Part shown: piece by piece, positions 1 to 64,000 of the stretch
How the letters are laid out: each line of letters begins with the position of its first letter
Position numbering within the stretch: the first letter of the stretch is position 1
Origin: Thermobifida fusca NBRC 14071 = JCM 3263
GTDB taxonomy: Bacteria; Actinomycetota; Actinomycetes; Streptosporangiales; Streptosporangiaceae
NCBI RefSeq assembly: GCF_001592045.1
Contig: NZ_BCWB01000034.1
Coordinates: 1 to 64,000 of the forward strand
DNA: 64,000 nucleotides
Direction of reading: 5' to 3'
Notes under the pieces: generated by a model
Seen by the model: only the letters and a program-made list of their open reading frames with translations
Told to the model about the DNA's origin: nothing
Databases searched by the model: none
Made by a program: the position numbers and the translations under genes

Positions 1-4
1 CGGA

Positions 5-859
5 GTGGTGGCTGTAGTCCTCGCCTTCACCGCCTATGCACTGGACTTCAGCCAGGTGGGGCCCGGGCTGGCCGTCACCATCGGGGTGACCGCTGTCGTG
101 GCGTACCTGCTGTCCGGGGTGCGGGAGCGTCTCGGCGTCCAAGGCCTCGACGGCGAGAAGATGCTGCTCGAACTGAGGGACCGCATCCGCACCCAAGGCC
201 AGCTTCCCGCCCTGCCCGCCGGATGGCACGCCACCCAAGTGCTGCGGCAGGCCGGCGGCTCCTCCTTCGGCGGCGACTTCGTAGTCTCAACGCTCCGCGA
301 CGACCAGCTCGACATCGCGGTGGTCGACGTCTCCGGCAAAGGCGTCGAAGCAGGGACCCGGGCCCTGCTGCTCTCCGGCGCGTTCGGCGGCCTGATCGGC
401 GCGGTGCCACGCGGCGAGTTCCTCGAGCACTGCAACGACTACCTGGTCCGCATCGCCGGAGGCGAGGGGTTCGTCACCGCCGTCCACCTAAGCGTCGACC
501 TGACCACCGGAGAGTACCTGCTGGCCTCGGCCGGACACCCGCCCGCCGTACAGTTCGACCACACGACCGGAGCGTGGAGCCCTACCGAGGCCAAAGGGGT
601 CGTGCTAGGCATCATCCCGGAGATGAGCTACACGCCGGTGCGGGGCCGTCTCCGTCCCGGCGACGCCGTCATGCTCTACACCGACGGGCTCGTGGAAACC
701 CCGGGAGAAGACCTCGACGCAGGAGTGGACCGCCTGCTCGGCGCGGCGGAGAGCCTAGTGGCGATGGGGTTCGGACCAGGAACCGAGCAGTTCGTCGACA
801 CCCTCAGCAAGGACAAGAACGACGACCGCGCCCTCGTCGTGCTTTGGCGGACCCACTGA
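5..859 (+). CDS. SpoIIE/PP2C-type serine phosphatase, 5' end cut by window edge
   Basis: The visible part encodes 284 residues. It opens with two hydrophobic segments (about residues 1-15 and 20-37), followed by a PP2C-like SpoIIE domain from about residue 70 to the end. Family landmarks are the GGDF-like metal-binding stretch SFGGDFV, the VVDVSGKG motif, SAGHPPA and LYTDGLVE. Such enzymes dephosphorylate serine on anti-sigma-factor antagonists or similar regulators, here probably from the inner face of the membrane. The first in-frame GTG is four bases from the window edge, so the true start and probably further transmembrane segments lie outside. No sensor domain (PAS or GAF) is visible. 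The partner proteins are not in this window, so the target pathway is unknown. Confidence 0.8.
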   Translation: MVAVVLAFTAYALDFSQVGPGLAVTIGVTAVVAYLLSGVRERLGVQGLDGEKMLLELRDRIRTQGQLPALPAGWHATQVLRQAGGSSFGGDFVVSTLRDDQLDIAVVDVSGKGVEAGTRALLLSGAFGGLIGAVPRGEFLEHCNDYLVRIAGGEGFVTAVHLSVDLTTGEYLLASAGHPPAVQFDHTTGAWSPTEAKGVVLGIIPEMSYTPVRGRLRPGDAVMLYTDGLVETPGEDLDAGVDRLLGAAESLVAMGFGPGTEQFVDTLSKDKNDDRALVVLWRTH

Positions 860-1141
860 GCGACCACGCGAGTGCGGCACGTACGTTTTTCCTGTGAAGG
901 GGCTGCGCGCCTCCGAGTCGCCGAGCCTCCAAAGGGAAGACTCTCCTGCTGGGGTGCACACCTGCCACGCGGGGCGCCGCTCCGCAGCCCGCAGCGACCC
1001 TGCCGCGCCCGTCCGCGCACTCTGGACGCGGCATGAGAGTGCGGTCGCTGCGCTGCGGTCCCTGCCCACGCTGACCGCTGTGAGGAGGTGCGGTGTGCCC
1101 CGGTCTTACCCGACGTCCGGAAGGTCCACACCGCGATTCAG
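860..1141 (+). other. structured leader upstream of mgtE
   Basis: This 282-base gap holds no convincing gene. It contains nested inverted repeats: the outer arms are gcagcgacc at 991-999 and ggtcgctgc at 1043-1051, and the inner arms are cgcactct at 1016-1023 and agagtgcg at 1036-1043. The two stems abut and share base 1043. I do not recognise the M-box or the c-di-AMP (ydaO) aptamer in it. It may be a 5' untranslated regulatory structure for mgtE. Confidence 0.35.
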
Positions 1142-2485
1142 ATGACCGACGCCAAGAAGCCGATCGAGCTGGACCAGCTAGTCGCCGCCAACGACCTGGT
1201 CGGGATACGGCTGTGGCTGGCCGAACATCCGCCCTATGAGATCGCTGACGCGTTGACGCGCCTGCCCCCGCAGCGGGCCATCATCCCCTTCCGGCTGCTG
1301 GACAAGGAACGGGAACTCGAAGTCTTCGAAGAGCTCGACCCTAGTCAGCAGCAGGCGATCCTCATGGGACTGCGCGACTCGGCATTCCGAGAGCTCCTGG
1401 AGAAGATGGGGCCCGACGACCGGGCCCGGCTCATCGGGGAGGCCCCGGCCAAGATCGCTGCCAGGGCACTGGCCGGGCTGAGCCCGGCTGAACGTCGAGT
1501 GACCGCGGCAATCCTGGGCTATCCGGAGGACTCGGTCGGCCGTTTCATGAACCCCGACACGGTGATCCTCCACCGCAACCTCACCGTGGCCCGGGCCCTG
1601 GAAGTGGTGCGCGCCAAAGGGTCCGAAGCCGAAATCGTCTACGTGATGCCCGTGGTCGACGACGGGCGTCGGCTCTCCGGCATGGTGCGGCTCAGCGAGC
1701 TGGTGACGAGCAACCCCGACACCCTCCTCAAAGACCTGGTCGACGTGTTCACCCCCCGCGTCTACGCCACCGACCCGGCCGAGGATGCGGCGCGCCTCGT
1801 CCAGGAAGCCAACCTGGTCGCCCTGCCCGTGGTCGACTCCGAGGAGCGTTTCCTCGGTCTCCTCACCTTCGACGACGCCCTGGAACTGATCGAAGCGGCT
1901 GACTCCGAGGACATCGCCCGCCAGGCAGGGTCGCAGCCCATCACCGGGCACTACGCCACTGTCGGTGTCCTGCGGTTAGCCCGCGCCCGCGCCGTGTGGC
2001 TGCTGCTGCTCATCATCGCCTCCACCTTGACGATCAACGTGATGCAGGGCTTCGAAGCGACCCTGGAACAGGTGACCGCACTGGCACTCTTCGTTCCCAT
2101 GCTCACCGGGACCGGGGGCAACGTCGGCTCGCAGTCGGCCACCGCGGTGGTGCGGGCCTTGGCTGTGGGCGAGGTCCGACTGCGCGACCTGCCGCGGGTC
2201 ATTTGGAAAGAGTCCCGCGTCGGCCTGCTGCTGGGGTGCATGCTCGCCACGATCGCGCTCATCATCGGCTCCCTGCTGGTCGGCACCGCGGTCGCCGCCG
2301 CTGTAGCCCTGTCCGTGGTGGCGATCTGCGCTTGGGCGTCGATCATCGGCAGCACCATGCCGCTCCTGGCCCGCAGGATCGGGGTGGACCCCGCGGTAGT
2401 GTCCGCACCGCTGGTCTCCACCCTGGTGGACGCCACCGGTCTCCTCATCTACTTCTCGGTCGCCCGCACTGTTCTGGGGCTGTAG
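1142..2485 (+). CDS. mgtE: magnesium transporter MgtE
   Basis: The 447-residue product has the full MgtE order: an N-terminal superhelical domain (about 1-125), two CBS domains (about 130-255, with MNPDTVILHRNLTV beginning the first) and a five-helix membrane domain (about 280-447) with the conserved GNVGSQS pore-region motif. MgtE is a Mg2+-gated Mg2+ channel in the cytoplasmic membrane; its cytosolic domains close the pore when internal Mg2+ is high. I chose the ATG at 1142, where similarity to the family begins. A GTG at 1088 would add 18 residues of unlikely composition, but a GAGGAG sits directly against it, so the start is not certain. The gene stands alone between the phosphatase and a small antitoxin-like gene. 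Confidence 0.88.
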   Translation: MTDAKKPIELDQLVAANDLVGIRLWLAEHPPYEIADALTRLPPQRAIIPFRLLDKERELEVFEELDPSQQQAILMGLRDSAFRELLEKMGPDDRARLIGEAPAKIAARALAGLSPAERRVTAAILGYPEDSVGRFMNPDTVILHRNLTVARALEVVRAKGSEAEIVYVMPVVDDGRRLSGMVRLSELVTSNPDTLLKDLVDVFTPRVYATDPAEDAARLVQEANLVALPVVDSEERFLGLLTFDDALELIEAADSEDIARQAGSQPITGHYATVGVLRLARARAVWLLLLIIASTLTINVMQGFEATLEQVTALALFVPMLTGTGGNVGSQSATAVVRALAVGEVRLRDLPRVIWKESRVGLLLGCMLATIALIIGSLLVGTAVAAAVALSVVAICAWASIIGSTMPLLARRIGVDPAVVSAPLVSTLVDATGLLIYFSVARTVLGL

Positions 2486-2603
2486 CCCGCAGCCGGGGCG
2501 GGACGCCTCTCTCGTCTGGGTGCATAAGGCCGTCTCCGCAGGGCAGGGGAGGGGGAGTGCATGACGACAGTGTCAGGCGCCCTGGCTGAGGGGAGGCCAT
2601 GCC

Positions 2604-2816
2604 ATGGGGATCAAAGACACTTTCGAGAAGGCCAAACAGCTTGCCGAAGAGCACGGCGACAAGACAGACCAGGGGGTCGACAAGGCCGCGGAAGCCGCGA
2701 AGAAGCGCACCGGGGGCAAGTACGACGAGCACATCGACACCGCACGGGAGCGCGCCAGCGACTCGCTCCGCCAACGGCAGGAAGCCGACCAGGACGACCG
2801 GAAGCGGGAGCGCTGA
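2604..2816 (+). CDS. MT0933/Rv0909-type antitoxin-like small protein
   Basis: This is a 70-residue, highly charged, cysteine-free, probably helical protein beginning MGIKDTFEKAKQLAEEHGDK. It resembles the MT0933-type antitoxin family of actinobacteria, in which the antitoxin (Rv0909) neutralises the neighbouring toxin Rv0910. A clear ribosome site (GAGGGGAGG) lies just ahead of the ATG. No toxin candidate is adjacent: the upstream gene is mgtE and the downstream gene converges and is an ABC transporter. It may therefore be a solitary relative with another role. The composition also fits a CsbD-like small stress protein, which I consider less likely. Confidence 0.6.
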   Translation: MGIKDTFEKAKQLAEEHGDKTDQGVDKAAEAAKKRTGGKYDEHIDTARERASDSLRQRQEADQDDRKRER

Positions 2817-2864
2817 GCACGCGGCAGCGCACGGCTCCGGCCGCCGGCAGCGGGAGGGCGGGCG

Positions 2865-4748
2865 TCAGTTCGCGGTGCTGCGCCGCTCCCGCTCCTGCGG
2901 GGCGAACTGGGTCCGGTACAGGGCTGTGTACAAGCCGCCACGGGCCAGCAGCTCCTCGTGGGTCCCGCGTTCCAGGATGCGGCCGTCTTCGAGCACGAGG
3001 ATCAGGTCGGCTTCACGGACCGTGGCCAGACGGTGGGCGATGACCAGCGAGGTCCGCCCGTGCAGCGCGGTCGCCAGGGCCTGCTGGACCGCGGCTTCGG
3101 ACTCGGAGTCCAGGTGGGCTGTCGCCTCGTCCAGCACCACCACGGACGGGGATTTCAACAGGAGCCGGGCGATGGCCAGCCGCTGCTTCTCTCCGCCGGA
3201 AAGACGGTAGCCGCGGTCTCCGACCACGGTGTCCAACCCTTCGGGCAGGGTTTCCAGCAGCGCGTCGAGGTGTGCGGCGCGCATCGCCGCGATGAGCTCC
3301 TCGTCGGTGGCGTCCGGACGGGCGTAGCGCAAGTTCGCCCGGATGGTGTCGTGGAACAACTGCGTGTCCTGGGTGACCACGCCGACCGCATCCCGCAGCG
3401 ACTGGGTGCGCACCTGGCGCAGGTCCACTCCGCCGATCCGGACCGTGCCCTCGGTGGGGTCGTACAGCCGGGACACCAGGTGGGTGAGCGTCGTCTTGCC
3501 TGCCCCGGACGGACCTACCAGGGCCACCATCTGCCCGGGCTGGACAGTGAACGTGATGTCGCTGAGCACTTGGGTGCTGACAGAGTGCTCCGGCTGTGGC
3601 ACGAGTTCCAGTGACTCCAGGGTGGCTTCGGCGCCCGGGTAGCGGAAGGAGACGTTGGAGAACTCTACGGACAGGCCGCCCGCGGGGAGGTCGACCGGGT
3701 TCTCGGGTTCGGCCACGGACGGTTTCATGTCCAGCACTTCGAAGACACGCTCGAAGCTGACCAGGGCGGTCATCACATCCACTTGGACGTTGGAGAGCGC
3801 GGTCACCGGGCCGTACAGCCGGGTCAGCAGGGTCGCCAGCGCCACGAGCGTGCCCACTTCGAAAGTGTCGTGCACCACCAGCAGGCCGCCCGCCCCATAG
3901 ACCATGGCGGTGGCGAGCGCGGTGATCAGCCCCAGTACGGAGAAGAGCATCCCGCTGTAGACGCTTCTGGTGACGCCGATGTCCCGCACGCGTCCCGCGC
4001 GGGCTGCGAACTCCGCGCTCTCCTCGTCGGGGCGGCCGTACAGTTTGACGAGCATGGCGCCCCCCACGTTGAAGCGCTCGCTCATCATCGAGCTCATCTC
4101 CGCGTTCACGTCCATGCTCGTGCGGTGGACTTGGGCGAGGCGGCGGCCCAGGTAGCGTGCGGGGAGCAGGAACAGCGGGATCACGAGGAGCGCGGCCGTG
4201 GTGATCGGCCAGGAGAGGGCGAGCATGGCGCTGAGCACCGCCACTACGCTCACCGAGTTGGCGACCAGCGACTGCAGGACCGAAGTGACGGCCCGCTGCG
4301 CCCCCACCACGTCGGTGTTGAGCCGGCTGATCAGCGACCCGGTCTGCGTGCGGGTGAAGAACGCCAGCGGCATGCGCTGCACGTGGGTGAACGCTTGGGT
4401 GCGCAGCCGGTAGATGACCCCTTCGCCGATGCTCGCGGACAGCCACCGGCTCACCAGGCTGAGCCCGGTCTCCAGCAGCGCCAGCACGGCCACGACCAGG
4501 GAAAGCCCGACCACGAGAGACGGATTGTTGGCGCCGATCCCGCGGTCGATGATCGTTTTGAGCAGCAGGGGGTTGGCGATGATGATGCCGGAGCCGACCG
4601 AGGTAGCCAGCACGAACAGCAGGATGCGCCGCCAGTGCGGACGGGCGTAGCTGAGGACGCGCCGCACGGTGCCCGGCTGGAGCGCTGCCTTGGCAGCCGA
4701 ACCGTCGTTGACCAGCGTCCAGACTGTGCGGTGACCGCTTATCACCAT
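2865..4748 (-). CDS. ABC transporter, fused permease and ATPase (MsbA/LmrA type)
   Basis: The 627-residue half-transporter has an ABC type-1 exporter membrane domain (about residues 35-320, six helices) joined to an ATPase domain (about 355-615). Visible motifs are Walker A GPSGAGKTT, the signature LSGGEKQRLAIA, Walker B VVVLDEATAHLD and the switch histidine in VIAHRLATV. It should homodimerise in the cytoplasmic membrane and export a lipid, peptide or hydrophobic compound; the substrate cannot be told from sequence. The nucleotide-binding domain contains a small insertion before Walker A (about 375-395, ELVPQPEHSVST). The ATG at 4748 follows a GGGTGG stretch. It is monocistronic or the second gene after the nucleotidyltransferase 92 bases upstream on the same strand. 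Confidence 0.85.
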   Translation of the reverse strand: MVISGHRTVWTLVNDGSAAKAALQPGTVRRVLSYARPHWRRILLFVLATSVGSGIIIANPLLLKTIIDRGIGANNPSLVVGLSLVVAVLALLETGLSLVSRWLSASIGEGVIYRLRTQAFTHVQRMPLAFFTRTQTGSLISRLNTDVVGAQRAVTSVLQSLVANSVSVVAVLSAMLALSWPITTAALLVIPLFLLPARYLGRRLAQVHRTSMDVNAEMSSMMSERFNVGGAMLVKLYGRPDEESAEFAARAGRVRDIGVTRSVYSGMLFSVLGLITALATAMVYGAGGLLVVHDTFEVGTLVALATLLTRLYGPVTALSNVQVDVMTALVSFERVFEVLDMKPSVAEPENPVDLPAGGLSVEFSNVSFRYPGAEATLESLELVPQPEHSVSTQVLSDITFTVQPGQMVALVGPSGAGKTTLTHLVSRLYDPTEGTVRIGGVDLRQVRTQSLRDAVGVVTQDTQLFHDTIRANLRYARPDATDEELIAAMRAAHLDALLETLPEGLDTVVGDRGYRLSGGEKQRLAIARLLLKSPSVVVLDEATAHLDSESEAAVQQALATALHGRTSLVIAHRLATVREADLILVLEDGRILERGTHEELLARGGLYTALYRTQFAPQERERRSTAN

Positions 4749-4840
4749 CGTTGCGCCACCCTTCGTGTGGGGTCACGGAAGCGTCCGTCGCGGCGGGCAC
4801 CGGGCGGCAGCCTCCGGAAAACGGCGACGCCGCCCGCGCA

Positions 4841-5344
4841 CTACAGGGACCGGGCGAGCTGTCCGAGGGTTGCGGTGGTGGACCGGCCCAGTGTCAGCGG
4901 CAGCTCCCAAGCGAGTGCGCCTAACGCGGCCGCACCGCGTTTCTTGTTCTCGGCGTAGGGGTCTCCTTCGGTGTAGGCCAGGGCAGCCGGGCGCAGCGGG
5001 GCGAGGAGTTCGGCGTAGTGCCGCCAGCTCACCACGCTGGGGGGACCGGAGATGATGAACACCCCGTCGACACAGGACAGTTCGGCGAGGATTTCGGCCC
5101 GCTCCTCTGCGGGGTTGATCGGGCGCCCCGGTCCTTTCCAGGCCCGGACCCGTTCGTCGGATTCCACCCCTACGAGGAGGGGGAAGCCCCGGGCACGTAC
5201 GCTTTTGAGGTAGCGGACGTGCCCCACGTGCAGGATGTCGAAAGCCCCGGTGACGACCGCGGGGCGTTCCGCGCTGGTCGGCCGGGAGACCCAGTCCAGC
5301 GTCAGCGAGGGCGCGGCCTCCCGCGTCGGATCGGTTCCCGTCAT
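4841..5344 (-). CDS. adenylyl/cytidylyltransferase family protein
   Basis: A 167-residue single-domain nucleotidyltransferase of the HxGH superfamily. The motif is FDILHVGHVRYL at about residues 35-46, with a later nucleotide-binding region near PINPAEERAEIL. Relatives attach a nucleotide to a phosphorylated alcohol or sugar (glycerol-3-phosphate cytidylyltransferase, HldE C-terminal domain, RibL/FMN-type enzymes). The sequence does not discriminate among these substrates. The usual C-terminal ISST-type motif is not evident, so it may be a divergent subfamily. The ATG at 5344 is preceded by AGGTGAGAG. A CDP-glycerol role for the teichoic-acid genes at 26-29 kb is conceivable but purely speculative. 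Confidence 0.7.
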   Translation of the reverse strand: MTGTDPTREAAPSLTLDWVSRPTSAERPAVVTGAFDILHVGHVRYLKSVRARGFPLLVGVESDERVRAWKGPGRPINPAEERAEILAELSCVDGVFIISGPPSVVSWRHYAELLAPLRPAALAYTEGDPYAENKKRGAAALGALAWELPLTLGRSTTATLGQLARSL

Positions 5345-5710
5345 CTCTCACCTATCGAAGTGCCCGGGCGCACCCGCGTGCGGCCGGGGTTACCCGAGGA
5401 CTGTCGTATCGGGTAGTGGCGTGCGGTTCTGACCTTTGACGATACTCCGGCACCGGAGTACAGGCGCAGCCTGCTCGCTGCGCGCCGCAGCAAGTCGCCC
5501 AGTGCGGCAGGGGAAAGGGGAAGTGCGGGCCGCTTCCCAGGGGAGGGGCGGGCGGCGGAAGACAGCCGACAATCACGGAGAAAAGTGAGATCAATCACAG
5601 CAGTGCTGTGCGGGTTCGGCCGCTGGAGTCGTGCGGACCGTCCGCCTGGAGGGTGCCCGGGAACGGAGGGGCGTCCAGGCCTGCACGGCGGTGTCAGGAC
5701 GAGAAAAATC
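5345..5710. other. intergenic region, no gene seen
   Basis: No plausible coding sequence. The stretch lies between the nucleotidyltransferase start and the tRNA-Gly terminator. It includes a short odd-symmetric palindrome CACAGCA-G-TGCTGTG at 5596-5610, which could be an operator, in a slightly less GC-rich patch (5577-5600). Confidence 0.4.
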
Positions 5711-5750
5711 TGAAGGCCAGGCTGCGTGCATCACGCTCGCCTGGCCTTCA
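5711..5750 (-). terminator. rho-independent terminator of tRNA-Gly
   Basis: Perfect 11-base arms (tgaaggccagg at 5711-5721, cctggccttca at 5740-5750). On the minus strand they are followed by GATTTTTC, which makes a classical hairpin-plus-U terminator just 3' of the tRNA-Gly gene. Confidence 0.85.
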
Positions 5751-5756
5751 CAGCAG

Positions 5757-5827
5757 AGCGGGTGACGGGAATCGAACCCGCACGGCCAGCTTGGAAGGCT
5801 GGAGTTCTACCATTGAACTACACCCGC
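5757..5827 (-). tRNA. tRNA-Gly (anticodon TCC)
   Basis: A 71-base cloverleaf on the minus strand: acceptor arms GCGGGTG and CACCCGC with discriminator T, T-arm GGTTCGATTCC, and anticodon stem CCAGC/GCTGG enclosing CTTCCAA, giving anticodon TCC. CCA is not encoded. It reads away from the adjacent tRNA-Pro. Confidence 0.95.
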
Positions 5828-5934
5828 ATGGCACGGCAGCCACTGAGTTTCCTCTAGACTCGTGGAGCCGGCAGACACAAGATTACCGCCTTCGCGGCGT
5901 GGGTTGTACATTGGCCGCGAACTTGTGCAGTCCA

Positions 5935-6009
5935 CGGGGAGTGGCGCAGCTTGGTTAGCGCGCATGCTTTGGGAGCATGAGGCCGCGGGTTCGAATCCCG
6001 CCTCCCCGA
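5935..6009 (+). tRNA. tRNA-Pro (anticodon TGG)
   Basis: A 75-base cloverleaf: acceptor CGGGGAG paired with CTCCCCG and discriminator A, anticodon stem CATGC/GCATG with loop TTTGGGA (anticodon TGG), and T-arm GGGTTCGAATCCC. CCA is not encoded. It lies divergent from tRNA-Gly and upstream of tig. Confidence 0.95.
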
Positions 6010-6239
6010 CGAACGGCCGACGGCCCGCGCGGCTTCCTGCCCGACAGGGCCGTCGCTCCCTCTCGCCTGTCCTAGACTGGGCGAGATCGCAGACCGTAGA
6101 AGCATGCTGGACATCACAGCAATCTCTTGACACCCGTCGGTCGTATCGGTCGAAGCCCATCGATCACTGCCGTGGCGCGGTGCGGCGGAGAAACAGGCCG
6201 CCAGCGGGTGTCATCGCCGGAAACTAGGAGTACCGCCCC

Positions 6240-7631
6240 GTGAAGACCGCTGTCGAGGAGCTGAGCCCCACCCGGGTCAAGCTGACTATCGAGGTTCCGT
6301 TTGAGGAACTCGACCATGCCTTCGACGTGACCTACAAGTCGCTCGCCAAGCAGGTCCGGATCAAGGGGTTCCGGCCAGGAAAGGCTCCGGCGAAGCTCAT
6401 CGACCGCTACGTCGGCCGCGGAGCGGTGCTCACCCAGGCGGTCAACCACGCGGTCCCCGAGCTCTACAGCGAGGCCGTGAGCAAGGAGGAAGTCCCCGTC
6501 CTCGGACCGCCTGAGGTGGAGATCACCCGCTTGGAGGACGGCAAGGAGCTGGCCTTCACCGCCGAAGTCGACGTCCGCCCCAAGTTCGAGGTCACCGACT
6601 ACGAGGGCATCGAGGTCACCGTCGACGACGCCGAGGTCACCGAGGAGCAGGTCAACGAGCGCCTCGAGGCGCTGCGGCAGCGCTTCGCCACCCTCATCGG
6701 CGTCGACCGGCCTGCCGAGCAGGGCGACCACGTCTCGATCGACCTGTCCGCCTCGGTCGACGGCAAGAAGCTGGAGGACGCGCAGGCCAGCGGGGTCTCC
6801 TACGAGATCGGCGCCGGCACCCTGCTGCAGGGCCTCGACGAGGCGATCATCGGCCTGAGCGCGGGAGAGTCCGCCACCTTCACCACCACCCTGGTGGGCG
6901 GGGAGCACAAGGGCCGCGAAGCCGACGTCACGGTCACCGTGCACAGTGTCAAGGTCAAGGAGCTCCCCGAGCTCGACGACGAGTTCGCCCGCCTGGCCAG
7001 CGAGTTCGACACCATCGAAGAGCTGCGTGCCAGCGAAGCCGAGCGGCTCGGCGAACTGCTCCGCGCTCAACAGCTCCGCCAGGCCCGCGACCGCGTCCTT
7101 GAAAAGCTCGTCGACTCCATCGACATCCCGCTGCCGGAAAGCGTGATCAAGCAGGAGGCCGACCGCCGCCGTGAACTCCTGGACCGGCAGCTCTCCCAGA
7201 GCGGTCTGAGCAAGGAGGCCTACCTCGAGGCCCAGGAGAAGACCGAGGAGGAGTTCGAAGCCGAGCTCACCGAGAACGCCACCCGCGCCGTCAAGACCGG
7301 CTTCGTTCTCGACCAGCTCGCCTCCCAGGAGAACCTGACCGCGAGCAACGAAGAGCTGACCCAGTACGTCGTCGAGCAGGCCCAGAGCATGGGCATCTCG
7401 CCCGACCAGCTCTTCCAGAGCCTCATGCAGGCCAACCAGCTCCAGCTGGTCTACGTCGAGGTGCTGCGGGCCAAGGCACTCGACCTGGTGGTGTCCAAGG
7501 CCAAGATCACCGACGAGTCCGGCAACACCATCGAGCCTCCGACCCCGGTCCACACGGAGACCATCACGGTCGCCTCCGGGGATGAGGAGACCGAGGAGTC
7601 CGCGGCAGAGCAGGGCGAAACCGAAAAATAG
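6240..7631 (+). CDS. tig: trigger factor (ribosome-associated chaperone and peptidyl-prolyl isomerase)
   Basis: The 463-residue protein shows the trigger-factor layout. The N-terminal ribosome-docking domain carries the GFRPGKAP signature near residue 40; an FKBP-like isomerase domain follows (about 155-240); the helical C-terminal cradle fills the rest and ends in an acidic tail. It binds ribosomal protein L23 at the exit tunnel and shields nascent chains. The GTG start at 6240 has TAGGAG eleven bases upstream. It sits directly before clpP1-clpP2-clpX, the conserved order tig-clpP-clpX that couples folding with proteolysis, but a strong hairpin after the stop (7653-7684) suggests the clp genes have their own promoter. 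Confidence 0.95.
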   Translation: MKTAVEELSPTRVKLTIEVPFEELDHAFDVTYKSLAKQVRIKGFRPGKAPAKLIDRYVGRGAVLTQAVNHAVPELYSEAVSKEEVPVLGPPEVEITRLEDGKELAFTAEVDVRPKFEVTDYEGIEVTVDDAEVTEEQVNERLEALRQRFATLIGVDRPAEQGDHVSIDLSASVDGKKLEDAQASGVSYEIGAGTLLQGLDEAIIGLSAGESATFTTTLVGGEHKGREADVTVTVHSVKVKELPELDDEFARLASEFDTIEELRASEAERLGELLRAQQLRQARDRVLEKLVDSIDIPLPESVIKQEADRRRELLDRQLSQSGLSKEAYLEAQEKTEEEFEAELTENATRAVKTGFVLDQLASQENLTASNEELTQYVVEQAQSMGISPDQLFQSLMQANQLQLVYVEVLRAKALDLVVSKAKITDESGNTIEPPTPVHTETITVASGDEETEESAAEQGETEK

Positions 7632-7652
7632 GTCGCTGCTTGCCGATGTCAC

Positions 7653-7684
7653 CGGGCCCCGCGTCACGACGGCGCGGGGCCCGC
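7653..7684 (+). terminator. terminator hairpin after tig
   Basis: Inverted repeat cgggccccgcg / cgcggggcccg around a ten-base loop, followed by the weakly T-rich CGTCGTTTC. Its downstream flank runs into the ClgR-like palindrome at 7688. Confidence 0.7.
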
Positions 7685-7687
7685 GTC

Positions 7688-7706
7688 GTTTCGCCAGGCG
7701 CGAAAC
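7688..7706. promoter_or_regulatory. ClgR-like operator upstream of clpP1
   Basis: Perfect inverted repeat GTTTCGC-CAGGC-GCGAAAC, 140 bases before the first clpP1 start candidate. In actinobacteria, ClgR activates clpP1P2 by binding palindromes with CGC/GCG half-sites separated by five bases. The match in layout and position is good; the spacer bases differ from the C. glutamicum consensus as I recall it. Confidence 0.6.
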
Positions 7707-7827
7707 TCCCTGGTCGCCACGGAAGAGACCTGCGCTGACAGCGAACAGAATGGGGAACTGGCACGACCAGGTCGAGGAACGGCGTTAGTGTCGCAAGCGT
7801 CGCAACCGTTTCGAATTCGCGGAGCAG

Positions 7828-8448
7828 GTGACGAGAGTGCCGCCGACACATAATGAGTTCATGCGAACCGACGTTCCCATGCAGCCGATGTACGAGCAGA
7901 CAGCGCAGCGACTGCTGCGGCAGCGGATCGTCTTCCTCGGCCAGCAGGTCGACGACGAGATCGCGAACCGCATTGTCGGGGAGCTGCTGCTGCTGTCGGC
8001 CGAAGACCGGGAGCGGGACATCACGTTGTACATCAACTCGCCCGGGGGCTCGGTCACGGCGGGTATGGCGATCTACGACGTCATGCAGTACATCCCCAAC
8101 GACGTCCGCACGGTCGGCATCGGCCTGGCCGCGTCCATGGGGCAGATGCTGCTGTGCGCGGGGACCCGGGGTAAGCGCTACGCGCTCCCGCACACCCGGA
8201 TCATGATGCACCAGCCGTCGGGCGGCATCGGAGGCACCGCCTCCGACATCCGCATCTTGGCCGACCAGTTGCTCTACGTGAAGAAGATGTTCCTGGAGCG
8301 TATCTCGCTGCACACCGGGCAGCCGGTGGAGCAGATCGAGAAGGACGCCGACCGAGATCGGTGGTTCACCGCCCAGGAAGCTCTGGAATACGGCTTCATC
8401 GACGAGGTGCTGACGAACACCCCCGACGTCACGGGTGGTCGGTCCTGA
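7828..8448 (+). CDS. clpP1: ATP-dependent Clp protease proteolytic subunit 1
   Basis: Up to 206 residues. The serine-protease core carries GLAASMGQM (catalytic Ser near 103), MMHQPSGG (catalytic His near 128) and a C-terminal [11 protein letters not shown] region that supplies the Asp. ClpP1 assembles with ClpP2 into the tetradecameric chamber that ClpX or ClpC feeds with unfolded substrates. The start is ambiguous: GTG 7828 has GGAG close by, GTG 7837 is better spaced, and ATG 7861 would leave the most family-like N terminus but lacks a ribosome site. The gene is followed 53 bases later by clpP2, an actinobacterial hallmark pair. Confidence 0.93.
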
Positions 8449-8501
8449 ACGACCCCCGCTCCAACAGCCCTTTGGACCGGCGCAGTGTGGAAGGCCAAGA
8501 A

Positions 8502-9170
8502 ATGAGCGAGTTCAACTTTGACCCGTACCGCCGCTACGGGGGTGGGATGGCCCCGATGGCTCCGCAGAGCCGCTACGTCCTGCCCTCCTATATCGAGCGC
8601 ACGGCGTACGGCGTCAAGGAGATGAACCCCTACAACAAGCTCTTCGAAGAGCGCATCATCTTCGTGGGGGTGCAGATCGACGACACGTCGGCCAACGACA
8701 TCATCGCCCAGATGATGACGTTGGAGCACATCGACAGCGACCGTGACATCACCCTGTACATCAACTCGCCCGGCGGTTCCTTCACCTCGCTGATGGCGAT
8801 CTACGACACGATGCAGTTCGTGCGCCCAGACATCCAGACCGTCTGCGTCGGCCAGGCAGCTTCCGCGGCCGCCGTCCTGCTTGCCGGCGGCACCAAGGGC
8901 AAGCGCACCGCGCTGCCGAACTCGCGGATTCTGATCCACCAGCCCGCAACTGAGGGGACGCACGGCCAGGCCAGCGACGTCGAGATCATGGCCAACGAGA
9001 TCATGCGGATCCGCCACCAGTTGGAGACGATCCTCGCGAAGCACACTGGCCGCAGCGTCGAGGAGATCTCCCGCGACATCGAGCGGGACAAGATTCTCAC
9101 GGCCGAGGAGGCCAAGGAGTACGGCATCGTCGATGACGTGCTGCCTTACCGTAAGGCGTCGTTGAAGTAG
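8502..9170 (+). CDS. clpP2: ATP-dependent Clp protease proteolytic subunit 2
   Basis: The 222-residue second ClpP subunit has [10 protein letters not shown] around the catalytic serine, LIHQPA for the histidine and [13 protein letters not shown] for the aspartate region. The N terminus ([15 protein letters not shown]) is longer and glycine-rich, as is usual for ClpP2. I chose ATG 8502 because AAGGCCAAGA precedes it; an open frame extends upstream to 8361 but overlaps clpP1. It forms the mixed ClpP1P2 peptidase with the preceding gene and is probably co-transcribed with it. Confidence 0.94.
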
Positions 9171-9717
9171 GATCGACCGCACGAGGGCGGCCTGAAGGGC
9201 CGGACGCAACCGGCTGAGGGCTCTCGGCGGTGCCGGCCCTTCACCGCTTGGGCGCAGGGGGACGACTGCGGACCGCCGCGGCGGCCCGTGGTGCACGCGA
9301 GCCATGGAGGGGACGCTCGTGGCACGTCCCAGCGCCAGCCGTACCAGGCCGTGCGGACCGTGGTGGGGCCTGCGACGGCAGCAGACGACTTCCGGTAAGA
9401 AAACACAGGAATCCGTGGCGCGTCGATCGCCTGACGCCACAGGATTCTCGACGGGCAGACCGGCGCAGCCGGTCAGACTGGACGCGGCGAGCGGTGAAGT
9501 CGGTCCGTCTCTTCGCTTAGGCTCAACAGGAACGACCTACAGACCGTCCCGTTAATGGCGGCGTCTGGAAGGCATATCCTGGGAATTGGTGGTCGTTCGG
9601 TGAGCCGGGATCGCCCCGCCTTCCCGCGGATCGCCTCGGGAATCCGGAGTGTCTGGATCCCAGGAGAGCGGGAAGGAGGCGTGTGACGGGACGGCCGACG
9701 TTTTAAGGAGTGGCTGG
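9171..9717 (+). other. gap between clpP2 and clpX with terminator-like hairpin
   Basis: No gene is visible in these 547 bases. A perfect 11-base-arm hairpin (tgaagggccgg at 9193-9203, ccggcccttca at 9233-9243) lies 22 bases after clpP2 and can terminate that transcript, although no T-run follows. The remainder probably carries the clpX promoter; the 9640-9710 part leads to a strong AAGGAG. Confidence 0.5.
9193..9243 (+). terminator. U-less hairpin after clpP2
   Basis: Perfect 11-base arms with a 29-base loop that can itself pair. The U-tract is missing, which is common in actinomycete terminators. Confidence 0.55.
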
Positions 9718-10992
9718 GTGGCACGCATCGGCGACGGTGGAGACCTGCTGAAGTGCTCGTTCTGCGGCAAGAGCCAAAAGCAGGTGAAGAGGCTCATCGC
9801 GGGTCCCGGTGTGTATATCTGCGATGAATGCATCGACCTCTGCAACGAGATCATCGAGGAAGAATTCGCGGATGCGACCGAGCTGAAATGGGATAATCTT
9901 CCCAAGCCTCGGGAGATTTACGAATTCCTGGACTCCTACGTCGTAGGTCAGGAGCAAGCAAAGAAGGCGCTATCGGTAGCGGTCTACAACCACTACAAGC
10001 GAATACGGTCCGGGGGAGATCGGTCCCGAGACGACGATGTGGAGATCGCCAAATCCAACATCCTGCTCCTCGGGCCCACCGGTTCCGGAAAGACCCTTCT
10101 CGCCCAGACCCTGGCCAAGATCCTCAAAGTCCCCTTTGCCATCGCCGACGCCACTGCCCTGACCGAAGCCGGCTACGTAGGCGAAGACGTCGAGAACATC
10201 CTGCTCAAACTCATCCAAGCCGCGGACTACGACGTCAAGAAGGCCGAGACCGGCATCATCTACATCGACGAAGTCGACAAGGTCGCCCGCAAGAGCGAAA
10301 ACCCCTCCATCACCCGCGACGTCTCCGGGGAGGGAGTGCAGCAGGCGCTGCTGAAGATCCTGGAGGGCACCACCGCGAGCGTTCCCCCGCAAGGCGGGCG
10401 CAAGCATCCGCATCAGGAGTTCATCCAGATCGACACCACCAACGTGCTCTTCATCTGCGGTGGCGCGTTCTCCGGACTGGAGAAGATCATCGAGGCGCGC
10501 ACCGGCAGACAGGGCATGGGATTCAACGCGGTCGTGCGCTCCAAGAAGGAGCTGGAGAACTCCGACCCGTTCCGCGACGTCATGCCGGAAGACCTGCTCA
10601 AGTTCGGCATGATCCCGGAGTTCGTGGGACGGCTCCCGGTGATCACCAGCGTGCACAACCTCGACCGCAACGCGCTCATCCGGATCCTCACCGAGCCGCG
10701 CAACGCCTTGGTCAAGCAGTACCAGCGGCTGTTCGAGCTGGACAACGTCGAACTCCAGTTCACGCAGGACGCGCTGGAAGCCATCGCCGACCAGGCGATC
10801 ATGCGCGGTACCGGTGCCCGCGGCCTGCGCGCCATCATCGAGGAAGTGCTGCTCTCGGTGATGTACGAAGTGCCGAGCCGAAAAGATGTGGCGCGGGTGA
10901 TCATCACCCGGGAGGCAGTGCTGGAGCACGTGTACCCGACGATCGTGCCGCGGGCCCTGCCGCCCAAGGAGCGCGAGGAGAAAACCGCCTGA
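9718..10992 (+). CDS. clpX: ATP-dependent Clp protease ATP-binding subunit ClpX
   Basis: The 424-residue AAA+ unfoldase begins with the C4 zinc-binding domain (CSFC near residue 13 and CDEC near residue 37), followed by Walker A GPTGSGKT, Walker [10 protein letters not shown], the GYVGEDVE pore loop region and sensor motif GTGARGLR. ClpX hexamers recognise tagged substrates, unfold them and thread them into ClpP1P2. GTG 9718 is supported by AAGGAG at 9705-9710. A longer in-frame extension to 9649 would precede the zinc domain with unrelated sequence. The promoter is probably separate from clpP1P2, given the 547-base gap. Confidence 0.96.
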
Positions 10993-11027
10993 CGCTGGAG
11001 TCGCGGAAGACCCTGGAGGGCGGCCGG

Positions 11028-11615
11028 TCAGGAATCGGTCGCCACCACCTCGCCGGTCTCCGTGTCCACAGCGACCGTCCGGCCGTCGTCGACCTCGATC
11101 TTCCACACCCGGCGGCCGTTCTCCTTGTCCAGTGAAGCCTCGGTGGCCTCGCTGCCGCCGCTGTCGTCCAATGCGACCCGCACCGCCGTGTCCAGGCTGC
11201 GCGCGGACAGCCCGGCAAGGTCCGCGTCCGGACCGTCGGGCATGTCCGCCTCCAGTTCGGAGACGTCACCGCTGCGCGCGTCGACGGCGAGCGCGTGCTC
11301 GGCGCCCTCCGCGCTCACTTCCACGGTCCAGCGGTGGCTGTCCTCTTCCAGTTCCACGTCGTAGACCACCCCGTTCGGAAACTCCTCCAGGGCCGCGTCG
11401 CGGGCCCGCAGCAGGTCGATGCGACGCTCCGGGTTTGCCGGGGAAGGGGACGCCTCAGGGCTGCCCCGCTGCTCCAGCCTGCCGGTGGGACCCGGGTCCC
11501 CGCCGCCTTCATCAGGGGTAGTGTCGCCGTCGCAGCCAGCCGCCGCACCAACCGCGATGAGCAGCGCCCCCACAGCACCCACCCACCTCAGACCAGTGCT
11601 CTCCACTCGGCGCAT
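11028..11615 (-). CDS. PepSY-domain lipoprotein
   Basis: A 195-residue predicted lipoprotein. The signal peptide with hydrophobic core (about 9-26) ends in AAAGC, a lipobox with Cys near residue 28. A Pro/Gly/Ser-rich linker follows, then two tandem PepSY-type repeats (about 65-120 and 130-195). The second ends in VWKIEVDDGRTVAVDTETGEVV, the typical PepSY strand-turn-strand. PepSY domains inhibit secreted proteases or bind cations at the cell surface; the exact role is unknown. GAGGAGGGGAG precedes the ATG. It converges on clpX and diverges from folC. Confidence 0.75.
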   Translation of the reverse strand: MRRVESTGLRWVGAVGALLIAVGAAAGCDGDTTPDEGGGDPGPTGRLEQRGSPEASPSPANPERRIDLLRARDAALEEFPNGVVYDVELEEDSHRWTVEVSAEGAEHALAVDARSGDVSELEADMPDGPDADLAGLSARSLDTAVRVALDDSGGSEATEASLDKENGRRVWKIEVDDGRTVAVDTETGEVVATDS

Positions 11616-11790
11616 CCGGACTCCCCTCCTCGATGAACACTCGGGGAGACCACTGACCGGCTCGGGGGAGGCCGAGCGCTAGTCAAGGACAAAGAACCGC
11701 AAAGCCTTGCCCCACGCCAGGAACAGCGCAGCCTGGCCACGGGGGAAAGGACGCGGCCGCCACCGGGGTAGGCTGAAACCGCACATCGCA

Positions 11791-13149
11791 ATGACCAACG
11801 CTGGGAACAGGGGACACGTGCATCCGCAGTATCAGGAGGCGCAAAAAGAGATCCTTGCGCGTGCGGGAGAGTCGATCATCCATCCCACGCTGGATCGCAT
11901 GCGCGCGGCCATGGACCTGCTCGGCAACCCCCAGCACAACTATCGGGTCATCCATGTGACCGGGACCAACGGCAAGACCTCCACCGCGCGGATGATCGAC
12001 AGCCTGCTTCGGGAGCGGCAGCTGCGGGTCGGGCGCTACACCAGCCCGCATCTGACGAGCATGCGCGAACGGATCGTCATCGACGGTGAACCGCTCTCCG
12101 AGCAGGCGTTCGCCGACCTTTATGCCGACGTGCTGCCGTACGTGCGGATGGTGGACGAGCAGCACGACGTGCCCATGTCGTTCTTCGAAGTCCTCACGGT
12201 GATGGCGTACGCCGCCTTCGCTGACGCTCCCGTGGACGTCGCCGTTGTCGAAGTGGGCATGGGCGGCACGTGGGACGCCACCAATGTGGTGGACGCCGAC
12301 GTCGCCGTCGTCACCCCGATCGCCGTCGACCACACGGACTACCTGGCCGACACGCCCGAAGGCATCGCCGAAGAGAAGGCCGGCATCATCAAACCCAACA
12401 GTGTCGCCATCCTCGCCCAGCAGACGCTGCCTGTGGCGAAGACCCTGCTGAGCCACGCCTCGGCAGTGGGAGCCGAAGTCGCCCGAGAAGGCCTGGAGTT
12501 CGGTGTCGTCCACCGCAACCTGGCTGTCGGCGGCCAGCAGATCGCGGTCAAAGGGCTGCGCGCCGCCTACGACGGGATCTTCCTGCCGCTGTTCGGCGCC
12601 CACCAGGCCACTAATGCCGCCGTGGCGGTGGCCGCGGTGGAGGCTTTCGCCGCCCCCAAGGAAGGCGAAGACGGGCTCGATCCGGAGCTGGTGCGGACTG
12701 CCCTGTCCGCGGTCTCCTCCCCGGGACGATTGGAGATCGTGCGGACCAGCCCTACCGTGCTCGTCGACGCGGCACACAACCCCGCAGGGATGGCCGCCAC
12801 CGGCGAAGCGGTCCGCGAGTCGTTCACCTTCGACCGGCTGGTCGGGGTGGTAGCGGTGCTGGCGGACAAGGACGCTGAAGGCATCCTGGAACCGCTCGAG
12901 CCGCTGCTCGATGAGATCGTGGTGACCGTGAACTCGTCACCGCGGGCCCTGCCGGTAGACCGGCTTCGGGAGACCGCGGAGGCAGTCTTCGGCCCGGACC
13001 GCGTCCACGCGGCGCTGCGGCTCGACGACGCTATCGACCAGGCTGTCGCCCTCGCAGAGCGGGACGCAGAGTTCGGCGGGGGCGGGGTGCTGATCACCGG
13101 TTCGGTGGTGACGGCCGGGGACGCCATCCACCTGTTGAAGAAGGAGTAA
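11791..13149 (+). CDS. folC: folylpolyglutamate / dihydrofolate synthase
   Basis: 452 residues of the Mur-ligase superfamily. HVTGTNGKTST (P-loop, near residue 55) binds ATP, YTSPHLTSMRERI is the FolC signature, EVGMGGTWDATN follows, and DAAHNPAGM is in the C-terminal domain. The enzyme adds glutamates to folates, and may also make dihydrofolate from dihydropteroate. Two starts are possible: ATG 11791, close to a TAGGCT -10-like element and thus nearly leaderless, and GTG 11818 with AGGGGA just upstream. It forms a short operon with the DUF4233 gene six bases downstream and probably ndk. Confidence 0.92.
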   Translation: MTNAGNRGHVHPQYQEAQKEILARAGESIIHPTLDRMRAAMDLLGNPQHNYRVIHVTGTNGKTSTARMIDSLLRERQLRVGRYTSPHLTSMRERIVIDGEPLSEQAFADLYADVLPYVRMVDEQHDVPMSFFEVLTVMAYAAFADAPVDVAVVEVGMGGTWDATNVVDADVAVVTPIAVDHTDYLADTPEGIAEEKAGIIKPNSVAILAQQTLPVAKTLLSHASAVGAEVAREGLEFGVVHRNLAVGGQQIAVKGLRAAYDGIFLPLFGAHQATNAAVAVAAVEAFAAPKEGEDGLDPELVRTALSAVSSPGRLEIVRTSPTVLVDAAHNPAGMAATGEAVRESFTFDRLVGVVAVLADKDAEGILEPLEPLLDEIVVTVNSSPRALPVDRLRETAEAVFGPDRVHAALRLDDAIDQAVALAERDAEFGGGGVLITGSVVTAGDAIHLLKKE

Positions 13150-13154
13150 CCGTC

Positions 13155-13493
13155 GTGCGGACTGTCTGCGCCGTTGTCCTGGCCTTCGAAGCCATCGTGC
13201 TGGGACTGGCCGTTCCCGTGGCCATCCAACTCGGCGGCCACGCCCCCGGTTTCGCCGGAGCGGTCTGGGGCGGTCTGGCGCTCGCCGCCCTGGTCCTTGC
13301 CGCGCTCCAGCGCTTTACCTGGGGGTTCTACGCCGCATGCGCACTCCAGGTGGCGTTTCTGCTCAGCGGCTTTGTCGTACCGGGACTCATCTCCTTGGGC
13401 ATTGTCTTCGTCGGGCTGTGGATTGCCGGAGTAGTCCTGGGACGGCGGGTAGAGGCAGCACAGCAGGCCGTCCACGACACGGAAAGCGCGTGA
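13155..13493 (+). CDS. DUF4233 integral membrane protein
   Basis: This 112-residue protein consists almost entirely of three to four hydrophobic segments (about 4-24, 32-50, 55-72, 76-96) with a short basic and acidic tail. It matches the DUF4233 family found between folC and ndk in many actinobacteria. The function is unknown. The GTG start follows the folC stop by five bases, so the two are translationally linked. The conserved position suggests a role tied to folate or nucleotide metabolism, which is inference only. Confidence 0.75.
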   Translation: MRTVCAVVLAFEAIVLGLAVPVAIQLGGHAPGFAGAVWGGLALAALVLAALQRFTWGFYAACALQVAFLLSGFVVPGLISLGIVFVGLWIAGVVLGRRVEAAQQAVHDTESA

Positions 13494-13572
13494 GCAGCAC
13501 CGCCCTCGGAGTCGTCTCCCGCGCGCACGGGGAGGGGCCGCCGAACCGATAGGGTACCCACCACCGGAGGCA

Positions 13573-13596
13573 GAGCACCGCACCGGTGCGGTGCTC
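13573..13596 (+). promoter_or_regulatory. 24-base perfect palindrome upstream of ndk
   Basis: gagcaccgcacc followed at once by its exact reverse complement, with no spacer, 52 bases before the ndk GTG. It could act as an operator, or as an RNA hairpin ahead of the ndk ribosome site. Confidence 0.45.
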
Positions 13597-13648
13597 CTGG
13601 ACCGGCAGCACCGTACACAGCCAACGACGTCTCAAGGAGAAAAGCACC

Positions 13649-14056
13649 GTGGAGCGCACCCTTGTCCTGATCAAGCCCGATGGCGTGCGGCGCAACATCA
13701 TCGGCGAGGTCATCTCCCGTATCGAGCGCAAGGGCCTCAAGATCGTCGCCATGGAGCTGCGCACCCTGGACGAAGAGACCGCGAAAGCGCATTACGAGGA
13801 GCACGTCGAAAAGCCGTTCTTCTCGTCGCTGGTGGAGTTCATCACCGGCGGCCCGCTGGTCGCCATGGTGGTGGAGGGCAACCGGGCGATCGAGGCGTTC
13901 CGCTCCCTGGCGGGCGCCACCGACCCGGTCCTCGCCGCTCCCGGCACCATCCGCGGCGACTACGGTCTCGACGTCCAGGCCAACATCGTCCACGGTTCGG
14001 ACTCCACCTACTCGGCCGAGCGCGAGATCAAGCTCTTCTTCCCTGACCTGGCCTGA
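13649..14056 (+). CDS. ndk: nucleoside diphosphate kinase
   Basis: The 135-residue enzyme has the standard Ndk size. It starts [15 protein letters not shown] and has the catalytic-histidine motif NIVHGSDS near residue 117. It transfers gamma-phosphate between nucleoside triphosphates and diphosphates through phosphohistidine. GTG 13649 is set by AAGGAGA at 13634-13640. A near-perfect terminator follows (14104-14138). Confidence 0.97.
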
Positions 14057-14103
14057 ACCGGGCAGAACTCTCTTACCACCGGCTACGGCACGACGCAGAC
14101 CTA

Positions 14104-14147
14104 CCGCGGCCAGGCGGAGCATTCCGCCTGGCCGCGGTGCTTTTTCC
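14104..14147 (+). terminator. rho-independent terminator of ndk
   Basis: Fifteen-base arms (ccgcggccaggcgga / tccgcctggccgcgg) around a GCAT tetraloop, followed by TGCTTTTTCC. The strongest terminator in this part of the window; it isolates ndk from the PBP2-like gene. Confidence 0.9.
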
Positions 14148-14461
14148 ACCACGGTGCGACAAACCGGCGCGTTTGTGTAACTAACCAGATTCATAGAGTT
14201 ACTCTGGGAGTGATCGGGGCAGGTAGCGCACGACGACCTGCGCGGTCGTGCCATGCCCGCAGACGGGCAGCGCTCCTGTCCGGTGCGGCGCGGACCCGGG
14301 ACTACCGGGCCGATCCGCGATGCCCAGGACAGCGATCCTCGGCACGAGCGCAACCGTGGCGGGGAGAGGAACGCCAGCCCGGCCGGGTGCCGCTGGCGAT
14401 AACGCCTCCACAGACAGTCCAACCGCAACCGCGCGGTGTGGCCACTAGGGGGGAGGAGGCC
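14148..14461 (+). other. intergenic region before the PBP2-like gene
   Basis: No gene is seen in these 314 bases. A GTAACT / AGTTAC inverted repeat (14177-14182 and 14197-14202, 14-base spacer) sits in an AT-richer patch and may mark the promoter of the rodA transcript. GGGGGGAGGAGG, the ribosome site of the next gene, closes the region. Confidence 0.35.
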
Positions 14462-14827
14462 ATGGGGGAGTCGAACAGAAGCGTCAAACGGTGGTCTCGC
14501 GGTGTCTGCGAGCACGGACCGGTCCTCGCCGCTCAGGCACTGGTGGTGTGCTTGCTGGCGCTGCTGATCGGCAGGTTGTGGTACCTCCAAGTGCCCATGG
14601 GGGAGTACTACCGGGCACTGGCCGGAGCGAACCGCGGCGAAGCCGTCTCCAGCGACCTCGAACAGCGTCTTGACGCCGTAGGCCAGCAGGACTCCGACGG
14701 AGCGGTCCTCACCGCTGCAGCCGCGGGCCAGCCAGCGACCGCGTCGTACCCGCATGACGAGACGATCCTTGCCCGCACCTCCTCGGTCTTCGGGGACGGA
14801 ACGGCCGCCCGTCCGGCCGACGAATGA
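14462..14827 (+). pseudogene. truncated PBP2-like protein (N-terminal anchor only)
   Basis: A 121-residue product with one transmembrane segment (about 18-38) followed by RLWYLQVPMGEYYRALAGANR, the juxtamembrane signature of class B penicillin-binding proteins (PBP2/MrdA). The rest of PBP2, including the transpeptidase domain with SxxK, SxN and KTG, is absent; after about residue 65 the sequence becomes an unrelated Ala/Ser-rich tail ending at a TGA that overlaps the rodA ATG. In Streptomyces and others rodA (sfr) follows a full-length pbp2 after mreBCD. Either this is a remnant kept for coupling, or a small RodA partner. The strong GGGAGGAGG site and intact frame argue that it is still translated. 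Confidence 0.6.
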
Positions 14828-16047
14828 TCCGGAAGGCCCGTATGTCGCTCCGCTTCGCGCAGGCCATGCGCCTGCCCGCACCGCTGCCGCACGTCAGCCA
14901 GGTCGCCGCCCGGATGCTGCCCCGCCACCTCGACGGGGTGCTTCTCGGAGCGGCGGTCACGCTCAGCATGGTGGGCGCCTTGCTGGTGTGGTCCGCCACC
15001 CTCCCGCCCACCGGACATGCCGGTCCGACGGTCTACGCCTGGCGACACCTGGGGCACCTGCTGCTGGCCCTGCCGCTCTGCCTCGCGCTCGCGTCGCTCA
15101 CCCGGCGGGCACTCCGCGCCTACACTCCGGTGCTCTTCGTGGCCGTCACCGTGGCGCTGCTGCTCGTCCTCGGGCCCCTGGGGGAGACCGTCAACGGGTC
15201 CCGCTCGTGGATCGCACTCGGCGACTTGCGCGTCCAGCCCGCGGAGACCGCCAAGATCGCGCTCATCCTGGCCGTCGCCGCGGTGCTGGGCCGGCCCCGG
15301 CCGAGGACCCCACGGCCCCCTGCCTCAGACGTGTTGATCAGCTTGGGGGTCGCAGCGGTACCGATCGGGCTGATCCTGTTGCAACCGGACCTGGGAAGCG
15401 CCCTGGTGCTGACCGCGATCTATCTCGCTCTGCTCGCCTGCTCGGGGGCGCCGCTGCGCTGGCCGCTCGCCCTGCTCGGCTGCGGCGCGTTCACCGGTCT
15501 CGCGGTATGGCAGCTCGGCCTGCTCAAGGACTACCAGGTAGCGCGGTTCACGGCCTTCCTCGACCCGCACGCGGACCCGCTGGGCGCCGGATACAACGTC
15601 AACCAGGCGCTCATCGCGGTCGGCTCGGGCGGCCTGAGCGGCTCCGGGCTCTTCCACGGCGGGCAGACCAGCGGCAAGTTCGTCCCAGAACAGCACACCG
15701 ACTTCGTCTTCAGTGTCGCAGCCGAGGAACTCGGTTTCGCGGGGGGATGCGCGGTCATCGTCCTGCTCGGAGTCGTCCTCTTGCGTATCCTGCGGGTCGC
15801 TTCCCGCTGTGACGAGGTCCACGGCCGCTTGGTCTGCATCGGGGTGGCGGCCTGGTTCTGTGTCCAAGTATTCGTCAACATCGGGATGACGCTGGGCCTC
15901 ACCCCGGTCACCGGGCTCCCACTGCCGTTCGTCTCCTATGGGGGGAGCGCAGCCGTCGCGAACTTCGCCGCGCTCGGCCTGGTCATGGCGGTCCACGCGC
16001 ACAACGAAGAGCGCCGTTCCCTGGAACCGGCGGGCACGAGGGGCTGA
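14824..16047 (+). CDS. rodA: RodA/FtsW-type SEDS peptidoglycan glycosyltransferase
   Basis: A 407-residue polytopic protein (about ten helices) of the SEDS family. Visible markers are NGSRSWI, the FSVAAEELGF stretch and the C-terminal PLPFVSYGGS loop. SEDS proteins polymerise lipid II with a class B PBP partner. Its ATG overlaps the stop of the truncated PBP2-like gene (ATGA), the same coupling seen for real pbp2-rodA pairs. No mreBCD genes are nearby. It could act in division, spore or branch wall synthesis rather than in MreB-driven elongation. The RodA name is based on context and loop motifs, and FtsW-like paralogue remains possible. Confidence 0.85.
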   Translation: MIRKARMSLRFAQAMRLPAPLPHVSQVAARMLPRHLDGVLLGAAVTLSMVGALLVWSATLPPTGHAGPTVYAWRHLGHLLLALPLCLALASLTRRALRAYTPVLFVAVTVALLLVLGPLGETVNGSRSWIALGDLRVQPAETAKIALILAVAAVLGRPRPRTPRPPASDVLISLGVAAVPIGLILLQPDLGSALVLTAIYLALLACSGAPLRWPLALLGCGAFTGLAVWQLGLLKDYQVARFTAFLDPHADPLGAGYNVNQALIAVGSGGLSGSGLFHGGQTSGKFVPEQHTDFVFSVAAEELGFAGGCAVIVLLGVVLLRILRVASRCDEVHGRLVCIGVAAWFCVQVFVNIGMTLGLTPVTGLPLPFVSYGGSAAVANFAALGLVMAVHAHNEERRSLEPAGTRG

Positions 16048-16269
16048 TCCTGGAGCTCTGGCACGCGGCGGCCACCCGCCGCCCAGGGCGGCGAAAAATC
16101 TGTCCGAACGCTGTTCACAGTCCGGTAGCGTTGATCATCTGAGCCCGCAACGGGTACCAGGAGGACTCGACGATTCACCAGAGTCGAGGAAAGGCGCTTA
16201 TGCTGACAAGCACAGGCGCTGTCTTCTGGCCGTCGTCGAACGACCGCGAACGTGAGGCCCGTTTTCCCG

Positions 16270-18204
16270 ATGACTGTCGAATCCGTCTTCCCACAGTTGG
16301 AAGCGTTGCTGCCCCACGTGCAAAAACCGATCCAGTACGTGGGTGGTGAGCTGAACTCCGTCGTCAAGGAGTGGGACGACGCAGAAGTCCGGTGGGCACT
16401 GATGTACCCCGACGCCTATGAGGTTGGCGTGCCCAACCAGGGGGTCCAGATCCTCTACGAGATCCTCAACGAACGCGAGGGTGTACTCGCCGAACGCGCC
16501 TACGCGGTCTGGCCCGACCTGGAGAAACTCATGCGCGAGCACGGGGTCCCGCACTTCACCGTGGACTCCCACCGGCCGCTCGCCGCCTTCGACGTCCTCG
16601 GGGTCAGCTTCGCCAGCGAGATGGGCTACACCAACCTGCTCACTGCGCTGGACTTGGCGGGCATCCCGCTGCACGCGGTGGACCGCACCGACGAGCACCC
16701 GATCGTGCTGGCGGGCGGACACGCCATGTTCAACCCGGAGCCTATCGCCGACTTCCTGGACGCCGTGGTCCTGGGGGACGGCGAGGAGATCGCGATCGCG
16801 ATCACCGAACTCATCCGGGAGTTCCGCCGGGAAGGGTCCCCGGGGGGACGCGACGAGCTGCTGTCCCGCCTGGCCGCCACCGGCGGGGTGTACGTGCCCA
16901 AGTTCTACGACGTCACCTACCTTCCGGACGGGCGGATCGAAAAGTACGTGCCCAACCGTCCCGGCGTCCCGTGGCGGGTGCAGAAGCACACCGTCATGAA
17001 CCTCGACGACTGGCCCTACCCGAAGAACCCGATCGTTCCGATCGCCGAGTCCGTCCACGAGCGCTACAGCGTGGAGATTTTCCGTGGCTGCACGCGCGGC
17101 TGCCGGTTCTGCCAGGCCGGAATGATCACCCGCCCGGTGCGGGAGCGCAGCGAGAAGGCGATCGCCGCCATGGTCGACCACGGGCTGCGCTCCTCGGGAT
17201 TCCAGGAGGTCGGCCTGCTCTCCCTGTCGAGCGCCGACCACAGCCAGATCAGCGAGATCACCAAGAACCTCGCGGACCGTTACGAAGGCACCCACACCGG
17301 GCTCTCGCTGCCCTCCACCCGGGTCGACGCCTTCAATATCGACTTGGCCAACGAGCTGACCCGTAACGGACGCCGCTCCGGGCTCACGTTCGCACCCGAG
17401 GGCGGCAGCGAGCGGATGCGTCGGGTCATCAACAAGATGGTCACCGAAGAGGACCTGATCCGCACGGTCACCGCGGCCTACGCGGCGGGGTGGCGCCAGG
17501 TCAAGCTGTACTTCATGTGCGGGCTGCCCACCGAGGAGGACGCCGACGTCCTCGCCATCGCCGACCTCGCCCGCAAGGTCATCAAGACGGGGCGTGAGGT
17601 CACCGGGCGTCGTGACATCCGCTGCACGGTGTCCATCGGCGGTTTCGTCCCGAAACCGCATACCCCCTTCCAGTGGGCGGGTCAGGCCCCCCACGAGGTC
17701 GTCGACAGCCGACTGCGGAAGCTGCGGGACGCCCTGCGCTCCGACCGGGAGTACGGCAAGTCCATCGGGCTGCGCTACCACGAGGGACGGCCGTCCATCA
17801 TCGAAGGCCTCCTCTCCCGAGGCGATCGCCGGCTGTGCCGGGTCGTGGAGCGGGTGTGGCGCGAAGGCGGCCGTTTCGACGGGTGGAGCGAGTACTTCTC
17901 CTACGAGCGCTGGGTGAAGGCCGTCGAAGAAGAGCTGGCCGACGAGCCCGTGGACTTGGACTGGTACACGGTGCGCGAGCGCGATGCCGATGAGGTGCTG
18001 CCCTGGGACCACCTGGACGCCGGACTGGATCGGGAGTGGCTCTGGCAGGACTGGCAGGACGCCTTGCACGGCGAGGAAGCGGTGGAGGTCGACGACTGCC
18101 GCTGGAGCCCCTGCTACGACTGCGGGGTCTGCCCGAGCATGGGAACCCAGATCCAGACCCACGGCGTTCCGGGACGCAAACTGCTTCCGCTGAGCGTGGT
18201 ATGA
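16270..18204 (+). CDS. B12-binding/radical SAM protein (TIGR03960 type)
   Basis: A 644-residue protein. The N-terminal region (about 1-230) resembles the B12-binding-like fold of YgiQ-type proteins; the radical SAM core follows with the 4Fe-4S motif CTRGCRFC near residue 275. The C-terminal part carries WSPCYDCGVC, extra cysteines for a possible auxiliary cluster. This family (TIGR03960) is nearly always next to a DUF2344 (TIGR03936) protein, as here, and near rne-rplU-rpmA. Its reaction is not established; tRNA or rRNA modification is an attractive guess from the context. ATG 16270 was chosen; GTG 16252 would add six residues. Confidence 0.85.
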   Translation: MTVESVFPQLEALLPHVQKPIQYVGGELNSVVKEWDDAEVRWALMYPDAYEVGVPNQGVQILYEILNEREGVLAERAYAVWPDLEKLMREHGVPHFTVDSHRPLAAFDVLGVSFASEMGYTNLLTALDLAGIPLHAVDRTDEHPIVLAGGHAMFNPEPIADFLDAVVLGDGEEIAIAITELIREFRREGSPGGRDELLSRLAATGGVYVPKFYDVTYLPDGRIEKYVPNRPGVPWRVQKHTVMNLDDWPYPKNPIVPIAESVHERYSVEIFRGCTRGCRFCQAGMITRPVRERSEKAIAAMVDHGLRSSGFQEVGLLSLSSADHSQISEITKNLADRYEGTHTGLSLPSTRVDAFNIDLANELTRNGRRSGLTFAPEGGSERMRRVINKMVTEEDLIRTVTAAYAAGWRQVKLYFMCGLPTEEDADVLAIADLARKVIKTGREVTGRRDIRCTVSIGGFVPKPHTPFQWAGQAPHEVVDSRLRKLRDALRSDREYGKSIGLRYHEGRPSIIEGLLSRGDRRLCRVVERVWREGGRFDGWSEYFSYERWVKAVEEELADEPVDLDWYTVRERDADEVLPWDHLDAGLDREWLWQDWQDALHGEEAVEVDDCRWSPCYDCGVCPSMGTQIQTHGVPGRKLLPLSVV

Positions 18205-18578
18205 GGTGGGAGAAGTCGGCGAGGGGAGTGCCGGGTCGACGAAAGTACGGCCCGGCACCCCGCTCGCGCCGGGCCGTACACCTAATTGGACGTACCAGCG
18301 GTGGGGTTGGTTGGCAAAAGAACAGGGGTTTTCCGAAAAACTCCGCGTGGCCCGCGGCACCGCCGCAGCCGGCATCGTCGAAACCACGCTTTTCAACTCC
18401 GGTCACAGTGGGAAGAGCAATGACTGTGCCGGAACAACACGCCTACGGGGAAGAGTTGTACTTCAACGAGGGCAATGGCACAGAGTTGCCGGTACGCCCC
18501 GTAGGCTGAAAATAAGACGGACCTCTCCCGGGGGACCACGGACCCACATCGGGTCGATCCGCGCGGGAGTGTGAGGAT
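18205..18578 (+). other. 374-base gap inside the radical-SAM / DUF2344 pair
   Basis: No gene is visible. A hairpin with arms gtgccggg (18229-18236) and cccggcac (near 18252-18259) can terminate the radical-SAM transcript. The rest is less GC-rich (about 18275-18350 and 18400-18470) and likely contains the promoter of the DUF2344-rne-rplU group. Confidence 0.4.
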
Positions 18579-19445
18579 TTGAGGAAAGGAGCAGAGCTGC
18601 CCCCCGCACTTGAGGGCGCCGATTCGCTCTCCAACGGAAGCCAGGCCCAACGGTTGCGTGTGCGGTACGCGAAGCGCCACCGCATGAGATTCGCGAGCCA
18701 TCGCGATATCGCTCGCGTACTTGAGCGTGCACTGCGCCGGGCCGAGGTACCCGTAGCTTTTTCGGCGGGGTTCTCGCCTCATCCCAAGATCTCCTACGCG
18801 GGTGCGGCTCCCACGGGAGTGGCAAGTGAGGCGGAGTATTGCGAGCTCACTCTGGCCGAGCCGATGGACCCCGAACGTGTCCGGGAGCGGCTCAACGCCG
18901 CGATGCCGGACGGTATCGCCATCCTCGACGTGGTCCCGGCAGCGACCAGCGGTTGGGCAGACCGTCTGGAAGCATCGGAGTGGCGAATCGAACTTCCCGG
19001 TGTCGGCCCCGACGACGCCGAGGCAGCCGTTGCCGCGTTCCTCGCGGCCGAGCAGGTTGAAGTGGAGCGACTCACCAAGAAAGGGCGTCGCCGGTTCGAC
19101 GTACGCCCGGCCGTGTTCCTGCTGGACGTCGCTAGGCGCGCCGCAACGGAACGACAAGAGACATATGCCATACTTCGCTTGATCGTGCGGCATACCACTC
19201 CTGTCGTACGACCCGACGACGTGGTGACCGGCCTCCGTCAGATCGCCGATCTCGCCTTGCCAGCACCGGCCAGGATGACCAGGTTGGCGCAGGGGCCGCT
19301 TGATGAGGATTCCGGAACCATCGCGGACCCGCTCGCCGTCGACGCTGCGGCCGCGAGGCCAGGCGCCACCGTCGTCAGCGCACACGCCGGATCCGCAGCG
19401 GCGCGGTCCGGATCGGGGAACGTGAGCGCAGTTCAAGGACTTTGA
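18579..19445 (+). CDS. DUF2344 radical-SAM-linked protein (TIGR03936)
   Basis: The 288-residue product has the family core QRLRVRYAKRHRMRFASHRD beginning near residue 27, then AGFSPHPKISYA and further conserved blocks to about residue 215, with an Ala-rich tail. The family is defined by its constant pairing with TIGR03960 radical SAM proteins, sometimes as a fusion; no reaction is assigned. The start is uncertain: TTG 18579, or the CTG at 18597 that is ideally spaced behind AAAGGAG (18585-18591). It is upstream of RNase E/G, separated by 118 bases. Confidence 0.75.
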   Translation: MRKGAELPPALEGADSLSNGSQAQRLRVRYAKRHRMRFASHRDIARVLERALRRAEVPVAFSAGFSPHPKISYAGAAPTGVASEAEYCELTLAEPMDPERVRERLNAAMPDGIAILDVVPAATSGWADRLEASEWRIELPGVGPDDAEAAVAAFLAAEQVEVERLTKKGRRRFDVRPAVFLLDVARRAATERQETYAILRLIVRHTTPVVRPDDVVTGLRQIADLALPAPARMTRLAQGPLDEDSGTIADPLAVDAAAARPGATVVSAHAGSAAARSGSGNVSAVQGL

Positions 19446-19563
19446 CCGGCGTCGCCGTGATGGCGACGCCGGTGTGGATATTGACAGCGATAGTTCTCAG
19501 GCGCCGCGGCCGGGCACCTCGTGCGGGGCCGTGCCCGAGAACTTTTGACGGGAGACCGCCCGG

Positions 19564-22290
19564 ATGCTCGAGAACGAGCCCAACAACGGTGTGGATAGCA
19601 CCGAGGGGACAACTGAAATAGAGACAAGCACACGATCGAACGGTTCGACCGTCGTCGGCATGTCCGGTACGGTGCGCCTGGCCCAGCCGGTACGCCGAGG
19701 CCGAGCCGCAAGCAGGCCCGCGGGACCACCGCCCGAACCCGACCCGATCCCGGTGACGGCGCGGACGACCGTGGCTGCCACCTCTATCGAGCTGGTCACT
19801 GACCCGGCTCCGTCGAAGTCAGCCGCCGAGGACACGGCAGAGGAGGAGCCGAAACGGCGGAGTCGTAAGACCACGGCCCGTACCTCGCGCACCCGTACCC
19901 GGAGCAGGACAGCGACCACCGACGATACCGAGCCGACCGGCCAGGACACGACCCCAGGAGCGGAACGGAGCAGCGGGGAGAGCGCCGCGCAGGCCGCGCC
20001 CGCGGGCAACACTCTCGCGCCCGCGGCCCAGGACACGCGTCCTGCTGACCCTAGCGCGGTAGCCGCCGTCACCTTCCAACCGCCCATGGTGGTCTTCCAA
20101 CCGCCGGTCGTGGAGTCGGTAGAGCCGGACAGCCCGCAGGACGCGGGGGAGGAGCTGGACGAGGCCGAGGATCTCAGCGCGGAGATCGAACTGGCGGTGG
20201 AGGAGCGCCCCACCCGCCGCAGGCGGCGGAGGAGGCGCAACCGGTCCCGCAGCGGGGACGACGGCGAGGCCGCTGATACCAGCGACACCACGGACGACGC
20301 GGAGACGACGGCCGACGAGACCGAGAAAGGCAGCGCGGGGGAGGCACCTGCCGCTGCCGCCGCGGACACGACCGAGGAGACCGAGGCGACGACGACCGGT
20401 ACCCGGCGTCGCCGTCGGCGCCGCCGCCGTTCCGGGGTAGAGGTCACCACCGAGCCGGAAGCCGATGATCAGTCCAGTACGGCGGCCCGCACTCGTCCCG
20501 CCCGCGCTGAACGGCCGATCGAGGAAGAAGTGCAGGCGGTCCGCGGGTCGACGCGTTTGGAAGCCAAGCGGCAGCGCCGTCGGGAAGGACGGGAGCAGGG
20601 ACGCCGCCGCCCCACCATCATCACCGAGTCGGAGTTCCTGGCCCGCCGCGAGTCCGTCAAACGTGACCTGATCGTCCGCCGGATCGGGGAACGCACCCAG
20701 ATCGCCGTGCTCGAAGACAACGTGCTCGTCGAGCACTACGTGGACCGTGCCGACCACAAGTCGTACGTCGGCAACGTCTACCTGGGTCGGGTGCAGAACG
20801 TGCTGCCGTCGATGGAGGCGGCCTTCGTCGACATCGGCAAAGGGCGCAACGCAGTACTGTACGCGGGCGAAGTCAACTGGGACGCCACCGGCCTGGAAGG
20901 CCAGCCCCGCCGGATCGAGTCGGTGCTCAAGTCCGGCCAGTCTGTGCTGGTGCAGGTCACCAAAGACCCGGTCGGGCACAAAGGTGCCCGGTTGACCAGC
21001 CAGATCAGCCTGCCCGGCCGCTACTTGGTGTATGTGCCTGACGGCTCGATGACGGGCATCAGCCGCAAGCTGCCCGACAAGGAACGGGCCCGGCTCAAGC
21101 AGATCTTGAAGAAGGTCATGCCCAACGGGGCCGGCGTGATCGTGCGTACCGCGGCAGAGGGGGCCAGCGAAGAGGAGCTGGAGCGCGACATCGCCCGCCT
21201 GTCGCAGCAGTGGGAGTCCATCAAGCGCAAGGCGAAGTCAGCGACCGCCCCGGCGCTCCTCAGCAGCGAACCAGACCTCACCATCCGCGTGGTCCGGGAC
21301 ATTTTCAACGAAGATTTCTCCAGCCTCGTCGTCTCCGGCGACGATGCGTGGGAGACCATCCGCGACTACGTCAACCAGGTCGCCCCACACTTGGCGGACC
21401 GTCTGTCGCACTGGACCGAAGACCGCGACATCTTCGAGGCCTACCGCATCGATGAGCAGATCGCCAAGGCGCTGGAGCGCAAAGTGTGGCTGCCCAGCGG
21501 CGGTTCGCTGATCATCGACCGTACCGAGGCGATGACGGTCATCGACGTCAACACCGGCAAGTTCACCGGCCAGGGCGGGAACCTTGAGGAGACGGTCACC
21601 AAGAACAACCTCGAGGCGGCCGAGGAGATCGTGCGCCAGCTCCGACTGCGGGACATCGGCGGCATCATCGTCATCGACTTCATCGACATGGTGCTGGAAA
21701 GCAACCGCGACTTGGTGCTACGCCGCATGCTGGAATGCCTGTCCCGGGACCGCACCAAGCACCAGGTGGCCGAGGTCACGTCGCTGGGCCTGGTTCAGAT
21801 GACGCGCAAGCGGGTCGGCCAAGGGTTGCTAGAGGCTTTCTCGCACACCTGCGAGCACTGCAACGGCCGCGGCCTCATCCTGCAGACCGATCTGCTCGAG
21901 TCCAAGTCCGGCGGGCGCAAGAAGAAGAACAAGAACAACGGCGCGAATAAGAACGGCGTCGGCGCGGAGAAAACCTCGGCAGACCAGGGCAAGGCCACGG
22001 ACAAGGCGCGGGCCGGCGGAGACGCCGAGACTGCAGCGCAGGCCGAGGCTAACGGCGGTGCCACGCGTACCGCCAAAGATGTTGCGGGATCGCCCGAGAA
22101 ACAGGAGGATTCGGTTCCATCCATCTCGGAGTCCGGCAGCGAGTCCTCCGCGCAGGCGAACGCTGTCCCGGAGACGAAGGAGGCTGCTGAACAGCCAGCC
22201 GAGACAGTGGCGGAACGCCCCCGGCGCCGCCGGATCCGGCGCAGGGCCGGGGTGGTCGTCTCCGAGACGGCGGTGGCTGAAGCCGGATGA
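19564..22290 (+). CDS. rne: ribonuclease E/G
   Basis: A 908-residue endoribonuclease. Residues 1-335 are low-complexity: alternating acidic/Thr-rich tracts and arginine runs (two blocks of eight to ten Arg near 218-227 and 283-292), probably disordered and RNA-binding. The catalytic core follows: an S1-type RNA-binding domain (about 375-490, KSYVGNVYLGRV), the RNase-H-like and DNase-I-like parts with the metal-binding DVNTGKF and IDFIDM, and the zinc-link CEHCNGRG near 765. The last 130 residues are again acidic/Ala-rich. As in mycobacterial and Streptomyces enzymes, the scaffolding tail is placed N-terminally. It initiates mRNA decay and rRNA processing. It precedes rplU behind a GCAT-loop hairpin. 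Confidence 0.93.
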   Translation: MLENEPNNGVDSTEGTTEIETSTRSNGSTVVGMSGTVRLAQPVRRGRAASRPAGPPPEPDPIPVTARTTVAATSIELVTDPAPSKSAAEDTAEEEPKRRSRKTTARTSRTRTRSRTATTDDTEPTGQDTTPGAERSSGESAAQAAPAGNTLAPAAQDTRPADPSAVAAVTFQPPMVVFQPPVVESVEPDSPQDAGEELDEAEDLSAEIELAVEERPTRRRRRRRRNRSRSGDDGEAADTSDTTDDAETTADETEKGSAGEAPAAAAADTTEETEATTTGTRRRRRRRRRSGVEVTTEPEADDQSSTAARTRPARAERPIEEEVQAVRGSTRLEAKRQRRREGREQGRRRPTIITESEFLARRESVKRDLIVRRIGERTQIAVLEDNVLVEHYVDRADHKSYVGNVYLGRVQNVLPSMEAAFVDIGKGRNAVLYAGEVNWDATGLEGQPRRIESVLKSGQSVLVQVTKDPVGHKGARLTSQISLPGRYLVYVPDGSMTGISRKLPDKERARLKQILKKVMPNGAGVIVRTAAEGASEEELERDIARLSQQWESIKRKAKSATAPALLSSEPDLTIRVVRDIFNEDFSSLVVSGDDAWETIRDYVNQVAPHLADRLSHWTEDRDIFEAYRIDEQIAKALERKVWLPSGGSLIIDRTEAMTVIDVNTGKFTGQGGNLEETVTKNNLEAAEEIVRQLRLRDIGGIIVIDFIDMVLESNRDLVLRRMLECLSRDRTKHQVAEVTSLGLVQMTRKRVGQGLLEAFSHTCEHCNGRGLILQTDLLESKSGGRKKKNKNNGANKNGVGAEKTSADQGKATDKARAGGDAETAAQAEANGGATRTAKDVAGSPEKQEDSVPSISESGSESSAQANAVPETKEAAEQPAETVAERPRRRRIRRRAGVVVSETAVAEAG

Positions 22291-22295
22291 TCGTC

Positions 22296-22321
22296 AGCCG
22301 GGCGGGGCATCCCGCCCGGCT
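22296..22321 (+). terminator. hairpin after rne
   Basis: Perfect 11-base arms (agccgggcggg / cccgcccggct) with a GCAT tetraloop, four bases after the rne stop. No T-run follows. Confidence 0.7.
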
Positions 22322-22516
22322 CCGACCGCTGCAGCGTGCAGACCTCCTGCGAGCGAGTGGTAGGCTGAAATACGGTGCGTCGGCGCGCCCCACATGTTCG
22401 CGCGCCTGAGACCTCCTTTCAATCCCTGCTGCCGCTTGCGGGCGGCGAGCGGGTTGATGACCGCGGTCGATTGTGAGCGCATTCTTTTCTGTAGCGAACA
22501 GGAAGTGAGTTTCCCG

Positions 22517-22828
22517 GTGTACGCGATCGTGCGAGCGGGCGGCCGACAGGAAAAGGTCTCCGTCGATGACGTGGTGACCATCGACAGGGTGGCCAAAGAG
22601 GCCGGTGACACGCTCAACCTCGAGCCGCTGCTTGTCGTGGACAACGGCAAGGTTGTCAGCGATGCAGCCGAGCTGAACAAGTACCAGGTCACCGCTGAGG
22701 TCCTCGGTGAAGTGACCGGACCCAAGATCAAGATCCTGAAGTACAAGAGCAAGACCGGTTACAAGAGGCGTCTGGGACACCGTCAGAAGTACACCCAGAT
22801 CCGGGTCACCGGTATCGCCGCGAAGTAG
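22517..22828 (+). CDS. rplU: 50S ribosomal protein L21
   Basis: 103 residues, the normal L21 length, beginning with YAIVRAGGRQEKV and ending with the RNA-binding block KRRLGHRQKYTQIRVTGI. The GTG at 22517 follows AGGAAGTGAG; an open frame reaches further upstream but lacks family similarity. The 140-base leader after a TAGGCT -10-like element (near 22361) could host autogenous control. rpmA follows after 15 bases. Confidence 0.95.
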   Translation: MYAIVRAGGRQEKVSVDDVVTIDRVAKEAGDTLNLEPLLVVDNGKVVSDAAELNKYQVTAEVLGEVTGPKIKILKYKSKTGYKRRLGHRQKYTQIRVTGIAAK

Positions 22829-22843
22829 CGGGAGGAGCGCGAG

Positions 22844-23110
22844 ATGGCACACAAGAAGGGCGCGTCGTCCAGCCGTAACGGACGCGACTCCAACGCCAAG
22901 CGGCTCGGCGTCAAGCGCTTCGGTGGACAGTACGTCAAGGCTGGCGAGATCCTGGTCCGCCAGCGCGGTACCCGTTTCCACCCCGGTGACAACGTCGGTC
23001 GAGGCGGTGACGACACTCTGTTTGCTCTGGTCGCAGGCAGGGTCGAGTTCGGAAACCTGCGGGGCCGCAAAGCCGTAAGCGTCATCCCGACCCCCGTCGC
23101 CAGTGAATAG
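22844..23110 (+). CDS. rpmA: 50S ribosomal protein L27
   Basis: 88 residues starting [21 protein letters not shown], the conserved N terminus that reaches the peptidyl-transferase centre. There is no Firmicutes-type N-terminal propeptide. GGGAGGAG gives a strong ribosome site. It is co-transcribed with rplU; obgE follows after a long perfect hairpin. Confidence 0.97.
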
Positions 23111-23132
23111 GCCCGGGGAGACGGTGTAGTAA

Positions 23133-23169
23133 ACGTGAGGCGGGCCAGTGACACTGGCCCGCCTCACGT
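23133..23169 (+). repeat. perfect 18-base inverted repeat between rpmA and obgE
   Basis: acgtgaggcgggccagtg at 23133-23150 and its exact complement at 23152-23169, one base between. The RNA hairpin would be very stable. No T-run follows, so it may be a U-less terminator or attenuator after rpmA, or an mRNA-stability element. Confidence 0.75.
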
Positions 23170-23205
23170 GCGTTCGACCACCAGACGGATCGAGGAGCCA
23201 GCGAC

Positions 23206-24570
23206 ATGTCCGATTTCGTCGACGAAGCGGTCTTGCATCTCAAGGCCGGGGACGGCGGGCACGGCTGCGTCTCTATCCACCGGGAGAAGTTCAAGCCGCT
23301 GGGCGGCCCCGACGGCGGTAACGGCGGCCACGGTGGGGACGTGATCCTGGAGGTCGACCGCAACACCGCAACCCTGTTGGAGTACCAGCGCCGCCCGCAC
23401 CGCAAGGCGGAGAACGGTGCTCCCGGGCAGGGAAGCAACCGTTCCGGGGCGAGCGGCGCCGACCTGGTCCTGCCGGTCCCCGACGGCACCGTGGTGACCA
23501 CCTTGGACGGGGAAGTGATCGCGGACCTGGTCGGCCACGGGACCCGGCTGGTCGTCGCCCGGGGCGGCCGAGGCGGGCTCGGCAACGCCGCCCTCGCCTC
23601 CCCGAAACGCAAAGCCCCCGGGTTCGCACTCAAAGGGGAGCCCGGAGAGAAAGTCGACATCCGCCTGGAGCTGAAGACCATCGCCGATGTCGGCCTCGTC
23701 GGTTTTCCCAGCGCGGGCAAGTCGTCGCTGATCGCGGCGATGTCGGCGGCCCGCCCGAAGATCGCCGACTACCCGTTCACCACGCTTGTGCCCAACCTCG
23801 GCGTCGTGGAAGCGGGACAGACCCAGTACGTGGTCGCCGACGTTCCCGGGCTCATTCCTGGCGCGAGCGAAGGCAAAGGACTGGGACTGGAGTTCCTGCG
23901 CCACGTGGAACGCTGCTCCACCCTGCTCCACGTCCTGGACTGCGCCACCTACGAACCGGGACGGGACCCCATCAGCGACCTCGAAGCCGTGGAACGGGAA
24001 TTGGCCGTCTACGGGGAACGCACCGGCGTGGACCTGTCCGACCGGCCGCGGCTCGTGGCGTTGAACAAGATCGACGTGCCGGAGGCACGTGAGCTCGCCG
24101 AACTCGTCGAACCCATGCTGGTGGAACGCGGATACCGGGTGCTCCAGGTCTCTGCAGCCACCCGGGAAGGGCTGAAGGAACTGGCCTATGCGCTCGGCGA
24201 GCAGGTGGCCGCAGCCCGCGCCGCCCGCCCGCCGGAGGAGCCGACCCGCCTGATCCTGCGGCCGCGCGAGATCGGCGAAATCCCCTTCCAAGTCATCCCG
24301 CTCGGCAACAACGTCTTCCGGGTGATCGGCGACAAGCCCACCCGCTGGGTGCGCCAAACGGACTTCAGCAACGACGAAGCTGTCGGCTATCTCGCGGACC
24401 GGCTCAACCGTCTCGGGATCGAGGAGGCCCTCGCAGAAGCGGGCGCTACCGCAGGCGCCGAGGTGCACATCGGGGACGAGGACAACCCCGTGGTCTTCGA
24501 CTGGGATCCCACGGTCGACAGCGAGCAGACTGTGCTGGGCCCGCGCGGCACCGATCCCCGGTTGAGCTGA
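23206..24570 (+). CDS. obgE: GTPase Obg/CgtA
   Basis: A 454-residue essential GTPase with three domains: the glycine-rich Obg fold (about 1-158, [10 protein letters not shown] and [10 protein letters not shown]), the G domain (about 160-340; P-loop GFPSAGKSS, switch region [20 protein letters not shown]) and the C-terminal OCT domain (about 355-430). It takes part in 50S assembly and stress signalling. GAGGAG precedes the ATG. The order rplU-rpmA-obg-proB is the conserved actinobacterial one. Confidence 0.96.
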
Positions 24571-24598
24571 TCCCCGTGACGCGAAAGGACAGGTAAAC

Positions 24599-25765
24599 GT
24601 GGGCACAGGCGTCGGTCAGACGCGTGCGGAAATCGCTCAGGCGCGACGAGTCGTGGTCAAGGTGGGCTCCTCCTCTCTCACCACCCCGCAAGGCGGCCTC
24701 GACCACGAGCGGATCCGCGACCTCACCGACGTGCTGGCGGAACGCCGCAAAGCGGGCACCGAAGTGGTGCTGGTCTCCTCCGGAGCGGTCGCCGCGGGAA
24801 TGGCTCCCCTGGGCCTCACCCAGCGGCCCCGCGACCTCGCTACCCAGCAGGCCGCGGCCAGCGTAGGCCAAGGGCTGCTCCTGGCCCGCTACACCGCCGA
24901 GTTCGCCCGGCATTCGCTGACTGCCGCGCAGATCCTGTTGACCGCCGACGACCTGATGCGCCGCGCCCAGTACCGCAACGCGCAGCGCGCGATGAGCCGC
25001 CTGCTGGAGATCGGCGCGGTGCCGATCGTCAACGAGAACGACACGGTCGCCACCCACGAGATCCGGTTCGGCGACAACGACCGGCTCGCCGCCCTCGTCG
25101 CCCACTTGCTGCGCGCGGACGTGCTGGTGCTGTTGACCGACGTGGACGCGCTGTACGACGGGAACCCGTCCCTGCCGACGAGCACACGCATCACCCAGGT
25201 CAACGGCCCGGAGGATCTTGTCGGGGTGGACCTCGGCAGCGCGAACAAGCGCGGGGTGGGGACCGGCGGCATGATCACCAAGGTCGAATCCGCGCGGATC
25301 GCGACCGAAGCGGGGGTGGCTACTGTGCTGACCTCGGCGGCCAACGCCCGGGCTGCGCTCCGAGGTGATCCCGTCGGCACGTTCTTCGTCCCCGCGGAAC
25401 ACCGCCGCCCGTCCAGCCGCCAACTCTGGCTGGCCCATGCGACGGCGGGCCGCGGCAGTGTCTTCTTGGACCCGGGGGCGGTGCATGCCGTGGTCACCGA
25501 GAAAGCGTCCCTGCTGCCCGCGGGGGTCATCAAAGTGGAAGGCGATTTCAACGCGGGCGACCCCGTGGACTTGCGGGACGAGAACGGTGTCCTCGTCGCC
25601 CGCGGCCTGGTCAACTACGACTCTGCGGAGATCCCCGACTTGATGGGCCGCTCCACCCGGTGGCTGGCCCGGGAGCTCGGCGCCGAATACAGCCGCGAGA
25701 TCGTGCACCGCGACGACCTGGTCGTGCTCCGCAACGGCAGCACCAGCGACCGGGAAGCCTGCTGA
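24599..25765 (+). CDS. proB: glutamate 5-kinase
   Basis: A 388-residue enzyme of proline synthesis. The amino-acid-kinase domain (about 15-265) has VVVKVGSSSLT, VSSGAVAAGM and NENDTVA; a PUA domain (about 290-370) follows. It phosphorylates glutamate for ProA. The GTG start lies 28 bases after obgE with AAGGA upstream, so it belongs to that transcript. A strong hairpin ends the unit at 25787-25815. The usual partner proA is not next to it but 7.4 kb further on at 33144. Confidence 0.96.
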   Translation: MGTGVGQTRAEIAQARRVVVKVGSSSLTTPQGGLDHERIRDLTDVLAERRKAGTEVVLVSSGAVAAGMAPLGLTQRPRDLATQQAAASVGQGLLLARYTAEFARHSLTAAQILLTADDLMRRAQYRNAQRAMSRLLEIGAVPIVNENDTVATHEIRFGDNDRLAALVAHLLRADVLVLLTDVDALYDGNPSLPTSTRITQVNGPEDLVGVDLGSANKRGVGTGGMITKVESARIATEAGVATVLTSAANARAALRGDPVGTFFVPAEHRRPSSRQLWLAHATAGRGSVFLDPGAVHAVVTEKASLLPAGVIKVEGDFNAGDPVDLRDENGVLVARGLVNYDSAEIPDLMGRSTRWLARELGAEYSREIVHRDDLVVLRNGSTSDREAC

Positions 25766-25786
25766 CCGCCCCATAATCGGTGAGCT

Positions 25787-25815
25787 GCAGGAGCGCCGCG
25801 CGTCGGCGCTCCTGC
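25787..25815 (+). terminator. terminator hairpin after proB
   Basis: Perfect 12-base arms (gcaggagcgccg / cggcgctcctgc) and a five-base loop, 22 bases after the proB stop. It closes the rplU-rpmA-obgE-proB unit. Confidence 0.75.
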
Positions 25816-25981
25816 GCTGCGCGACACGTGCAACCACCCCAACTGCCCCGAAAAGCACCTTTTGTGGAAGATTTTCGCGGCTCTGGCCGGTGCTTTCCGT
25901 CCGGCTTCTTAGGCTGCCGGTACGCATGTCCCGTGACATAGCGGCCGCGCTAGCGGTCCACGCCGGACGGACGGGGTTCCT

Positions 25982-28840
25982 ATGGTCGACGTCAGTGTGG
26001 TGGTCATCGTCTACAACGACGAAAAGCGGCTACCTACCGCGGTGCAGTCCGTACTGAACCAGGCACTGCGGAGCGTGGAAGCCGTCATCGTCGACGACCA
26101 CAGCTCCGACGGGAGTTTCGCGGTAGCCCAGAGATTCGCGGAACGCTACCCCGACCGGGTCCGCGCATTCCGCCTGCCCTCCAACAGCGGAGGCTGCGGA
26201 CAACCCCGCAACTACGGCATTGAACGGGCTGCGGGCCGCTATGTGATGTTCCTGGACAGCGACGACGAACTGGACCGCAACGCCTGCCGCGCCATGGTAC
26301 GGGCGATCGAGACCACCGGAGCGGACTTTGTCTCCGGCCTGTGCGTCCGCGTCCACACCACCCCGCGCGGACGCAAGGAAAAACCCTGGTACCGGTGGAT
26401 CTACCGGCAGACCCGAGTGCTGGACTCGCTCACCGACGACCCCGATCCGCTGGTCTGGGACACGCTTGCCACCAACAAGTGCTATCGCCGGTCTTTCCTC
26501 CTCAACCACCGGCTCCGTTTCCCCACCGGGATCGCCTACGAGGACTTCCTGTTCACCGCCCGGGCCTGGCTGGCAGCGCGGCGCGTCGCCCTGATCCCCA
26601 ACACGGTCTACTACTGGCATGTCTCCGACAGCCCGGAGCGCCGGTCGATCACGCAGCGCCGGGACGAGATCGGCAACCTCGCCGACCGGCTCGCCATGCA
26701 CCGCGAAATCGACGCCCTGCTCGCCGAACGCGGCCTGGACACGGTCCACCTCGCCAAAAGCGTCAAATTCCTCAAGCACGACCTGGTCCTCCACTTGCGC
26801 GACCTTCCGCTCCGCACCGAGGAGTACCGGCGGTCGTTCCTCGACCTGGTGGGCCCCTATGTCGCGCACCTGCCGACGGAGGCCTACCACCAGCTCCGGC
26901 CGCTGCAGGCGATATGCGCCTACCTGGTCGCCCAAGGCGACGGCGACGCTCTCCTGCCCGCGGCCGACGCACTCATCAACCCCCACAAGACCGCGGTGCC
27001 CCTGGCGGAGCGGGAAGGGCGCATCTACTGGAGCACCCGGCACCTCAACGACCCGCTGGGCCGGGAGCTCCTCGACGTCACCGACCTCGGCTATCACCTC
27101 AAACCGTTGCACAAGCTCGCTCCCCGCACCGTGGTCACCGGCCAGCGGGTCGACGGCCGCTGGCTGCGGCTGTCGGGGCGCGTGACCAACCCGCTGGGCC
27201 GTATCCCCACGCCGACGAGCTCTCGGGTGCGCGGCCGCCTGGAACTCACCGCCCGCCGCGCCGGGTGGCGCGTCTTCCGTTTCCCCCTCCGCCAGCTCGT
27301 CCACCGCGGAGACCACCTCACCTGGGCGGCCGACCTCGACCTGGGGCGCGTCTTCCACCCGATCGGCATCGTCGACCACGTGTGGGATCTGCGGCTGGTC
27401 ATGGATATCGACGGGACGCGCGTGCGCAGCCGCCTCACCGTCGTCCACCCCGACCTGGACACTGCTCCGCTGCCCGTTCAGCCGCTGCTGCCCGGACTGG
27501 GCGCCGACCAGGTGGTCGCGGAAGTGTCCGCCAAAGGACACCTCGCGCTGCGGGTCGTCCCGTCCACTGCGGTCCAACACCGGGCACGCACCGCTCTCGT
27601 CGCAGCAGCCGGCACCCCCGCGGGCCGGCGCAGCCGGGCGCTGCTCGCCACAGCCCGCCGCGTTCCGCGCCTGCTCGCCTCGGAACAGAACAAGCGGTGG
27701 CTCTACCACACGGTGCTGTGCCGGCTGCCGCGGCACCGCGGACTCGCTGTCTTCGAAAGCCACCTGGGGCAGCGCTACTCCGACAGTCCCCGGGCGATCT
27801 ACGAAGAGCTACGCCGCCGCGACCTGCCCATGACCGCGGTGTGGTCCTATGCGCACACCCCGGACGGCTTCCCACGCGATGCGGTCCTGGTCCGCCGGTG
27901 GAGCCTGCGCTACCTGGTGGCCCTCGCCCGTGCCGAGTACTGGATCGACAACCAGGGCTTCCCTTCAGGGCTGCGTAAACCCGCCCACACCACCTACCTG
28001 CAGACGTGGCACGGCAGCGCCCTCAAACGCATGGGGTTCGACGAACCCGAAGTGCAGTTGCGGAGCCGGGCAGCGCGGGACCGGCTCCGCGCGGACCTCG
28101 GCCGGTTCGACGCCTTCTGCGTGCGGTCCCACCACGACATGGAGACACTGATCCCGGCGTTCCGTCTCAACCCCGCGGTGGCGCTCCCCGTCGGCTACCC
28201 CCGCAACGACGCCCTGGTGCGGCAGCGGCAGCAGGAGGAGCGGACCGGGCGGCGCACCTATCCGCGGATCGGTGCCGCACCGCACCTTCCCGACCACCGG
28301 CGCATCCTGCTGTATGCGCCCACGTTCCGCGGGCGGCCGCGGCGGCGGACCGCGGTGCGGCCGCTGTTCGACCTCGCGGCGTTCGCCCGCGAGTTCGGCG
28401 ACCAGTACGTGCTGCTCGTCCGCTCCCACTACCTCGAGCGTCTGGTGGTGCCGCCCTCGGCAGCCGAAGCGGTGATCGACGTCTCCGCGGAGCACGACAC
28501 CACCCCGCTGCTCGCCGCGGCGGATGCGCTCATCACCGACTACTCCTCGGTGATGTTCGACTACGTGCTGCTCGACCGTCCGATGATCTACTACGTGCCC
28601 GACTATGACGACTACGTGCACCATGCGCGGGGCACCTACTTCTCTCTGGCGGAAGTGGCACCCGGACCGCTGGCGTTCACCGAGGAAGAGCTGTTCGCCG
28701 CGCTCCGGGAACTGGACACAGCCGATACCGAGTACGTCAAAGCCCGCCGAGCCTTCGCCGAGCGTTTCGCTGCCTACGACACTGGGACGGCTGCGCGCGC
28801 CATCGTCGACCGGTTCTTTCTCCAGGAAGGCCGCCGATGA
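25982..28840 (+). CDS. bifunctional GT2 glycosyltransferase / TagF-type glycerophosphotransferase
   Basis: A 952-residue fusion. Residues about 4-330 form a GT-A family 2 domain (VVIVYNDEKRL at the start, IVDDHSSDGS, acceptor motif FLDSDDELD). A beta-rich linker (about 375-500) resembles the accessory domains of TarS-like enzymes. The C-terminal domain (about 570-945) is CDP-glycerol glycerophosphotransferase-like: QTWHGSALKRMGF, ILLYAPTFRG and the hallmark ITDYSSVMFDYVLLDRPMIYY. Such proteins polymerise or decorate wall teichoic acid or a poly(glycerol-phosphate)-type polymer at the membrane. The last codons overlap the following GT4 gene (ATGA). The gene begins a new transcript about 170 bases after the proB terminator. 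Confidence 0.85.
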   Translation: MVDVSVVVIVYNDEKRLPTAVQSVLNQALRSVEAVIVDDHSSDGSFAVAQRFAERYPDRVRAFRLPSNSGGCGQPRNYGIERAAGRYVMFLDSDDELDRNACRAMVRAIETTGADFVSGLCVRVHTTPRGRKEKPWYRWIYRQTRVLDSLTDDPDPLVWDTLATNKCYRRSFLLNHRLRFPTGIAYEDFLFTARAWLAARRVALIPNTVYYWHVSDSPERRSITQRRDEIGNLADRLAMHREIDALLAERGLDTVHLAKSVKFLKHDLVLHLRDLPLRTEEYRRSFLDLVGPYVAHLPTEAYHQLRPLQAICAYLVAQGDGDALLPAADALINPHKTAVPLAEREGRIYWSTRHLNDPLGRELLDVTDLGYHLKPLHKLAPRTVVTGQRVDGRWLRLSGRVTNPLGRIPTPTSSRVRGRLELTARRAGWRVFRFPLRQLVHRGDHLTWAADLDLGRVFHPIGIVDHVWDLRLVMDIDGTRVRSRLTVVHPDLDTAPLPVQPLLPGLGADQVVAEVSAKGHLALRVVPSTAVQHRARTALVAAAGTPAGRRSRALLATARRVPRLLASEQNKRWLYHTVLCRLPRHRGLAVFESHLGQRYSDSPRAIYEELRRRDLPMTAVWSYAHTPDGFPRDAVLVRRWSLRYLVALARAEYWIDNQGFPSGLRKPAHTTYLQTWHGSALKRMGFDEPEVQLRSRAARDRLRADLGRFDAFCVRSHHDMETLIPAFRLNPAVALPVGYPRNDALVRQRQQEERTGRRTYPRIGAAPHLPDHRRILLYAPTFRGRPRRRTAVRPLFDLAAFAREFGDQYVLLVRSHYLERLVVPPSAAEAVIDVSAEHDTTPLLAAADALITDYSSVMFDYVLLDRPMIYYVPDYDDYVHHARGTYFSLAEVAPGPLAFTEEELFAALRELDTADTEYVKARRAFAERFAAYDTGTAARAIVDRFFLQEGRR

Positions 28841-29994
28841 ACAGCGCTCCCGAACGGCGACGTGACCTGTTCCTGGTCGCCAACAGCGTCAACGAGCTGG
28901 GCGGTGTCACGAGCTGGACGCACCGCATGGCCCGCCTCTTCACCGACCGGGGCCACCGCGTGCACGTGGTGGGAGTCGCCCCCCCCAATGTCGTCCAAGA
29001 GGTCGGGGAGACGCCCTATCCCACGACCACCTTGCACGCGACCCGACCCCCGTCCCTGCGGCCGCCCCGGCGGCTCCGCGACCGGCTCAACGTGGGGGCG
29101 CGCCTGCGGCGGGCCCGCTGGGAAGCGACCCGACGCGCTCACGCGGCCGTACTGTCCGACCTGCTGCAGACCGCGGCACCCGGCGGGGTGGTCATCGTCA
29201 CCCAAGTGTGGGCGATGGAGTGGGTGGCTATGGCCGATACCGCGGGCTTGCACGTGGTGGGGATGACCCACGAATCGTTCGAGGAGTCCAGGCGGACCTC
29301 CAGGTTCGCTCGAGTCCAGCGGTACTACCGGGACGTGGACTGCCTGCTTGCGCTCACCCGGGAGGACGCGGACCGGTGGATCAACCAAGGGCTCAACAAC
29401 CTCGACGTCATGCCCAACCCGCTGCCGTGGTACCCCGAGGAGCCGTCGCCGCGCACCGGTCGGGTGGTGGCGAGCATCGGCCGATTCGACGAGCAGAAGC
29501 GGGTCGACCTTCTCCTGGAGACGTGGGCCAAGGTGGCGCCCCGCTTCCCGGAGTGGACGCTGCGGATCTACGGGAGCGGCGCCGAAGAGCAGGAGCTGCG
29601 CGACTACTGCAGCCATTTGGGGCTGGACGACTCCGTGCAGTGGATGGGGACGACATCCGATGTGCCCGGGGCGCTGCGGGAGGCGTCGGTTTTCGTCCAG
29701 TCGTCACGCGGGGAAGGTTTCCCGCTCGTGCTGCTCGAGGCGATGGCGTGCGCGGTGCCGTGTGTGGCTTTCGATTGTGCTCCGGGGGTGCGTGAGATCG
29801 TCACCGACGGCGTCGACGGGCTGCTGGCCCCGCCCGGGGATACGCACGCCCTCGCGGACCGGCTCGCGCAGATCCTCGCCGACCAGGAGCTCCGCGACCG
29901 GTTGGGGGACCAGGCACGGCGTTCCGTGACCCGGTACGCCCCTGAGAAGATCGTGCGCCGCTGGGAAGAGCTGTTCGACTTCCTGGACCGGTAG
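28837..29994 (+). CDS. GT4 family glycosyltransferase
   Basis: A 385-residue GT-B glycosyltransferase. The C-terminal donor domain carries ASIGRFDEQKRVDLLL and the EX7E region SRGEGFPLVLLEAMACAVPC; the N-terminal half carries SVNELGGVTSWTHRMA. It overlaps the preceding TagF-type gene by four bases, so the two are translated together and probably build the same cell-wall polymer. Sugar donor and linkage cannot be deduced. A GC-rich hairpin follows (30005-30035), shared with the convergent cel9A. Confidence 0.87.
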   Translation: MNSAPERRRDLFLVANSVNELGGVTSWTHRMARLFTDRGHRVHVVGVAPPNVVQEVGETPYPTTTLHATRPPSLRPPRRLRDRLNVGARLRRARWEATRRAHAAVLSDLLQTAAPGGVVIVTQVWAMEWVAMADTAGLHVVGMTHESFEESRRTSRFARVQRYYRDVDCLLALTREDADRWINQGLNNLDVMPNPLPWYPEEPSPRTGRVVASIGRFDEQKRVDLLLETWAKVAPRFPEWTLRIYGSGAEEQELRDYCSHLGLDDSVQWMGTTSDVPGALREASVFVQSSRGEGFPLVLLEAMACAVPCVAFDCAPGVREIVTDGVDGLLAPPGDTHALADRLAQILADQELRDRLGDQARRSVTRYAPEKIVRRWEELFDFLDR

Positions 29995-30004
29995 CGGCAC
30001 GGTG

Positions 30005-30035
30005 CCGCGGCCGCCCGCGGGGCGGACGGCCGCGG
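30005..30035. terminator. bidirectional hairpin between GT4 gene and cel9A
   Basis: Nine-base arms ccgcggccg / cggccgcgg around a 13-base loop, between two convergent genes. No clear T-run on either strand. Confidence 0.5.
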
Positions 30036-30043
30036 TTGCCGTG

Positions 30044-32812
<2,769 letters not shown>

Positions 32813-33143
32813 TTAAGTAGTCGCCCTTCGCGTGCGGCTGACACGGAGCAGCGGGGGAGATCTGCTGCCGCTGCCCGTCGGAGCGGCCGCCGCGGCATCC
32901 CTGCCCGCCCAGGGTGCGGCCCCGCACGTGGCCCGGGCGCCGTGCCCGGCGGCCCACAGACCGCCTCCCCACAGCTGCAGTGGCGGCGGCCCCGCGACGC
33001 CGATACCGTTGTGCGTGGGACGGCGGAACACATCCGGACCCCACCGTCTGCGGCGCTGGGCTCCGATCCGGGGAGCGGACCGCCGCTACCCGCGCCGTCC
33101 AAAGCGGTGTGTAGGACAACCGACTGCAGAAAGCGAAGACACC

Positions 33144-34400
33144 ATGACTGACATCGAGCGGGACGTCCGCAAGGTCGCTGAGCGCGCTCGGGACGCCGCC
33201 GCAGACCTCGCCCCGCTCAGCCGGGACGCTAAGGACGAGGCGCTCACCGCCGTGGCCGACGCCTTGCGCGAGCGGACCGAGGAGATCGTCGCGGCCAACG
33301 CCAAGGACGTCGCTCAAGCCAGGGAGAACGGCATCAGCGAGGCGATGATCGACCGCCTCACCCTGACCCCCGCCCGTATCACCGCGATCGCGGACGCGGT
33401 CCACGAGATCGTCGAACTGCCTGACCCGGTCGGCGAAGTCGTCCGCGGCAAGACCCTGCCCAACGGGCTGGAACTGCGCCAGATCCGGGTTCCGCTCGGT
33501 GTCATCGGCATCATCTACGAGGGGCGTCCCAATGTGACCGTGGACGCCGCCGCGCTCTGCCTCAAGAGCGGAAACGCTGTCCTGCTGCGGGGCTCCTCCT
33601 CCGCGTACTCCTCCAACACGGTCCTCACCGACGTGATCCGCCAGGCGCTGGCCAGCACGCGGGTGCCGGTCGACGCCGTGCAGATGGTGCCCGGCAAGAG
33701 CCGCGAGTCGGTCAAGCACCTGATGCGGGCCCGCGGCCTGGTAGACGTCCTCATCCCGCGCGGCGGTGCCTCGCTCATCCAGACCGTGGTCAACGAGTCC
33801 ACGATCCCCGTGATCGAGACCGGCACCGGAAACTGCCACGTCTACGTCGACGAAGCAGCCGACCTCGACCAGGCGCTGAAGATCGTGCTCAACAGCAAGA
33901 CCCAGCGCTGCTCGGTGTGCAACGCCAGCGAAACCCTGCTCGTCCACGCCGGTATCGCCGACGCCTTCCTGCCGCGGGCGCTGGCCGAACTGCGCGAGGC
34001 CGGAGTCACCATCCACGGCGATGAGCGGGTCCGCTCCTACGACAGCAGCGTGGTGCCCGCCACCGAAGAGGACTGGGCCACCGAGTACCTCTCCTTGGAC
34101 CTGGCGGTCCGCGTCGTGGACTCCCTGGACGAGGCCGTGGCGCATATCCGCGCCTACTCTTCGGCGCACACCGAGGCCATCATCACCGACTCCCAGGCAG
34201 CGGCACGCCGCTTCGTCTCCCTGGTGGACTCCGCGGCCGTCATGGTCAACGCCTCCACCCGCTTCACCGACGGCGGCGAGTTCGGCTTCGGTGCGGAGAT
34301 CGGCATCTCCACCCAGAAGCTGCACGCACGCGGTCCGATGGGCCTGCCGGAATTGACCACCACCAAGTACGTGGTTACCGGGGAAGGCCACGTGCGCTGA
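33144..34400 (+). CDS. proA: gamma-glutamyl phosphate reductase
   Basis: The 418-residue enzyme belongs to the aldehyde dehydrogenase superfamily. [20 protein letters not shown] and the catalytic cysteine motif QRCSVCNA (near residue 260) are visible. It reduces glutamyl phosphate to the semialdehyde in proline synthesis, directly after ProB. ATG 33144 was chosen from family similarity; the upstream open frame to 32832 has no matching sequence. It is not adjacent to proB, having its own promoter region between cel9A and this gene (32740-33143). Confidence 0.95.
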
Positions 34401-34663
34401 CCAGCGCTGTGCCGCCGCGGCCCGCACCTCGCAGCCGGGGAGCGGAGCCGCGGCGGCTCCCGTTCCCCGCCCAGCGGGATCGTTCCGCCGCAGAGCCGCC
34501 GCGCAGCGGCACGGGGGAGAGGACAACGGCCATGGCCGAAGCGGCAGGCCGCCTCCCCGCGGCCGCTTTCGGTAGGGCGGTCCGGATGCGGGAAGGTCTT
34601 GTCACAGAGCGTGGCCGTGGTGGAGGATCACGGCGACTCCCCAGCGTCCACGAGAGGACCCCC

Positions 34664-35263
34664 ATGCCTGAACCGGTAACCATCCCCGCCCTTCCCGCCT
34701 CGCTGACCTGGTGGAACACCCCGGTCGACTTCGCGGTGACCGGACCGGACAGCCTCTGTATCACCGCTGGAGCACGGACGGACGTGTTCAGCGACCCGAA
34801 CGGGACGGTCCGCATCGCGAACGCCCCTGCCCTCCTGGCGGGACTCGACGGGGATTTCACCCTCGCTGCGCGCGTCAGCCCGAGCCTCCACGCCACCTAC
34901 GACGCCGGCGTGCTGTTCCTCTACGTCGACGAGGACAACCACGCCAAGTTGTGCCTGGAGCTGTCCCCGCAAGGCCAGCCGACCATCGTGTCGGTGGTGA
35001 CCCGCGACGGTGTCTCCGACGACTGCAATTCGCTAGCGGTCGAGGGGGAAGCCATGCTGCGGATCACCCGGACCGGAGGCGCCTACGCCTTCCACACCAA
35101 TCTCGGCGACGGGTGGTGGCACCTGATCCGCTACTTCGCGCTCCCCGGTCCTGCCCGGGCGGGCTTCCTCGCCCAGTCCCCCACGGGAGAGGGGCAGACG
35201 GTGCATTTTACGGAGATCGCGTACACGTCCGCCCCGCCCGCGGACCTGCGTGGGGGACAGTGA
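34664..35263 (+). CDS. DUF1349 (concanavalin-like) protein
   Basis: A 199-residue protein with the DUF1349 beta-sandwich pattern: a start at LTWWNTP, the central DAGVLFLYVDEDNHAKLCLE, and DGWWHLIRYF followed by ARAGFLAQSPTGEG near the end. There is no signal peptide, so it is cytoplasmic. Family members fold like concanavalin-A lectins and are often related to carbohydrate or glycoside hydrolase genes; the function is unproven. GAGAGGA sets the ATG at 34664. It follows proA on the same strand at 263 bases and faces the convergent GT2 gene after 14 bases. Confidence 0.72.
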   Translation: MPEPVTIPALPASLTWWNTPVDFAVTGPDSLCITAGARTDVFSDPNGTVRIANAPALLAGLDGDFTLAARVSPSLHATYDAGVLFLYVDEDNHAKLCLELSPQGQPTIVSVVTRDGVSDDCNSLAVEGEAMLRITRTGGAYAFHTNLGDGWWHLIRYFALPGPARAGFLAQSPTGEGQTVHFTEIAYTSAPPADLRGGQ

Positions 35264-35277
35264 ACAAGACAGCGGGA

Positions 35278-37266
35278 TCAGCGGCGGAGGCCGAGATCAC
35301 GGGCTAGGCGGCCTGCCCGGCGCCGGAGCGCCCGGTAGAGGCGGCCCATCCGGGCACGCAACGACCGGGACGGGTGCTGCACCTTGACCGACCAGTGGAA
35401 CAGGCCCCGGCTGAGCCGGAGCCGCAGCGGGATGGGACGCTCCGCCGTCTCCACGACGAGTTCCCACTGCCCCGGACCGGAGACGTGGGGCACGTCAGCG
35501 GTGAGGACGGAGTGCGGGTTGGTCGCGCTGGCCGAATCGGGCCGCACACTTGCCGCGCTCTCTACCTTCTCCCCGTTGCCGACCAAGCACAGCGGCAACC
35601 CGATGCGCTCGTCGCTGGTGTGCAGGGCCAGCGGGATCCGCAATTGCAGGCCGTCGCTGTTGCGGACCACAGCCGGGCGCTCCTGCGGGGGGATGAGCGC
35701 CGGGAGTTTCTGCCAGGGGTCGTCGGCGGTGACCACCAGGTGGTTCTTCGCGTTGTAGCTGGGGGTCACCAGCACCGGGGGTGTGTTGTCGAGGTGGACG
35801 AAGGCGGGGACCCGCGTGGCCTCCGCTGCGGGGGAGCGCAGCGGACCAAGCGTGAAATCGCAGCTCACGCCGCCCAAGTCGATGCGGGAGACGAACCACC
35901 ACTTGCCGAGCAGGGGGCCGCCCAGGTTGCCGCGCTGGATGTCAAGCGTGACCGTCCCGACCAGCCGGACCGTGAACCGGTCCGCACCCACCGGTTCTTC
36001 GAGGAGGGTGAACGAGGTCGGCACGGTGACATCTGCGCCGAGCTTCTTATTGCGGGCGAAGGTACGCAGCTTGATCCGTTTCAGCGCCGCGGTGACCTCG
36101 GCGGCCTCGCACACCTCCGGGTGGGAGAGCACGGCGGTCGGGAGGTCCCAGTAGACCGATTCGGCGGAGCGCACGAATTCCAGGGGCCGCTGGTCGCTTT
36201 TGCGCACCAGGGTGCTCTCCACGTCCACGTACAGCACCGAGCCGTCCCACCGGTATCCGGTCACCGTGGTGTGCTGTCCCAGGTCGTGTTCGAACTCGGC
36301 GACGTGGCGGACAAGGTCGAACTGTCCGGTCCGCAGCGCGGTAGCGCGCAGCCGGGAGAACGGGTTGAGTCTGGCGTCCACCCGTTCGGGGATGCGGCGT
36401 TGGACGAGCGAGTGGGCGACGGTGTGGAGGACCTCCGCGGTCTGCTCGGGCAGCCGCAAGTATTTAGCCCCTTGCATCTGCCCTAGCAGTTTCGACCGGT
36501 ACCACTGCGCCAGCAGGGTGTCGCGGAACTCTCCCGGTTCGGTTTCGGCTTCGATGATGTCGATGATCCGCTCGACACTGCCGAGGTAGTCCTCGGGGTC
36601 GGGAGGGGTGCGGAACGAGATATTCCCGAAGTTTTCGTCCTTGTGCCGCACCCAGTAGTAGCAGGTGTAGTCGTGGACTACCGAGACCGAGGCGGCGCGC
36701 AGGTAGGCGGGGAGCATGAACATGTGGTCCTCGAGCCGGACTTTCCCTTCGGGGAAGCGCAGCCCGTGGGAGCGGACGAACTCGGTGCGGAAGAGCTTGT
36801 GCACCGTCAGCGTGGTGAGCAGGATGCGGTGGGTGCGCAGTGTCGCCCCGGACAAGGGTCTTTGGAAGATCTCCCGGGGCGCTCTCCGGCCGATGCCCGC
36901 CATCCGGCCGATCACGATGTCAGCGGAGTCCTCCCGGGCTTTGGCGACCAGGCGCTCTAAGGCTTCCGCGCCGAGGTAGTCGTCATCGTCCATGAAGAAG
37001 AGGTACTCGCCTCGGGCGCGGTCGATGCCGATGTTGCGGGGGCGTCCAGGCCAGCCGGAGTTCTCGATGTGCACGACCGAGAAGTTCTCTTCGCCAGCGA
37101 GTTCCGTGTCGAGCAGCTCCCCGGTCCCGTCAGTGGAACCGTCGTCGACGTAGATGACTTCGAAGCGAGAGCGGGGCAGAGTCTGCGCGCGCAGCGATTC
37201 AAGCCCAGCTAGTACCCCCCGGCCGGTGTTGTGGACCGGAATGATGACGGTCACATCGATGGACAT
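35278..37266 (-). CDS. GT2 glycosyltransferase, TarS-like polymer glycosyltransferase
   Basis: The 662-residue protein has an N-terminal GT-A domain (about 1-300: VTVIIPVHNTGRG, VIYVDDGSTDGT, FFMDDDDYLG as nucleotide/metal motif, and LEDHMF, the catalytic-base motif). A helical stretch follows, then two or three beta-rich modules (about 345-640), the layout of teichoic-acid glycosyltransferases such as TarS. It shares its GT2-plus-beta layout with the protein encoded at 25982-28840, so both may act on the same wall polymer. Its promoter region contains an AT-rich patch and a perfect palindrome (37568-37587). ATG 37266 was chosen; a longer start at 37359 lacks similarity. Confidence 0.78.
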   Translation of the reverse strand: MSIDVTVIIPVHNTGRGVLAGLESLRAQTLPRSRFEVIYVDDGSTDGTGELLDTELAGEENFSVVHIENSGWPGRPRNIGIDRARGEYLFFMDDDDYLGAEALERLVAKAREDSADIVIGRMAGIGRRAPREIFQRPLSGATLRTHRILLTTLTVHKLFRTEFVRSHGLRFPEGKVRLEDHMFMLPAYLRAASVSVVHDYTCYYWVRHKDENFGNISFRTPPDPEDYLGSVERIIDIIEAETEPGEFRDTLLAQWYRSKLLGQMQGAKYLRLPEQTAEVLHTVAHSLVQRRIPERVDARLNPFSRLRATALRTGQFDLVRHVAEFEHDLGQHTTVTGYRWDGSVLYVDVESTLVRKSDQRPLEFVRSAESVYWDLPTAVLSHPEVCEAAEVTAALKRIKLRTFARNKKLGADVTVPTSFTLLEEPVGADRFTVRLVGTVTLDIQRGNLGGPLLGKWWFVSRIDLGGVSCDFTLGPLRSPAAEATRVPAFVHLDNTPPVLVTPSYNAKNHLVVTADDPWQKLPALIPPQERPAVVRNSDGLQLRIPLALHTSDERIGLPLCLVGNGEKVESAASVRPDSASATNPHSVLTADVPHVSGPGQWELVVETAERPIPLRLRLSRGLFHWSVKVQHPSRSLRARMGRLYRALRRRAGRLARDLGLRR

Positions 37267-37704
37267 GATTCCCCGTTTCCCCCTGTAGTGATGCTGCCTT
37301 TGCGTGGCGCACGCGGACCAGTGCAAGAAAAGACGCATGGCAGGGCACGGTCCGTGCACTTACATCACTCGTGTTCGAGGCTTTTGGTTTACCGAGCCTT
37401 TTGCTTTCTTTTAGGCGCGGGAAACACGAGAGGGCTGGGATGGCGGGGCGGTGCGGCGCCCGGACCGAGCAGCACGCGTCTCATCTGCACCGATACCCAC
37501 GAACGGCAGACGTCATACGAGTGCATCCTCACCCGGACAGGTCAGATGCGGTGGAGCACATCCCTTTGATGTGAACCAATTCACATCGGAAATGGAGAGG
37601 GAGGGCTGGATTTTTCTTACATAAATTTTATATTTCTCATTTATGCAGAAAAAGGAAATCCGGGACCTGCATCCTACGGGAAATGGTCGGACCACTGGCC
37701 GGGG
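37267..37704. other. regulatory-looking gap with AT-rich patch
   Basis: No gene is seen in these 438 bases between the GT2 start and the M48 peptidase stop. 37560-37665 is strikingly AT-rich for this genome. It holds a perfect palindrome GATGTGAA-CCAA-TTCACATC (37568-37587) and a second inverted repeat CATAAAT / ATTTATG (37620-37626, 37639-37645). Confidence 0.5.
37568..37587. promoter_or_regulatory. operator-like palindrome upstream of the GT2 gene
   Basis: Eight-base perfect arms with a four-base spacer (GATGTGAA, CCAA, TTCACATC). The size suits a helix-turn-helix dimer; it lies 302 bases upstream of the GT2 start. The regulator is unknown. Confidence 0.5.
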
Positions 37705-38745
37705 TCAGGCGGTGGTGCGGCGTCCCGGGCCGTTGCGCCACCGGTCGGCCATCGAGTCGAAGATCTTGCTGCCCGTGGCCGCCGCGCCGCTCACCACATC
37801 GCGCAAAGTGCCCACCAGCGGATCAGAGGTGCGCTCCCACGCCTCCCGGTACGAGCGGGCCGCGCTGCGGGCCTCCTCGCTGATGCGGGCGTCGGTATCG
37901 GTGTCCCGCCGGGGGTAGTCGCCGGTGAGGATGCGCTGGTAGGAGCCCTCTGCGATCCAGCGGTCCAGTTCCGCGAGCCGGACCACCGCGAACGGATGGG
38001 TCTGCCCCTGGGTGATGAGGAGTTTGATGAACCCGTCGCGGATGTCCTCAGCAGCGTCGTACTCCCGGGCCTGGTCGAGGAAAGCGTCGACGTTCATCTC
38101 GGCCAGCCGTGAACCCCCGGCGAGCTTCATCAGCGCCCGCTTGGCCGCTTCCGGGTTCTGGCAGGTGAGCAGCCCGGCACGGTCACAGGACAGCTCTGAT
38201 TTGCGGTACCACTCCTCCAGCGCCGCAACGATCGCGCGCAGGCCGACATAGCCCAGGGGGAACCAGGCGACCCGCGCCGCCAGCCGAACCAGAGCCAGCA
38301 GCATGGTGCGGTAGACGGCGTGCCCGGACAGGATGTGCCCTACCTCGTGCCCCACCACGAACCGCTGCTCTTCAGGACCGAGCAGGTCGACCAGGCCCGT
38401 GGTCACGACGATGAAAGGACGGCTGCTGCCGATCGCCATGGCGTTGGGCTGCGGGTTCATCTGGATGTACAGCTCTGGAACCCGGTCGAGGTCCAGCACG
38501 TAGGCGGCGTCGCGCACATAGTCGTGGATGTCGGGGAACTGGCGCTCGTCGACCCGTACCGCGCTGGCCAGGAACATCAGCCGCAGCGCCCGCTCGTTGA
38601 AGAGGCCGGAGAGCCGCTTGAAGACTTCGTCGAAGCCGCGCAGCGACCGCAAGGCGACGAGGGCGCCGCGGTCCGCGGGATGCTCGTAGGCGCGCGAAGA
38701 GATGTTGCGGAGCCGGACGCGAGCACGGTCTGGAGTAGTAGCCAT
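37705..38745 (-). CDS. M48 family zinc metallopeptidase
   Basis: A 346-residue protein with the zinc motif GHEVGHILSGH near residue 133, the preceding AIGSSRPFIVVTTGLVDLL typical of M48 peptidases, and a hydrophobic segment just after the motif (MLLALVRLAARVAWFPLGYVG). A second conserved block, SELSCDRAGLL, supplies the third zinc ligand. The C-terminal third is basic. HtpX-like enzymes degrade misfolded membrane proteins; whether this one is cytoplasmic or membrane-bound is unclear, as it has only one or two possible membrane segments. It diverges from nadD. Confidence 0.82.
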   Translation of the reverse strand: MATTPDRARVRLRNISSRAYEHPADRGALVALRSLRGFDEVFKRLSGLFNERALRLMFLASAVRVDERQFPDIHDYVRDAAYVLDLDRVPELYIQMNPQPNAMAIGSSRPFIVVTTGLVDLLGPEEQRFVVGHEVGHILSGHAVYRTMLLALVRLAARVAWFPLGYVGLRAIVAALEEWYRKSELSCDRAGLLTCQNPEAAKRALMKLAGGSRLAEMNVDAFLDQAREYDAAEDIRDGFIKLLITQGQTHPFAVVRLAELDRWIAEGSYQRILTGDYPRRDTDTDARISEEARSAARSYREAWERTSDPLVGTLRDVVSGAAATGSKIFDSMADRWRNGPGRRTTA

Positions 38746-38832
38746 GCCTGAATGCTATGCGTGACTATGCCGAGAATCTACGGTTTGCGGATACGGGGAG
38801 GGCGGTGTCCAGGGGAGGGGTGCTCACAGTGG

Positions 38833-38863
38833 TCGAAACCGGGATGACTACTCTCGAAACCGG
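38833..38863 (+). repeat. direct repeat in the nadD upstream region
   Basis: TCGAAACCGG occurs at 38833-38842 and 38854-38863, a 21-base period (two helical turns), 37 bases before the nadD start. The arrangement suits a regulator bound to one face of DNA. Confidence 0.4.
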
Positions 38864-38899
38864 AGGAGTAGCCCCAACGACGGGGATGAGACGAGAGCG

Positions 38900-39538
38900 G
38901 TGACCGTGCCCGAGGAGAAGACGATTACGCGGGGGAAGAGAAAACCGCGCCGTATCGGAATCATGGGTGGCACCTTCGACCCCATCCACAACGGACACTT
39001 GGTGGCCGGCAGCGAGGTGGCCCACCTGTTCAACCTCGACGAGGTGATCTTTGTCCCCGCTGGAAACCCCTGGCAGAAGCAGCAGCAGGGGAAGCGGGTC
39101 ACCCCGGCCGAGCACCGCTACTTGATGACGGTGATCGCCACCGCGGAGAACCCCCAGTTCCGGGTGAGCCGGATCGAGATCGACCGTGAAGGGCCCACCT
39201 ACACGATCGATACGCTGCGCGAGATGCGCCGGCAGTACGGCCCTGACGTGGAGTTGTTCTTCATCACGGGAGCGGATGCGCTGAGCGCGATTTTGAGCTG
39301 GCACAACGCGGATGAACTTTTCGAACTCGCGCATTTCGTAGGCTGTAACCGACCGGGGCACCAGCTCGCCGATCCCGGTCTGCCCGAGGGGAAGGTCTCC
39401 CTGGTGGAGATCCCGGCCCTGGCGATCTCCTCGACCGAGTGTCGAGAACGCGTCCGTAAAGGCGAGCCCATCTGGTATCTGGTGCCCGACGGTATTGTCC
39501 GCTACATCAACAAGACCGGGCTGTACCTCGATGACTAG
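38900..39538 (+). CDS. nadD: nicotinate-nucleotide adenylyltransferase
   Basis: A 212-residue enzyme of NAD synthesis. [16 protein letters not shown] carries the HxGH nucleotidyltransferase motif near residue 32, [10 protein letters not shown] follows, and [16 protein letters not shown] is the C-terminal ISST motif. It joins AMP to nicotinate mononucleotide. The order nadD-rsfS-histidine phosphatase (spacing 38 and 45 bases) is a typical actinobacterial operon. GTG 38900 lies near GGGGATGAG. Confidence 0.94.
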
Positions 39539-39576
39539 CAGGCGAGGGAGCAGCCCACGAGAGGCAGCCATTACCT

Positions 39577-39981
39577 GTGACCGCTACGGAACGGACTGTT
39601 GAACTTGTCACCATTGCGGCCACCGCCGCGGCCGACAAACTCGCGCAGGACATTGTTGCCTACGATGTCAGCGATCAGCTCGTCATCACTGACGCTTTCC
39701 TCTTGTGCTCCGCGCCCAACGACCGCCAGGTCAGGGCGATCGTAGACGAGATCGAGGAACGCCTGTATCGGCAGGCGAAAGCCAAGCCGGTGCGCCGGGA
39801 AGGCGAACACGAGGGCCGTTGGGTACTGCTGGACTACGTTGACCTCGTCGTGCACGTCCAGCACGAAGAGGAGCGCGGTTACTACAGTTTGGAGCGGCTG
39901 TGGAAGGACTGCCCCCAGATCGAGCTGCCTCAGGCGGCTCAGGGCGTCGACCACACCGCGAACGGCTCGAGCAGTGAGTGA
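39577..39981 (+). CDS. rsfS: ribosome silencing factor RsfS/RsfA
   Basis: 134 residues, the normal size. VAYDVSDQLVITDAFLLCSAPNDRQVRAI and GRWVLLDYVDLVVHVQHEEERGYYSLERLW match the DUF143 family. RsfS binds L14 on the 50S subunit and blocks joining with 30S during nutrient shortage. The GTG start has GAGAGGCAG upstream. It follows nadD in the conserved order. Confidence 0.94.
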   Translation: MTATERTVELVTIAATAAADKLAQDIVAYDVSDQLVITDAFLLCSAPNDRQVRAIVDEIEERLYRQAKAKPVRREGEHEGRWVLLDYVDLVVHVQHEEERGYYSLERLWKDCPQIELPQAAQGVDHTANGSSSE

Positions 39982-40026
39982 GTCGTCGCCCGATTAACCG
40001 CTCTCTTCGCGGACAGGAGTGACCTG

Positions 40027-40653
40027 GTGACCGAAACCCGCCGCGTGATCTGCTGGCGCCACGGGCAGACCGACTGGAACATCGAGAACCGCTTCCAAGG
40101 CCAGCGCGATGTTCCCCTGAACGAGACCGGACTCGCCCAGGCGGAACGGGCTGCCCGACTGCTTGCCCAACTGCGACCCGATGCGATCGTCGCCTCTGAC
40201 CTGCAGCGGGCCGCGGACACGGCGCGGGCCCTGGCCCGCATCGTCGGCCTGCCCGTGACGTACGACCCCGCGCTGCGGGAGCGCTTCGGCGGCCCGTGGG
40301 AGGGGCTGACCCGCGCGGAGATCGCCGCGGGATGGCCCGAGCGGTTGCCCACCATGGACATCCCCGGCGGTGAAGACTTGGGCACCGTCGGCAAACGAGT
40401 CGCAGAAGCCATCCAGCGCGGCTTGGAGAAAGTCCCGGAGGGCGGAACCCTCGTCGTGGTAGGCCATGGTGCCGCGTTGCGCGCCGGCATCCACACGATG
40501 CTCGGCCTCCAGGCAGACCAGTGGGAGGTGCTGGGCACGTTGAGCAACTGCTCCTGGTCTGTCCTCGGGCCGAGCCGTTCTGGCGGCTGGCGGCTGCTGG
40601 AGTACAACGCCAGGAGCCTGCCCGAGGAGAAGGTCCTGGGCGACGACCGCTAA
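40027..40653 (+). CDS. histidine phosphatase family protein (phosphoglycerate-mutase like)
   Basis: A 208-residue protein with the RHG motif CWRHGQTDWN near residue 11, a second catalytic arginine in SDLQRAADTA, the acidic residue in ALRERFGGPWEGL and the second histidine in VVGHGAALRAGI. These enzymes form a phosphohistidine and remove phosphate from small metabolites. In this genomic place (after rsfS) actinobacterial homologues include glucosyl-3-phosphoglycerate phosphatases, but the substrate is not set by sequence. AGGAG precedes GTG 40027. tRNA-Ala follows. Confidence 0.85.
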   Translation: MTETRRVICWRHGQTDWNIENRFQGQRDVPLNETGLAQAERAARLLAQLRPDAIVASDLQRAADTARALARIVGLPVTYDPALRERFGGPWEGLTRAEIAAGWPERLPTMDIPGGEDLGTVGKRVAEAIQRGLEKVPEGGTLVVVGHGAALRAGIHTMLGLQADQWEVLGTLSNCSWSVLGPSRSGGWRLLEYNARSLPEEKVLGDDR

Positions 40654-40725
40654 CTGTTTCGACTAACGCGGGGAATTCCGCTATTGTTCTGGAAGTCAGC
40701 GGGACACGTCCCGCGGACTCCACAC

Positions 40726-40798
40726 GGGGCTATGGCGCAGTTGGTAGCGCGCTTCCATGGCATGGAAGAGGTCTGGGGTTCGAATCCCCATAGCTCCA
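40726..40798 (+). tRNA. tRNA-Ala (anticodon GGC), first copy
   Basis: A 73-base cloverleaf with acceptor GGGGCTA / TAGCTCC. It contains the G3:U70 wobble that marks alanine tRNAs, anticodon loop ATGGCAT (GGC) and discriminator A. Identical in sequence to the copy at 41221. CCA is not encoded. Confidence 0.96.
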
Positions 40799-41220
40799 CT
40801 CCATAGGCACACATCACGGGCCTCACCAGCACCGGTGGGGCCCGTGATGCATTGTGCGGAGCCGGTGCAGCAAGGGCCTGTCACACCACAGCGCACCTCC
40901 CGGCACAACGGGTGCCGCCTCCGCGCTGTCTCCTGGATGAGCCCCATACGCGGGGCGGACTGGGTGAAGGCTGCTGTGCCGTCGGGAGCAGAGCTCCGAC
41001 CATGGGGGTGGGAGAAAGTGAGGAGCGCCACTCACCAGTATGGGAAAGCGGTTTCTTGAAGGGGTGGGGCAGAGCCCAGGCCCGATCAAGCTGGACAGCG
41101 ACCCTGGTCCATCGGGGTTTCCGGCCTTCGAGCCGAGGAGAAAGCGGTCCCGTTCCCCCGCGGCGGGAGCAAGATGTACCGACCACTCCTGGAGATCGGG
41201 TAGAGTGGGTGATGACCCAA
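40799..41220 (+). other. spacer between the two tRNA-Ala genes
   Basis: These 422 bases hold no credible gene. A hairpin with arms catcacgggcc (40812-40822) and ggcccgtgatg (40839-40849) follows the first tRNA and may end its transcript. The remainder shows no feature I recognise; a promoter for the second tRNA should lie near 41195-41215. Confidence 0.45.
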
Positions 41221-41293
41221 GGGGCTATGGCGCAGTTGGTAGCGCGCTTCCATGGCATGGAAGAGGTCTGGGGTTCGAATCCCCATAGCTCCA
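41221..41293 (+). tRNA. tRNA-Ala (anticodon GGC), second copy
   Basis: Identical 73-base duplicate of the gene at 40726. It is followed at once by a classical terminator (41299-41346). Confidence 0.96.
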
Positions 41294-41298
41294 CAGCA

Positions 41299-41346
41299 AG
41301 ACCCGCGGAGTCGGTGGAATTCTCTCCACTGCCCGCGGGTCTTTTT
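41299..41346 (+). terminator. rho-independent terminator after tRNA-Ala
   Basis: Ten-base arms agacccgcgg / ccgcgggtct, followed by CTTTTTCC. A canonical intrinsic terminator. Confidence 0.9.
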
Positions 41347-41584
41347 CCTTGCTGGACATCCTGCATCCGGTAGCGCAGCTCCCCGATCGGTCCTGGGCAG
41401 CGAGCCATGGTGCGCCCACCGGGCTCCGGAGAGCTGCGGGGCGGTCGGCACTGGCGGCCGCCCCGCTCTCAGCGGTGTCGCGCACTCGATAGGGAGTACG
41501 GCCGCCCAGCAGGCAGACCCCCAAGACGCAGGGGCGGGCAGCGTCCGTCGAGTCCTCCTGCCACCAAAAATCGGTGTGATCCTC

Positions 41585-41612
41585 TTGACACGGAAAGCGC
41601 TTTCTTTATGCT
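41585..41612 (+). promoter_or_regulatory. pectate lyase promoter
   Basis: A perfect -35 TTGACA (41585-41590), a 16-base spacer and a -10-like TATGCT (41607-41612), 46 bases before the GTG start. The spacer is filled by the palindrome GAAAGCGCTTTC. Confidence 0.7.
41593..41604 (+). promoter_or_regulatory. LacI-type operator in the pectate lyase promoter
   Basis: GAAAGCGCTTTC is a perfect 12-base palindrome with the central CG typical of LacI-family sites. Its location between -35 and -10 should repress by blocking polymerase. It differs from the CelR box (GGGAGCGCTCCC) by A/T for G/C at the outer positions but keeps the AGCGCT core, so a related but different regulator is likely. Confidence 0.65.
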
Positions 41613-41618
41613 CAAGGA

Positions 41619-41634
41619 AAGCACCTCGGTGCTT
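41619..41634 (+). promoter_or_regulatory. second palindrome in the pectate lyase leader
   Basis: AAGCACC-TC-GGTGCTT, perfect seven-base arms just downstream of the predicted transcription start. It may be a second operator or an mRNA 5' hairpin. Confidence 0.45.
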
Positions 41635-41658
41635 ACGAACTACTACGGAAGGTAAACG

Positions 41659-43197
41659 GTGGGACGATCAATTACGCGTCGACTCGCCTCGACGCTAGCC
41701 ACAGCGGCCGTGGTGACAGCAGGTCTAACCCTACCGGTGTCCCCGGCATCGGCGCAGACCGGCAGCGCCACCGGCTACGCAGCCCTCAACGGCGGAACGA
41801 CGGGCGGTGCGGGCGGACAGGTGGTCCGAGCCACCACAGGAACCGAGATCCACCAAGCCCTGTGCCAGCGGCCCAGCACCAGCACCCCAATCATCATCCA
41901 GGTCGAAGGAACCATCAACCACGGCAACACCTCCAAGGTGTCCGGACCGGGATGCGACACCGCCAGTGACAAGATCGAACTCAAGAAGATCAGCAACGTC
42001 ACAATCGTCGGTGTCGGCAACGGAGCCCTGTTCGACCAGATCGGCATCCACATCCGGGAATCCCGGAACATCATCATCCAGAACGTGCACATCCGGAACG
42101 TCAAGAAGTCCGGATCACCCACGTCTAACGGCGGCGACGCCATCGGCATGGAGAAGGACGTCCGCAACGTCTGGGTGGACCACGTCACCTTGGAGGCCTC
42201 GGGCGGTGAGTCGGAGGGCTACGACGGCCTCTTCGACCTCAAGGACAACACCCAGTACGTCACCCTCTCCTACAGCATCCTCCGTAACTCTGGCCGCGGA
42301 GGACTGATCGGATCCAGCGAGAGCGACCTCTCCAACGGTTACATCACCTTCCACCACAACCTGTACGAGAACATCGACTCGCGGACGCCCCTGCTGCGCG
42401 GCGGCGTGGCGCACATGTACAACAACCACTACGTGCGCCTCAACAACTCCGGCATCAACTCCCGGGCCGGGGCACGCGCCAAAGTGGAGAACAACTACTT
42501 CCAGAACTCCAAGGACGTCCTGGGCACCTTCTACACCAACGAGCGGGGCTACTGGGAGGTCCGCGGCAACATCTTCGACAACGTGACCTGGTCCAGCCAG
42601 GGCAACGAGAACTACCCTGCCGGACCTAACCCGCAGTCCACCACATCGGTGAGCATCCCCTACTCATACCGGCTTGACGACGCCGGCTGCGTGCCGCAGA
42701 TCGTGAGCCAGACCGCGGGCGCGAACAAGGGCAACCGGGTCTCCGACGGCAACTGCCGGGCAGAGGATCCGGGCAACCCCGATCCGGGCAATCCGGATCC
42801 GGGGAACCCTGACCCGGGCACCCCGCCCGGCGGCACCAACCTCAGCATCGGTGCCGACGCCGACGGCTCCAGCAAGGCCAGCGGGACCAGCTACAAGAAC
42901 GTCATCGACGGCGACATGAGCACCTACTGGTCGCCGAGCGGCTCCACCGGCCGCATCTCGGTCAAGTGGGGCTCGAACGTGACGGTGTCCGCGATCCACA
43001 TCCGCGAGGCGGCTGGGGCCGTGGGCAACATCGGCTCCTGGCGGGTCGTCAACAATGACACCGGCGCCGTCCTGGCCACGGGAACCGGGGCGGGAGTCAT
43101 CACCTTCACCCCCACCACGCTGCGGAAGATCAACTTCGAGATCCTCAGCTCGAACGGCACTCCGCGGGTGGCCGAGTTCGAAACCTACGCCGGCTAA
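41659..43197 (+). CDS. secreted pectate lyase (PL1) with C-terminal carbohydrate-binding-like domain
   Basis: A 512-residue secreted enzyme. A twin-basic signal peptide ends near VSPASAQ (about 33). The PL1 parallel beta-helix domain follows (about 40-365), with VWVDHVTLE, DGLFDLKDNTQYVTLSYS and HHNLYENIDSRTPL giving the calcium and substrate sites. A linker of NPDPG repeats (about 372-392) leads to a discoidin-like (F5/8 C) domain (about 395-512, DGDMSTYWSP) that may bind polysaccharide. The enzyme cleaves polygalacturonate by beta-elimination. GTG 41659 has GGAAGG upstream. A promoter with an embedded palindromic operator precedes it, and a strong hairpin ends it. Confidence 0.92.
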   Translation: MGRSITRRLASTLATAAVVTAGLTLPVSPASAQTGSATGYAALNGGTTGGAGGQVVRATTGTEIHQALCQRPSTSTPIIIQVEGTINHGNTSKVSGPGCDTASDKIELKKISNVTIVGVGNGALFDQIGIHIRESRNIIIQNVHIRNVKKSGSPTSNGGDAIGMEKDVRNVWVDHVTLEASGGESEGYDGLFDLKDNTQYVTLSYSILRNSGRGGLIGSSESDLSNGYITFHHNLYENIDSRTPLLRGGVAHMYNNHYVRLNNSGINSRAGARAKVENNYFQNSKDVLGTFYTNERGYWEVRGNIFDNVTWSSQGNENYPAGPNPQSTTSVSIPYSYRLDDAGCVPQIVSQTAGANKGNRVSDGNCRAEDPGNPDPGNPDPGNPDPGTPPGGTNLSIGADADGSSKASGTSYKNVIDGDMSTYWSPSGSTGRISVKWGSNVTVSAIHIREAAGAVGNIGSWRVVNNDTGAVLATGTGAGVITFTPTTLRKINFEILSSNGTPRVAEFETYAG

Positions 43198-43255
43198 CCG
43201 CTGAGCCAACACGCCGGCAGCCGTAAGACAGCCGGAACCAAGCTCCCCGGCACCG

Positions 43256-43283
43256 CGGCCCTGGCGGACACCCGCCAGGGCCG
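43256..43283 (+). terminator. terminator hairpin after the pectate lyase gene
   Basis: Twelve-base perfect arms (cggccctggcgg / ccgccagggccg) with an ACAC tetraloop, 58 bases after the stop. No T-run. Confidence 0.7.
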
Positions 43284-43429
43284 TACCGTGCCACCGCCCC
43301 AGAGGCACCCGGCACAGCGCACCGACCAGCCAGGGCGTGCCCGCGGTGAGAACCCCCGCGGGAGACCGCCCTGGCTCTCCTGTGGACAACCGGCCGAACC
43401 TGCCGCACCGACCCGGTACTGTCAGGGGC

Positions 43430-45466
43430 GTGTCTGATCTTCCCGACGTCGACGAGCTCCTCGACGCGGCCGTGCGCGCCCTCAACGGCACCCGGCGCGA
43501 CGGCCAGGCGACCATGGCCCGCTCGGTGGCCGCAGCGATCGACAGCCGCGAACACCTCGTCGTGCAGGCCGGCACCGGAACAGGAAAATCCCTGGGCTAC
43601 CTGGTTCCGGCACTGCGCCACGCGGTCGCCGCCAACGCCACGGTTGTGGTCTCCACCGCCACCATCGCGCTGCAGAACCAGCTCATCGGACGCGACCTGC
43701 CGCGGCTCACCGAGGCACTCGAACCGCTGCTGGGCCGCCGTCCCGTCTACGCGATCCTCAAAGGACGGCGCAACTACCTGTGCCGCTACCGCCTCTCCCA
43801 GGCAGCGACAGGTCCGGAAGAAGCTGAACTGTTCGACCCGCACCTGCTGTCCTCGCTCGGCCGCCAAGTGCGCCGGCTCCACGAATGGGCGGAGGAGACC
43901 CTCACCGGGGACCGCGACGACCTCACCCCGGGGGTGAGCGATCTGGCCTGGCGGCAGGTCTCCGTGGGAGCCAACGAGTGCATCGGGCCCCAGATGTGCC
44001 CGGTCAGCGACGACTGTTTTGCGGAGCTCGCCCGGGCCGAGACCATCGGCGCGGACCTCGTCGTCACCAACCACGCCCTGCTCGCTATCGACGCTGTCCA
44101 GGGCTACCGGCTGCTGCCCGACCACGACCTGCTCATCGTTGACGAAGCGCACGAGCTCGTCGACCGGGTCACCTCCGTGGCGACTGGGGTGCTCAGTGAC
44201 CGGAGCATCAGCCTTGCGGCGAAGCGGGCCGCCCCGGTCTGTGACGTGGAACTCACCGAACGCCTCGCAGAGACCGCTGACGGGTTGGCGTTGATGCTCG
44301 CCGACACCCCGCCGGGCCGTCTCGACCATCTGCCGGATCCGCTGGCCACCGCCGTAGCCGCAGTCCGGGACGCCGCCCACGCCTGCCTTTCCGCGCTGCC
44401 CGAGCCGCCCCGGGACGACCCGCACGCCGCCAGCGCCCGCCGGCTCGCCCTCGCCGGCCTCGAAGAAGTCCACCGCACCGCCGAACGGATCCTCCTCTGC
44501 GTCCAGCAGCCCCTCCGGGACCGGCAGGACGTGGTGTGGTTCGCGCGCGGCGCACGGCAGACCCCCGGACTTCGCATCGCTCCCCTGGCTGTCAACCGGA
44601 CCCTGCGCCAGGCCCTGTTCACCGAGCGCACCACGGTGCTGACCTCCGCCACCCTCGCTCTCGGCGGCTCCTTCGACCTGATGGCCCGGCAGTGGGGACT
44701 CGGCCCTCTGCCCGATCATGACCCGGCAGAGGCAGCAGAGCCCGCGGAAACCACTGCCACGCCCTCGGCCGAACCCAGCCCGCTCCGGTGGCGCGCGATC
44801 GACGTGGGCTCACCGTTCAACCACGCCCGCAGCGGCATCCTCTACATCGCCACCCACCTGCCCCCGCCGGGCCGGGAGAGCCTCCACCCCGAATACCTCG
44901 ACGAGATGGCGGAACTCATCGACGCGGCAGGAGGGCGCACCCTCGGCCTGTTCTCCTCCACCCGGGCAGCCGTGCACGCCGCAGAAGAACTCCGGGAACG
45001 CCTGCCTTACCCGATCCTGTGCCAGGGGGACGACTCCACCGGCCACCTCGTCCAGCAGTTCGCTGCAGACGAGGCCACCTGTCTGTTCGGCACCTTGTCA
45101 CTGTGGCAGGGCGTGGATGTCCCGGGACCGGCGCTGCAACTGGTCATCGTGGACCGCATCCCCTTCCCCCGGCCCGATGACCCGCTGGCCTCGGCCCGGC
45201 AGCGCGCGATCGGTGCACAAGGAGGGAACGGGTTCCTCGAAGTCGCGGCTACCCATGCCGCGCTGCTCCTCGCCCAAGGCACCGGGCGGCTCTTGCGGTC
45301 CGTCCACGACAAAGGGGTGGTCGCGGTCCTCGACCCGCGGCTGGCCACCGCCCGCTACGGGGCGTTCCTCCGCGCCTCCCTGCCCCCGTACTGGGGAACC
45401 ACCGACCCCCAAGTGGCCCGGGCGGCGCTGCGGAGACTCCACGAGGCAGCGTCCCGCGCGGCCTGA
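43430..45466 (+). CDS. DinG/XPD-type ATP-dependent DNA helicase
   Basis: A 678-residue superfamily-2 helicase. Motif I is QAGTGTGKSLGYLVPAL near residue 47, the DEAH box is IVDEAHELVD, and later motifs include GLFSSTRAAV, LWQGVDVPG and QGTGRLLRS. Cysteines in NYLCRYRL and ECIGPQMCPVSDDC form the four-ligand pattern of the iron-sulfur cluster of XPD/DinG enzymes. It unwinds DNA, or R-loops and D-loops, 5' to 3' in repair. The GTG follows a TACTGT -10-like element by seven to eight bases, so the mRNA may be leaderless. The gene converges with the zinc-ribbon gene after 16 bases. Confidence 0.88.
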   Translation: MSDLPDVDELLDAAVRALNGTRRDGQATMARSVAAAIDSREHLVVQAGTGTGKSLGYLVPALRHAVAANATVVVSTATIALQNQLIGRDLPRLTEALEPLLGRRPVYAILKGRRNYLCRYRLSQAATGPEEAELFDPHLLSSLGRQVRRLHEWAEETLTGDRDDLTPGVSDLAWRQVSVGANECIGPQMCPVSDDCFAELARAETIGADLVVTNHALLAIDAVQGYRLLPDHDLLIVDEAHELVDRVTSVATGVLSDRSISLAAKRAAPVCDVELTERLAETADGLALMLADTPPGRLDHLPDPLATAVAAVRDAAHACLSALPEPPRDDPHAASARRLALAGLEEVHRTAERILLCVQQPLRDRQDVVWFARGARQTPGLRIAPLAVNRTLRQALFTERTTVLTSATLALGGSFDLMARQWGLGPLPDHDPAEAAEPAETTATPSAEPSPLRWRAIDVGSPFNHARSGILYIATHLPPPGRESLHPEYLDEMAELIDAAGGRTLGLFSSTRAAVHAAEELRERLPYPILCQGDDSTGHLVQQFAADEATCLFGTLSLWQGVDVPGPALQLVIVDRIPFPRPDDPLASARQRAIGAQGGNGFLEVAATHAALLLAQGTGRLLRSVHDKGVVAVLDPRLATARYGAFLRASLPPYWGTTDPQVARAALRRLHEAASRAA

Positions 45467-45482
45467 ACCCGCCGACCCGTAC

Positions 45483-46004
45483 TCAGCGGGGCGCTCGGAA
45501 ACCGAAGAGGCGGATCGCGTAGCCCGGACCGTCGCCGGGAGAGTGGATGTGCCACCGGTCGCTGTGCTCCCCCGTGGTCAGCTCGTACCACAGCAGGTCG
45601 ATGAGTTTGAGCCGGGCCACGATCGACGAATTCGGGTCGAGGACGAGCGAGTATTTCCGGTCGCTCAATCGCTGGGTGATCATGCCGACCGGCGGACTGT
45701 CCCAGATCGCGGGAACAGGAGCGTGCCCCACCTCCACACCGCACCGGCGCAACTGGCTGATCTCCTCTTCCAACGCCTTGGCAGCCAGGGCGTTGTCTAA
45801 CCGGAGCGCGTCTTCCAGTTCGTCGCGGTCCTCGTCGTCGCGCATGTAGGCGTGGTAGGTCTGCCGTCCGCAGGAGCGGCACATCCGCCGTACCACGCAC
45901 CGGGCCGCACCGTGGGCAGACTGGGCCTCCCCGATACCGCGGTAGGTGGTGACCCGGCGGATTGCCCCGCAGTCACAGCACAGGGCGGTCAACTCCTGTC
46001 TCAT
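45483..46004 (-). CDS. zinc-ribbon protein of unknown function
   Basis: 173 residues. The N-terminal part has CCDCG and CRSCG pairs (residues near 9-13 and 41-45) that suggest a small zinc ribbon. A charged helical region (DEDRDELEDALRLDN) follows, then a beta-rich C-terminal domain (about 100-170, KYSLVLDPNSSIVARLKLIDLLWYEL). I do not recognise a function; homologues appear restricted to actinomycetes as far as I recall. The start is ATG 46004 with GGAGGGG upstream; GTG 46010 is an alternative two codons earlier. Confidence 0.65.
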   Translation of the reverse strand: MRQELTALCCDCGAIRRVTTYRGIGEAQSAHGAARCVVRRMCRSCGRQTYHAYMRDDEDRDELEDALRLDNALAAKALEEEISQLRRCGVEVGHAPVPAIWDSPPVGMITQRLSDRKYSLVLDPNSSIVARLKLIDLLWYELTTGEHSDRWHIHSPGDGPGYAIRLFGFRAPR

Positions 46005-46185
46005 TTCCACGACCCCTCCCACGAGTGAGTATGCGATGAGCCTCCCCCGCGGGGGAACCGATTCCACCAGGTGGTTCCTACAAACTGTCTCCACCGGTGT
46101 CCAAAAATTCCCTCTTGTTCCTCTTAGTGGCTTGTGGGGCTTGCCAGCGGGTGTTCCGGGAGAGTAGGTTGCGCCCCTCCTCTTC

Positions 46186-47430
46186 CTAGTCGCCCCGGTT
46201 CGTTGGGTTCGGCGGAGAAAGAGAGGCCTCAGCGGAGTCGGAGGGGTCGGCAGACGATCCGGAAGAGGACTCTGACTCCTCCGCCGTGCCCCCGGAGTCG
46301 CCCGCGCCCAGCAGCGGGTGCTCGGCCACCTCGTAGCGTCTGATGTAGAAGCTGAGGAAAGTCTGCAAGCTCGCCCCGGCAGGCAGCGCCAGCAGCGCCC
46401 CCGGCGCACCCAGGATCGCGACCCCGGCCAGGACGGAGCCGAACGCCACCGCCGGATGCATGTCCAGCGTCTTAGCGGTGATCCGCGGCTGCAGCAGATA
46501 GTTCTCGAACTGCTGGTAGACGGTGACGAACACCAGGACCCACAGCGCCGGCCAGAAACCGTCGAGGAGCGCTACGAGCACCGGGAGCGCCCCACCGATG
46601 TAGGTGCCCACGGTCGGAATGAACTGGGATAGCACCCCCATCCAGAGGGCCAGCGCGAACGCGAAGGGGATGTCCAAGAGCGCCAGCAGGATGTAGTGGG
46701 CCACCGTGCAGATGAGCGCGAGCAGCGCCCGCGAGTAGATGTAGCCGCCGGTCTTCTCGATCGCGATCTCCCAGGCGCGCAGCACCTCCCGCTGGGTGCG
46801 CGGTGGCAGCACCGAGCAGATCGTGCGGCGGAACCGCGGGCCGTCCGCACACAGGTAGAAGGTGAACAGCGCGATCGTCAACCCGTCGAAAAGCAGCGCC
46901 AGCACGGTGGATCCCGCTCCCACCACGTTGCCCGCGAGCTGGGACGCGTACTCTTCGACCAGCCCGCTGACACTCGTCAGCTCGCTCAGCAGCGTGGTGG
47001 GGGAGAAGTCGGTGTGGAACGTGGCGTTCACCCAGGCCAGCAGCGAACGCGTCATCCGGGGCAGATCCGAGACGAACGCGACGACCTGGCCGACAAGCAT
47101 CGACCCCAGCACGGTGAGGAACAGCACCAGAGTGCCGGCCGCTGCCAGCATCACCGCCCCCGTGGCGAGCCCGCGCGGCCAGCGGTGCCGGTGCAGCCAG
47201 TTCACGGCGGGCTCAAGCGCCAGCGCCAGGAACAAAGAGATCAACAGCAGCAGCAACAGCCCTTGGAGCTGCACAAACAGCCACCAGGCGAGCGCCGCGA
47301 GAGTGACCACCCACACGACAAGCAGCAGCGCCCGCAGCAGCCATGGCGGCACCTGGGCGGCCGAGCCGGTGAGGGGAGTAGCGCCTTCCGAGGGTGGGCG
47401 GTGCCTCACGGATCCGGGGTCGTCACTCAT
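46186..47430 (-). CDS. AI-2E family (PerM-like) transporter
   Basis: A 414-residue permease with about eight transmembrane helices. Features include the paired N-terminal helices with a leucine run (LQGLLLLLLISLFLALALEP), the cytoplasmic-loop region (about 130-200) and the conserved C-terminal block GALPVLVALLDGFWPALWVL with QQFENYLLQPRI. Members of this family export autoinducer-2, cations or other small molecules; the substrate here is unknown. An acidic Ser-rich tail ends the protein. ATG 47430 was chosen; GTG 47448 gives six more residues and has GGAG before it. It is 30 bases downstream of the next minus-strand gene. Confidence 0.85.
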   Translation of the reverse strand: MSDDPGSVRHRPPSEGATPLTGSAAQVPPWLLRALLLVVWVVTLAALAWWLFVQLQGLLLLLLISLFLALALEPAVNWLHRHRWPRGLATGAVMLAAAGTLVLFLTVLGSMLVGQVVAFVSDLPRMTRSLLAWVNATFHTDFSPTTLLSELTSVSGLVEEYASQLAGNVVGAGSTVLALLFDGLTIALFTFYLCADGPRFRRTICSVLPPRTQREVLRAWEIAIEKTGGYIYSRALLALICTVAHYILLALLDIPFAFALALWMGVLSQFIPTVGTYIGGALPVLVALLDGFWPALWVLVFVTVYQQFENYLLQPRITAKTLDMHPAVAFGSVLAGVAILGAPGALLALPAGASLQTFLSFYIRRYEVAEHPLLGAGDSGGTAEESESSSGSSADPSDSAEASLSPPNPTNRGD

Positions 47431-47460
47431 CGGGGCACCACCCTTCACACTCCATCGAAG

Positions 47461-47808
47461 CTAGTCGAGGGACAAACGGCGCTTGTTGCGGGCCGTCCAC
47501 TCCCGCATGCGCTTGGGGTAACCAACGAGGTTCACGTCGTAGGCGGGAAGAGCGAGTTTGTGCGCGACCCGGCGCAGCACCTCAGGGGAACCGACCCGTC
47601 GACGGATCCACTCCCCGTCGTGGGCGACCGCCACAGCAGTCGTGCCCGTGGCGAACGTCTCCGGCTCGACGTAGAACTCGACGCCTTTCCGACTCTTGGC
47701 GAACTCGATCAGCGCCTTGATGTCGGAATCCTCCGCAGGACGATCGTAACGCGCTTTTCTGCCTCGGCGTTGCGCTTTCCGTAGCCCGAAGCGATCCAGC
47801 CATCCCAT
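47461..47808 (-). CDS. small conserved hypothetical protein
   Basis: A 115-residue, strongly basic protein beginning MGWLDRFGLRKAQRRGRKAR. The central part (GTTAVAVAHDGEWIRRRVGS, LALPAYDVNLVGYPKRMREW) is compatible with a small alpha/beta domain. No signal peptide or membrane segment, and no function that I recognise. It is upstream of the AI-2E-type transporter on the same strand, with only 30 bases between them. The longer start at 47856 adds a dubious extension. Confidence 0.6.
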   Translation of the reverse strand: MGWLDRFGLRKAQRRGRKARYDRPAEDSDIKALIEFAKSRKGVEFYVEPETFATGTTAVAVAHDGEWIRRRVGSPEVLRRVAHKLALPAYDVNLVGYPKRMREWTARNKRRLSLD

Positions 47809-47968
47809 ACCGTACTTACTCCTGTCCGTGTCCGCCGCACCACACCCGACCCGCACAGCCCAGTGCCGCTGACTCTAAAGGACACCGTCAAGGACCGCTG
47901 TGTCAATCGGGCCGCTGCAGTGATCGCGTTGATACGTTCAGTGCGTGATGCGGGGAGGGAGTGCCACG

Positions 47969-49405
47969 ATGACGTTGTGGGAATGGGTGGCGGAAGCCGC
48001 CGACAAGACACGGGCCAACGGACACGAGCAGCTAGCTACCGCGCTGGGGCGCCTGCCGGAACTGGCTGTCCTCGGCGACACCCACCGGATCACCATCGAA
48101 CTGCCGGCCGCCCTGCGGGCCGCGACCGAGCCGGGGGCCCCGCTCTGGGCCGCCCACTATGTGCGGTACTGGCAGCTCGCCGCGCGTATCCTCCACCACC
48201 AGGCAGGCACAGTGGTGTTGGACGAGGTCACCGAACTGGTGCACGCCGCCCACGCCGATCCGGCCCACTGCCCGCCCGGCGCCTGCCCTGCCGTGATCGC
48301 CGCTGCCTGCCACGCCAACATCGACGGCCCTGGCCGCACCGTGGAACGGGAGCTCCTGCTCACCACCGCCTTAGAGCACGTCGAACCCGGAACACCCGCC
48401 TACACGGCGCTGACCGCGGCCTTCGCTGACCTGCTCAGCGACGTGGGACGCCCGCACGAGGCGGTCGACTTCCTCGACACCCAAGACCAGACGCTCCGCT
48501 TCACCGTCGAGCTCGCCGTGGCACGCGTGCGCGCCTTGCACCTCATGGGCCGCGACGAGGAAGCGCTGGCAGTCCTCAACCGGCTTGACAACCAGGTCCC
48601 CGTGCTGAGCGGCCCCGACGCCGCCCGCGACGACGTGCACCTCCGGATCCGTTTCGAACGCGCCCGGCTGCTGGCCCGCCTGGCCCGCACCAGACGGCAG
48701 TTGGTGGAGGTGGCTGCGGCGGCGCTGCCAGCCGTGGAACTAGCCCAGGCCCACCCGTTCCTCCGGCCGCTGTGGGTGCAGGCCGCAGAAGACCTCGACG
48801 CGGCCGGGGTAGCGCTCAACGACTGGCGGCTCGGCGTCCGCCTCACCGGGTGGGTCCGCCACCTGGAGCAGAACGGCGCGCCCCGCCGCCAACTGGAACT
48901 GGCGGTGCGAGCAGCCCGGCTCGCCCTGCGCCGCGGCGCCCGCTGGACCGCGCTGAGCATGGTCGAATACGCCCAAGCCGCGGTAGCCCAGATGTGCCGC
49001 GAGGACGCGCTCACCGCCGACCTCGCTGCGGTCCGCGCCAGTGTCCGCCAGCTCCCATCGCCGTCGCTTCCGGTCCCCGCAGCTCGCCTGGACTCGTGGC
49101 TGTGGAGCAACCACGCCCTGGACCTCAACCCCGAGCAGCGGGCCGACCTGATCTGGGCCGCACTCGCCGAATGCCCGGGGGATGCGGTGCTCCTCGAACG
49201 CCTCGGACGCGTAGCCCGGGAACTCGACCTGGCCCGTAACGCAGCGCGAGAGCAGTGGGCAAGGGTCCGCGCGCTCCCCGCCGACGCGACCACCGCGCTC
49301 AGCCTGCTGGAATCCCTGCTGCACGACGGGGACATGGAAGGGGTACGGGAACTGGTCGGCCTGCTGGCCACCCTGTCCGAGACGGGTACCGTCCGCCAGC
49401 CCTGA
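47969..49405 (+). CDS. uncharacterised helical-repeat protein
   Basis: A 478-residue, Ala/Leu/Arg-rich protein with tetratricopeptide-like helix pairs throughout (for example about 170-240 and 390-470, YAQAAVA, LGRVARELDLARNAAREQW). There is no signal peptide, membrane segment or catalytic motif. It is probably a scaffold or sensor with a TPR-type solenoid; I do not recognise a named family. GGGAGGGA gives a good ribosome site for ATG 47969. It diverges from the small gene at 47808 and is monocistronic, as murI converges. Confidence 0.6.
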   Translation: MTLWEWVAEAADKTRANGHEQLATALGRLPELAVLGDTHRITIELPAALRAATEPGAPLWAAHYVRYWQLAARILHHQAGTVVLDEVTELVHAAHADPAHCPPGACPAVIAAACHANIDGPGRTVERELLLTTALEHVEPGTPAYTALTAAFADLLSDVGRPHEAVDFLDTQDQTLRFTVELAVARVRALHLMGRDEEALAVLNRLDNQVPVLSGPDAARDDVHLRIRFERARLLARLARTRRQLVEVAAAALPAVELAQAHPFLRPLWVQAAEDLDAAGVALNDWRLGVRLTGWVRHLEQNGAPRRQLELAVRAARLALRRGARWTALSMVEYAQAAVAQMCREDALTADLAAVRASVRQLPSPSLPVPAARLDSWLWSNHALDLNPEQRADLIWAALAECPGDAVLLERLGRVARELDLARNAAREQWARVRALPADATTALSLLESLLHDGDMEGVRELVGLLATLSETGTVRQP

Positions 49406-49518
49406 ACAGCGCGGCACACCGCCGTGGCGCACTGCGCGGGGAATTCAGACGCTGCCGCGGAACAGAACCGGGCCGACAGCACATCCGTGCGGGACGACTA
49501 CCGGCGCAGCAGACACGC

Positions 49519-50289
49519 TCACGCCGCGACCTCGGTGGTCAGCAGCACCCCCGCCCTGTAGGTCAGGGCTGCCTCGGGAAGCTGTGCGGGACGGCCGCTG
49601 GCATACACCCGCAGCCCACCGGTGCGGGGCGCGTCCGGTTGGGGCGAGACCCCGATTCGCCGGAGGGCCTGCGCGGCGACCGCATCCGCGGCTGTGAACA
49701 GGGTCACATGCTCGCCCAGCGCTGCGGTGATGACGTCGCTCACCAGGTCGTAGTGGGTGCAGCCGAGCACCACCGCTGACACGTCGGCAGGAGTGTGCGC
49801 GGCGGCGTGGTCGACGGCTTCCGCCACAGCAGCCGGATCGGCGCGTTCCACCGCGTCAGCCAGGCCGGGGCAGGCCACCGGGGTCACCGCGATCCCCCGC
49901 GCGAACCGGTCGATGAGGTCCCGCTGGTACGGGCTCCCCGTAGTAGCCGGGGTCGCCCAGATCGCGAACGGCGCACCCCGGTCTGCGGCGGGCTTCACGG
50001 CCGGGACGGTACCGATCACGGGAATCCGCGGTTCCAGTTCGGCGCGCAGCGACTCCAACGCGTGCACCGAGGCGGTGTTGCACGCCACCACCACGGCGTC
50101 GGGCTGCTCGTCAAGCACAGCCCGGGCCCCGGCCAGCGCCCGCGCGACGATCTCCGGAACACTGCGCGGTCCCCACGGCATGTAATCAGGGTCCATGGAG
50201 AGGATCAGGTCCGCATCCGGACGGATCCGCCGCAGCGCGGCGGCGGTGGAGAGCAGACCGATCCCTGAGTCGACTAATGCGATGCGCAC
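49519..50289 (-). CDS. murI: glutamate racemase family protein, divergent
   Basis: A 256-residue Asp/Glu racemase superfamily member. IALVDSGIGLLS is the N-terminal motif, VVACNTASVHAL carries the first catalytic cysteine and VVLGCTHYDLVSD the second. It lacks the canonical FDSGVGG and DxxxxPYG forms; SMDPDYMPWGPRS replaces the latter. It may make D-glutamate for peptidoglycan, or be a specialised paralogue. I prefer GTG 50289 because it places VDSG at the normal distance from the start; TTG 50310 would add seven residues. The gene symbol is tentative. Confidence 0.7.
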   Translation of the reverse strand: MRIALVDSGIGLLSTAAALRRIRPDADLILSMDPDYMPWGPRSVPEIVARALAGARAVLDEQPDAVVVACNTASVHALESLRAELEPRIPVIGTVPAVKPAADRGAPFAIWATPATTGSPYQRDLIDRFARGIAVTPVACPGLADAVERADPAAVAEAVDHAAAHTPADVSAVVLGCTHYDLVSDVITAALGEHVTLFTAADAVAAQALRRIGVSPQPDAPRTGGLRVYASGRPAQLPEAALTYRAGVLLTTEVAA

Positions 50290-50453
50290 GCCAGCCGATG
50301 ATATGCGCAAAACCGGGAAACGCCGCGTAACATCCCCGGATTTGCCGTACTGGGAGATTAGGCTGGCCTCAAACCGGCGCCCCGACCGCCGTGCGGCGGT
50401 TCCGACCAGCCCGGAATGCCGCGCGGGAACGGCGGGGGAGAAGTGGGTGAGCA

Positions 50454-51866
50454 GTGAACCGTCAGTCTTCCGCGTCCAACCTCGCCAACCACATCAACGC
50501 GGTGTACGAGCTGCGCCGCGCCTATGCGCGGCTGTCCGCCGACAAGCCGGTGCGCCTGGCGAAGACCACCTCCAACCTCTTCCGCTTCCGCAGCCGGGAC
50601 GATGCCGCGCGTCTCGACGTCAGCGCTTTCACCTCGGTGATCAGCATCGACACGGAGGCGCGGGTCGCGGAGGTGGGCGGCATGACCACCTACGAGGACC
50701 TGGTCGCCGCCACCCTGCGGCATGGCCTGATGCCGCCGGTGGTTCCGCAACTGCGCACGATCACCCTGGGCGGTGCGGTCACCGGGCTGGGGATCGAATC
50801 CTCGTCCTTCCGCAACGGGCTCCCGCACGAGTCAGTGGAAGAGATGGAGATCCTCACCGGCAGCGGCCAGGTGGTGGTGGCCCGGCGCGACAACGAGCAC
50901 CGCGACCTGTTCTACGGTTTCCCCAACTCGTACGGCACCCTCGGTTACGCGCTGCGGCTCCGCATCCAGCTCGAACCGGTCCGCCCCTACGTCCACCTGC
51001 GGCACCTGCGGTTCACCGATGCCGCAGCGGCCATGGCCGCGCTGGAGCAGATCTGCGCGGACCGCACCCACGACGGGGAGACCGTCGACTTCGTCGACGG
51101 CGTCGTGTTCGCCCGCAACGAGCTGTACCTGACCTTGGGGACGTTCACCGACCGGGCTCCGTGGACCAGCGACTACACCGGAACCGACATCTACTACCGG
51201 TCGATCCCCCGCTACGCGGGCCCCGGCCCCGGCGACTACCTCACCACGCACGACTACCTGTGGCGGTGGGACACCGACTGGTTCTGGTGCTCCCGCGCCT
51301 TCGGACTGCAGCATCCCGTGGTGCGCCGCCTGTGGCCGCGTTCCTTGAAACGCTCCGACGTCTACCGCAAGCTCGTCGCCTGGGACCGGCGCACTGACGC
51401 GAGCCGCCTGCTCGACTACTACCGCGGGCGCCCGCCCAAGGAACCGGTGATCCAGGACATCGAGGTTGAGGTGGGGCGGGCTGCCGAGTTCCTCGACTTC
51501 TTCCACACCGAGATCGGCATGTCCCCGGTGTGGCTGTGCCCGCTGCGGCTGCGAGAAGACACAGCCGACGATACGGAACCGGTCTGGCCGCTCTACCCCC
51601 TCAAACCCCGCCGCCTCTACGTCAACTTCGGGTTTTGGGGCCTCGTTCCGATCCGTCCCGGTGGAGGCAGGACATACCACAACCGGCTGATCGAAAAAGA
51701 AGTGACCCGGTTGGGCGGGCACAAGTCGCTCTACTCGGACGCCTTCTACGACGAGGACGAGTTCTGGGAGCTCTACAACGGGGAGATCTACCGCAAGCTC
51801 AAAGCTGCCTACGACCCCGACGGTCGACTGCTCGACCTGTACACCAAGTGCGTCGGCGGCGGGTGA
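50454..51866 (+). CDS. tmsA: FAD-binding oxidoreductase, 10-methyl fatty acid synthesis (TmsA/BfaA-like)
   Basis: A 470-residue flavoprotein. The FAD-binding-4 domain (about 30-200) has VPQLRTITLGGAVTGLGIES, and the C-terminal region is of DHCR24/alkyl-DHAP-synthase-like type, with LKPRRLYVNFGFWG and a conserved LYSDAFYDEDEFW. In 10-methyl-branched fatty acid synthesis the methyltransferase makes a 10-methylene acyl chain on a phospholipid and this flavoprotein reduces it. Pairing with the CFA-synthase-like gene 13 bases downstream supports this. GTG 50454 follows GGGTGAGCA. It is assigned by family and context, not tested here. Confidence 0.78.
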   Translation: MNRQSSASNLANHINAVYELRRAYARLSADKPVRLAKTTSNLFRFRSRDDAARLDVSAFTSVISIDTEARVAEVGGMTTYEDLVAATLRHGLMPPVVPQLRTITLGGAVTGLGIESSSFRNGLPHESVEEMEILTGSGQVVVARRDNEHRDLFYGFPNSYGTLGYALRLRIQLEPVRPYVHLRHLRFTDAAAAMAALEQICADRTHDGETVDFVDGVVFARNELYLTLGTFTDRAPWTSDYTGTDIYYRSIPRYAGPGPGDYLTTHDYLWRWDTDWFWCSRAFGLQHPVVRRLWPRSLKRSDVYRKLVAWDRRTDASRLLDYYRGRPPKEPVIQDIEVEVGRAAEFLDFFHTEIGMSPVWLCPLRLREDTADDTEPVWPLYPLKPRRLYVNFGFWGLVPIRPGGGRTYHNRLIEKEVTRLGGHKSLYSDAFYDEDEFWELYNGEIYRKLKAAYDPDGRLLDLYTKCVGGG

Positions 51867-51879
51867 GAAAGGATGAGGG

Positions 51880-53151
51880 ATGCGACTGGCGGAGGTATTC
51901 GAACGTGTCGTCGGACCCGATGCGCCCGTCCACTTCCGGGCCTACGACGGCAGCACTGCGGGAGATCCACGCAGTGAAGTCGCTATCGTGGTTCGCCACC
52001 CGGCAGCCGTCAACTACATCGTCCAAGCGCCGGGAGCACTCGGTTTGACCCGCGCCTACGTGGCGGGATACCTCGACGTCGAAGGGGACATGTACACCGC
52101 GCTGCGGGCAATGGCCGACGTGGTGTTCCAGGACCGGCCGCGGCTGTCCCCCGGGGAACTGCTGCGGATCATCCGCGGGATCGGGTGGGTGAAGTTCGTC
52201 AACCGGCTTCCACCGCCGCCGCAGGAGGTGCGCCAGTCCCGCCTCGCCGCCCTGGGCTGGCGCCACTCCAAGCAGCGCGACGCCGAAGCCATCCAGCACC
52301 ACTACGACGTCTCCAACGCCTTCTACGCCCTGGTCTTGGGCGAGTCGATGACCTACACCTGCGCGGTCTACCCGACCGAGCAGGCCACGCTGGAGCAGGC
52401 ACAGTTCTTCAAGCACGAGCTGATCGCCCGCAAGCTCGGTCTTGCCCCTGGGATGCGACTGCTGGATGTGGGGTGCGGCTGGGGCGGCATGGTCATCCAC
52501 GCGGCCCGGGAGCACGGGGTCAAAGCCCTGGGGGTGACCCTGTCCAAAGAGCAGGCTGAGTGGGCGCAGAAGCGGATCGCCCACGAGGGCCTGGGCGACC
52601 TGGCAGAAGTCCGGCACATGGACTACCGGGACCTGCCCGACGGCGAGTACGACGCGATCAGCTCGATCGGGTTGACCGAGCACGTCGGAAAAAAGAACGT
52701 GCCCGCCTACTTCGCGTCGCTGTACCGCAAGCTCGTCCCGGGAGGCCGCCTGCTCAACCACTGCATCACCCGGCCCCGCAACGACCTGCCGCCCTTCAAA
52801 CGCGGCGGGGTGATCAACCGCTACGTCTTCCCCGATGGGGAGCTGGAAGGGCCCGGCTGGCTGCAGGCGGCGATGAACGACGCCGGGTTCGAAATCCGCC
52901 ACCAGGAGAACCTGCGGGAGCACTACGCACGGACCCTGCGGGACTGGCTGGCCAACCTGGACCGCAACTGGGATGCCGCGGTGCGGGAAGTGGGGGAGGG
53001 CACGGCCCGAGTGTGGCGGCTCTACATGGCCGGGTGCGTGCTCGGCTTCGAACGCAACGTGGTGCAACTGCACCAGATCCTCGGGGTGAAGCTCGACGGG
53101 ACCGAGGCGCGGATGCCGCTGCGCCCCGACTTCGAACCGCCGCTGCCTTAA
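51880..53151 (+). CDS. tmsB: SAM-dependent fatty acyl methyltransferase (TmsB/BfaB-like, CFA-synthase family)
   Basis: The 423-residue enzyme has the cyclopropane-fatty-acid synthase core: QHHYDVSNAFYALVLGESMTY, the SAM motif LLDVGCGWGGM near residue 196, and SSIGLTEHVG. The N-terminal 120 residues form the lipid-binding domain. In actinomycetes the tmsB/BfaB type adds a methyl group from SAM to the C10 of oleoyl chains, yielding a 10-methylene product that TmsA reduces. It overlaps the tms layout: tmsA ends 13 bases upstream, and a small gene follows 52 bases downstream. GAAAGGATGAGGG precedes the ATG. Confidence 0.82.
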   Translation: MRLAEVFERVVGPDAPVHFRAYDGSTAGDPRSEVAIVVRHPAAVNYIVQAPGALGLTRAYVAGYLDVEGDMYTALRAMADVVFQDRPRLSPGELLRIIRGIGWVKFVNRLPPPPQEVRQSRLAALGWRHSKQRDAEAIQHHYDVSNAFYALVLGESMTYTCAVYPTEQATLEQAQFFKHELIARKLGLAPGMRLLDVGCGWGGMVIHAAREHGVKALGVTLSKEQAEWAQKRIAHEGLGDLAEVRHMDYRDLPDGEYDAISSIGLTEHVGKKNVPAYFASLYRKLVPGGRLLNHCITRPRNDLPPFKRGGVINRYVFPDGELEGPGWLQAAMNDAGFEIRHQENLREHYARTLRDWLANLDRNWDAAVREVGEGTARVWRLYMAGCVLGFERNVVQLHQILGVKLDGTEARMPLRPDFEPPLP

Positions 53152-53203
53152 CCGCGGTGCACAGCCGGGGGATATCAGTCGCGGAACCGGGCATGATGAG
53201 CCC

Positions 53204-53650
53204 ATGGCTGCGACCGATGACGACCGGCACCACACCACCGTCGCCCTCGACCTCATCGACGCGTATGTGCGCGCCGACCGCAGAATGATCGGTGAACGTT
53301 CCGCGGGGATCAGCGCGGAGGCGGGGGAGCGGATCGTCTCCACCCTGAAAGTGTGCGCGGCCTTCCTTGCCCGCCGGGTCCAGGAGACCGGGGTGCCGTG
53401 GCGCGCCGCGGACTCCCGGGAAGCGGTCGCCCGCACCGTCGCCGACCTGCTGGAACCCGAGGTGGAATTCGCGGTCGTCTCCGCCTGGGAGGCGTACGCG
53501 ATCGGGGAGCACGAGGCCGCCTGGGTCCGGGCGCACGGCGATCCGCTGGTCTTCGTCCACATGCTGGCCGCGTTCTCCGCTGCTATCGGCACAGCGGTCT
53601 ACGGCCGTGAGGAGCTGCTGCCCACGCTGCGCAGGGTGACAGCACGATAA
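53204..53650 (+). CDS. small protein of the tms operon, function unknown
   Basis: A 148-residue, soluble, mainly helical protein (VALDLIDAYVRADRRMIGERS, VCAAFLARRVQETGVPW, WVRAHGDPLVFVHMLAAFSAA). It has one cysteine, no known catalytic motif and no signal peptide. Its position directly after the methyltransferase suggests it is the TmsC-like third gene of this operon, whose role I do not know. It may help substrate delivery or regulate the pair. It has no strong ribosome site upstream, although AGCCC and CATGATGAG lie before ATG 53204. Confidence 0.6.
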   Translation: MAATDDDRHHTTVALDLIDAYVRADRRMIGERSAGISAEAGERIVSTLKVCAAFLARRVQETGVPWRAADSREAVARTVADLLEPEVEFAVVSAWEAYAIGEHEAAWVRAHGDPLVFVHMLAAFSAAIGTAVYGREELLPTLRRVTAR

Positions 53651-53857
53651 GCACCCCGCGCGGGAGGCGGGCCGTGCGCCTAGCCGCGCGTCGCGGTAGC
53701 CCGCAACCGGAGCCGCGGACCGGCCGGGGCCGGAAGACACCGCGGAATCCGGCACAGGGTGCGGTCCGCAGCGGTTCCCCGCGGCCCCGGCAGCACTAGG
53801 CGGCGCTGGGAAACGAGTGCGGCTGCTCCACGGCAGCGCCGCACCGCCCGCAGCTGG

Positions 53858-55405
53858 TCAGCGAAGTTCCCGCTTGAGGATCTTGCCGGTCGCCGTCATG
53901 GGCAGTTCCGTGCGGAACTCCACGATCCGCGGGTACTTGTAGGCCGCCAGACGCTCCTTGGCCCAGGCGATCAGTTCGTCTTCGGTGAGGGTGGCCCCCT
54001 CGGCGGGGATCACGAACGCTTTGATCTCCTCGCCGTGCGTGTCGTGCGGGACACCCACCACGGCGGCCAGGCTCACCTGGGGGTGCGTCATCAGCACCTC
54101 TTCGATCTCCCGCGGGTACACGTTGTATCCGCCGCGGATGATCATGTCTTTGGAGCGGTCGATGATGAAGTAGAAGCCTTCCTCGTCGCGGCGGGCGATG
54201 TCCCCGGTGCGGAACCAGCCGTCCCGCATCACCTGCGCGTTGGCCTCGGGACGGTTGTGGTAGCCCTTCATCACGCAGTGGCCGCGCACGGCGATCTCTC
54301 CCGGCCCTTCGCCTTCAATGGTGTTGAAGTTCTCGTCGACGAGCTTCATCTCCACGCCCCAGATGGGCAGCCCGATCGACCCCGGCTTGGCTTTGCGCTT
54401 GGGGTTGTTGAAGGACACCACGGGAGAGGTTTCGGAGAGGCCGTAGCCTTCCAGGATTTCGATGCCGAACTTCTCCTTGACTTTCCGGGCGACTTCGGCG
54501 GGAAGGGAGGCGCCCCCGGAGACCGCGGTGTGCAGGGTCTGGGAGATCTGCTTGATGTCGTGGTCCCCTTGGGCGTTGAGGAGCCCCCAGTACATGGTGG
54601 GCACCCCGGCGAAGATGGTGACCTTCTCCTTTTCCATGAGGGAGAGGGCCTCATCCCCGTCGAAGCGGGGCATCAGCACCATGGTCCCGTGCCGGTAGAG
54701 AGCCGCGTTCATCATCGTGGTCTGCCCGAAGATGTGGAAGAGCGGCAGCACGGTGAGGAACACGTCGTGGCTGTCGGGAGCCTGGTCGAAGAGGGCGCTG
54801 GAGGCGACCGCGTTGAAGAGCAGGTTGGTGTGGGTGAGCTGGGCGCCTTTGGGCTGGCCGGTGGTGCCGCTGGTGTAGATGATCACTGCGACGTCGTCGC
54901 CTTCGGTGCGCACCGACTCGAACTCGCCGGGCTGCCCGTTGAGCGCGGCCCAGAAGGTTTCTGCGCCCGGGATTGCGGACGTGGTCGCCCCCGCGGCGGC
55001 CGGCAGGTCGATGTAGAGCTCGCATTCGGCGACTTCCTGGAATGCTTGCCAGGCGCGCTCCCCGAGGGGGAGTTCCGGGGTGCCGGTGAACGCGAAGAGC
55101 GCTTTAGCGCCGGAGTCGCGGAGGTGGTATTCGATTTCGCGCGGCGTAAGCAGGACGTTCAGGGGGACGACGACCGCTCCCGCCTTGAGCGCACCGAAGT
55201 AGACGAAGGGAAAGTACGGGACGTTCGGACAGGCGAGCGCAACCTTGTCCCCGGGGCGGATACCGCGGGATACCAGGAGGTTGGCTACCTGGTTGGCGAT
55301 CATGTTGACCAGGGCGTAGTTCAGCCGCATGTCGCCAAAGACGATCGCATCGCGCTCCGGCCGGTTGCGTGCGCCGTCTTCCAGCAGAACGGAGAGATTG
55401 AGCAT
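53858..55405 (-). CDS. acyl-CoA synthetase / AMP-dependent ligase (FadD type)
   Basis: A 515-residue adenylate-forming enzyme. IIYTSGTTGQPKGAQLTH is the P-loop, EGYGLSETSPVV the A5 motif, DGWFRTGDIA the A7 motif, and RGGYNVYPREIE with a C-terminal TATGKILKREL lysine the A8-A10 motifs. It activates a carboxylate, most likely a medium- or long-chain fatty acid, as acyl-AMP and then acyl-CoA. It converges on the fatty-acid methylation operon, which supports a lipid role. ATG 55405 follows GGAGGAG. The gene ends in FadD-like length, slightly shorter than typical long-chain ligases. Confidence 0.88.
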   Translation of the reverse strand: MLNLSVLLEDGARNRPERDAIVFGDMRLNYALVNMIANQVANLLVSRGIRPGDKVALACPNVPYFPFVYFGALKAGAVVVPLNVLLTPREIEYHLRDSGAKALFAFTGTPELPLGERAWQAFQEVAECELYIDLPAAAGATTSAIPGAETFWAALNGQPGEFESVRTEGDDVAVIIYTSGTTGQPKGAQLTHTNLLFNAVASSALFDQAPDSHDVFLTVLPLFHIFGQTTMMNAALYRHGTMVLMPRFDGDEALSLMEKEKVTIFAGVPTMYWGLLNAQGDHDIKQISQTLHTAVSGGASLPAEVARKVKEKFGIEILEGYGLSETSPVVSFNNPKRKAKPGSIGLPIWGVEMKLVDENFNTIEGEGPGEIAVRGHCVMKGYHNRPEANAQVMRDGWFRTGDIARRDEEGFYFIIDRSKDMIIRGGYNVYPREIEEVLMTHPQVSLAAVVGVPHDTHGEEIKAFVIPAEGATLTEDELIAWAKERLAAYKYPRIVEFRTELPMTATGKILKRELR

Positions 55406-55502
55406 CCTGGCTCCTCCGGGAAGTGCCGCATGTCACTGTTCTACTGAACAGTAACTTATGGGTGAGGTGCGGGACCAGGGAGCCTTCCCCCCACTGCGGG
55501 GA

Positions 55503-55922
55503 TTACTCAGCCTTGGTGAGCGTCACCGAGACAGGCAGCGAGTCACCGAACCCCAACTCGGACACCCGCCACGGGACTCCGTCCACCTCGATCAGGTCCC
55601 CCAGCGTCACCGTGGTCTCCTCACCCGTTCCGCCCTCCGGAGTGACCTTGACCGTCACCTGCGGCTCCGCCTCGTCGTATTCGGTGATTTCCAAGACGAA
55701 AGAGTCGCCATCCTCAGCGGTGAGGGTGTACGGGGTCCCCTCCACCAGTTGGATGCGGTCGTCGTACTCGCCCAGCACGGGAGCTGGATCCTGCTCCGCC
55801 ACCGTCTCAGCGGGGGAGGTGTCCGAAGAGGCCGAGCAGGCGGCCAGACTCAGGCCCACCAGGGCGGCTGCCACAGCGGACAGGGACGCCCGGACGACGG
55901 TACGCGGATCGAACAGCGGCAT
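55503..55922 (-). CDS. putative lipoprotein, unknown function
   Basis: 139 residues with a signal peptide (MPLFDPRTVVRASLSAVAAA) ending at a lipobox LAAC with Cys near 29. The mature part is acidic and beta-rich (EDGDSFVLEITEY, VTVKVTPEGG, TTVTLGDLIEVDGVPW), possibly a small Ig or OB-like domain. No named family comes to mind. AGAGGAG lies eight bases before ATG 55922. It shows no obvious link with the FadD-type gene downstream on the same strand (97 bases). Confidence 0.7.
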   Translation of the reverse strand: MPLFDPRTVVRASLSAVAAALVGLSLAACSASSDTSPAETVAEQDPAPVLGEYDDRIQLVEGTPYTLTAEDGDSFVLEITEYDEAEPQVTVKVTPEGGTGEETTVTLGDLIEVDGVPWRVSELGFGDSLPVSVTLTKAE

Positions 55923-56711
55923 GTCAGTTCTCCTCTGGCGGATTCCCCGCGGATACGCGGGGCGTGGAACAGCGGGAAAGCGGACGGTGGATCCACTCTG
56001 CTGGGGTGGCGGCGCCCCGGCCCTCCCGGAACGGTGGGGTACCGGAGGTGAAGGACAGCCGTGGCACACCGCCCTGGGCGGGAGCCGAGACGCTACGGGG
56101 GAGGGAGACCGAAAGGGCGGGTGCAGCGCACCGGAGTGTCCCGCGGTGCCAGGGAAGGCCGCTGCTCCCGTATCCGGGCGGTGCTGCCCGGCACAGGCAG
56201 GGCTGCGGCAGACCACCGGGTCTGGGGCCGCCGGTCGCTGCCCTGCCGCGAGGGGAAGACGAAACCGGCACGCCGCCGTTTCCCTGCAGCAAGGGTGGGC
56301 GCGGTTCTGTGCCGCGACCGTGTTCCACCAGCGGGGGCCGACCGGTGAACTGCTGTCCTCCCCATCGATTCCCAAGACCAACGTGGCGCGGCGGGTACGG
56401 GCTCCGCCCAGCCGACACGGCCATAGAGCCAGGATGCTTTACCGCCAACGGTAGCCGGTTTTCCCGCCCTTTGCGGCTGCAGCGGCAGAGAGCTGTCCCA
56501 CGCTGGCTCAGCCCGGGAAGACCGCGGGATGCCGCAGGGGAATCACGGCTGCGCTTCGGCCGTGCCGTTGCGCGCTAACCTTGAAACACAGGTGATTCGG
56601 ACCGGCATCCTCAGGTCACTCGGTGAGTCGGAAGACGCTGGTCCGGCAACAGCAGTGCGCCAGATCGGAACCCGCCCCCTAGGGCAACACCGGTAGAGGA
56701 ACCATCCAACC
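55923..56711 (+). other. 789-base gap before leuS
   Basis: No full-size gene is seen; open frames here have Arg/Pro/Gly-rich composition and no ribosome sites. 55930-56440 is GC-rich and featureless. A short hairpin TACCG-CCAA-CGGTA followed by GCCGGTTTT is near 56440-56463. Near 56546-56566 a CACGGC/GCCGTG hairpin occurs. The last 120 bases hold a possible leader peptide (56592-56696) in the leuS 5' region. Confidence 0.5.
56592..56696 (+). CDS. possible leuS leader peptide (34 residues)
   Basis: A GTG-initiated frame of 34 codons that ends 15 bases before the leuS ATG. It contains three leucines, two as CTC and the last as the rare CTA near the end of the frame. Its stop lies within the leuS ribosome site GTAGAGGAA. 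It has only a weak ribosome site. It may be a leucine-sensing attenuator peptide or mere chance. Confidence 0.25.
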   Translation: MIRTGILRSLGESEDAGPATAVRQIGTRPLGQHR

Positions 56712-59204
56712 ATGACAGCGGTTAGCGGCGATCAGACGACGAGTGGCTCCTACGACGTCCGGGCACTCCAGGAGAAGTGGCAGGCCCGGTGGGCAAAGGA
56801 GAACCCCTTCACGGCTAGCGAAGACCCGGCCGACCCCCGTCCGCGACGCTATGTGCTCGACATGTTCCCCTACCCCTCAGGTGACCTCCACATGGGGCAC
56901 GCTGAGGCGTTCGCGATCGGCGACGTCATCGCGCGCTACCACTTCGCGCGCGGGGAGAACGTGCTGCACCCGATCGGCTGGGACTCTTTCGGCCTGCCCG
57001 CGGAGAACGCCGCCATCAAACACAACTTCCACCCGGCCGAGTGGACCTACACCAACATTGAGACCCAGGCCGAGTCGTTCCGGCGCTACGCCATCTCTTT
57101 GGACTGGTCCCGTCGTCTGCACACCAGCGACCCCGAGTACTACCGCTGGAACCAGTGGTTCTTCCTCCGGTTCTTCGAACGCGGTCTGGCCTACCGCAAG
57201 GACGGCCTGGTCAACTGGTGCCCCAAGGATCAGACCGTGCTCGCCAATGAGCAGGTCATCCAGGGCAAGTGCGAGCGCTGCGGCACCGAGGTCGAGCGGC
57301 GGGCGCTCAACCAGTGGTACTTCAAGATCACGGACTACGCCCAGCGGCTGCTGGACGACATGGAGCAGCTCGAGGGCAAGTGGCCCGAGCGCGTGCTGAC
57401 CATGCAGCGCAACTGGATCGGCCGTTCGGAAGGCGCTGACGTCCAGTTCACTATCGAAGGCCGCGAGGAACCGGTCACCGTCTTCACTACGCGACCCGAC
57501 ACCCTGTACGGGGCGACGTTCTTCGTGGTCGCCCCCGACTCGCCGCTGGCCGACGAACTGTGCGCGCCTGAACAGCGGGAAGCGTTCGAGGCCTACCGCA
57601 CCCAGGTCAGCAAGCTGAGTGACATCGAACGCCAGTCGACCGAGCGGGAGAAGACCGGCGTCTTCCTGGGCCGCTACGCGATCAACCCGGTCAACGGGGA
57701 GCGCATCCCGGTCTGGGCGGCCGACTACGTACTGGCCGACTACGGCCACGGCGCGATCATGGCGGTGCCCGCACACGACCAGCGCGACCTGGACTTCGCC
57801 CGCAAGTTCAACCTGCCGGTCCGTGTTGTCGTGGACACGGGCGAGCCCGACCCCGCTGAGACGGGGATCGCCACCCCCGGGGAGGGCACGCTCATCAACT
57901 CCGGTCCGCTGAACGGCCTCAGCAAGAGCGAAGCGATCCCCCGCATCATCGAGATCCTCACCGAACGCGGCACCGGCAAGGCCGCCGTCAACTACCGGCT
58001 GCGCGACTGGCTGGTGTCCCGCCAGCGGTTCTGGGGCACTCCCATTCCGATCATCCACTGCCCGGAGTGCGGCGAAGTTCCGGTCCCCGACGAAGAACTG
58101 CCGGTGCGCCTGCCCGACCTGCGCGGGGCTGCCCTAGCCCCCAAGGGGGTCTCCCCGCTGGCCGCCGCCACCGACTGGGTCAACGTGTCCTGCCCCCGCT
58201 GCGGCGGGCCCGCCAAACGGGACACGGACACGATGGACACCTTCGTCGACTCCTCCTGGTACTTCTTGCGCTACTGCTCGCCCAACCTGGACACCGCGCC
58301 GTTCGACCAGGAGAAAGTCGCCAAGTGGGGACCGATCGACCAGTACGTCGGCGGTGTCGAGCACGCGATCCTGCACCTGCTCTACAGCAGGTTCTTCACC
58401 AAGGTCCTCTACGACATGGGCATGGTGCCGTTCACCGAGCCCTTCGTCCGGCTGCTCAACCAGGGCCAGGTCATCAACCAGGGCAAGGCCATGTCCAAGT
58501 CGCTGGGCAACGGTGTGGACCTGGGGCAGGAGATCGACCGCTACGGGGTTGACGCCGTCCGGCTGACCATGGTGTTTGCCGGGCCGCCGGAGGAAGACAT
58601 CGACTGGGCAGACGTGTCCCCGGGGGCATCGGTGAAGTTCCTCAACCGTGCCTACCGGGTGATGGCGGAGGCCGCAGCCGCCTCTGCACCGGGGGTGGAC
58701 CCGGCCACCGGCGACCTGGCGCTGCGGCGGATGACCCACCAGACCCTGGCGAAGGTTACCGAGGCCGTGGAAGCCCAGCGGTTCAACGTCGCCATCGCGC
58801 GGATCATGGAACTCGTCACCGCTGCTCGCCGGGCGATCGACTCGGGCCCTGGCGCCGCCGACCCCGCGGTGCGTGAAGCCGCTGAGGTGATTGCGATCAC
58901 CTTGGGGCTGTTCGCTCCCTACGTCGCCGAGGAAGGCTGGGAGATGCTCGGCCACACCGGATCGGTGTCGGTGGGCACCTGGCGGGAGCCCGACCCTGCG
59001 CTCCTGGTCCAGGAGAGCGTGACGTGCGTGGTCCAGGTGGCCAGCAAGGTCCGCGACAAGCTGCAGGTCTCCCCGGACATTTCCGCGGAAGAGCTGGAGC
59101 GGCTGGCCCTCGCCTCGGAGAAGGTCCAGAATCACATCGCCGGACGTGAGATCCGCAGGATCGTGGTCCGTGAGCCCAAACTGGTCAACATCGTGGTCGC
59201 CTAA
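56712..59204 (+). CDS. leuS: leucyl-tRNA synthetase
   Basis: An 830-residue class I synthetase. HMGH (residues 60-63, the HIGH motif), a CP1 editing domain (about 230-430, including [12 protein letters not shown]), zinc-like pairs CERCG near 190 and CPECG / CPRCG near 450 and 495, and [10 protein letters not shown] (the KMSKS motif) near 595 are visible. The C-terminal anticodon-binding domain ends with [10 protein letters not shown]. It charges tRNA-Leu and edits mischarged amino acids. GAGGAAC precedes the ATG. The length is close to bacterial LeuS. Two or three anchored extracytoplasmic proteins follow downstream. Confidence 0.96.
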
Positions 59205-59287
59205 ACGCCGACCACTGCTGAGGTACCGCAACCGGGCCGCCGCCCGCAGCCGGACCGTGGGCGGGCGCGGAAGAGGAGAACACGACG

Positions 59288-59842
59288 ATGGACGAGGCGA
59301 GGCGGCGCACAGTGGTGCGCGGGGCCGCGGTGGTGGGCGGCGCTGCCGTGGTGAGCGCCGCGGCCATCACCGGCGGCCTGCTGTGGGCGAAGCACGGTCC
59401 CGCAGTGGAGGCCGCTCCCACGGACGCGTACCCGCAGCCGCCCGCCTGCACGTCAGTGCCGAGTGCGACCGTGGAAGGCGCGGTCCCCGCAGCAGTGCTC
59501 GAAGCGGAGACCGTTGGGCCGCTCCCGCTCTCCGCCGGCCGGTCGTGCGTGTGGTCCTCACTGGACGCTTCCGGTGAGGACCCGCGGATGCTCATCGTCT
59601 CCTTCCGCGCCCACTTCAGCGACAGCCAATCGAGCGGGGAGGAGCGCGCAGCAGCAGAACTGGACGCTTTGGCGGAGGGGGAGCTGTCGCGCGGGGACAC
59701 GCTGGTGCGGCCCGCCGGGGTCGGTGAGGGAGCCGAGGCCGCGACCAGGGACCGCAACCTGACGATCCGGGTCTGGTACGGCGGGGCCGACGCCGGGGAG
59801 AAAGTAGCGGCGATCGCCGCAGAGGTGGCGGCGGCCCTGTAA
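59288..59842 (+). CDS. membrane-anchored extracytoplasmic protein, unknown function
   Basis: 184 residues. RRRTVVRGAAVVGGAAVVSA (residues 5-24) is a basic plus hydrophobic N-terminal anchor or signal peptide that could be Tat-dependent. The mature part has two cysteines (near 57 and 89), with the second in SCVWSS. It is similar in outline to DUF3558-type proteins, and shares the C-x-W pattern with the two genes downstream. AAGAGGAGAAC is a strong ribosome site. It lies 83 bases after leuS. Confidence 0.6.
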   Translation: MDEARRRTVVRGAAVVGGAAVVSAAAITGGLLWAKHGPAVEAAPTDAYPQPPACTSVPSATVEGAVPAAVLEAETVGPLPLSAGRSCVWSSLDASGEDPRMLIVSFRAHFSDSQSSGEERAAAELDALAEGELSRGDTLVRPAGVGEGAEAATRDRNLTIRVWYGGADAGEKVAAIAAEVAAAL

Positions 59843-59887
59843 CGGAGCCGGGAAGCCGGACCGTCCGCTCCGCCCGGCTTGGGGAGA

Positions 59888-59911
59888 TTACCGCGAACTT
59901 TATCGCGGTAA
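59888..59911. promoter_or_regulatory. perfect 9-base inverted repeat upstream of the anchored protein gene
   Basis: TTACCGCGA-ACTTTA-TCGCGGTAA, 46 bases after one gene and 132 bases before the next. It could be an operator, or a weak terminator of the preceding gene since GCGGCTTCTTACC follows. Confidence 0.45.
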
Positions 59912-60043
59912 GCGGCTTCTTACCCGGTGAAGTGATGCTCAGGGATCGGGCTCCTCTGCCAGACCTCCCGTCCGAACCAGCGAGTAACGTTGGCTCGGTG
60001 GCAGAGGAAGAGCGTCGATCTCCGGACAGGTGAAGGGAAGTCC

Positions 60044-60700
60044 ATGGTCCAGCCGCCTCCCCCCGGCGGGTCCGCCACCCTCCATGAGGAGCCGCGCGGC
60101 AGCGGACGCGGCTGCGCGGTGGCTGTGCTGGTCAGCGCAGTACTCGTCCTCGTGCTGCTGGGGTGCGGAGGAGTCGGCCTCCTCGTCTGGCTGCGCGGTC
60201 CCGGCGGGGACTATGCGGAGGCCCCACCGTGCGCCCTCGTCGAAGAGAGCGGAGTCCTTGACCAACTGGTCAAGGGGTACGTGACCGACCTCGACGCTCC
60301 CGTAGACACCCAGGGCGCTACGTGGTGGGACGGCACCCAATGCCGGTGGACGACCACGGAGGATTCTCCCGGGATGCCGTCGAGCGTGAGTGTGGCCTTC
60401 ATCCGCAGCGGAAACCGTTTCGGCCACGGGGGAGAGGCCTCCGCCCGAGCCGATCTGAAACGGGAATCGGAGGACAACGCGACGACCGCCGTGACGGGAC
60501 TCGGAGACGAGGCCGTGCGGTGGTACGACGCCACAACCCTGCACGGGTGCGTGGCGGTGCGGAAGTCCAATCTCATGATCTCCGCTTGCTACGAGGCCAG
60601 CACGGACTTCTCCGCCACCCGGGAGGTCTCTGCGGAAGAGGCAATGGACGGTGCCGTGAGCGTGGCCCAGGAGATCGTCGCGACCCTGGAGCAGGAGTGA
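60044..60700 (+). CDS. membrane-anchored extracytoplasmic protein (paralogue of 60807)
   Basis: A 218-residue protein: a cytoplasmic Pro/Gly-rich N terminus (VQPPPPGGSATLHEEP), one transmembrane helix (about 25-50, VAVLVSAVLVLVLLGCGGVG) and an outer domain with four cysteines. Landmarks are PCALVEESGVLDQLV, CRWTTTED, GLGDEAVRWYD and LHGCVAVRKSNLMISACYE. The same C/W/GLG/WYD/GC/CY series appears in the next gene. No catalytic motif is seen; a ligand-binding or sensor domain of DUF3558 type seems plausible. GAAGGGAAG precedes ATG 60044. Confidence 0.65.
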   Translation: MVQPPPPGGSATLHEEPRGSGRGCAVAVLVSAVLVLVLLGCGGVGLLVWLRGPGGDYAEAPPCALVEESGVLDQLVKGYVTDLDAPVDTQGATWWDGTQCRWTTTEDSPGMPSSVSVAFIRSGNRFGHGGEASARADLKRESEDNATTAVTGLGDEAVRWYDATTLHGCVAVRKSNLMISACYEASTDFSATREVSAEEAMDGAVSVAQEIVATLEQE

Positions 60701-60806
60701 ATCCGCTTCCAGCAGTCGAGAGCCCTGCCGGGGCGGCCTCCGCCAGGGATGCCGTGAAACCCCGCACACGAACGACCTTCCACTGTTGTTGGATAAGGAT
60801 CATCCC

Positions 60807-61619
60807 ATGACCCAACCTTCTTCTCCCTCGTCGCCGCACGGGCCGCAACCCCCGTACGGATCCCAGCCCTACGGCCCCCCGCCTCCTCCCCCCGGGCAGC
60901 CGCCCCACGGGGCGCAGTTCTCTCCCCCGCCGTACGGAGCGGGAGGATATCCGCCTGCTCCGCAGAAGACAGGGAAAAACGGCTGCTTGATCGCCGGGAT
61001 CGTCGTGGGCGCGGCAGCGGTCCTCGGTATCGCCGGGATCCTCGTATTCGCCGCTCTGAGCAGCAGCGACAGCACCTCAGACCAGGAGACGTCCGCCACC
61101 GGGGAGACCTCGGACTCCCAGGGGACGACCTCGTCCGAGGTGGAAGGGGACTTCACGATGCTGCCCGACTGCTCGGTGGGGGAGCACAGCGAGCTGGAAC
61201 GGCTCGTCCCCGACTACCGCGGGGAGGTTGAAGACGTCGACACCGGCGGCCAGGAATGGTGGGAAGGGCAGCACTGCTCCTGGGACAACGTCAACAGCCT
61301 GGGCAACGGCAGCTACGCCTTCCTCACGATCATGCTCAACGACCCTGGGGAGCGCTACCACACCAGCGACGACCTGGAGTGGTATTCCCAGGACTACACC
61401 ACGACGGAGGTCTCCGGCCTCGGTGAAGGAGCCGTGTCCTGGTACGACAGTGAGAACCAGGTCGGCTGTGTCGCCACGTACGTGGCGAACCTGTCGTTCG
61501 CGTCCTGCTACGACAAGGTGAACTTCGGGGTGTCGCTTCCCGAGGAGGAGGCGATCCAGGAAGCGGAGAAATTGGCCCGCGCCACCCTCGAAGAGATCCG
61601 CCGCGGCGACTACCAGTAA
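60807..61619 (+). CDS. membrane-anchored extracytoplasmic protein with Pro-rich cytoplasmic tail
   Basis: A 270-residue protein with a Pro/Gly/Tyr-rich N-terminal segment (about 1-55, PPYGSQPYGPPPPPPGQPPH) typical of actinobacterial membrane proteins, one helix (about 64-90, AGIVVGAAAVLGIAGILVF), a Ser/Thr/Glu-rich spacer and an outer domain. The latter has MLPDCSVGEHSELERLV, CSWDN, GLGEGAVSWYD and VGCVATYVANLSFASCYD, paralogous to the preceding gene. Function unknown. ATAAGGAT lies just before ATG 60807. A 12-base-arm hairpin (61648-61697) ends the group. Confidence 0.65.
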   Translation: MTQPSSPSSPHGPQPPYGSQPYGPPPPPPGQPPHGAQFSPPPYGAGGYPPAPQKTGKNGCLIAGIVVGAAAVLGIAGILVFAALSSSDSTSDQETSATGETSDSQGTTSSEVEGDFTMLPDCSVGEHSELERLVPDYRGEVEDVDTGGQEWWEGQHCSWDNVNSLGNGSYAFLTIMLNDPGERYHTSDDLEWYSQDYTTTEVSGLGEGAVSWYDSENQVGCVATYVANLSFASCYDKVNFGVSLPEEEAIQEAEKLARATLEEIRRGDYQ

Positions 61620-61647
61620 CGGACCGTTCCAGACGAGAGTGACTAGT

Positions 61648-61697
61648 CCTGGCCGCCCCCAGTGCGTGCCCCTTGCGGCGCGCCTGGGGCGGCCAGG
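61648..61697. terminator. hairpin between the anchored-protein cluster and lexA
   Basis: Perfect 12-base arms cctggccgcccc / ggggcggccagg. Located between convergent genes, so it may serve both. No T-run. Confidence 0.65.
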
Positions 61698-61738
61698 CCA
61701 GTGGAGACAACGAGGCGGAAAATCCTACGAGAAAACAG

Positions 61739-61753
61739 CGGTAACGATTACCG
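61739..61753. promoter_or_regulatory. palindrome in the AT-rich stretch 3' of lexA
   Basis: CGGTAA-CGA-TTACCG, perfect six-base arms, in an unusually AT-rich segment (61716-61830). No gene starts nearby, so the meaning is unclear. Confidence 0.35.
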
Positions 61754-61819
61754 ACAAATGGCCCAAAAGGGACAATTCAGAGATTAATTACGAGGTCGTA
61801 TCAAACTGAAGCGAAGTCG

Positions 61820-62578
61820 TTATACCTTGCGAAGAACGGTGACGACTTTGCCCAGAATGGTCGCAGAATCGCCGTTGATGGGCTCGTAGGCGCTGTTTCG
61901 CGGCAGCAGCCAGACGTGTTCTCTGTCACGCTTGAAGACCTTGACCGTGGCCTCGTCGCCTAGAAGCGCGGCCACGATATCCCCGTTGTTAGCGTCAGGC
62001 TGCTGACGGACAACGACCAGGTCACCGTCGGCGATAGCGGCATCGATCATGGAATCGCCCACGACGGTGAGCATGAAGAGCGTGCCCTCTCCGACAAGCT
62101 GCCGCGGCAGGGAGAGCACATCCTCGACATGCTCCTCCGCCAGAATCGGGCCGCCCGCCGCGATCCGGCCGAGCAGGGGAATGTCCACGATTTCCTCGGA
62201 GCCGGAGAGCCCGCCGAGTTCCCTTCGCGTGCGTCCGGAAGTTTTATGTGGAATACGAATTTCCACCGCTCGGGGGCGGTTCTGATCGCGGTGAAGGTAC
62301 CCCTTGCGTTGCAACACCTTCAACTGGTGCGCGACACTTGAGGGGCTAGACAGCCCCACCGCCTCCCCGATCTCCCGGATGGACGGCGGATATCCCCGCT
62401 CACGCACGTAGCGGTGGATGACGTTGAGGACACTCCGCTGACGTTCCGTGAGTGTCGGAGCGTCACCTGTCTGCTCGGCAGAGGACCCCACGGAGTCATC
62501 CGTGCGGACCGGGTGGAGTGCGGAGACGGAACTCTCCTCCGTGTAAGGCTGGTGCCCTCCGCGGTTCTCCTCCGGCAC
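61820..62578 (-). CDS. lexA: SOS response repressor LexA
   Basis: A 252-residue repressor with autoprotease. The winged helix-turn-helix domain (about 42-107) has [23 protein letters not shown]. The cleavage site is RIAAGGP (Ala141-Gly142), the nucleophile Ser176 lies in VVGDSMID, and the general-base Lys213 is in ATVKVFKRD. RecA filaments on single-stranded DNA trigger self-cleavage. The N terminus is extended by about 40 Ser/Thr/Asp-rich residues, as in other actinomycetes. GTG 62578 follows GAGGCCGG. Two SOS-box-like sites lie between lexA and the divergent LysM gene, so autoregulation is expected. Confidence 0.95.
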
Positions 62579-62738
62579 GTCCGGCCTCCTCGGCGGTTAG
62601 TGTCCTCCGTTGGGGACTGTCGGCTTGCTACGACATCAATGCTCGTTCCGAAGGTCGAGGGCGTCGGCGTGATAGGACCGACGCCGATGCTCTACCGGAG
62701 CGAAACACATTCCACGTTAGTCCTTGGACAAGGCAATA

Positions 62739-62754
62739 TCAAACAAACGTTCGA
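62739..62754. promoter_or_regulatory. SOS box (LexA operator), proximal to lexA
   Basis: TCAAACAAACGTTCGA matches the actinobacterial SOS consensus TCGAACRNNNGTTCGA at all positions but one. It lies 161 bases upstream of the lexA start. Confidence 0.8.
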
Positions 62755-62790
62755 GATGATGCTGAAAAATTTCCCAGAATGCGGTAGTAA

Positions 62791-62806
62791 TCGAACGCCG
62801 GTTCTG
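62791..62806. promoter_or_regulatory. SOS box (LexA operator), proximal to the LysM gene
   Basis: TCGAACGCCGGTTCTG matches the consensus TCGAACRNNNGTTCGA at all but the last two specified positions. It lies 28 bases upstream of the LysM gene start. Confidence 0.78.
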
Positions 62807-62833
62807 GTGGGCGGAGGTTCGAAGGGAAGGACG

Positions 62834-63376
62834 ATGTCCCAGGCCGCGTTGCCGCATGCCCCCACGCCATCCGCTGCCCGCGCTTCCTGTCGGTCTACGA
62901 GCGACACGGACGCTGCCCGCGGCGGTCTGGAAACCGATCTTTACGACTGGTCCAAGGAGGTACCGGAGTGGATCAATGACGTCCCTCCACCCGAGGTCCG
63001 GCGAAGTCCGGCCAGTCCCGCCCGTAAACGGGCCGTACGCCCCGTCCCCGCAGGGCCCCCGCGGCTGACCAGGAGAGGACGGATCGTCCTGTTCTGCCTG
63101 CTCGGCACGGCAGCCGCCGCCGGCTGCGCCCTGTTCGCCGTAGCGTTTCTGGCCCTCAGCGCCTCCAACGCGGACGCTTCCACCGACACGCTCCTCCACC
63201 TCCCCGAACGGTCACGCACGGTCGTGGTCAACGAGGGAGACACGCTCTGGGAGATCGCTGAACGACTCCGTCCCGCAGAAGACCCGCGCAAGACTGTGGA
63301 CGAGATCGTCGAGATCAACGGCCTCACCGAACCGGTGCTCACCCCAGGACAGGAACTCGTTCTACCATCCCCCTGA
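62834..63376 (+). CDS. LysM membrane protein, likely SOS-induced cell division inhibitor
   Basis: A 180-residue protein: a basic cytoplasmic part, one transmembrane helix (about 80-108, IVLFCLLGTAAAAGCALFAVAF), and a LysM domain (about 125-178, VVNEGDTLWEIAERL and LTPGQELVLP). Size, topology and the position divergent from lexA and before nrdR correspond to Rv2719c/ChiZ of mycobacteria, DivS of corynebacteria and YneA of Bacillus, which stop septation during DNA damage. An SOS box sits 28 bases before ATG 62834; AGGGAAGG is the ribosome site. Function is inferred from context. Confidence 0.85.
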   Translation: MSQAALPHAPTPSAARASCRSTSDTDAARGGLETDLYDWSKEVPEWINDVPPPEVRRSPASPARKRAVRPVPAGPPRLTRRGRIVLFCLLGTAAAAGCALFAVAFLALSASNADASTDTLLHLPERSRTVVVNEGDTLWEIAERLRPAEDPRKTVDEIVEINGLTEPVLTPGQELVLPSP

Positions 63377-63521
63377 GACAGACGCTTCGCTCCCGCACAC
63401 CGCACAGTTGCGAACATCTCCAGCCACACACACCGTTCGCAGTCCGAAGCCGTGCGTGGCGACACGCCGGACGGACTTGTCTCAGGTTGCGTCTAAGACT
63501 CTCTAGCCGTAGGTTAACGGC

Positions 63522-63535
63522 CACTAGATCTAGTG
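63522..63535. promoter_or_regulatory. NrdR-box-like palindrome 1
   Basis: CACTAGATCTAGTG, a perfect 14-base palindrome of the size and edge bases of NrdR boxes (acACwAtATaTwGtgt). It is centred about 32 bases from the next candidate and 67 bases upstream of the nrdR start. Confidence 0.55.
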
Positions 63536-63540
63536 CCTTC

Positions 63541-63558
63541 GTGGATGAAACCATCCAC
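63541..63558. repeat. inverted repeat between the two NrdR-like palindromes
   Basis: GTGGATG-AAAC-CATCCAC, seven-base arms. It overlaps the second NrdR-like palindrome by four bases; it may be a separate operator or a hairpin. Confidence 0.45.
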
Positions 63559-63567
63559 AAATTGTGG
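63555..63567. promoter_or_regulatory. NrdR-box-like palindrome 2
   Basis: CCACAA-A-TTGTGG. Its centre is about 32 bases (three helical turns) from that of palindrome 1, the spacing usual for paired NrdR boxes. Confidence 0.45.
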
Positions 63568-63601
63568 TTGTCCGGTGTTGACCTGGGAAGGATGACAAAC
63601 A

Positions 63602-64000
63602 GTGCGCTGTCCCTTCTGCCACAACCAGGACACCCGGGTGATCGACAGCCGGGCCGCAGAAGAAGGTACAGCGATCCGACGCCGTCGCTCCTGCCCGGCC
63701 TGTGAGAGAAGGTTCACCACCCAGGAGACGGTGCTGCTCATGGTCACCAAGCGATCAGGAGCCACGGAGCCCTTCTCCCGCAGCAAGATCATCGCCGGAG
63801 TCCGACGGGCCTGCCAGGGCCGCCCGGTCACCGAGGACGCGCTCGCGCTCCTCGGACAGCGGGTCGAGGAGGAGATCCGCAGCCGCGGGGTTGCGGAAGT
63901 CAGCTCGCACGAGATCGGACTGACCATCCTCGGACCGCTGCGCGACCTCGATGAAGTCGCCTACCTGCGCTTCGCGAGCGTCTACCGCAGCTTCGAATCC
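63602..64000 (+). CDS. nrdR: transcriptional repressor NrdR, 3' end cut by window edge
   Basis: The first 133 residues of NrdR. The zinc ribbon has MRCPFC and CPAC (Cys 3, 6, 31 and 34) with the DNA-binding RRRRSCPAC region; an ATP-cone domain starts near residue 47 ([20 protein letters not shown]). NrdR senses ATP/dATP and represses ribonucleotide reductase genes. The lexA - LysM - nrdR order matches mycobacteria; nrdJ or another nrd gene would be expected beyond the edge. GTG 63602 follows GGGAAGGATGA. The last codon lies outside the window. Confidence 0.94.

Follow-up and report, generated by a model that had tools for sequence, protein, structure and literature searches.

A class B PBP gene reduced to its membrane anchor, which is under purifying selection, beside rodA in Thermobifida fusca

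Can a class B PBP gene outlive its own enzymatic function and, if so, which part of it would selection keep? This question is raised by a short open reading frame (ORF) directly upstream of an mre-type rodA gene in T. fusca, a heat-loving soil actinomycete. The window, i.e. the whole stretch of DNA analyzed, comprises 64,000 nucleotides of the 3.64-Mb T. fusca genome (G000; referred to as Tfu), and the features discussed are listed in Table 1. We refer to the product of the ORF, a PBP2 remnant of 121 residues, as P0001.

Table 1. Positions of the features in the window and, in the last five rows, of the second pbp2-rodA pairs in genus g23
Feature	Position	Strand	Basis
ndk, left neighbor of the mre cluster in relatives compared	13649..14056	+	ORF, gene order
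Terminator-like stem-loop 3' of ndk	14102..14139	+	1 found versus 0.8 expected from shuffled sequences
Conserved upstream element GTGCGACAAACCGGCGCGTTTGTGTAACTA...AGAGTTAC with inverted half-sites GTAACT/AGTTAC	14154..14202	+	comparison with relatives
Shine-Dalgarno-like AGGAGG upstream of the remnant	14454..14459	+	sequence
PBP2 anchor remnant P0001, 121 aa plus stop	14462..14827	+	translation, TIGR03423 match
Conserved anchor: transmembrane helix, RLWYLQV motif and juxtamembrane helix (residues 18-59)	14513..14638	+	pN/pS, AlphaFold2
Drifting linker	14639..14788	+	DNA identity and pN/pS against G040
PBP2 C-terminal tail vestige, GDGTAARPADE (RPDGTVRPLDK in T. cellulosilytica)	14789..14824	+	tail comparison
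GGAAGG, probable rodA ribosome site	14831..14836	+	purine-rich, before conserved rodA start
rodA, mre-type, conserved start MSLR at 14842 (longest ORF from 14824)	14842..16047	+	TIGR02210, start conservation
TIGR03960 radical SAM gene, right neighbor of rodA	16252..18204	+	TIGR03960
g23 second pbp2-rodA pair, L217	2484-3608		
g23 second pbp2-rodA pair, L218	2265-3422		
g23 second pbp2-rodA pair, L219			
g23 second pbp2-rodA pair, L220			
g23 second pbp2-rodA pair, L222			

The translated reading frame is uninterrupted over all 121 amino acids. Residues 22-60 of P0001 aligned to positions 4-42 of the 593 positions of TIGR03423 (pbp2_mrdA) with 21.5 bits (E 7.3e-5), far below the whole-model cut-off of 455 bits. 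At E <= 10, P0001 matched neither the Pfam transpeptidase domain (PF00905, which holds SxxK, SxN, and KTG) nor the pedestal or dimerization domain (PF03717); both domains were detected in the full PBP2 of T. cellulosilytica. What P0001 does retain is the anchor feature of class B PBPs, a transmembrane anchor with the Arg and Gln of RLWYLQV, and columns Leu-31, Leu-35, Arg-38, Gln-43, Tyr-50, and Ala-54 were invariant across the 28 rows of the anchor alignment. For the remnant alone, AlphaFold2 predicted a single long helix spanning residues 19-76 (mean pLDDT 96 for residues 21-30 and 97 for residues 31-40) followed by a low-confidence tail (pTM 0.35). Searched against family genomes, P0001 found matches in 137 of 200 at E <= 0.01, which need not all be PBP2, and matched the three other Thermobifida genomes at E 2.3e-18 to 2.9e-17; the ORF is therefore no product of chance. 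A PDB search with P0001 returned marginal matches only (a dioxygenase at best, E 0.065; PBP2B, 0.39; MrdA, 0.98), and a tblastn search of plasmids returned no match to the remnant. An earlier note on this DNA had claimed that the product keeps the PBP2 anchor beside rodA and has lost the transpeptidase, and translation, TIGR03423, and Pfam bear this out.

Four named Thermobifida species are recorded at NCBI, and we compared four genomes of the genus: Tfu, G040, G111, and T. cellulosilytica TB100 (G086). The remnant is present in three of the four, and T. cellulosilytica has a full PBP2. The gene order is ndk-mreB-pbp2-rodA in T. cellulosilytica, with a pbp2 of 705 codons; ndk-mreB-remnant-rodA in G111, where the remnant has 99 residues; and ndk-remnant-rodA in Tfu. 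In G040, the start of mreB survives as a scrap between ndk and a remnant of 115 residues (counted from an in-frame ATG), which is followed by rodA; we noted this N-terminal scrap (L033) by eye in the translation. A PF06723 search found intact mreB in G111 and T. cellulosilytica, and in Tfu and G040 it found no mreB, only a frame of 623 amino acids that is probably DnaK-like. A second, lower-scoring MreB-like match in G111 and T. cellulosilytica is likewise missing in Tfu and G040. MreC (PF04085) was absent from all four Thermobifida genomes and was found in all three neighboring genomes searched. A search for mreB, as proposed earlier, thus found it gone from Tfu, together with MreC. Each Thermobifida genome has four SEDS genes, and the PF00905 domains number 7, 7, and 7 in the remnant genomes versus 8 in T. 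cellulosilytica. The fourth SEDS gene (L165-L168) occurs in all four genomes, and its Tfu contig is without a listed PF00905 match.

All three remnants keep the anchor, the juxtamembrane helix, a frame open to the ancestral end, and a vestige of the PBP2 C-terminal tail before rodA, the tails ending in ...RPGGTVRLLDE (G111), ...PDGAVRPVDE (G040), and ...GDGTAARPADE (Tfu); the full PBP2 of T. cellulosilytica ends in ...RPDGTVRPLDK. Because the vestige of the C-terminal tail is kept, the remnant must have arisen by internal in-frame deletion and not by simple C-terminal truncation. Between G111 and T. cellulosilytica, blastn homology ends near pbp2 codon 75 and restarts near codon 677; by these alignment ends alone, G111 is without T. 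cellulosilytica codons of about 76 to 676. Aligned with each other, the Tfu and G040 stretches form a single block that covers almost all of the interval (63% over 891 columns), and past the motif they differ little in length (84 and 86 residues); this points to a single deletion that both inherited from their ancestor. A frameshift or assembly error, which might hide a full pbp2 and which we looked for, was rejected: the frame is clean, and the same architecture is found in G040 (one contig) and G111 (two contigs).

How often the transpeptidase domain was lost depends on where T. cellulosilytica falls in the genus. A tree of five flanking proteins (1785 columns) gave ((Tfu,G040)92,T. cellulosilytica)100 with G111 outside. 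Of the four alternatives compared in a topology test, for which the program warned of too few AU replicates, those grouping the remnant genomes without T. cellulosilytica were rejected (deltaL 72 and 101; AU p 0.00007 and 0.002), and pairing G040 with T. cellulosilytica gave deltaL 20 with an AU p of 0.019 and an SH p of 0.24, so that SH did not reject it. The rpoB tree (T. cellulosilytica+Tfu+G040, 97; Tfu+G040, 75) and the ftsW locus tree (100 and 79, respectively) agreed with the flanking proteins. The SEDS4 locus tree also placed G111 outside (100) but, contrary to the other trees, joined Tfu and T. cellulosilytica (100) on a long branch; the rodA_pkn locus tree placed T. cellulosilytica outside the three remnant genomes (bootstrap 48) and joined G040 to G111 (43). 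T. cellulosilytica is therefore nested among remnant-bearing genomes in four of the five locus trees, and the Tfu-G040 sister pair is not recovered in two of the five. With a full PBP2 inside the remnant group at four of five loci, the G111 loss appears independent of the Tfu loss, the fifth locus disagreeing weakly, and Thermobifida has probably lost the domain on at least two occasions. Were the rodA_pkn tree true, a single loss would be possible; were the SEDS4 tree true, there would have been three or more. A regain of PBP2 by transfer in T. cellulosilytica is unlikely, as MreB places this species with G111 (100) and both genomes are without MreC.

Selection on the remnant was assessed by pN/pS with Fisher p values, separately for the anchor (residues 18-59, 42 codons), whose boundaries were set around the PBP2 motif and not from Tfu-G040 similarity, and for the linker plus tail (62 aligned codons). 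In the main test, which is one genome pair (Tfu-G040) over 42 codons and lies wholly after the truncation only if the loss predates the Tfu-G040 split, the anchor gave a pN/pS of 0.208 (Sd 16.0 of 34.0, Nd 9.0 of 92.0; p 1.3e-5), whereas the linker plus tail gave 1.079 (p 0.76). Thus, between Tfu and G040, the anchor is under purifying selection, and everything in the ORF downstream of it drifts freely; selection is not relaxed over the whole frame, as it would be in a pseudogene. The other remnant pairs gave 0.256 (p 3e-5) for the anchor and 0.770 (p 0.11) for the linker plus tail (Tfu-G111) and 0.431 (p 0.03) and 1.014 (p 0.61), respectively (G040-G111). When full-length relatives were included, the anchor gave 0.332 for Tfu-T. 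cellulosilytica (p 0.001), 0.273 for Tfu-G042 (p 1e-5), and 0.345 for G111-T. cellulosilytica (p 0.03). The signal was weak for G040-T. cellulosilytica (0.687, p 0.29), G040-G042 (0.709, p 0.19), G111-G042 (0.709, p 0.26), and T. cellulosilytica-G042 (0.852, p 0.37); the strong signals thus lie mostly in pairs with Tfu, and power is low where synonymous divergence is low. DNA identity between Tfu and G040 was 80% in the anchor (101/126), 47% in the linker (70/149, counted over 14636-14788), 75% in the tail (27/36), 63% in the first 16 codons (26/41), and 54% in the upstream stretch that once was mreB (132/246). Random decay of the frame in sister species was also looked for, and in the two sister species with remnants the anchor has not decayed.

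The partner gene looks intact. The rodA product exceeds the equivalog cut-off of TIGR02210 (362.6 versus 336.7 bits) and aligns with Escherichia coli RodA (8tj3_B) over residues 29-389 of 401 (E 8e-63) and with Thermus thermophilus RodA (6pl5) over residues 58-386 of 401. Its HTDF motif lines up with that of the E. coli protein, with the neighboring blocks kept; a passage of PMC10449877 names Asp-262 as the catalytic Asp of the E. coli enzyme. Between Tfu and G040, RodA is under purifying selection (pN/pS 0.401). Among 122 conserved RodA columns, none stood out as deviating solely in remnant lineages; 12 columns deviated in T. cellulosilytica, 14, 14, and 13 in the remnant genomes, and 3 in G042. 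The four Thermobifida genomes and G042 share the rodA start ATGTCGCT, which lies 14-16 nucleotides downstream of the preceding stop and has its own purine-rich ribosome site. This renders doubtful the ATGA overlap by which the remnant had been said to be coupled to rodA, and translational coupling could still operate over so short a distance. Upstream of the remnant, the core of the conserved element, GCG[TC]TTG[TC]GTAACTA, is present in all four Thermobifida genomes and G042 and absent from the stretches of six further genomes, and a sigma-70 scan of the region found no promoter. The element is probably a retained mre promoter region. Taken together with the hairpin after ndk, it suggests that the remnant and rodA probably form a transcription unit of their own, driven by the old mre promoter. 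We also note the inverted half-sites within the element as a possible regulator site.

Reduction of PBP2 to its anchor is rare among relatives. When the full T. cellulosilytica PBP2 was used as a query against 341 family genomes (E <= 1e-20), 335 matched; the three remnant genomes did so at 1.7e-24 (Tfu), 9.0e-23 (G040), and 4.1e-24 (G111), and each of the other 332 had a best E value of 2.1e-110 or better. The six genomes without a PBP2 match at this threshold (G047, G074, G035, G169, G053, and G166) also lack a close mre-type RodA, their best matches (1.4e-47 to 3.6e-20) being typical of paralogs, with an additional 97-residue fragment of 51% identity in G053. The RodA search covered these six, six further genomes, and PF01098 in the genus and three neighbors, and within that scope no genome, G053 aside, had an mre-type RodA without even the anchor. 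The region upstream of RodA was checked at 99 loci (L034 and L044 being one location). A frame of at least 540 residues with the anchor or catalytic motif was present at 86, 2 were the G040 and G111 remnants, and 11 were missed by the motifs. Of these 11, 6 gave a tblastn match to T. cellulosilytica PBP2 (L078 being cut by a contig end), and the contig of L076 begins just before rodA. In the remaining loci, L090, L092, L116, and L120, a RodA-type SEDS gene was present, and tblastn found no PBP2-like gene in the fetched stretch. These belong to three Streptomyces species and Actinomadura harenae, and the Actinomadura locus (L092) may belong to the same family as the 341 genomes searched. An adjacent PBP2 partner is therefore not universal, and a rule that RodA comes with an anchor is not general. 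In searches of the open-license literature, we recognized no report of a natural transpeptidase-less class B PBP beside RodA; PMC4255298 surveys the mre cluster in actinobacteria, including T. fusca, and the parts of its text consulted do not mention the remnant.

Published work on the RodA-PBP2 pair suggests what a lone anchor might do. According to passages of PMC10449877, E. coli RodA alone has residual activity, which the PBP2 transmembrane helix significantly stimulates. This holds for the full fusion as well as for a construct whose PBP2 part stops at residue 47. The helix is packed against helices 8 and 9 of RodA, and the authors regard the stimulation as consistent with earlier T. thermophilus results. 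There is no gap in the alignment of T. cellulosilytica PBP2 with E. coli PBP2 (8tj3_C) between residue 22 and the end of the anchor, and RLWYLQV begins at residue 38 in both T. cellulosilytica PBP2 and P0001, so that the end point of the E. coli construct corresponds to remnant residue 47. The remnant therefore contains a natural counterpart of the transmembrane-only construct plus the juxtamembrane helix; the E. coli fusion is a laboratory control with both parts joined, whereas the remnant is a separate natural protein extending through the juxtamembrane helix to about residue 59. Mutations described as affecting the complex in E. coli PBP2 (Q51L, T52N, and L61R among them, in a passage of PMC8078798) or as suppressing mreC defects (T52A and L61R, in a passage of PMC6207328) fall in or beside the juxtamembrane part that the remnant retains. 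Compared with the RodA-PBP2 elongasome pair, the Tfu locus shares an orthologous RodA (TIGR02210; 8tj3, 6pl5), a homologous anchor, and the gene order but is without the pedestal, the transpeptidase domain, MreB, and MreC. The mre cluster of Streptomyces (mreBCD-pbp2-sfr, of the spore wall synthesizing complex), as described in part of PMC4416010, likewise has pbp2 with a rodA homolog, and Tfu rodA would correspond to sfr by position, to judge from that description; PBP2 and MreBCD are present there, whereas Tfu has only the anchor and RodA. A passage of PMC12457691 proposes that another membrane protein, RagB (YrrS) of Bacillus subtilis, stimulates RodA, but RagB, as described there, comprises a disordered region as well as a folded extracellular domain and shows no sign of a PBP origin.

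We consider it reasonably probable (about 0.6) that the ORF encodes a naturally occurring remnant, without catalytic function, of the class B PBP that paired with mre-type RodA, with its anchor selected for docking on RodA and stabilizing or activating it, while other enzymes crosslink. In a plausible order of events, MreC would have been lost first in the genus, leaving the periplasmic domain of PBP2 without its regulator and thus dispensable, and that domain would then have been deleted, probably at least twice. By docking on transmembrane helices 8 and 9 of RodA, the transmembrane and juxtamembrane helices (residues 18-59) would stabilize or activate the glycan polymerase, and crosslinking would fall to other transpeptidases. 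On this proposal, the anchor is kept by selection because RodA still needs it. RodA binding, RodA activation, and crosslinking in trans are what we infer. The earlier note had invoked contact of SEDS polymerases with both anchor and pedestal; since the pedestal is missing from the remnant (no PF03717), any activation would have to act through the transmembrane and juxtamembrane part alone. A counterpoint comes from T. thermophilus, where, according to a passage of PMC8078798, breaking the contact between the pedestal and ECL4 abolished PBP2 stimulation of RodA in vitro; the same source describes the FtsI transmembrane segment as seemingly sufficient for FtsW in vitro. Whether SEDS proteins need the anchor alone, as the transmembrane-only stimulation in E. 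coli (PMC10449877) suggests, or the anchor plus pedestal, as in T. thermophilus (PMC8078798), is a matter on which Thermobifida provides a natural experiment, with RodA and the anchor kept and the rest discarded, and with T. cellulosilytica and its whole PBP2 for comparison. Here, moreover, a class B PBP gene has outlived its enzymatic activity.

The earlier note had offered two readings, a minimal activator and simple decay after loss of the mre system, and the former is favored by the selection on the anchor, by the occurrence of the remnant in three of four genomes, and by the probable two or more losses. A pseudogene relic, in which the transpeptidase was lost, the rest is decaying, and the anchor looks conserved only because the loss was recent, would fit the disappearance of mreB and MreC from Tfu and the free drift of the linker, but it is quite improbable given that anchor and linker plus tail differ so sharply in pN/pS (0.21 versus 1.08) within the same ORF, that no stop interrupts the frame before the ancestral end in any of the three remnants, and that probably at least two independent losses arrived at the same final architecture. 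The part of the decay reading that concerns the mre system fares unevenly: G111 has an intact mreB and yet only a remnant, whereas the absence of MreC from all four Thermobifida genomes implies that a partial loss of the mre system came first.

The closeness of rodA, the retained ribosome site and upstream element, and a C-terminal tail that is 75% identical to G040 in DNA next to rodA could also be explained if the ORF merely carried ribosomes into rodA and its peptide sequence were irrelevant. A pure leader does not predict amino acid selection in the anchor and none after it, however, and rodA comes with a ribosome site of its own, its conserved start lying 14-16 nucleotides past the stop, so we hold this to be most improbable. 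Less easily set aside, though still unlikely, is that the anchor has been retained for a different partner, or serves to place or restrain RodA (by recruitment, stability, or inhibition at the docking site) rather than to activate it, because the data show selection on the peptide and not which partner it has. Co-location with rodA and the stimulation by a transmembrane helix described in PMC10449877 make activation of RodA by the anchor the simplest account.

A parallel to the Thermobifida remnant was found in genus g23, where P0001 matched a second, shorter class B PBP in four of five genomes (G022, G104, G125, and G143, but not G077). These proteins, of 374, 377, 378, and 385 residues, keep the anchor but, as an alignment shows, lack the segments in which T. 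cellulosilytica PBP2 has SxxK, SxN, and KTG; an SxxK string occurs in none of the four, and G143 does contain SVN and KTG, at other places in its sequence. Directly after the short PBP, all four genomes have a RodA frame with HTDF and other motifs. The short PBP is under purifying selection (pN/pS 0.33-0.65 over six pairs, each p < 0.001), with RodA at 0.29-0.41. The same four genomes also match full PBP2 (E about 1e-200), and in G022, the genome checked, the full PBP2 is a frame of 740 residues (L221) between mreB and another RodA, so that the short PBP and its RodA form a second pair. Independently of Thermobifida, this suggests that a class B PBP without catalytic function can be retained as a partner of RodA. 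That Thermobifida RodA is a two-subunit polymerase whose PBP subunit evolved at least twice into a transmembrane-only activator, and would form with g23 a class of pseudo-class-B-PBPs, seems to us an evenly balanced proposition; if true, such proteins would separate RodA activation from transpeptidation in nature. We note that PF00905 still scored 72 and 69 bits on the two short g23 proteins scanned, and a family scan alone would therefore label them transpeptidases.
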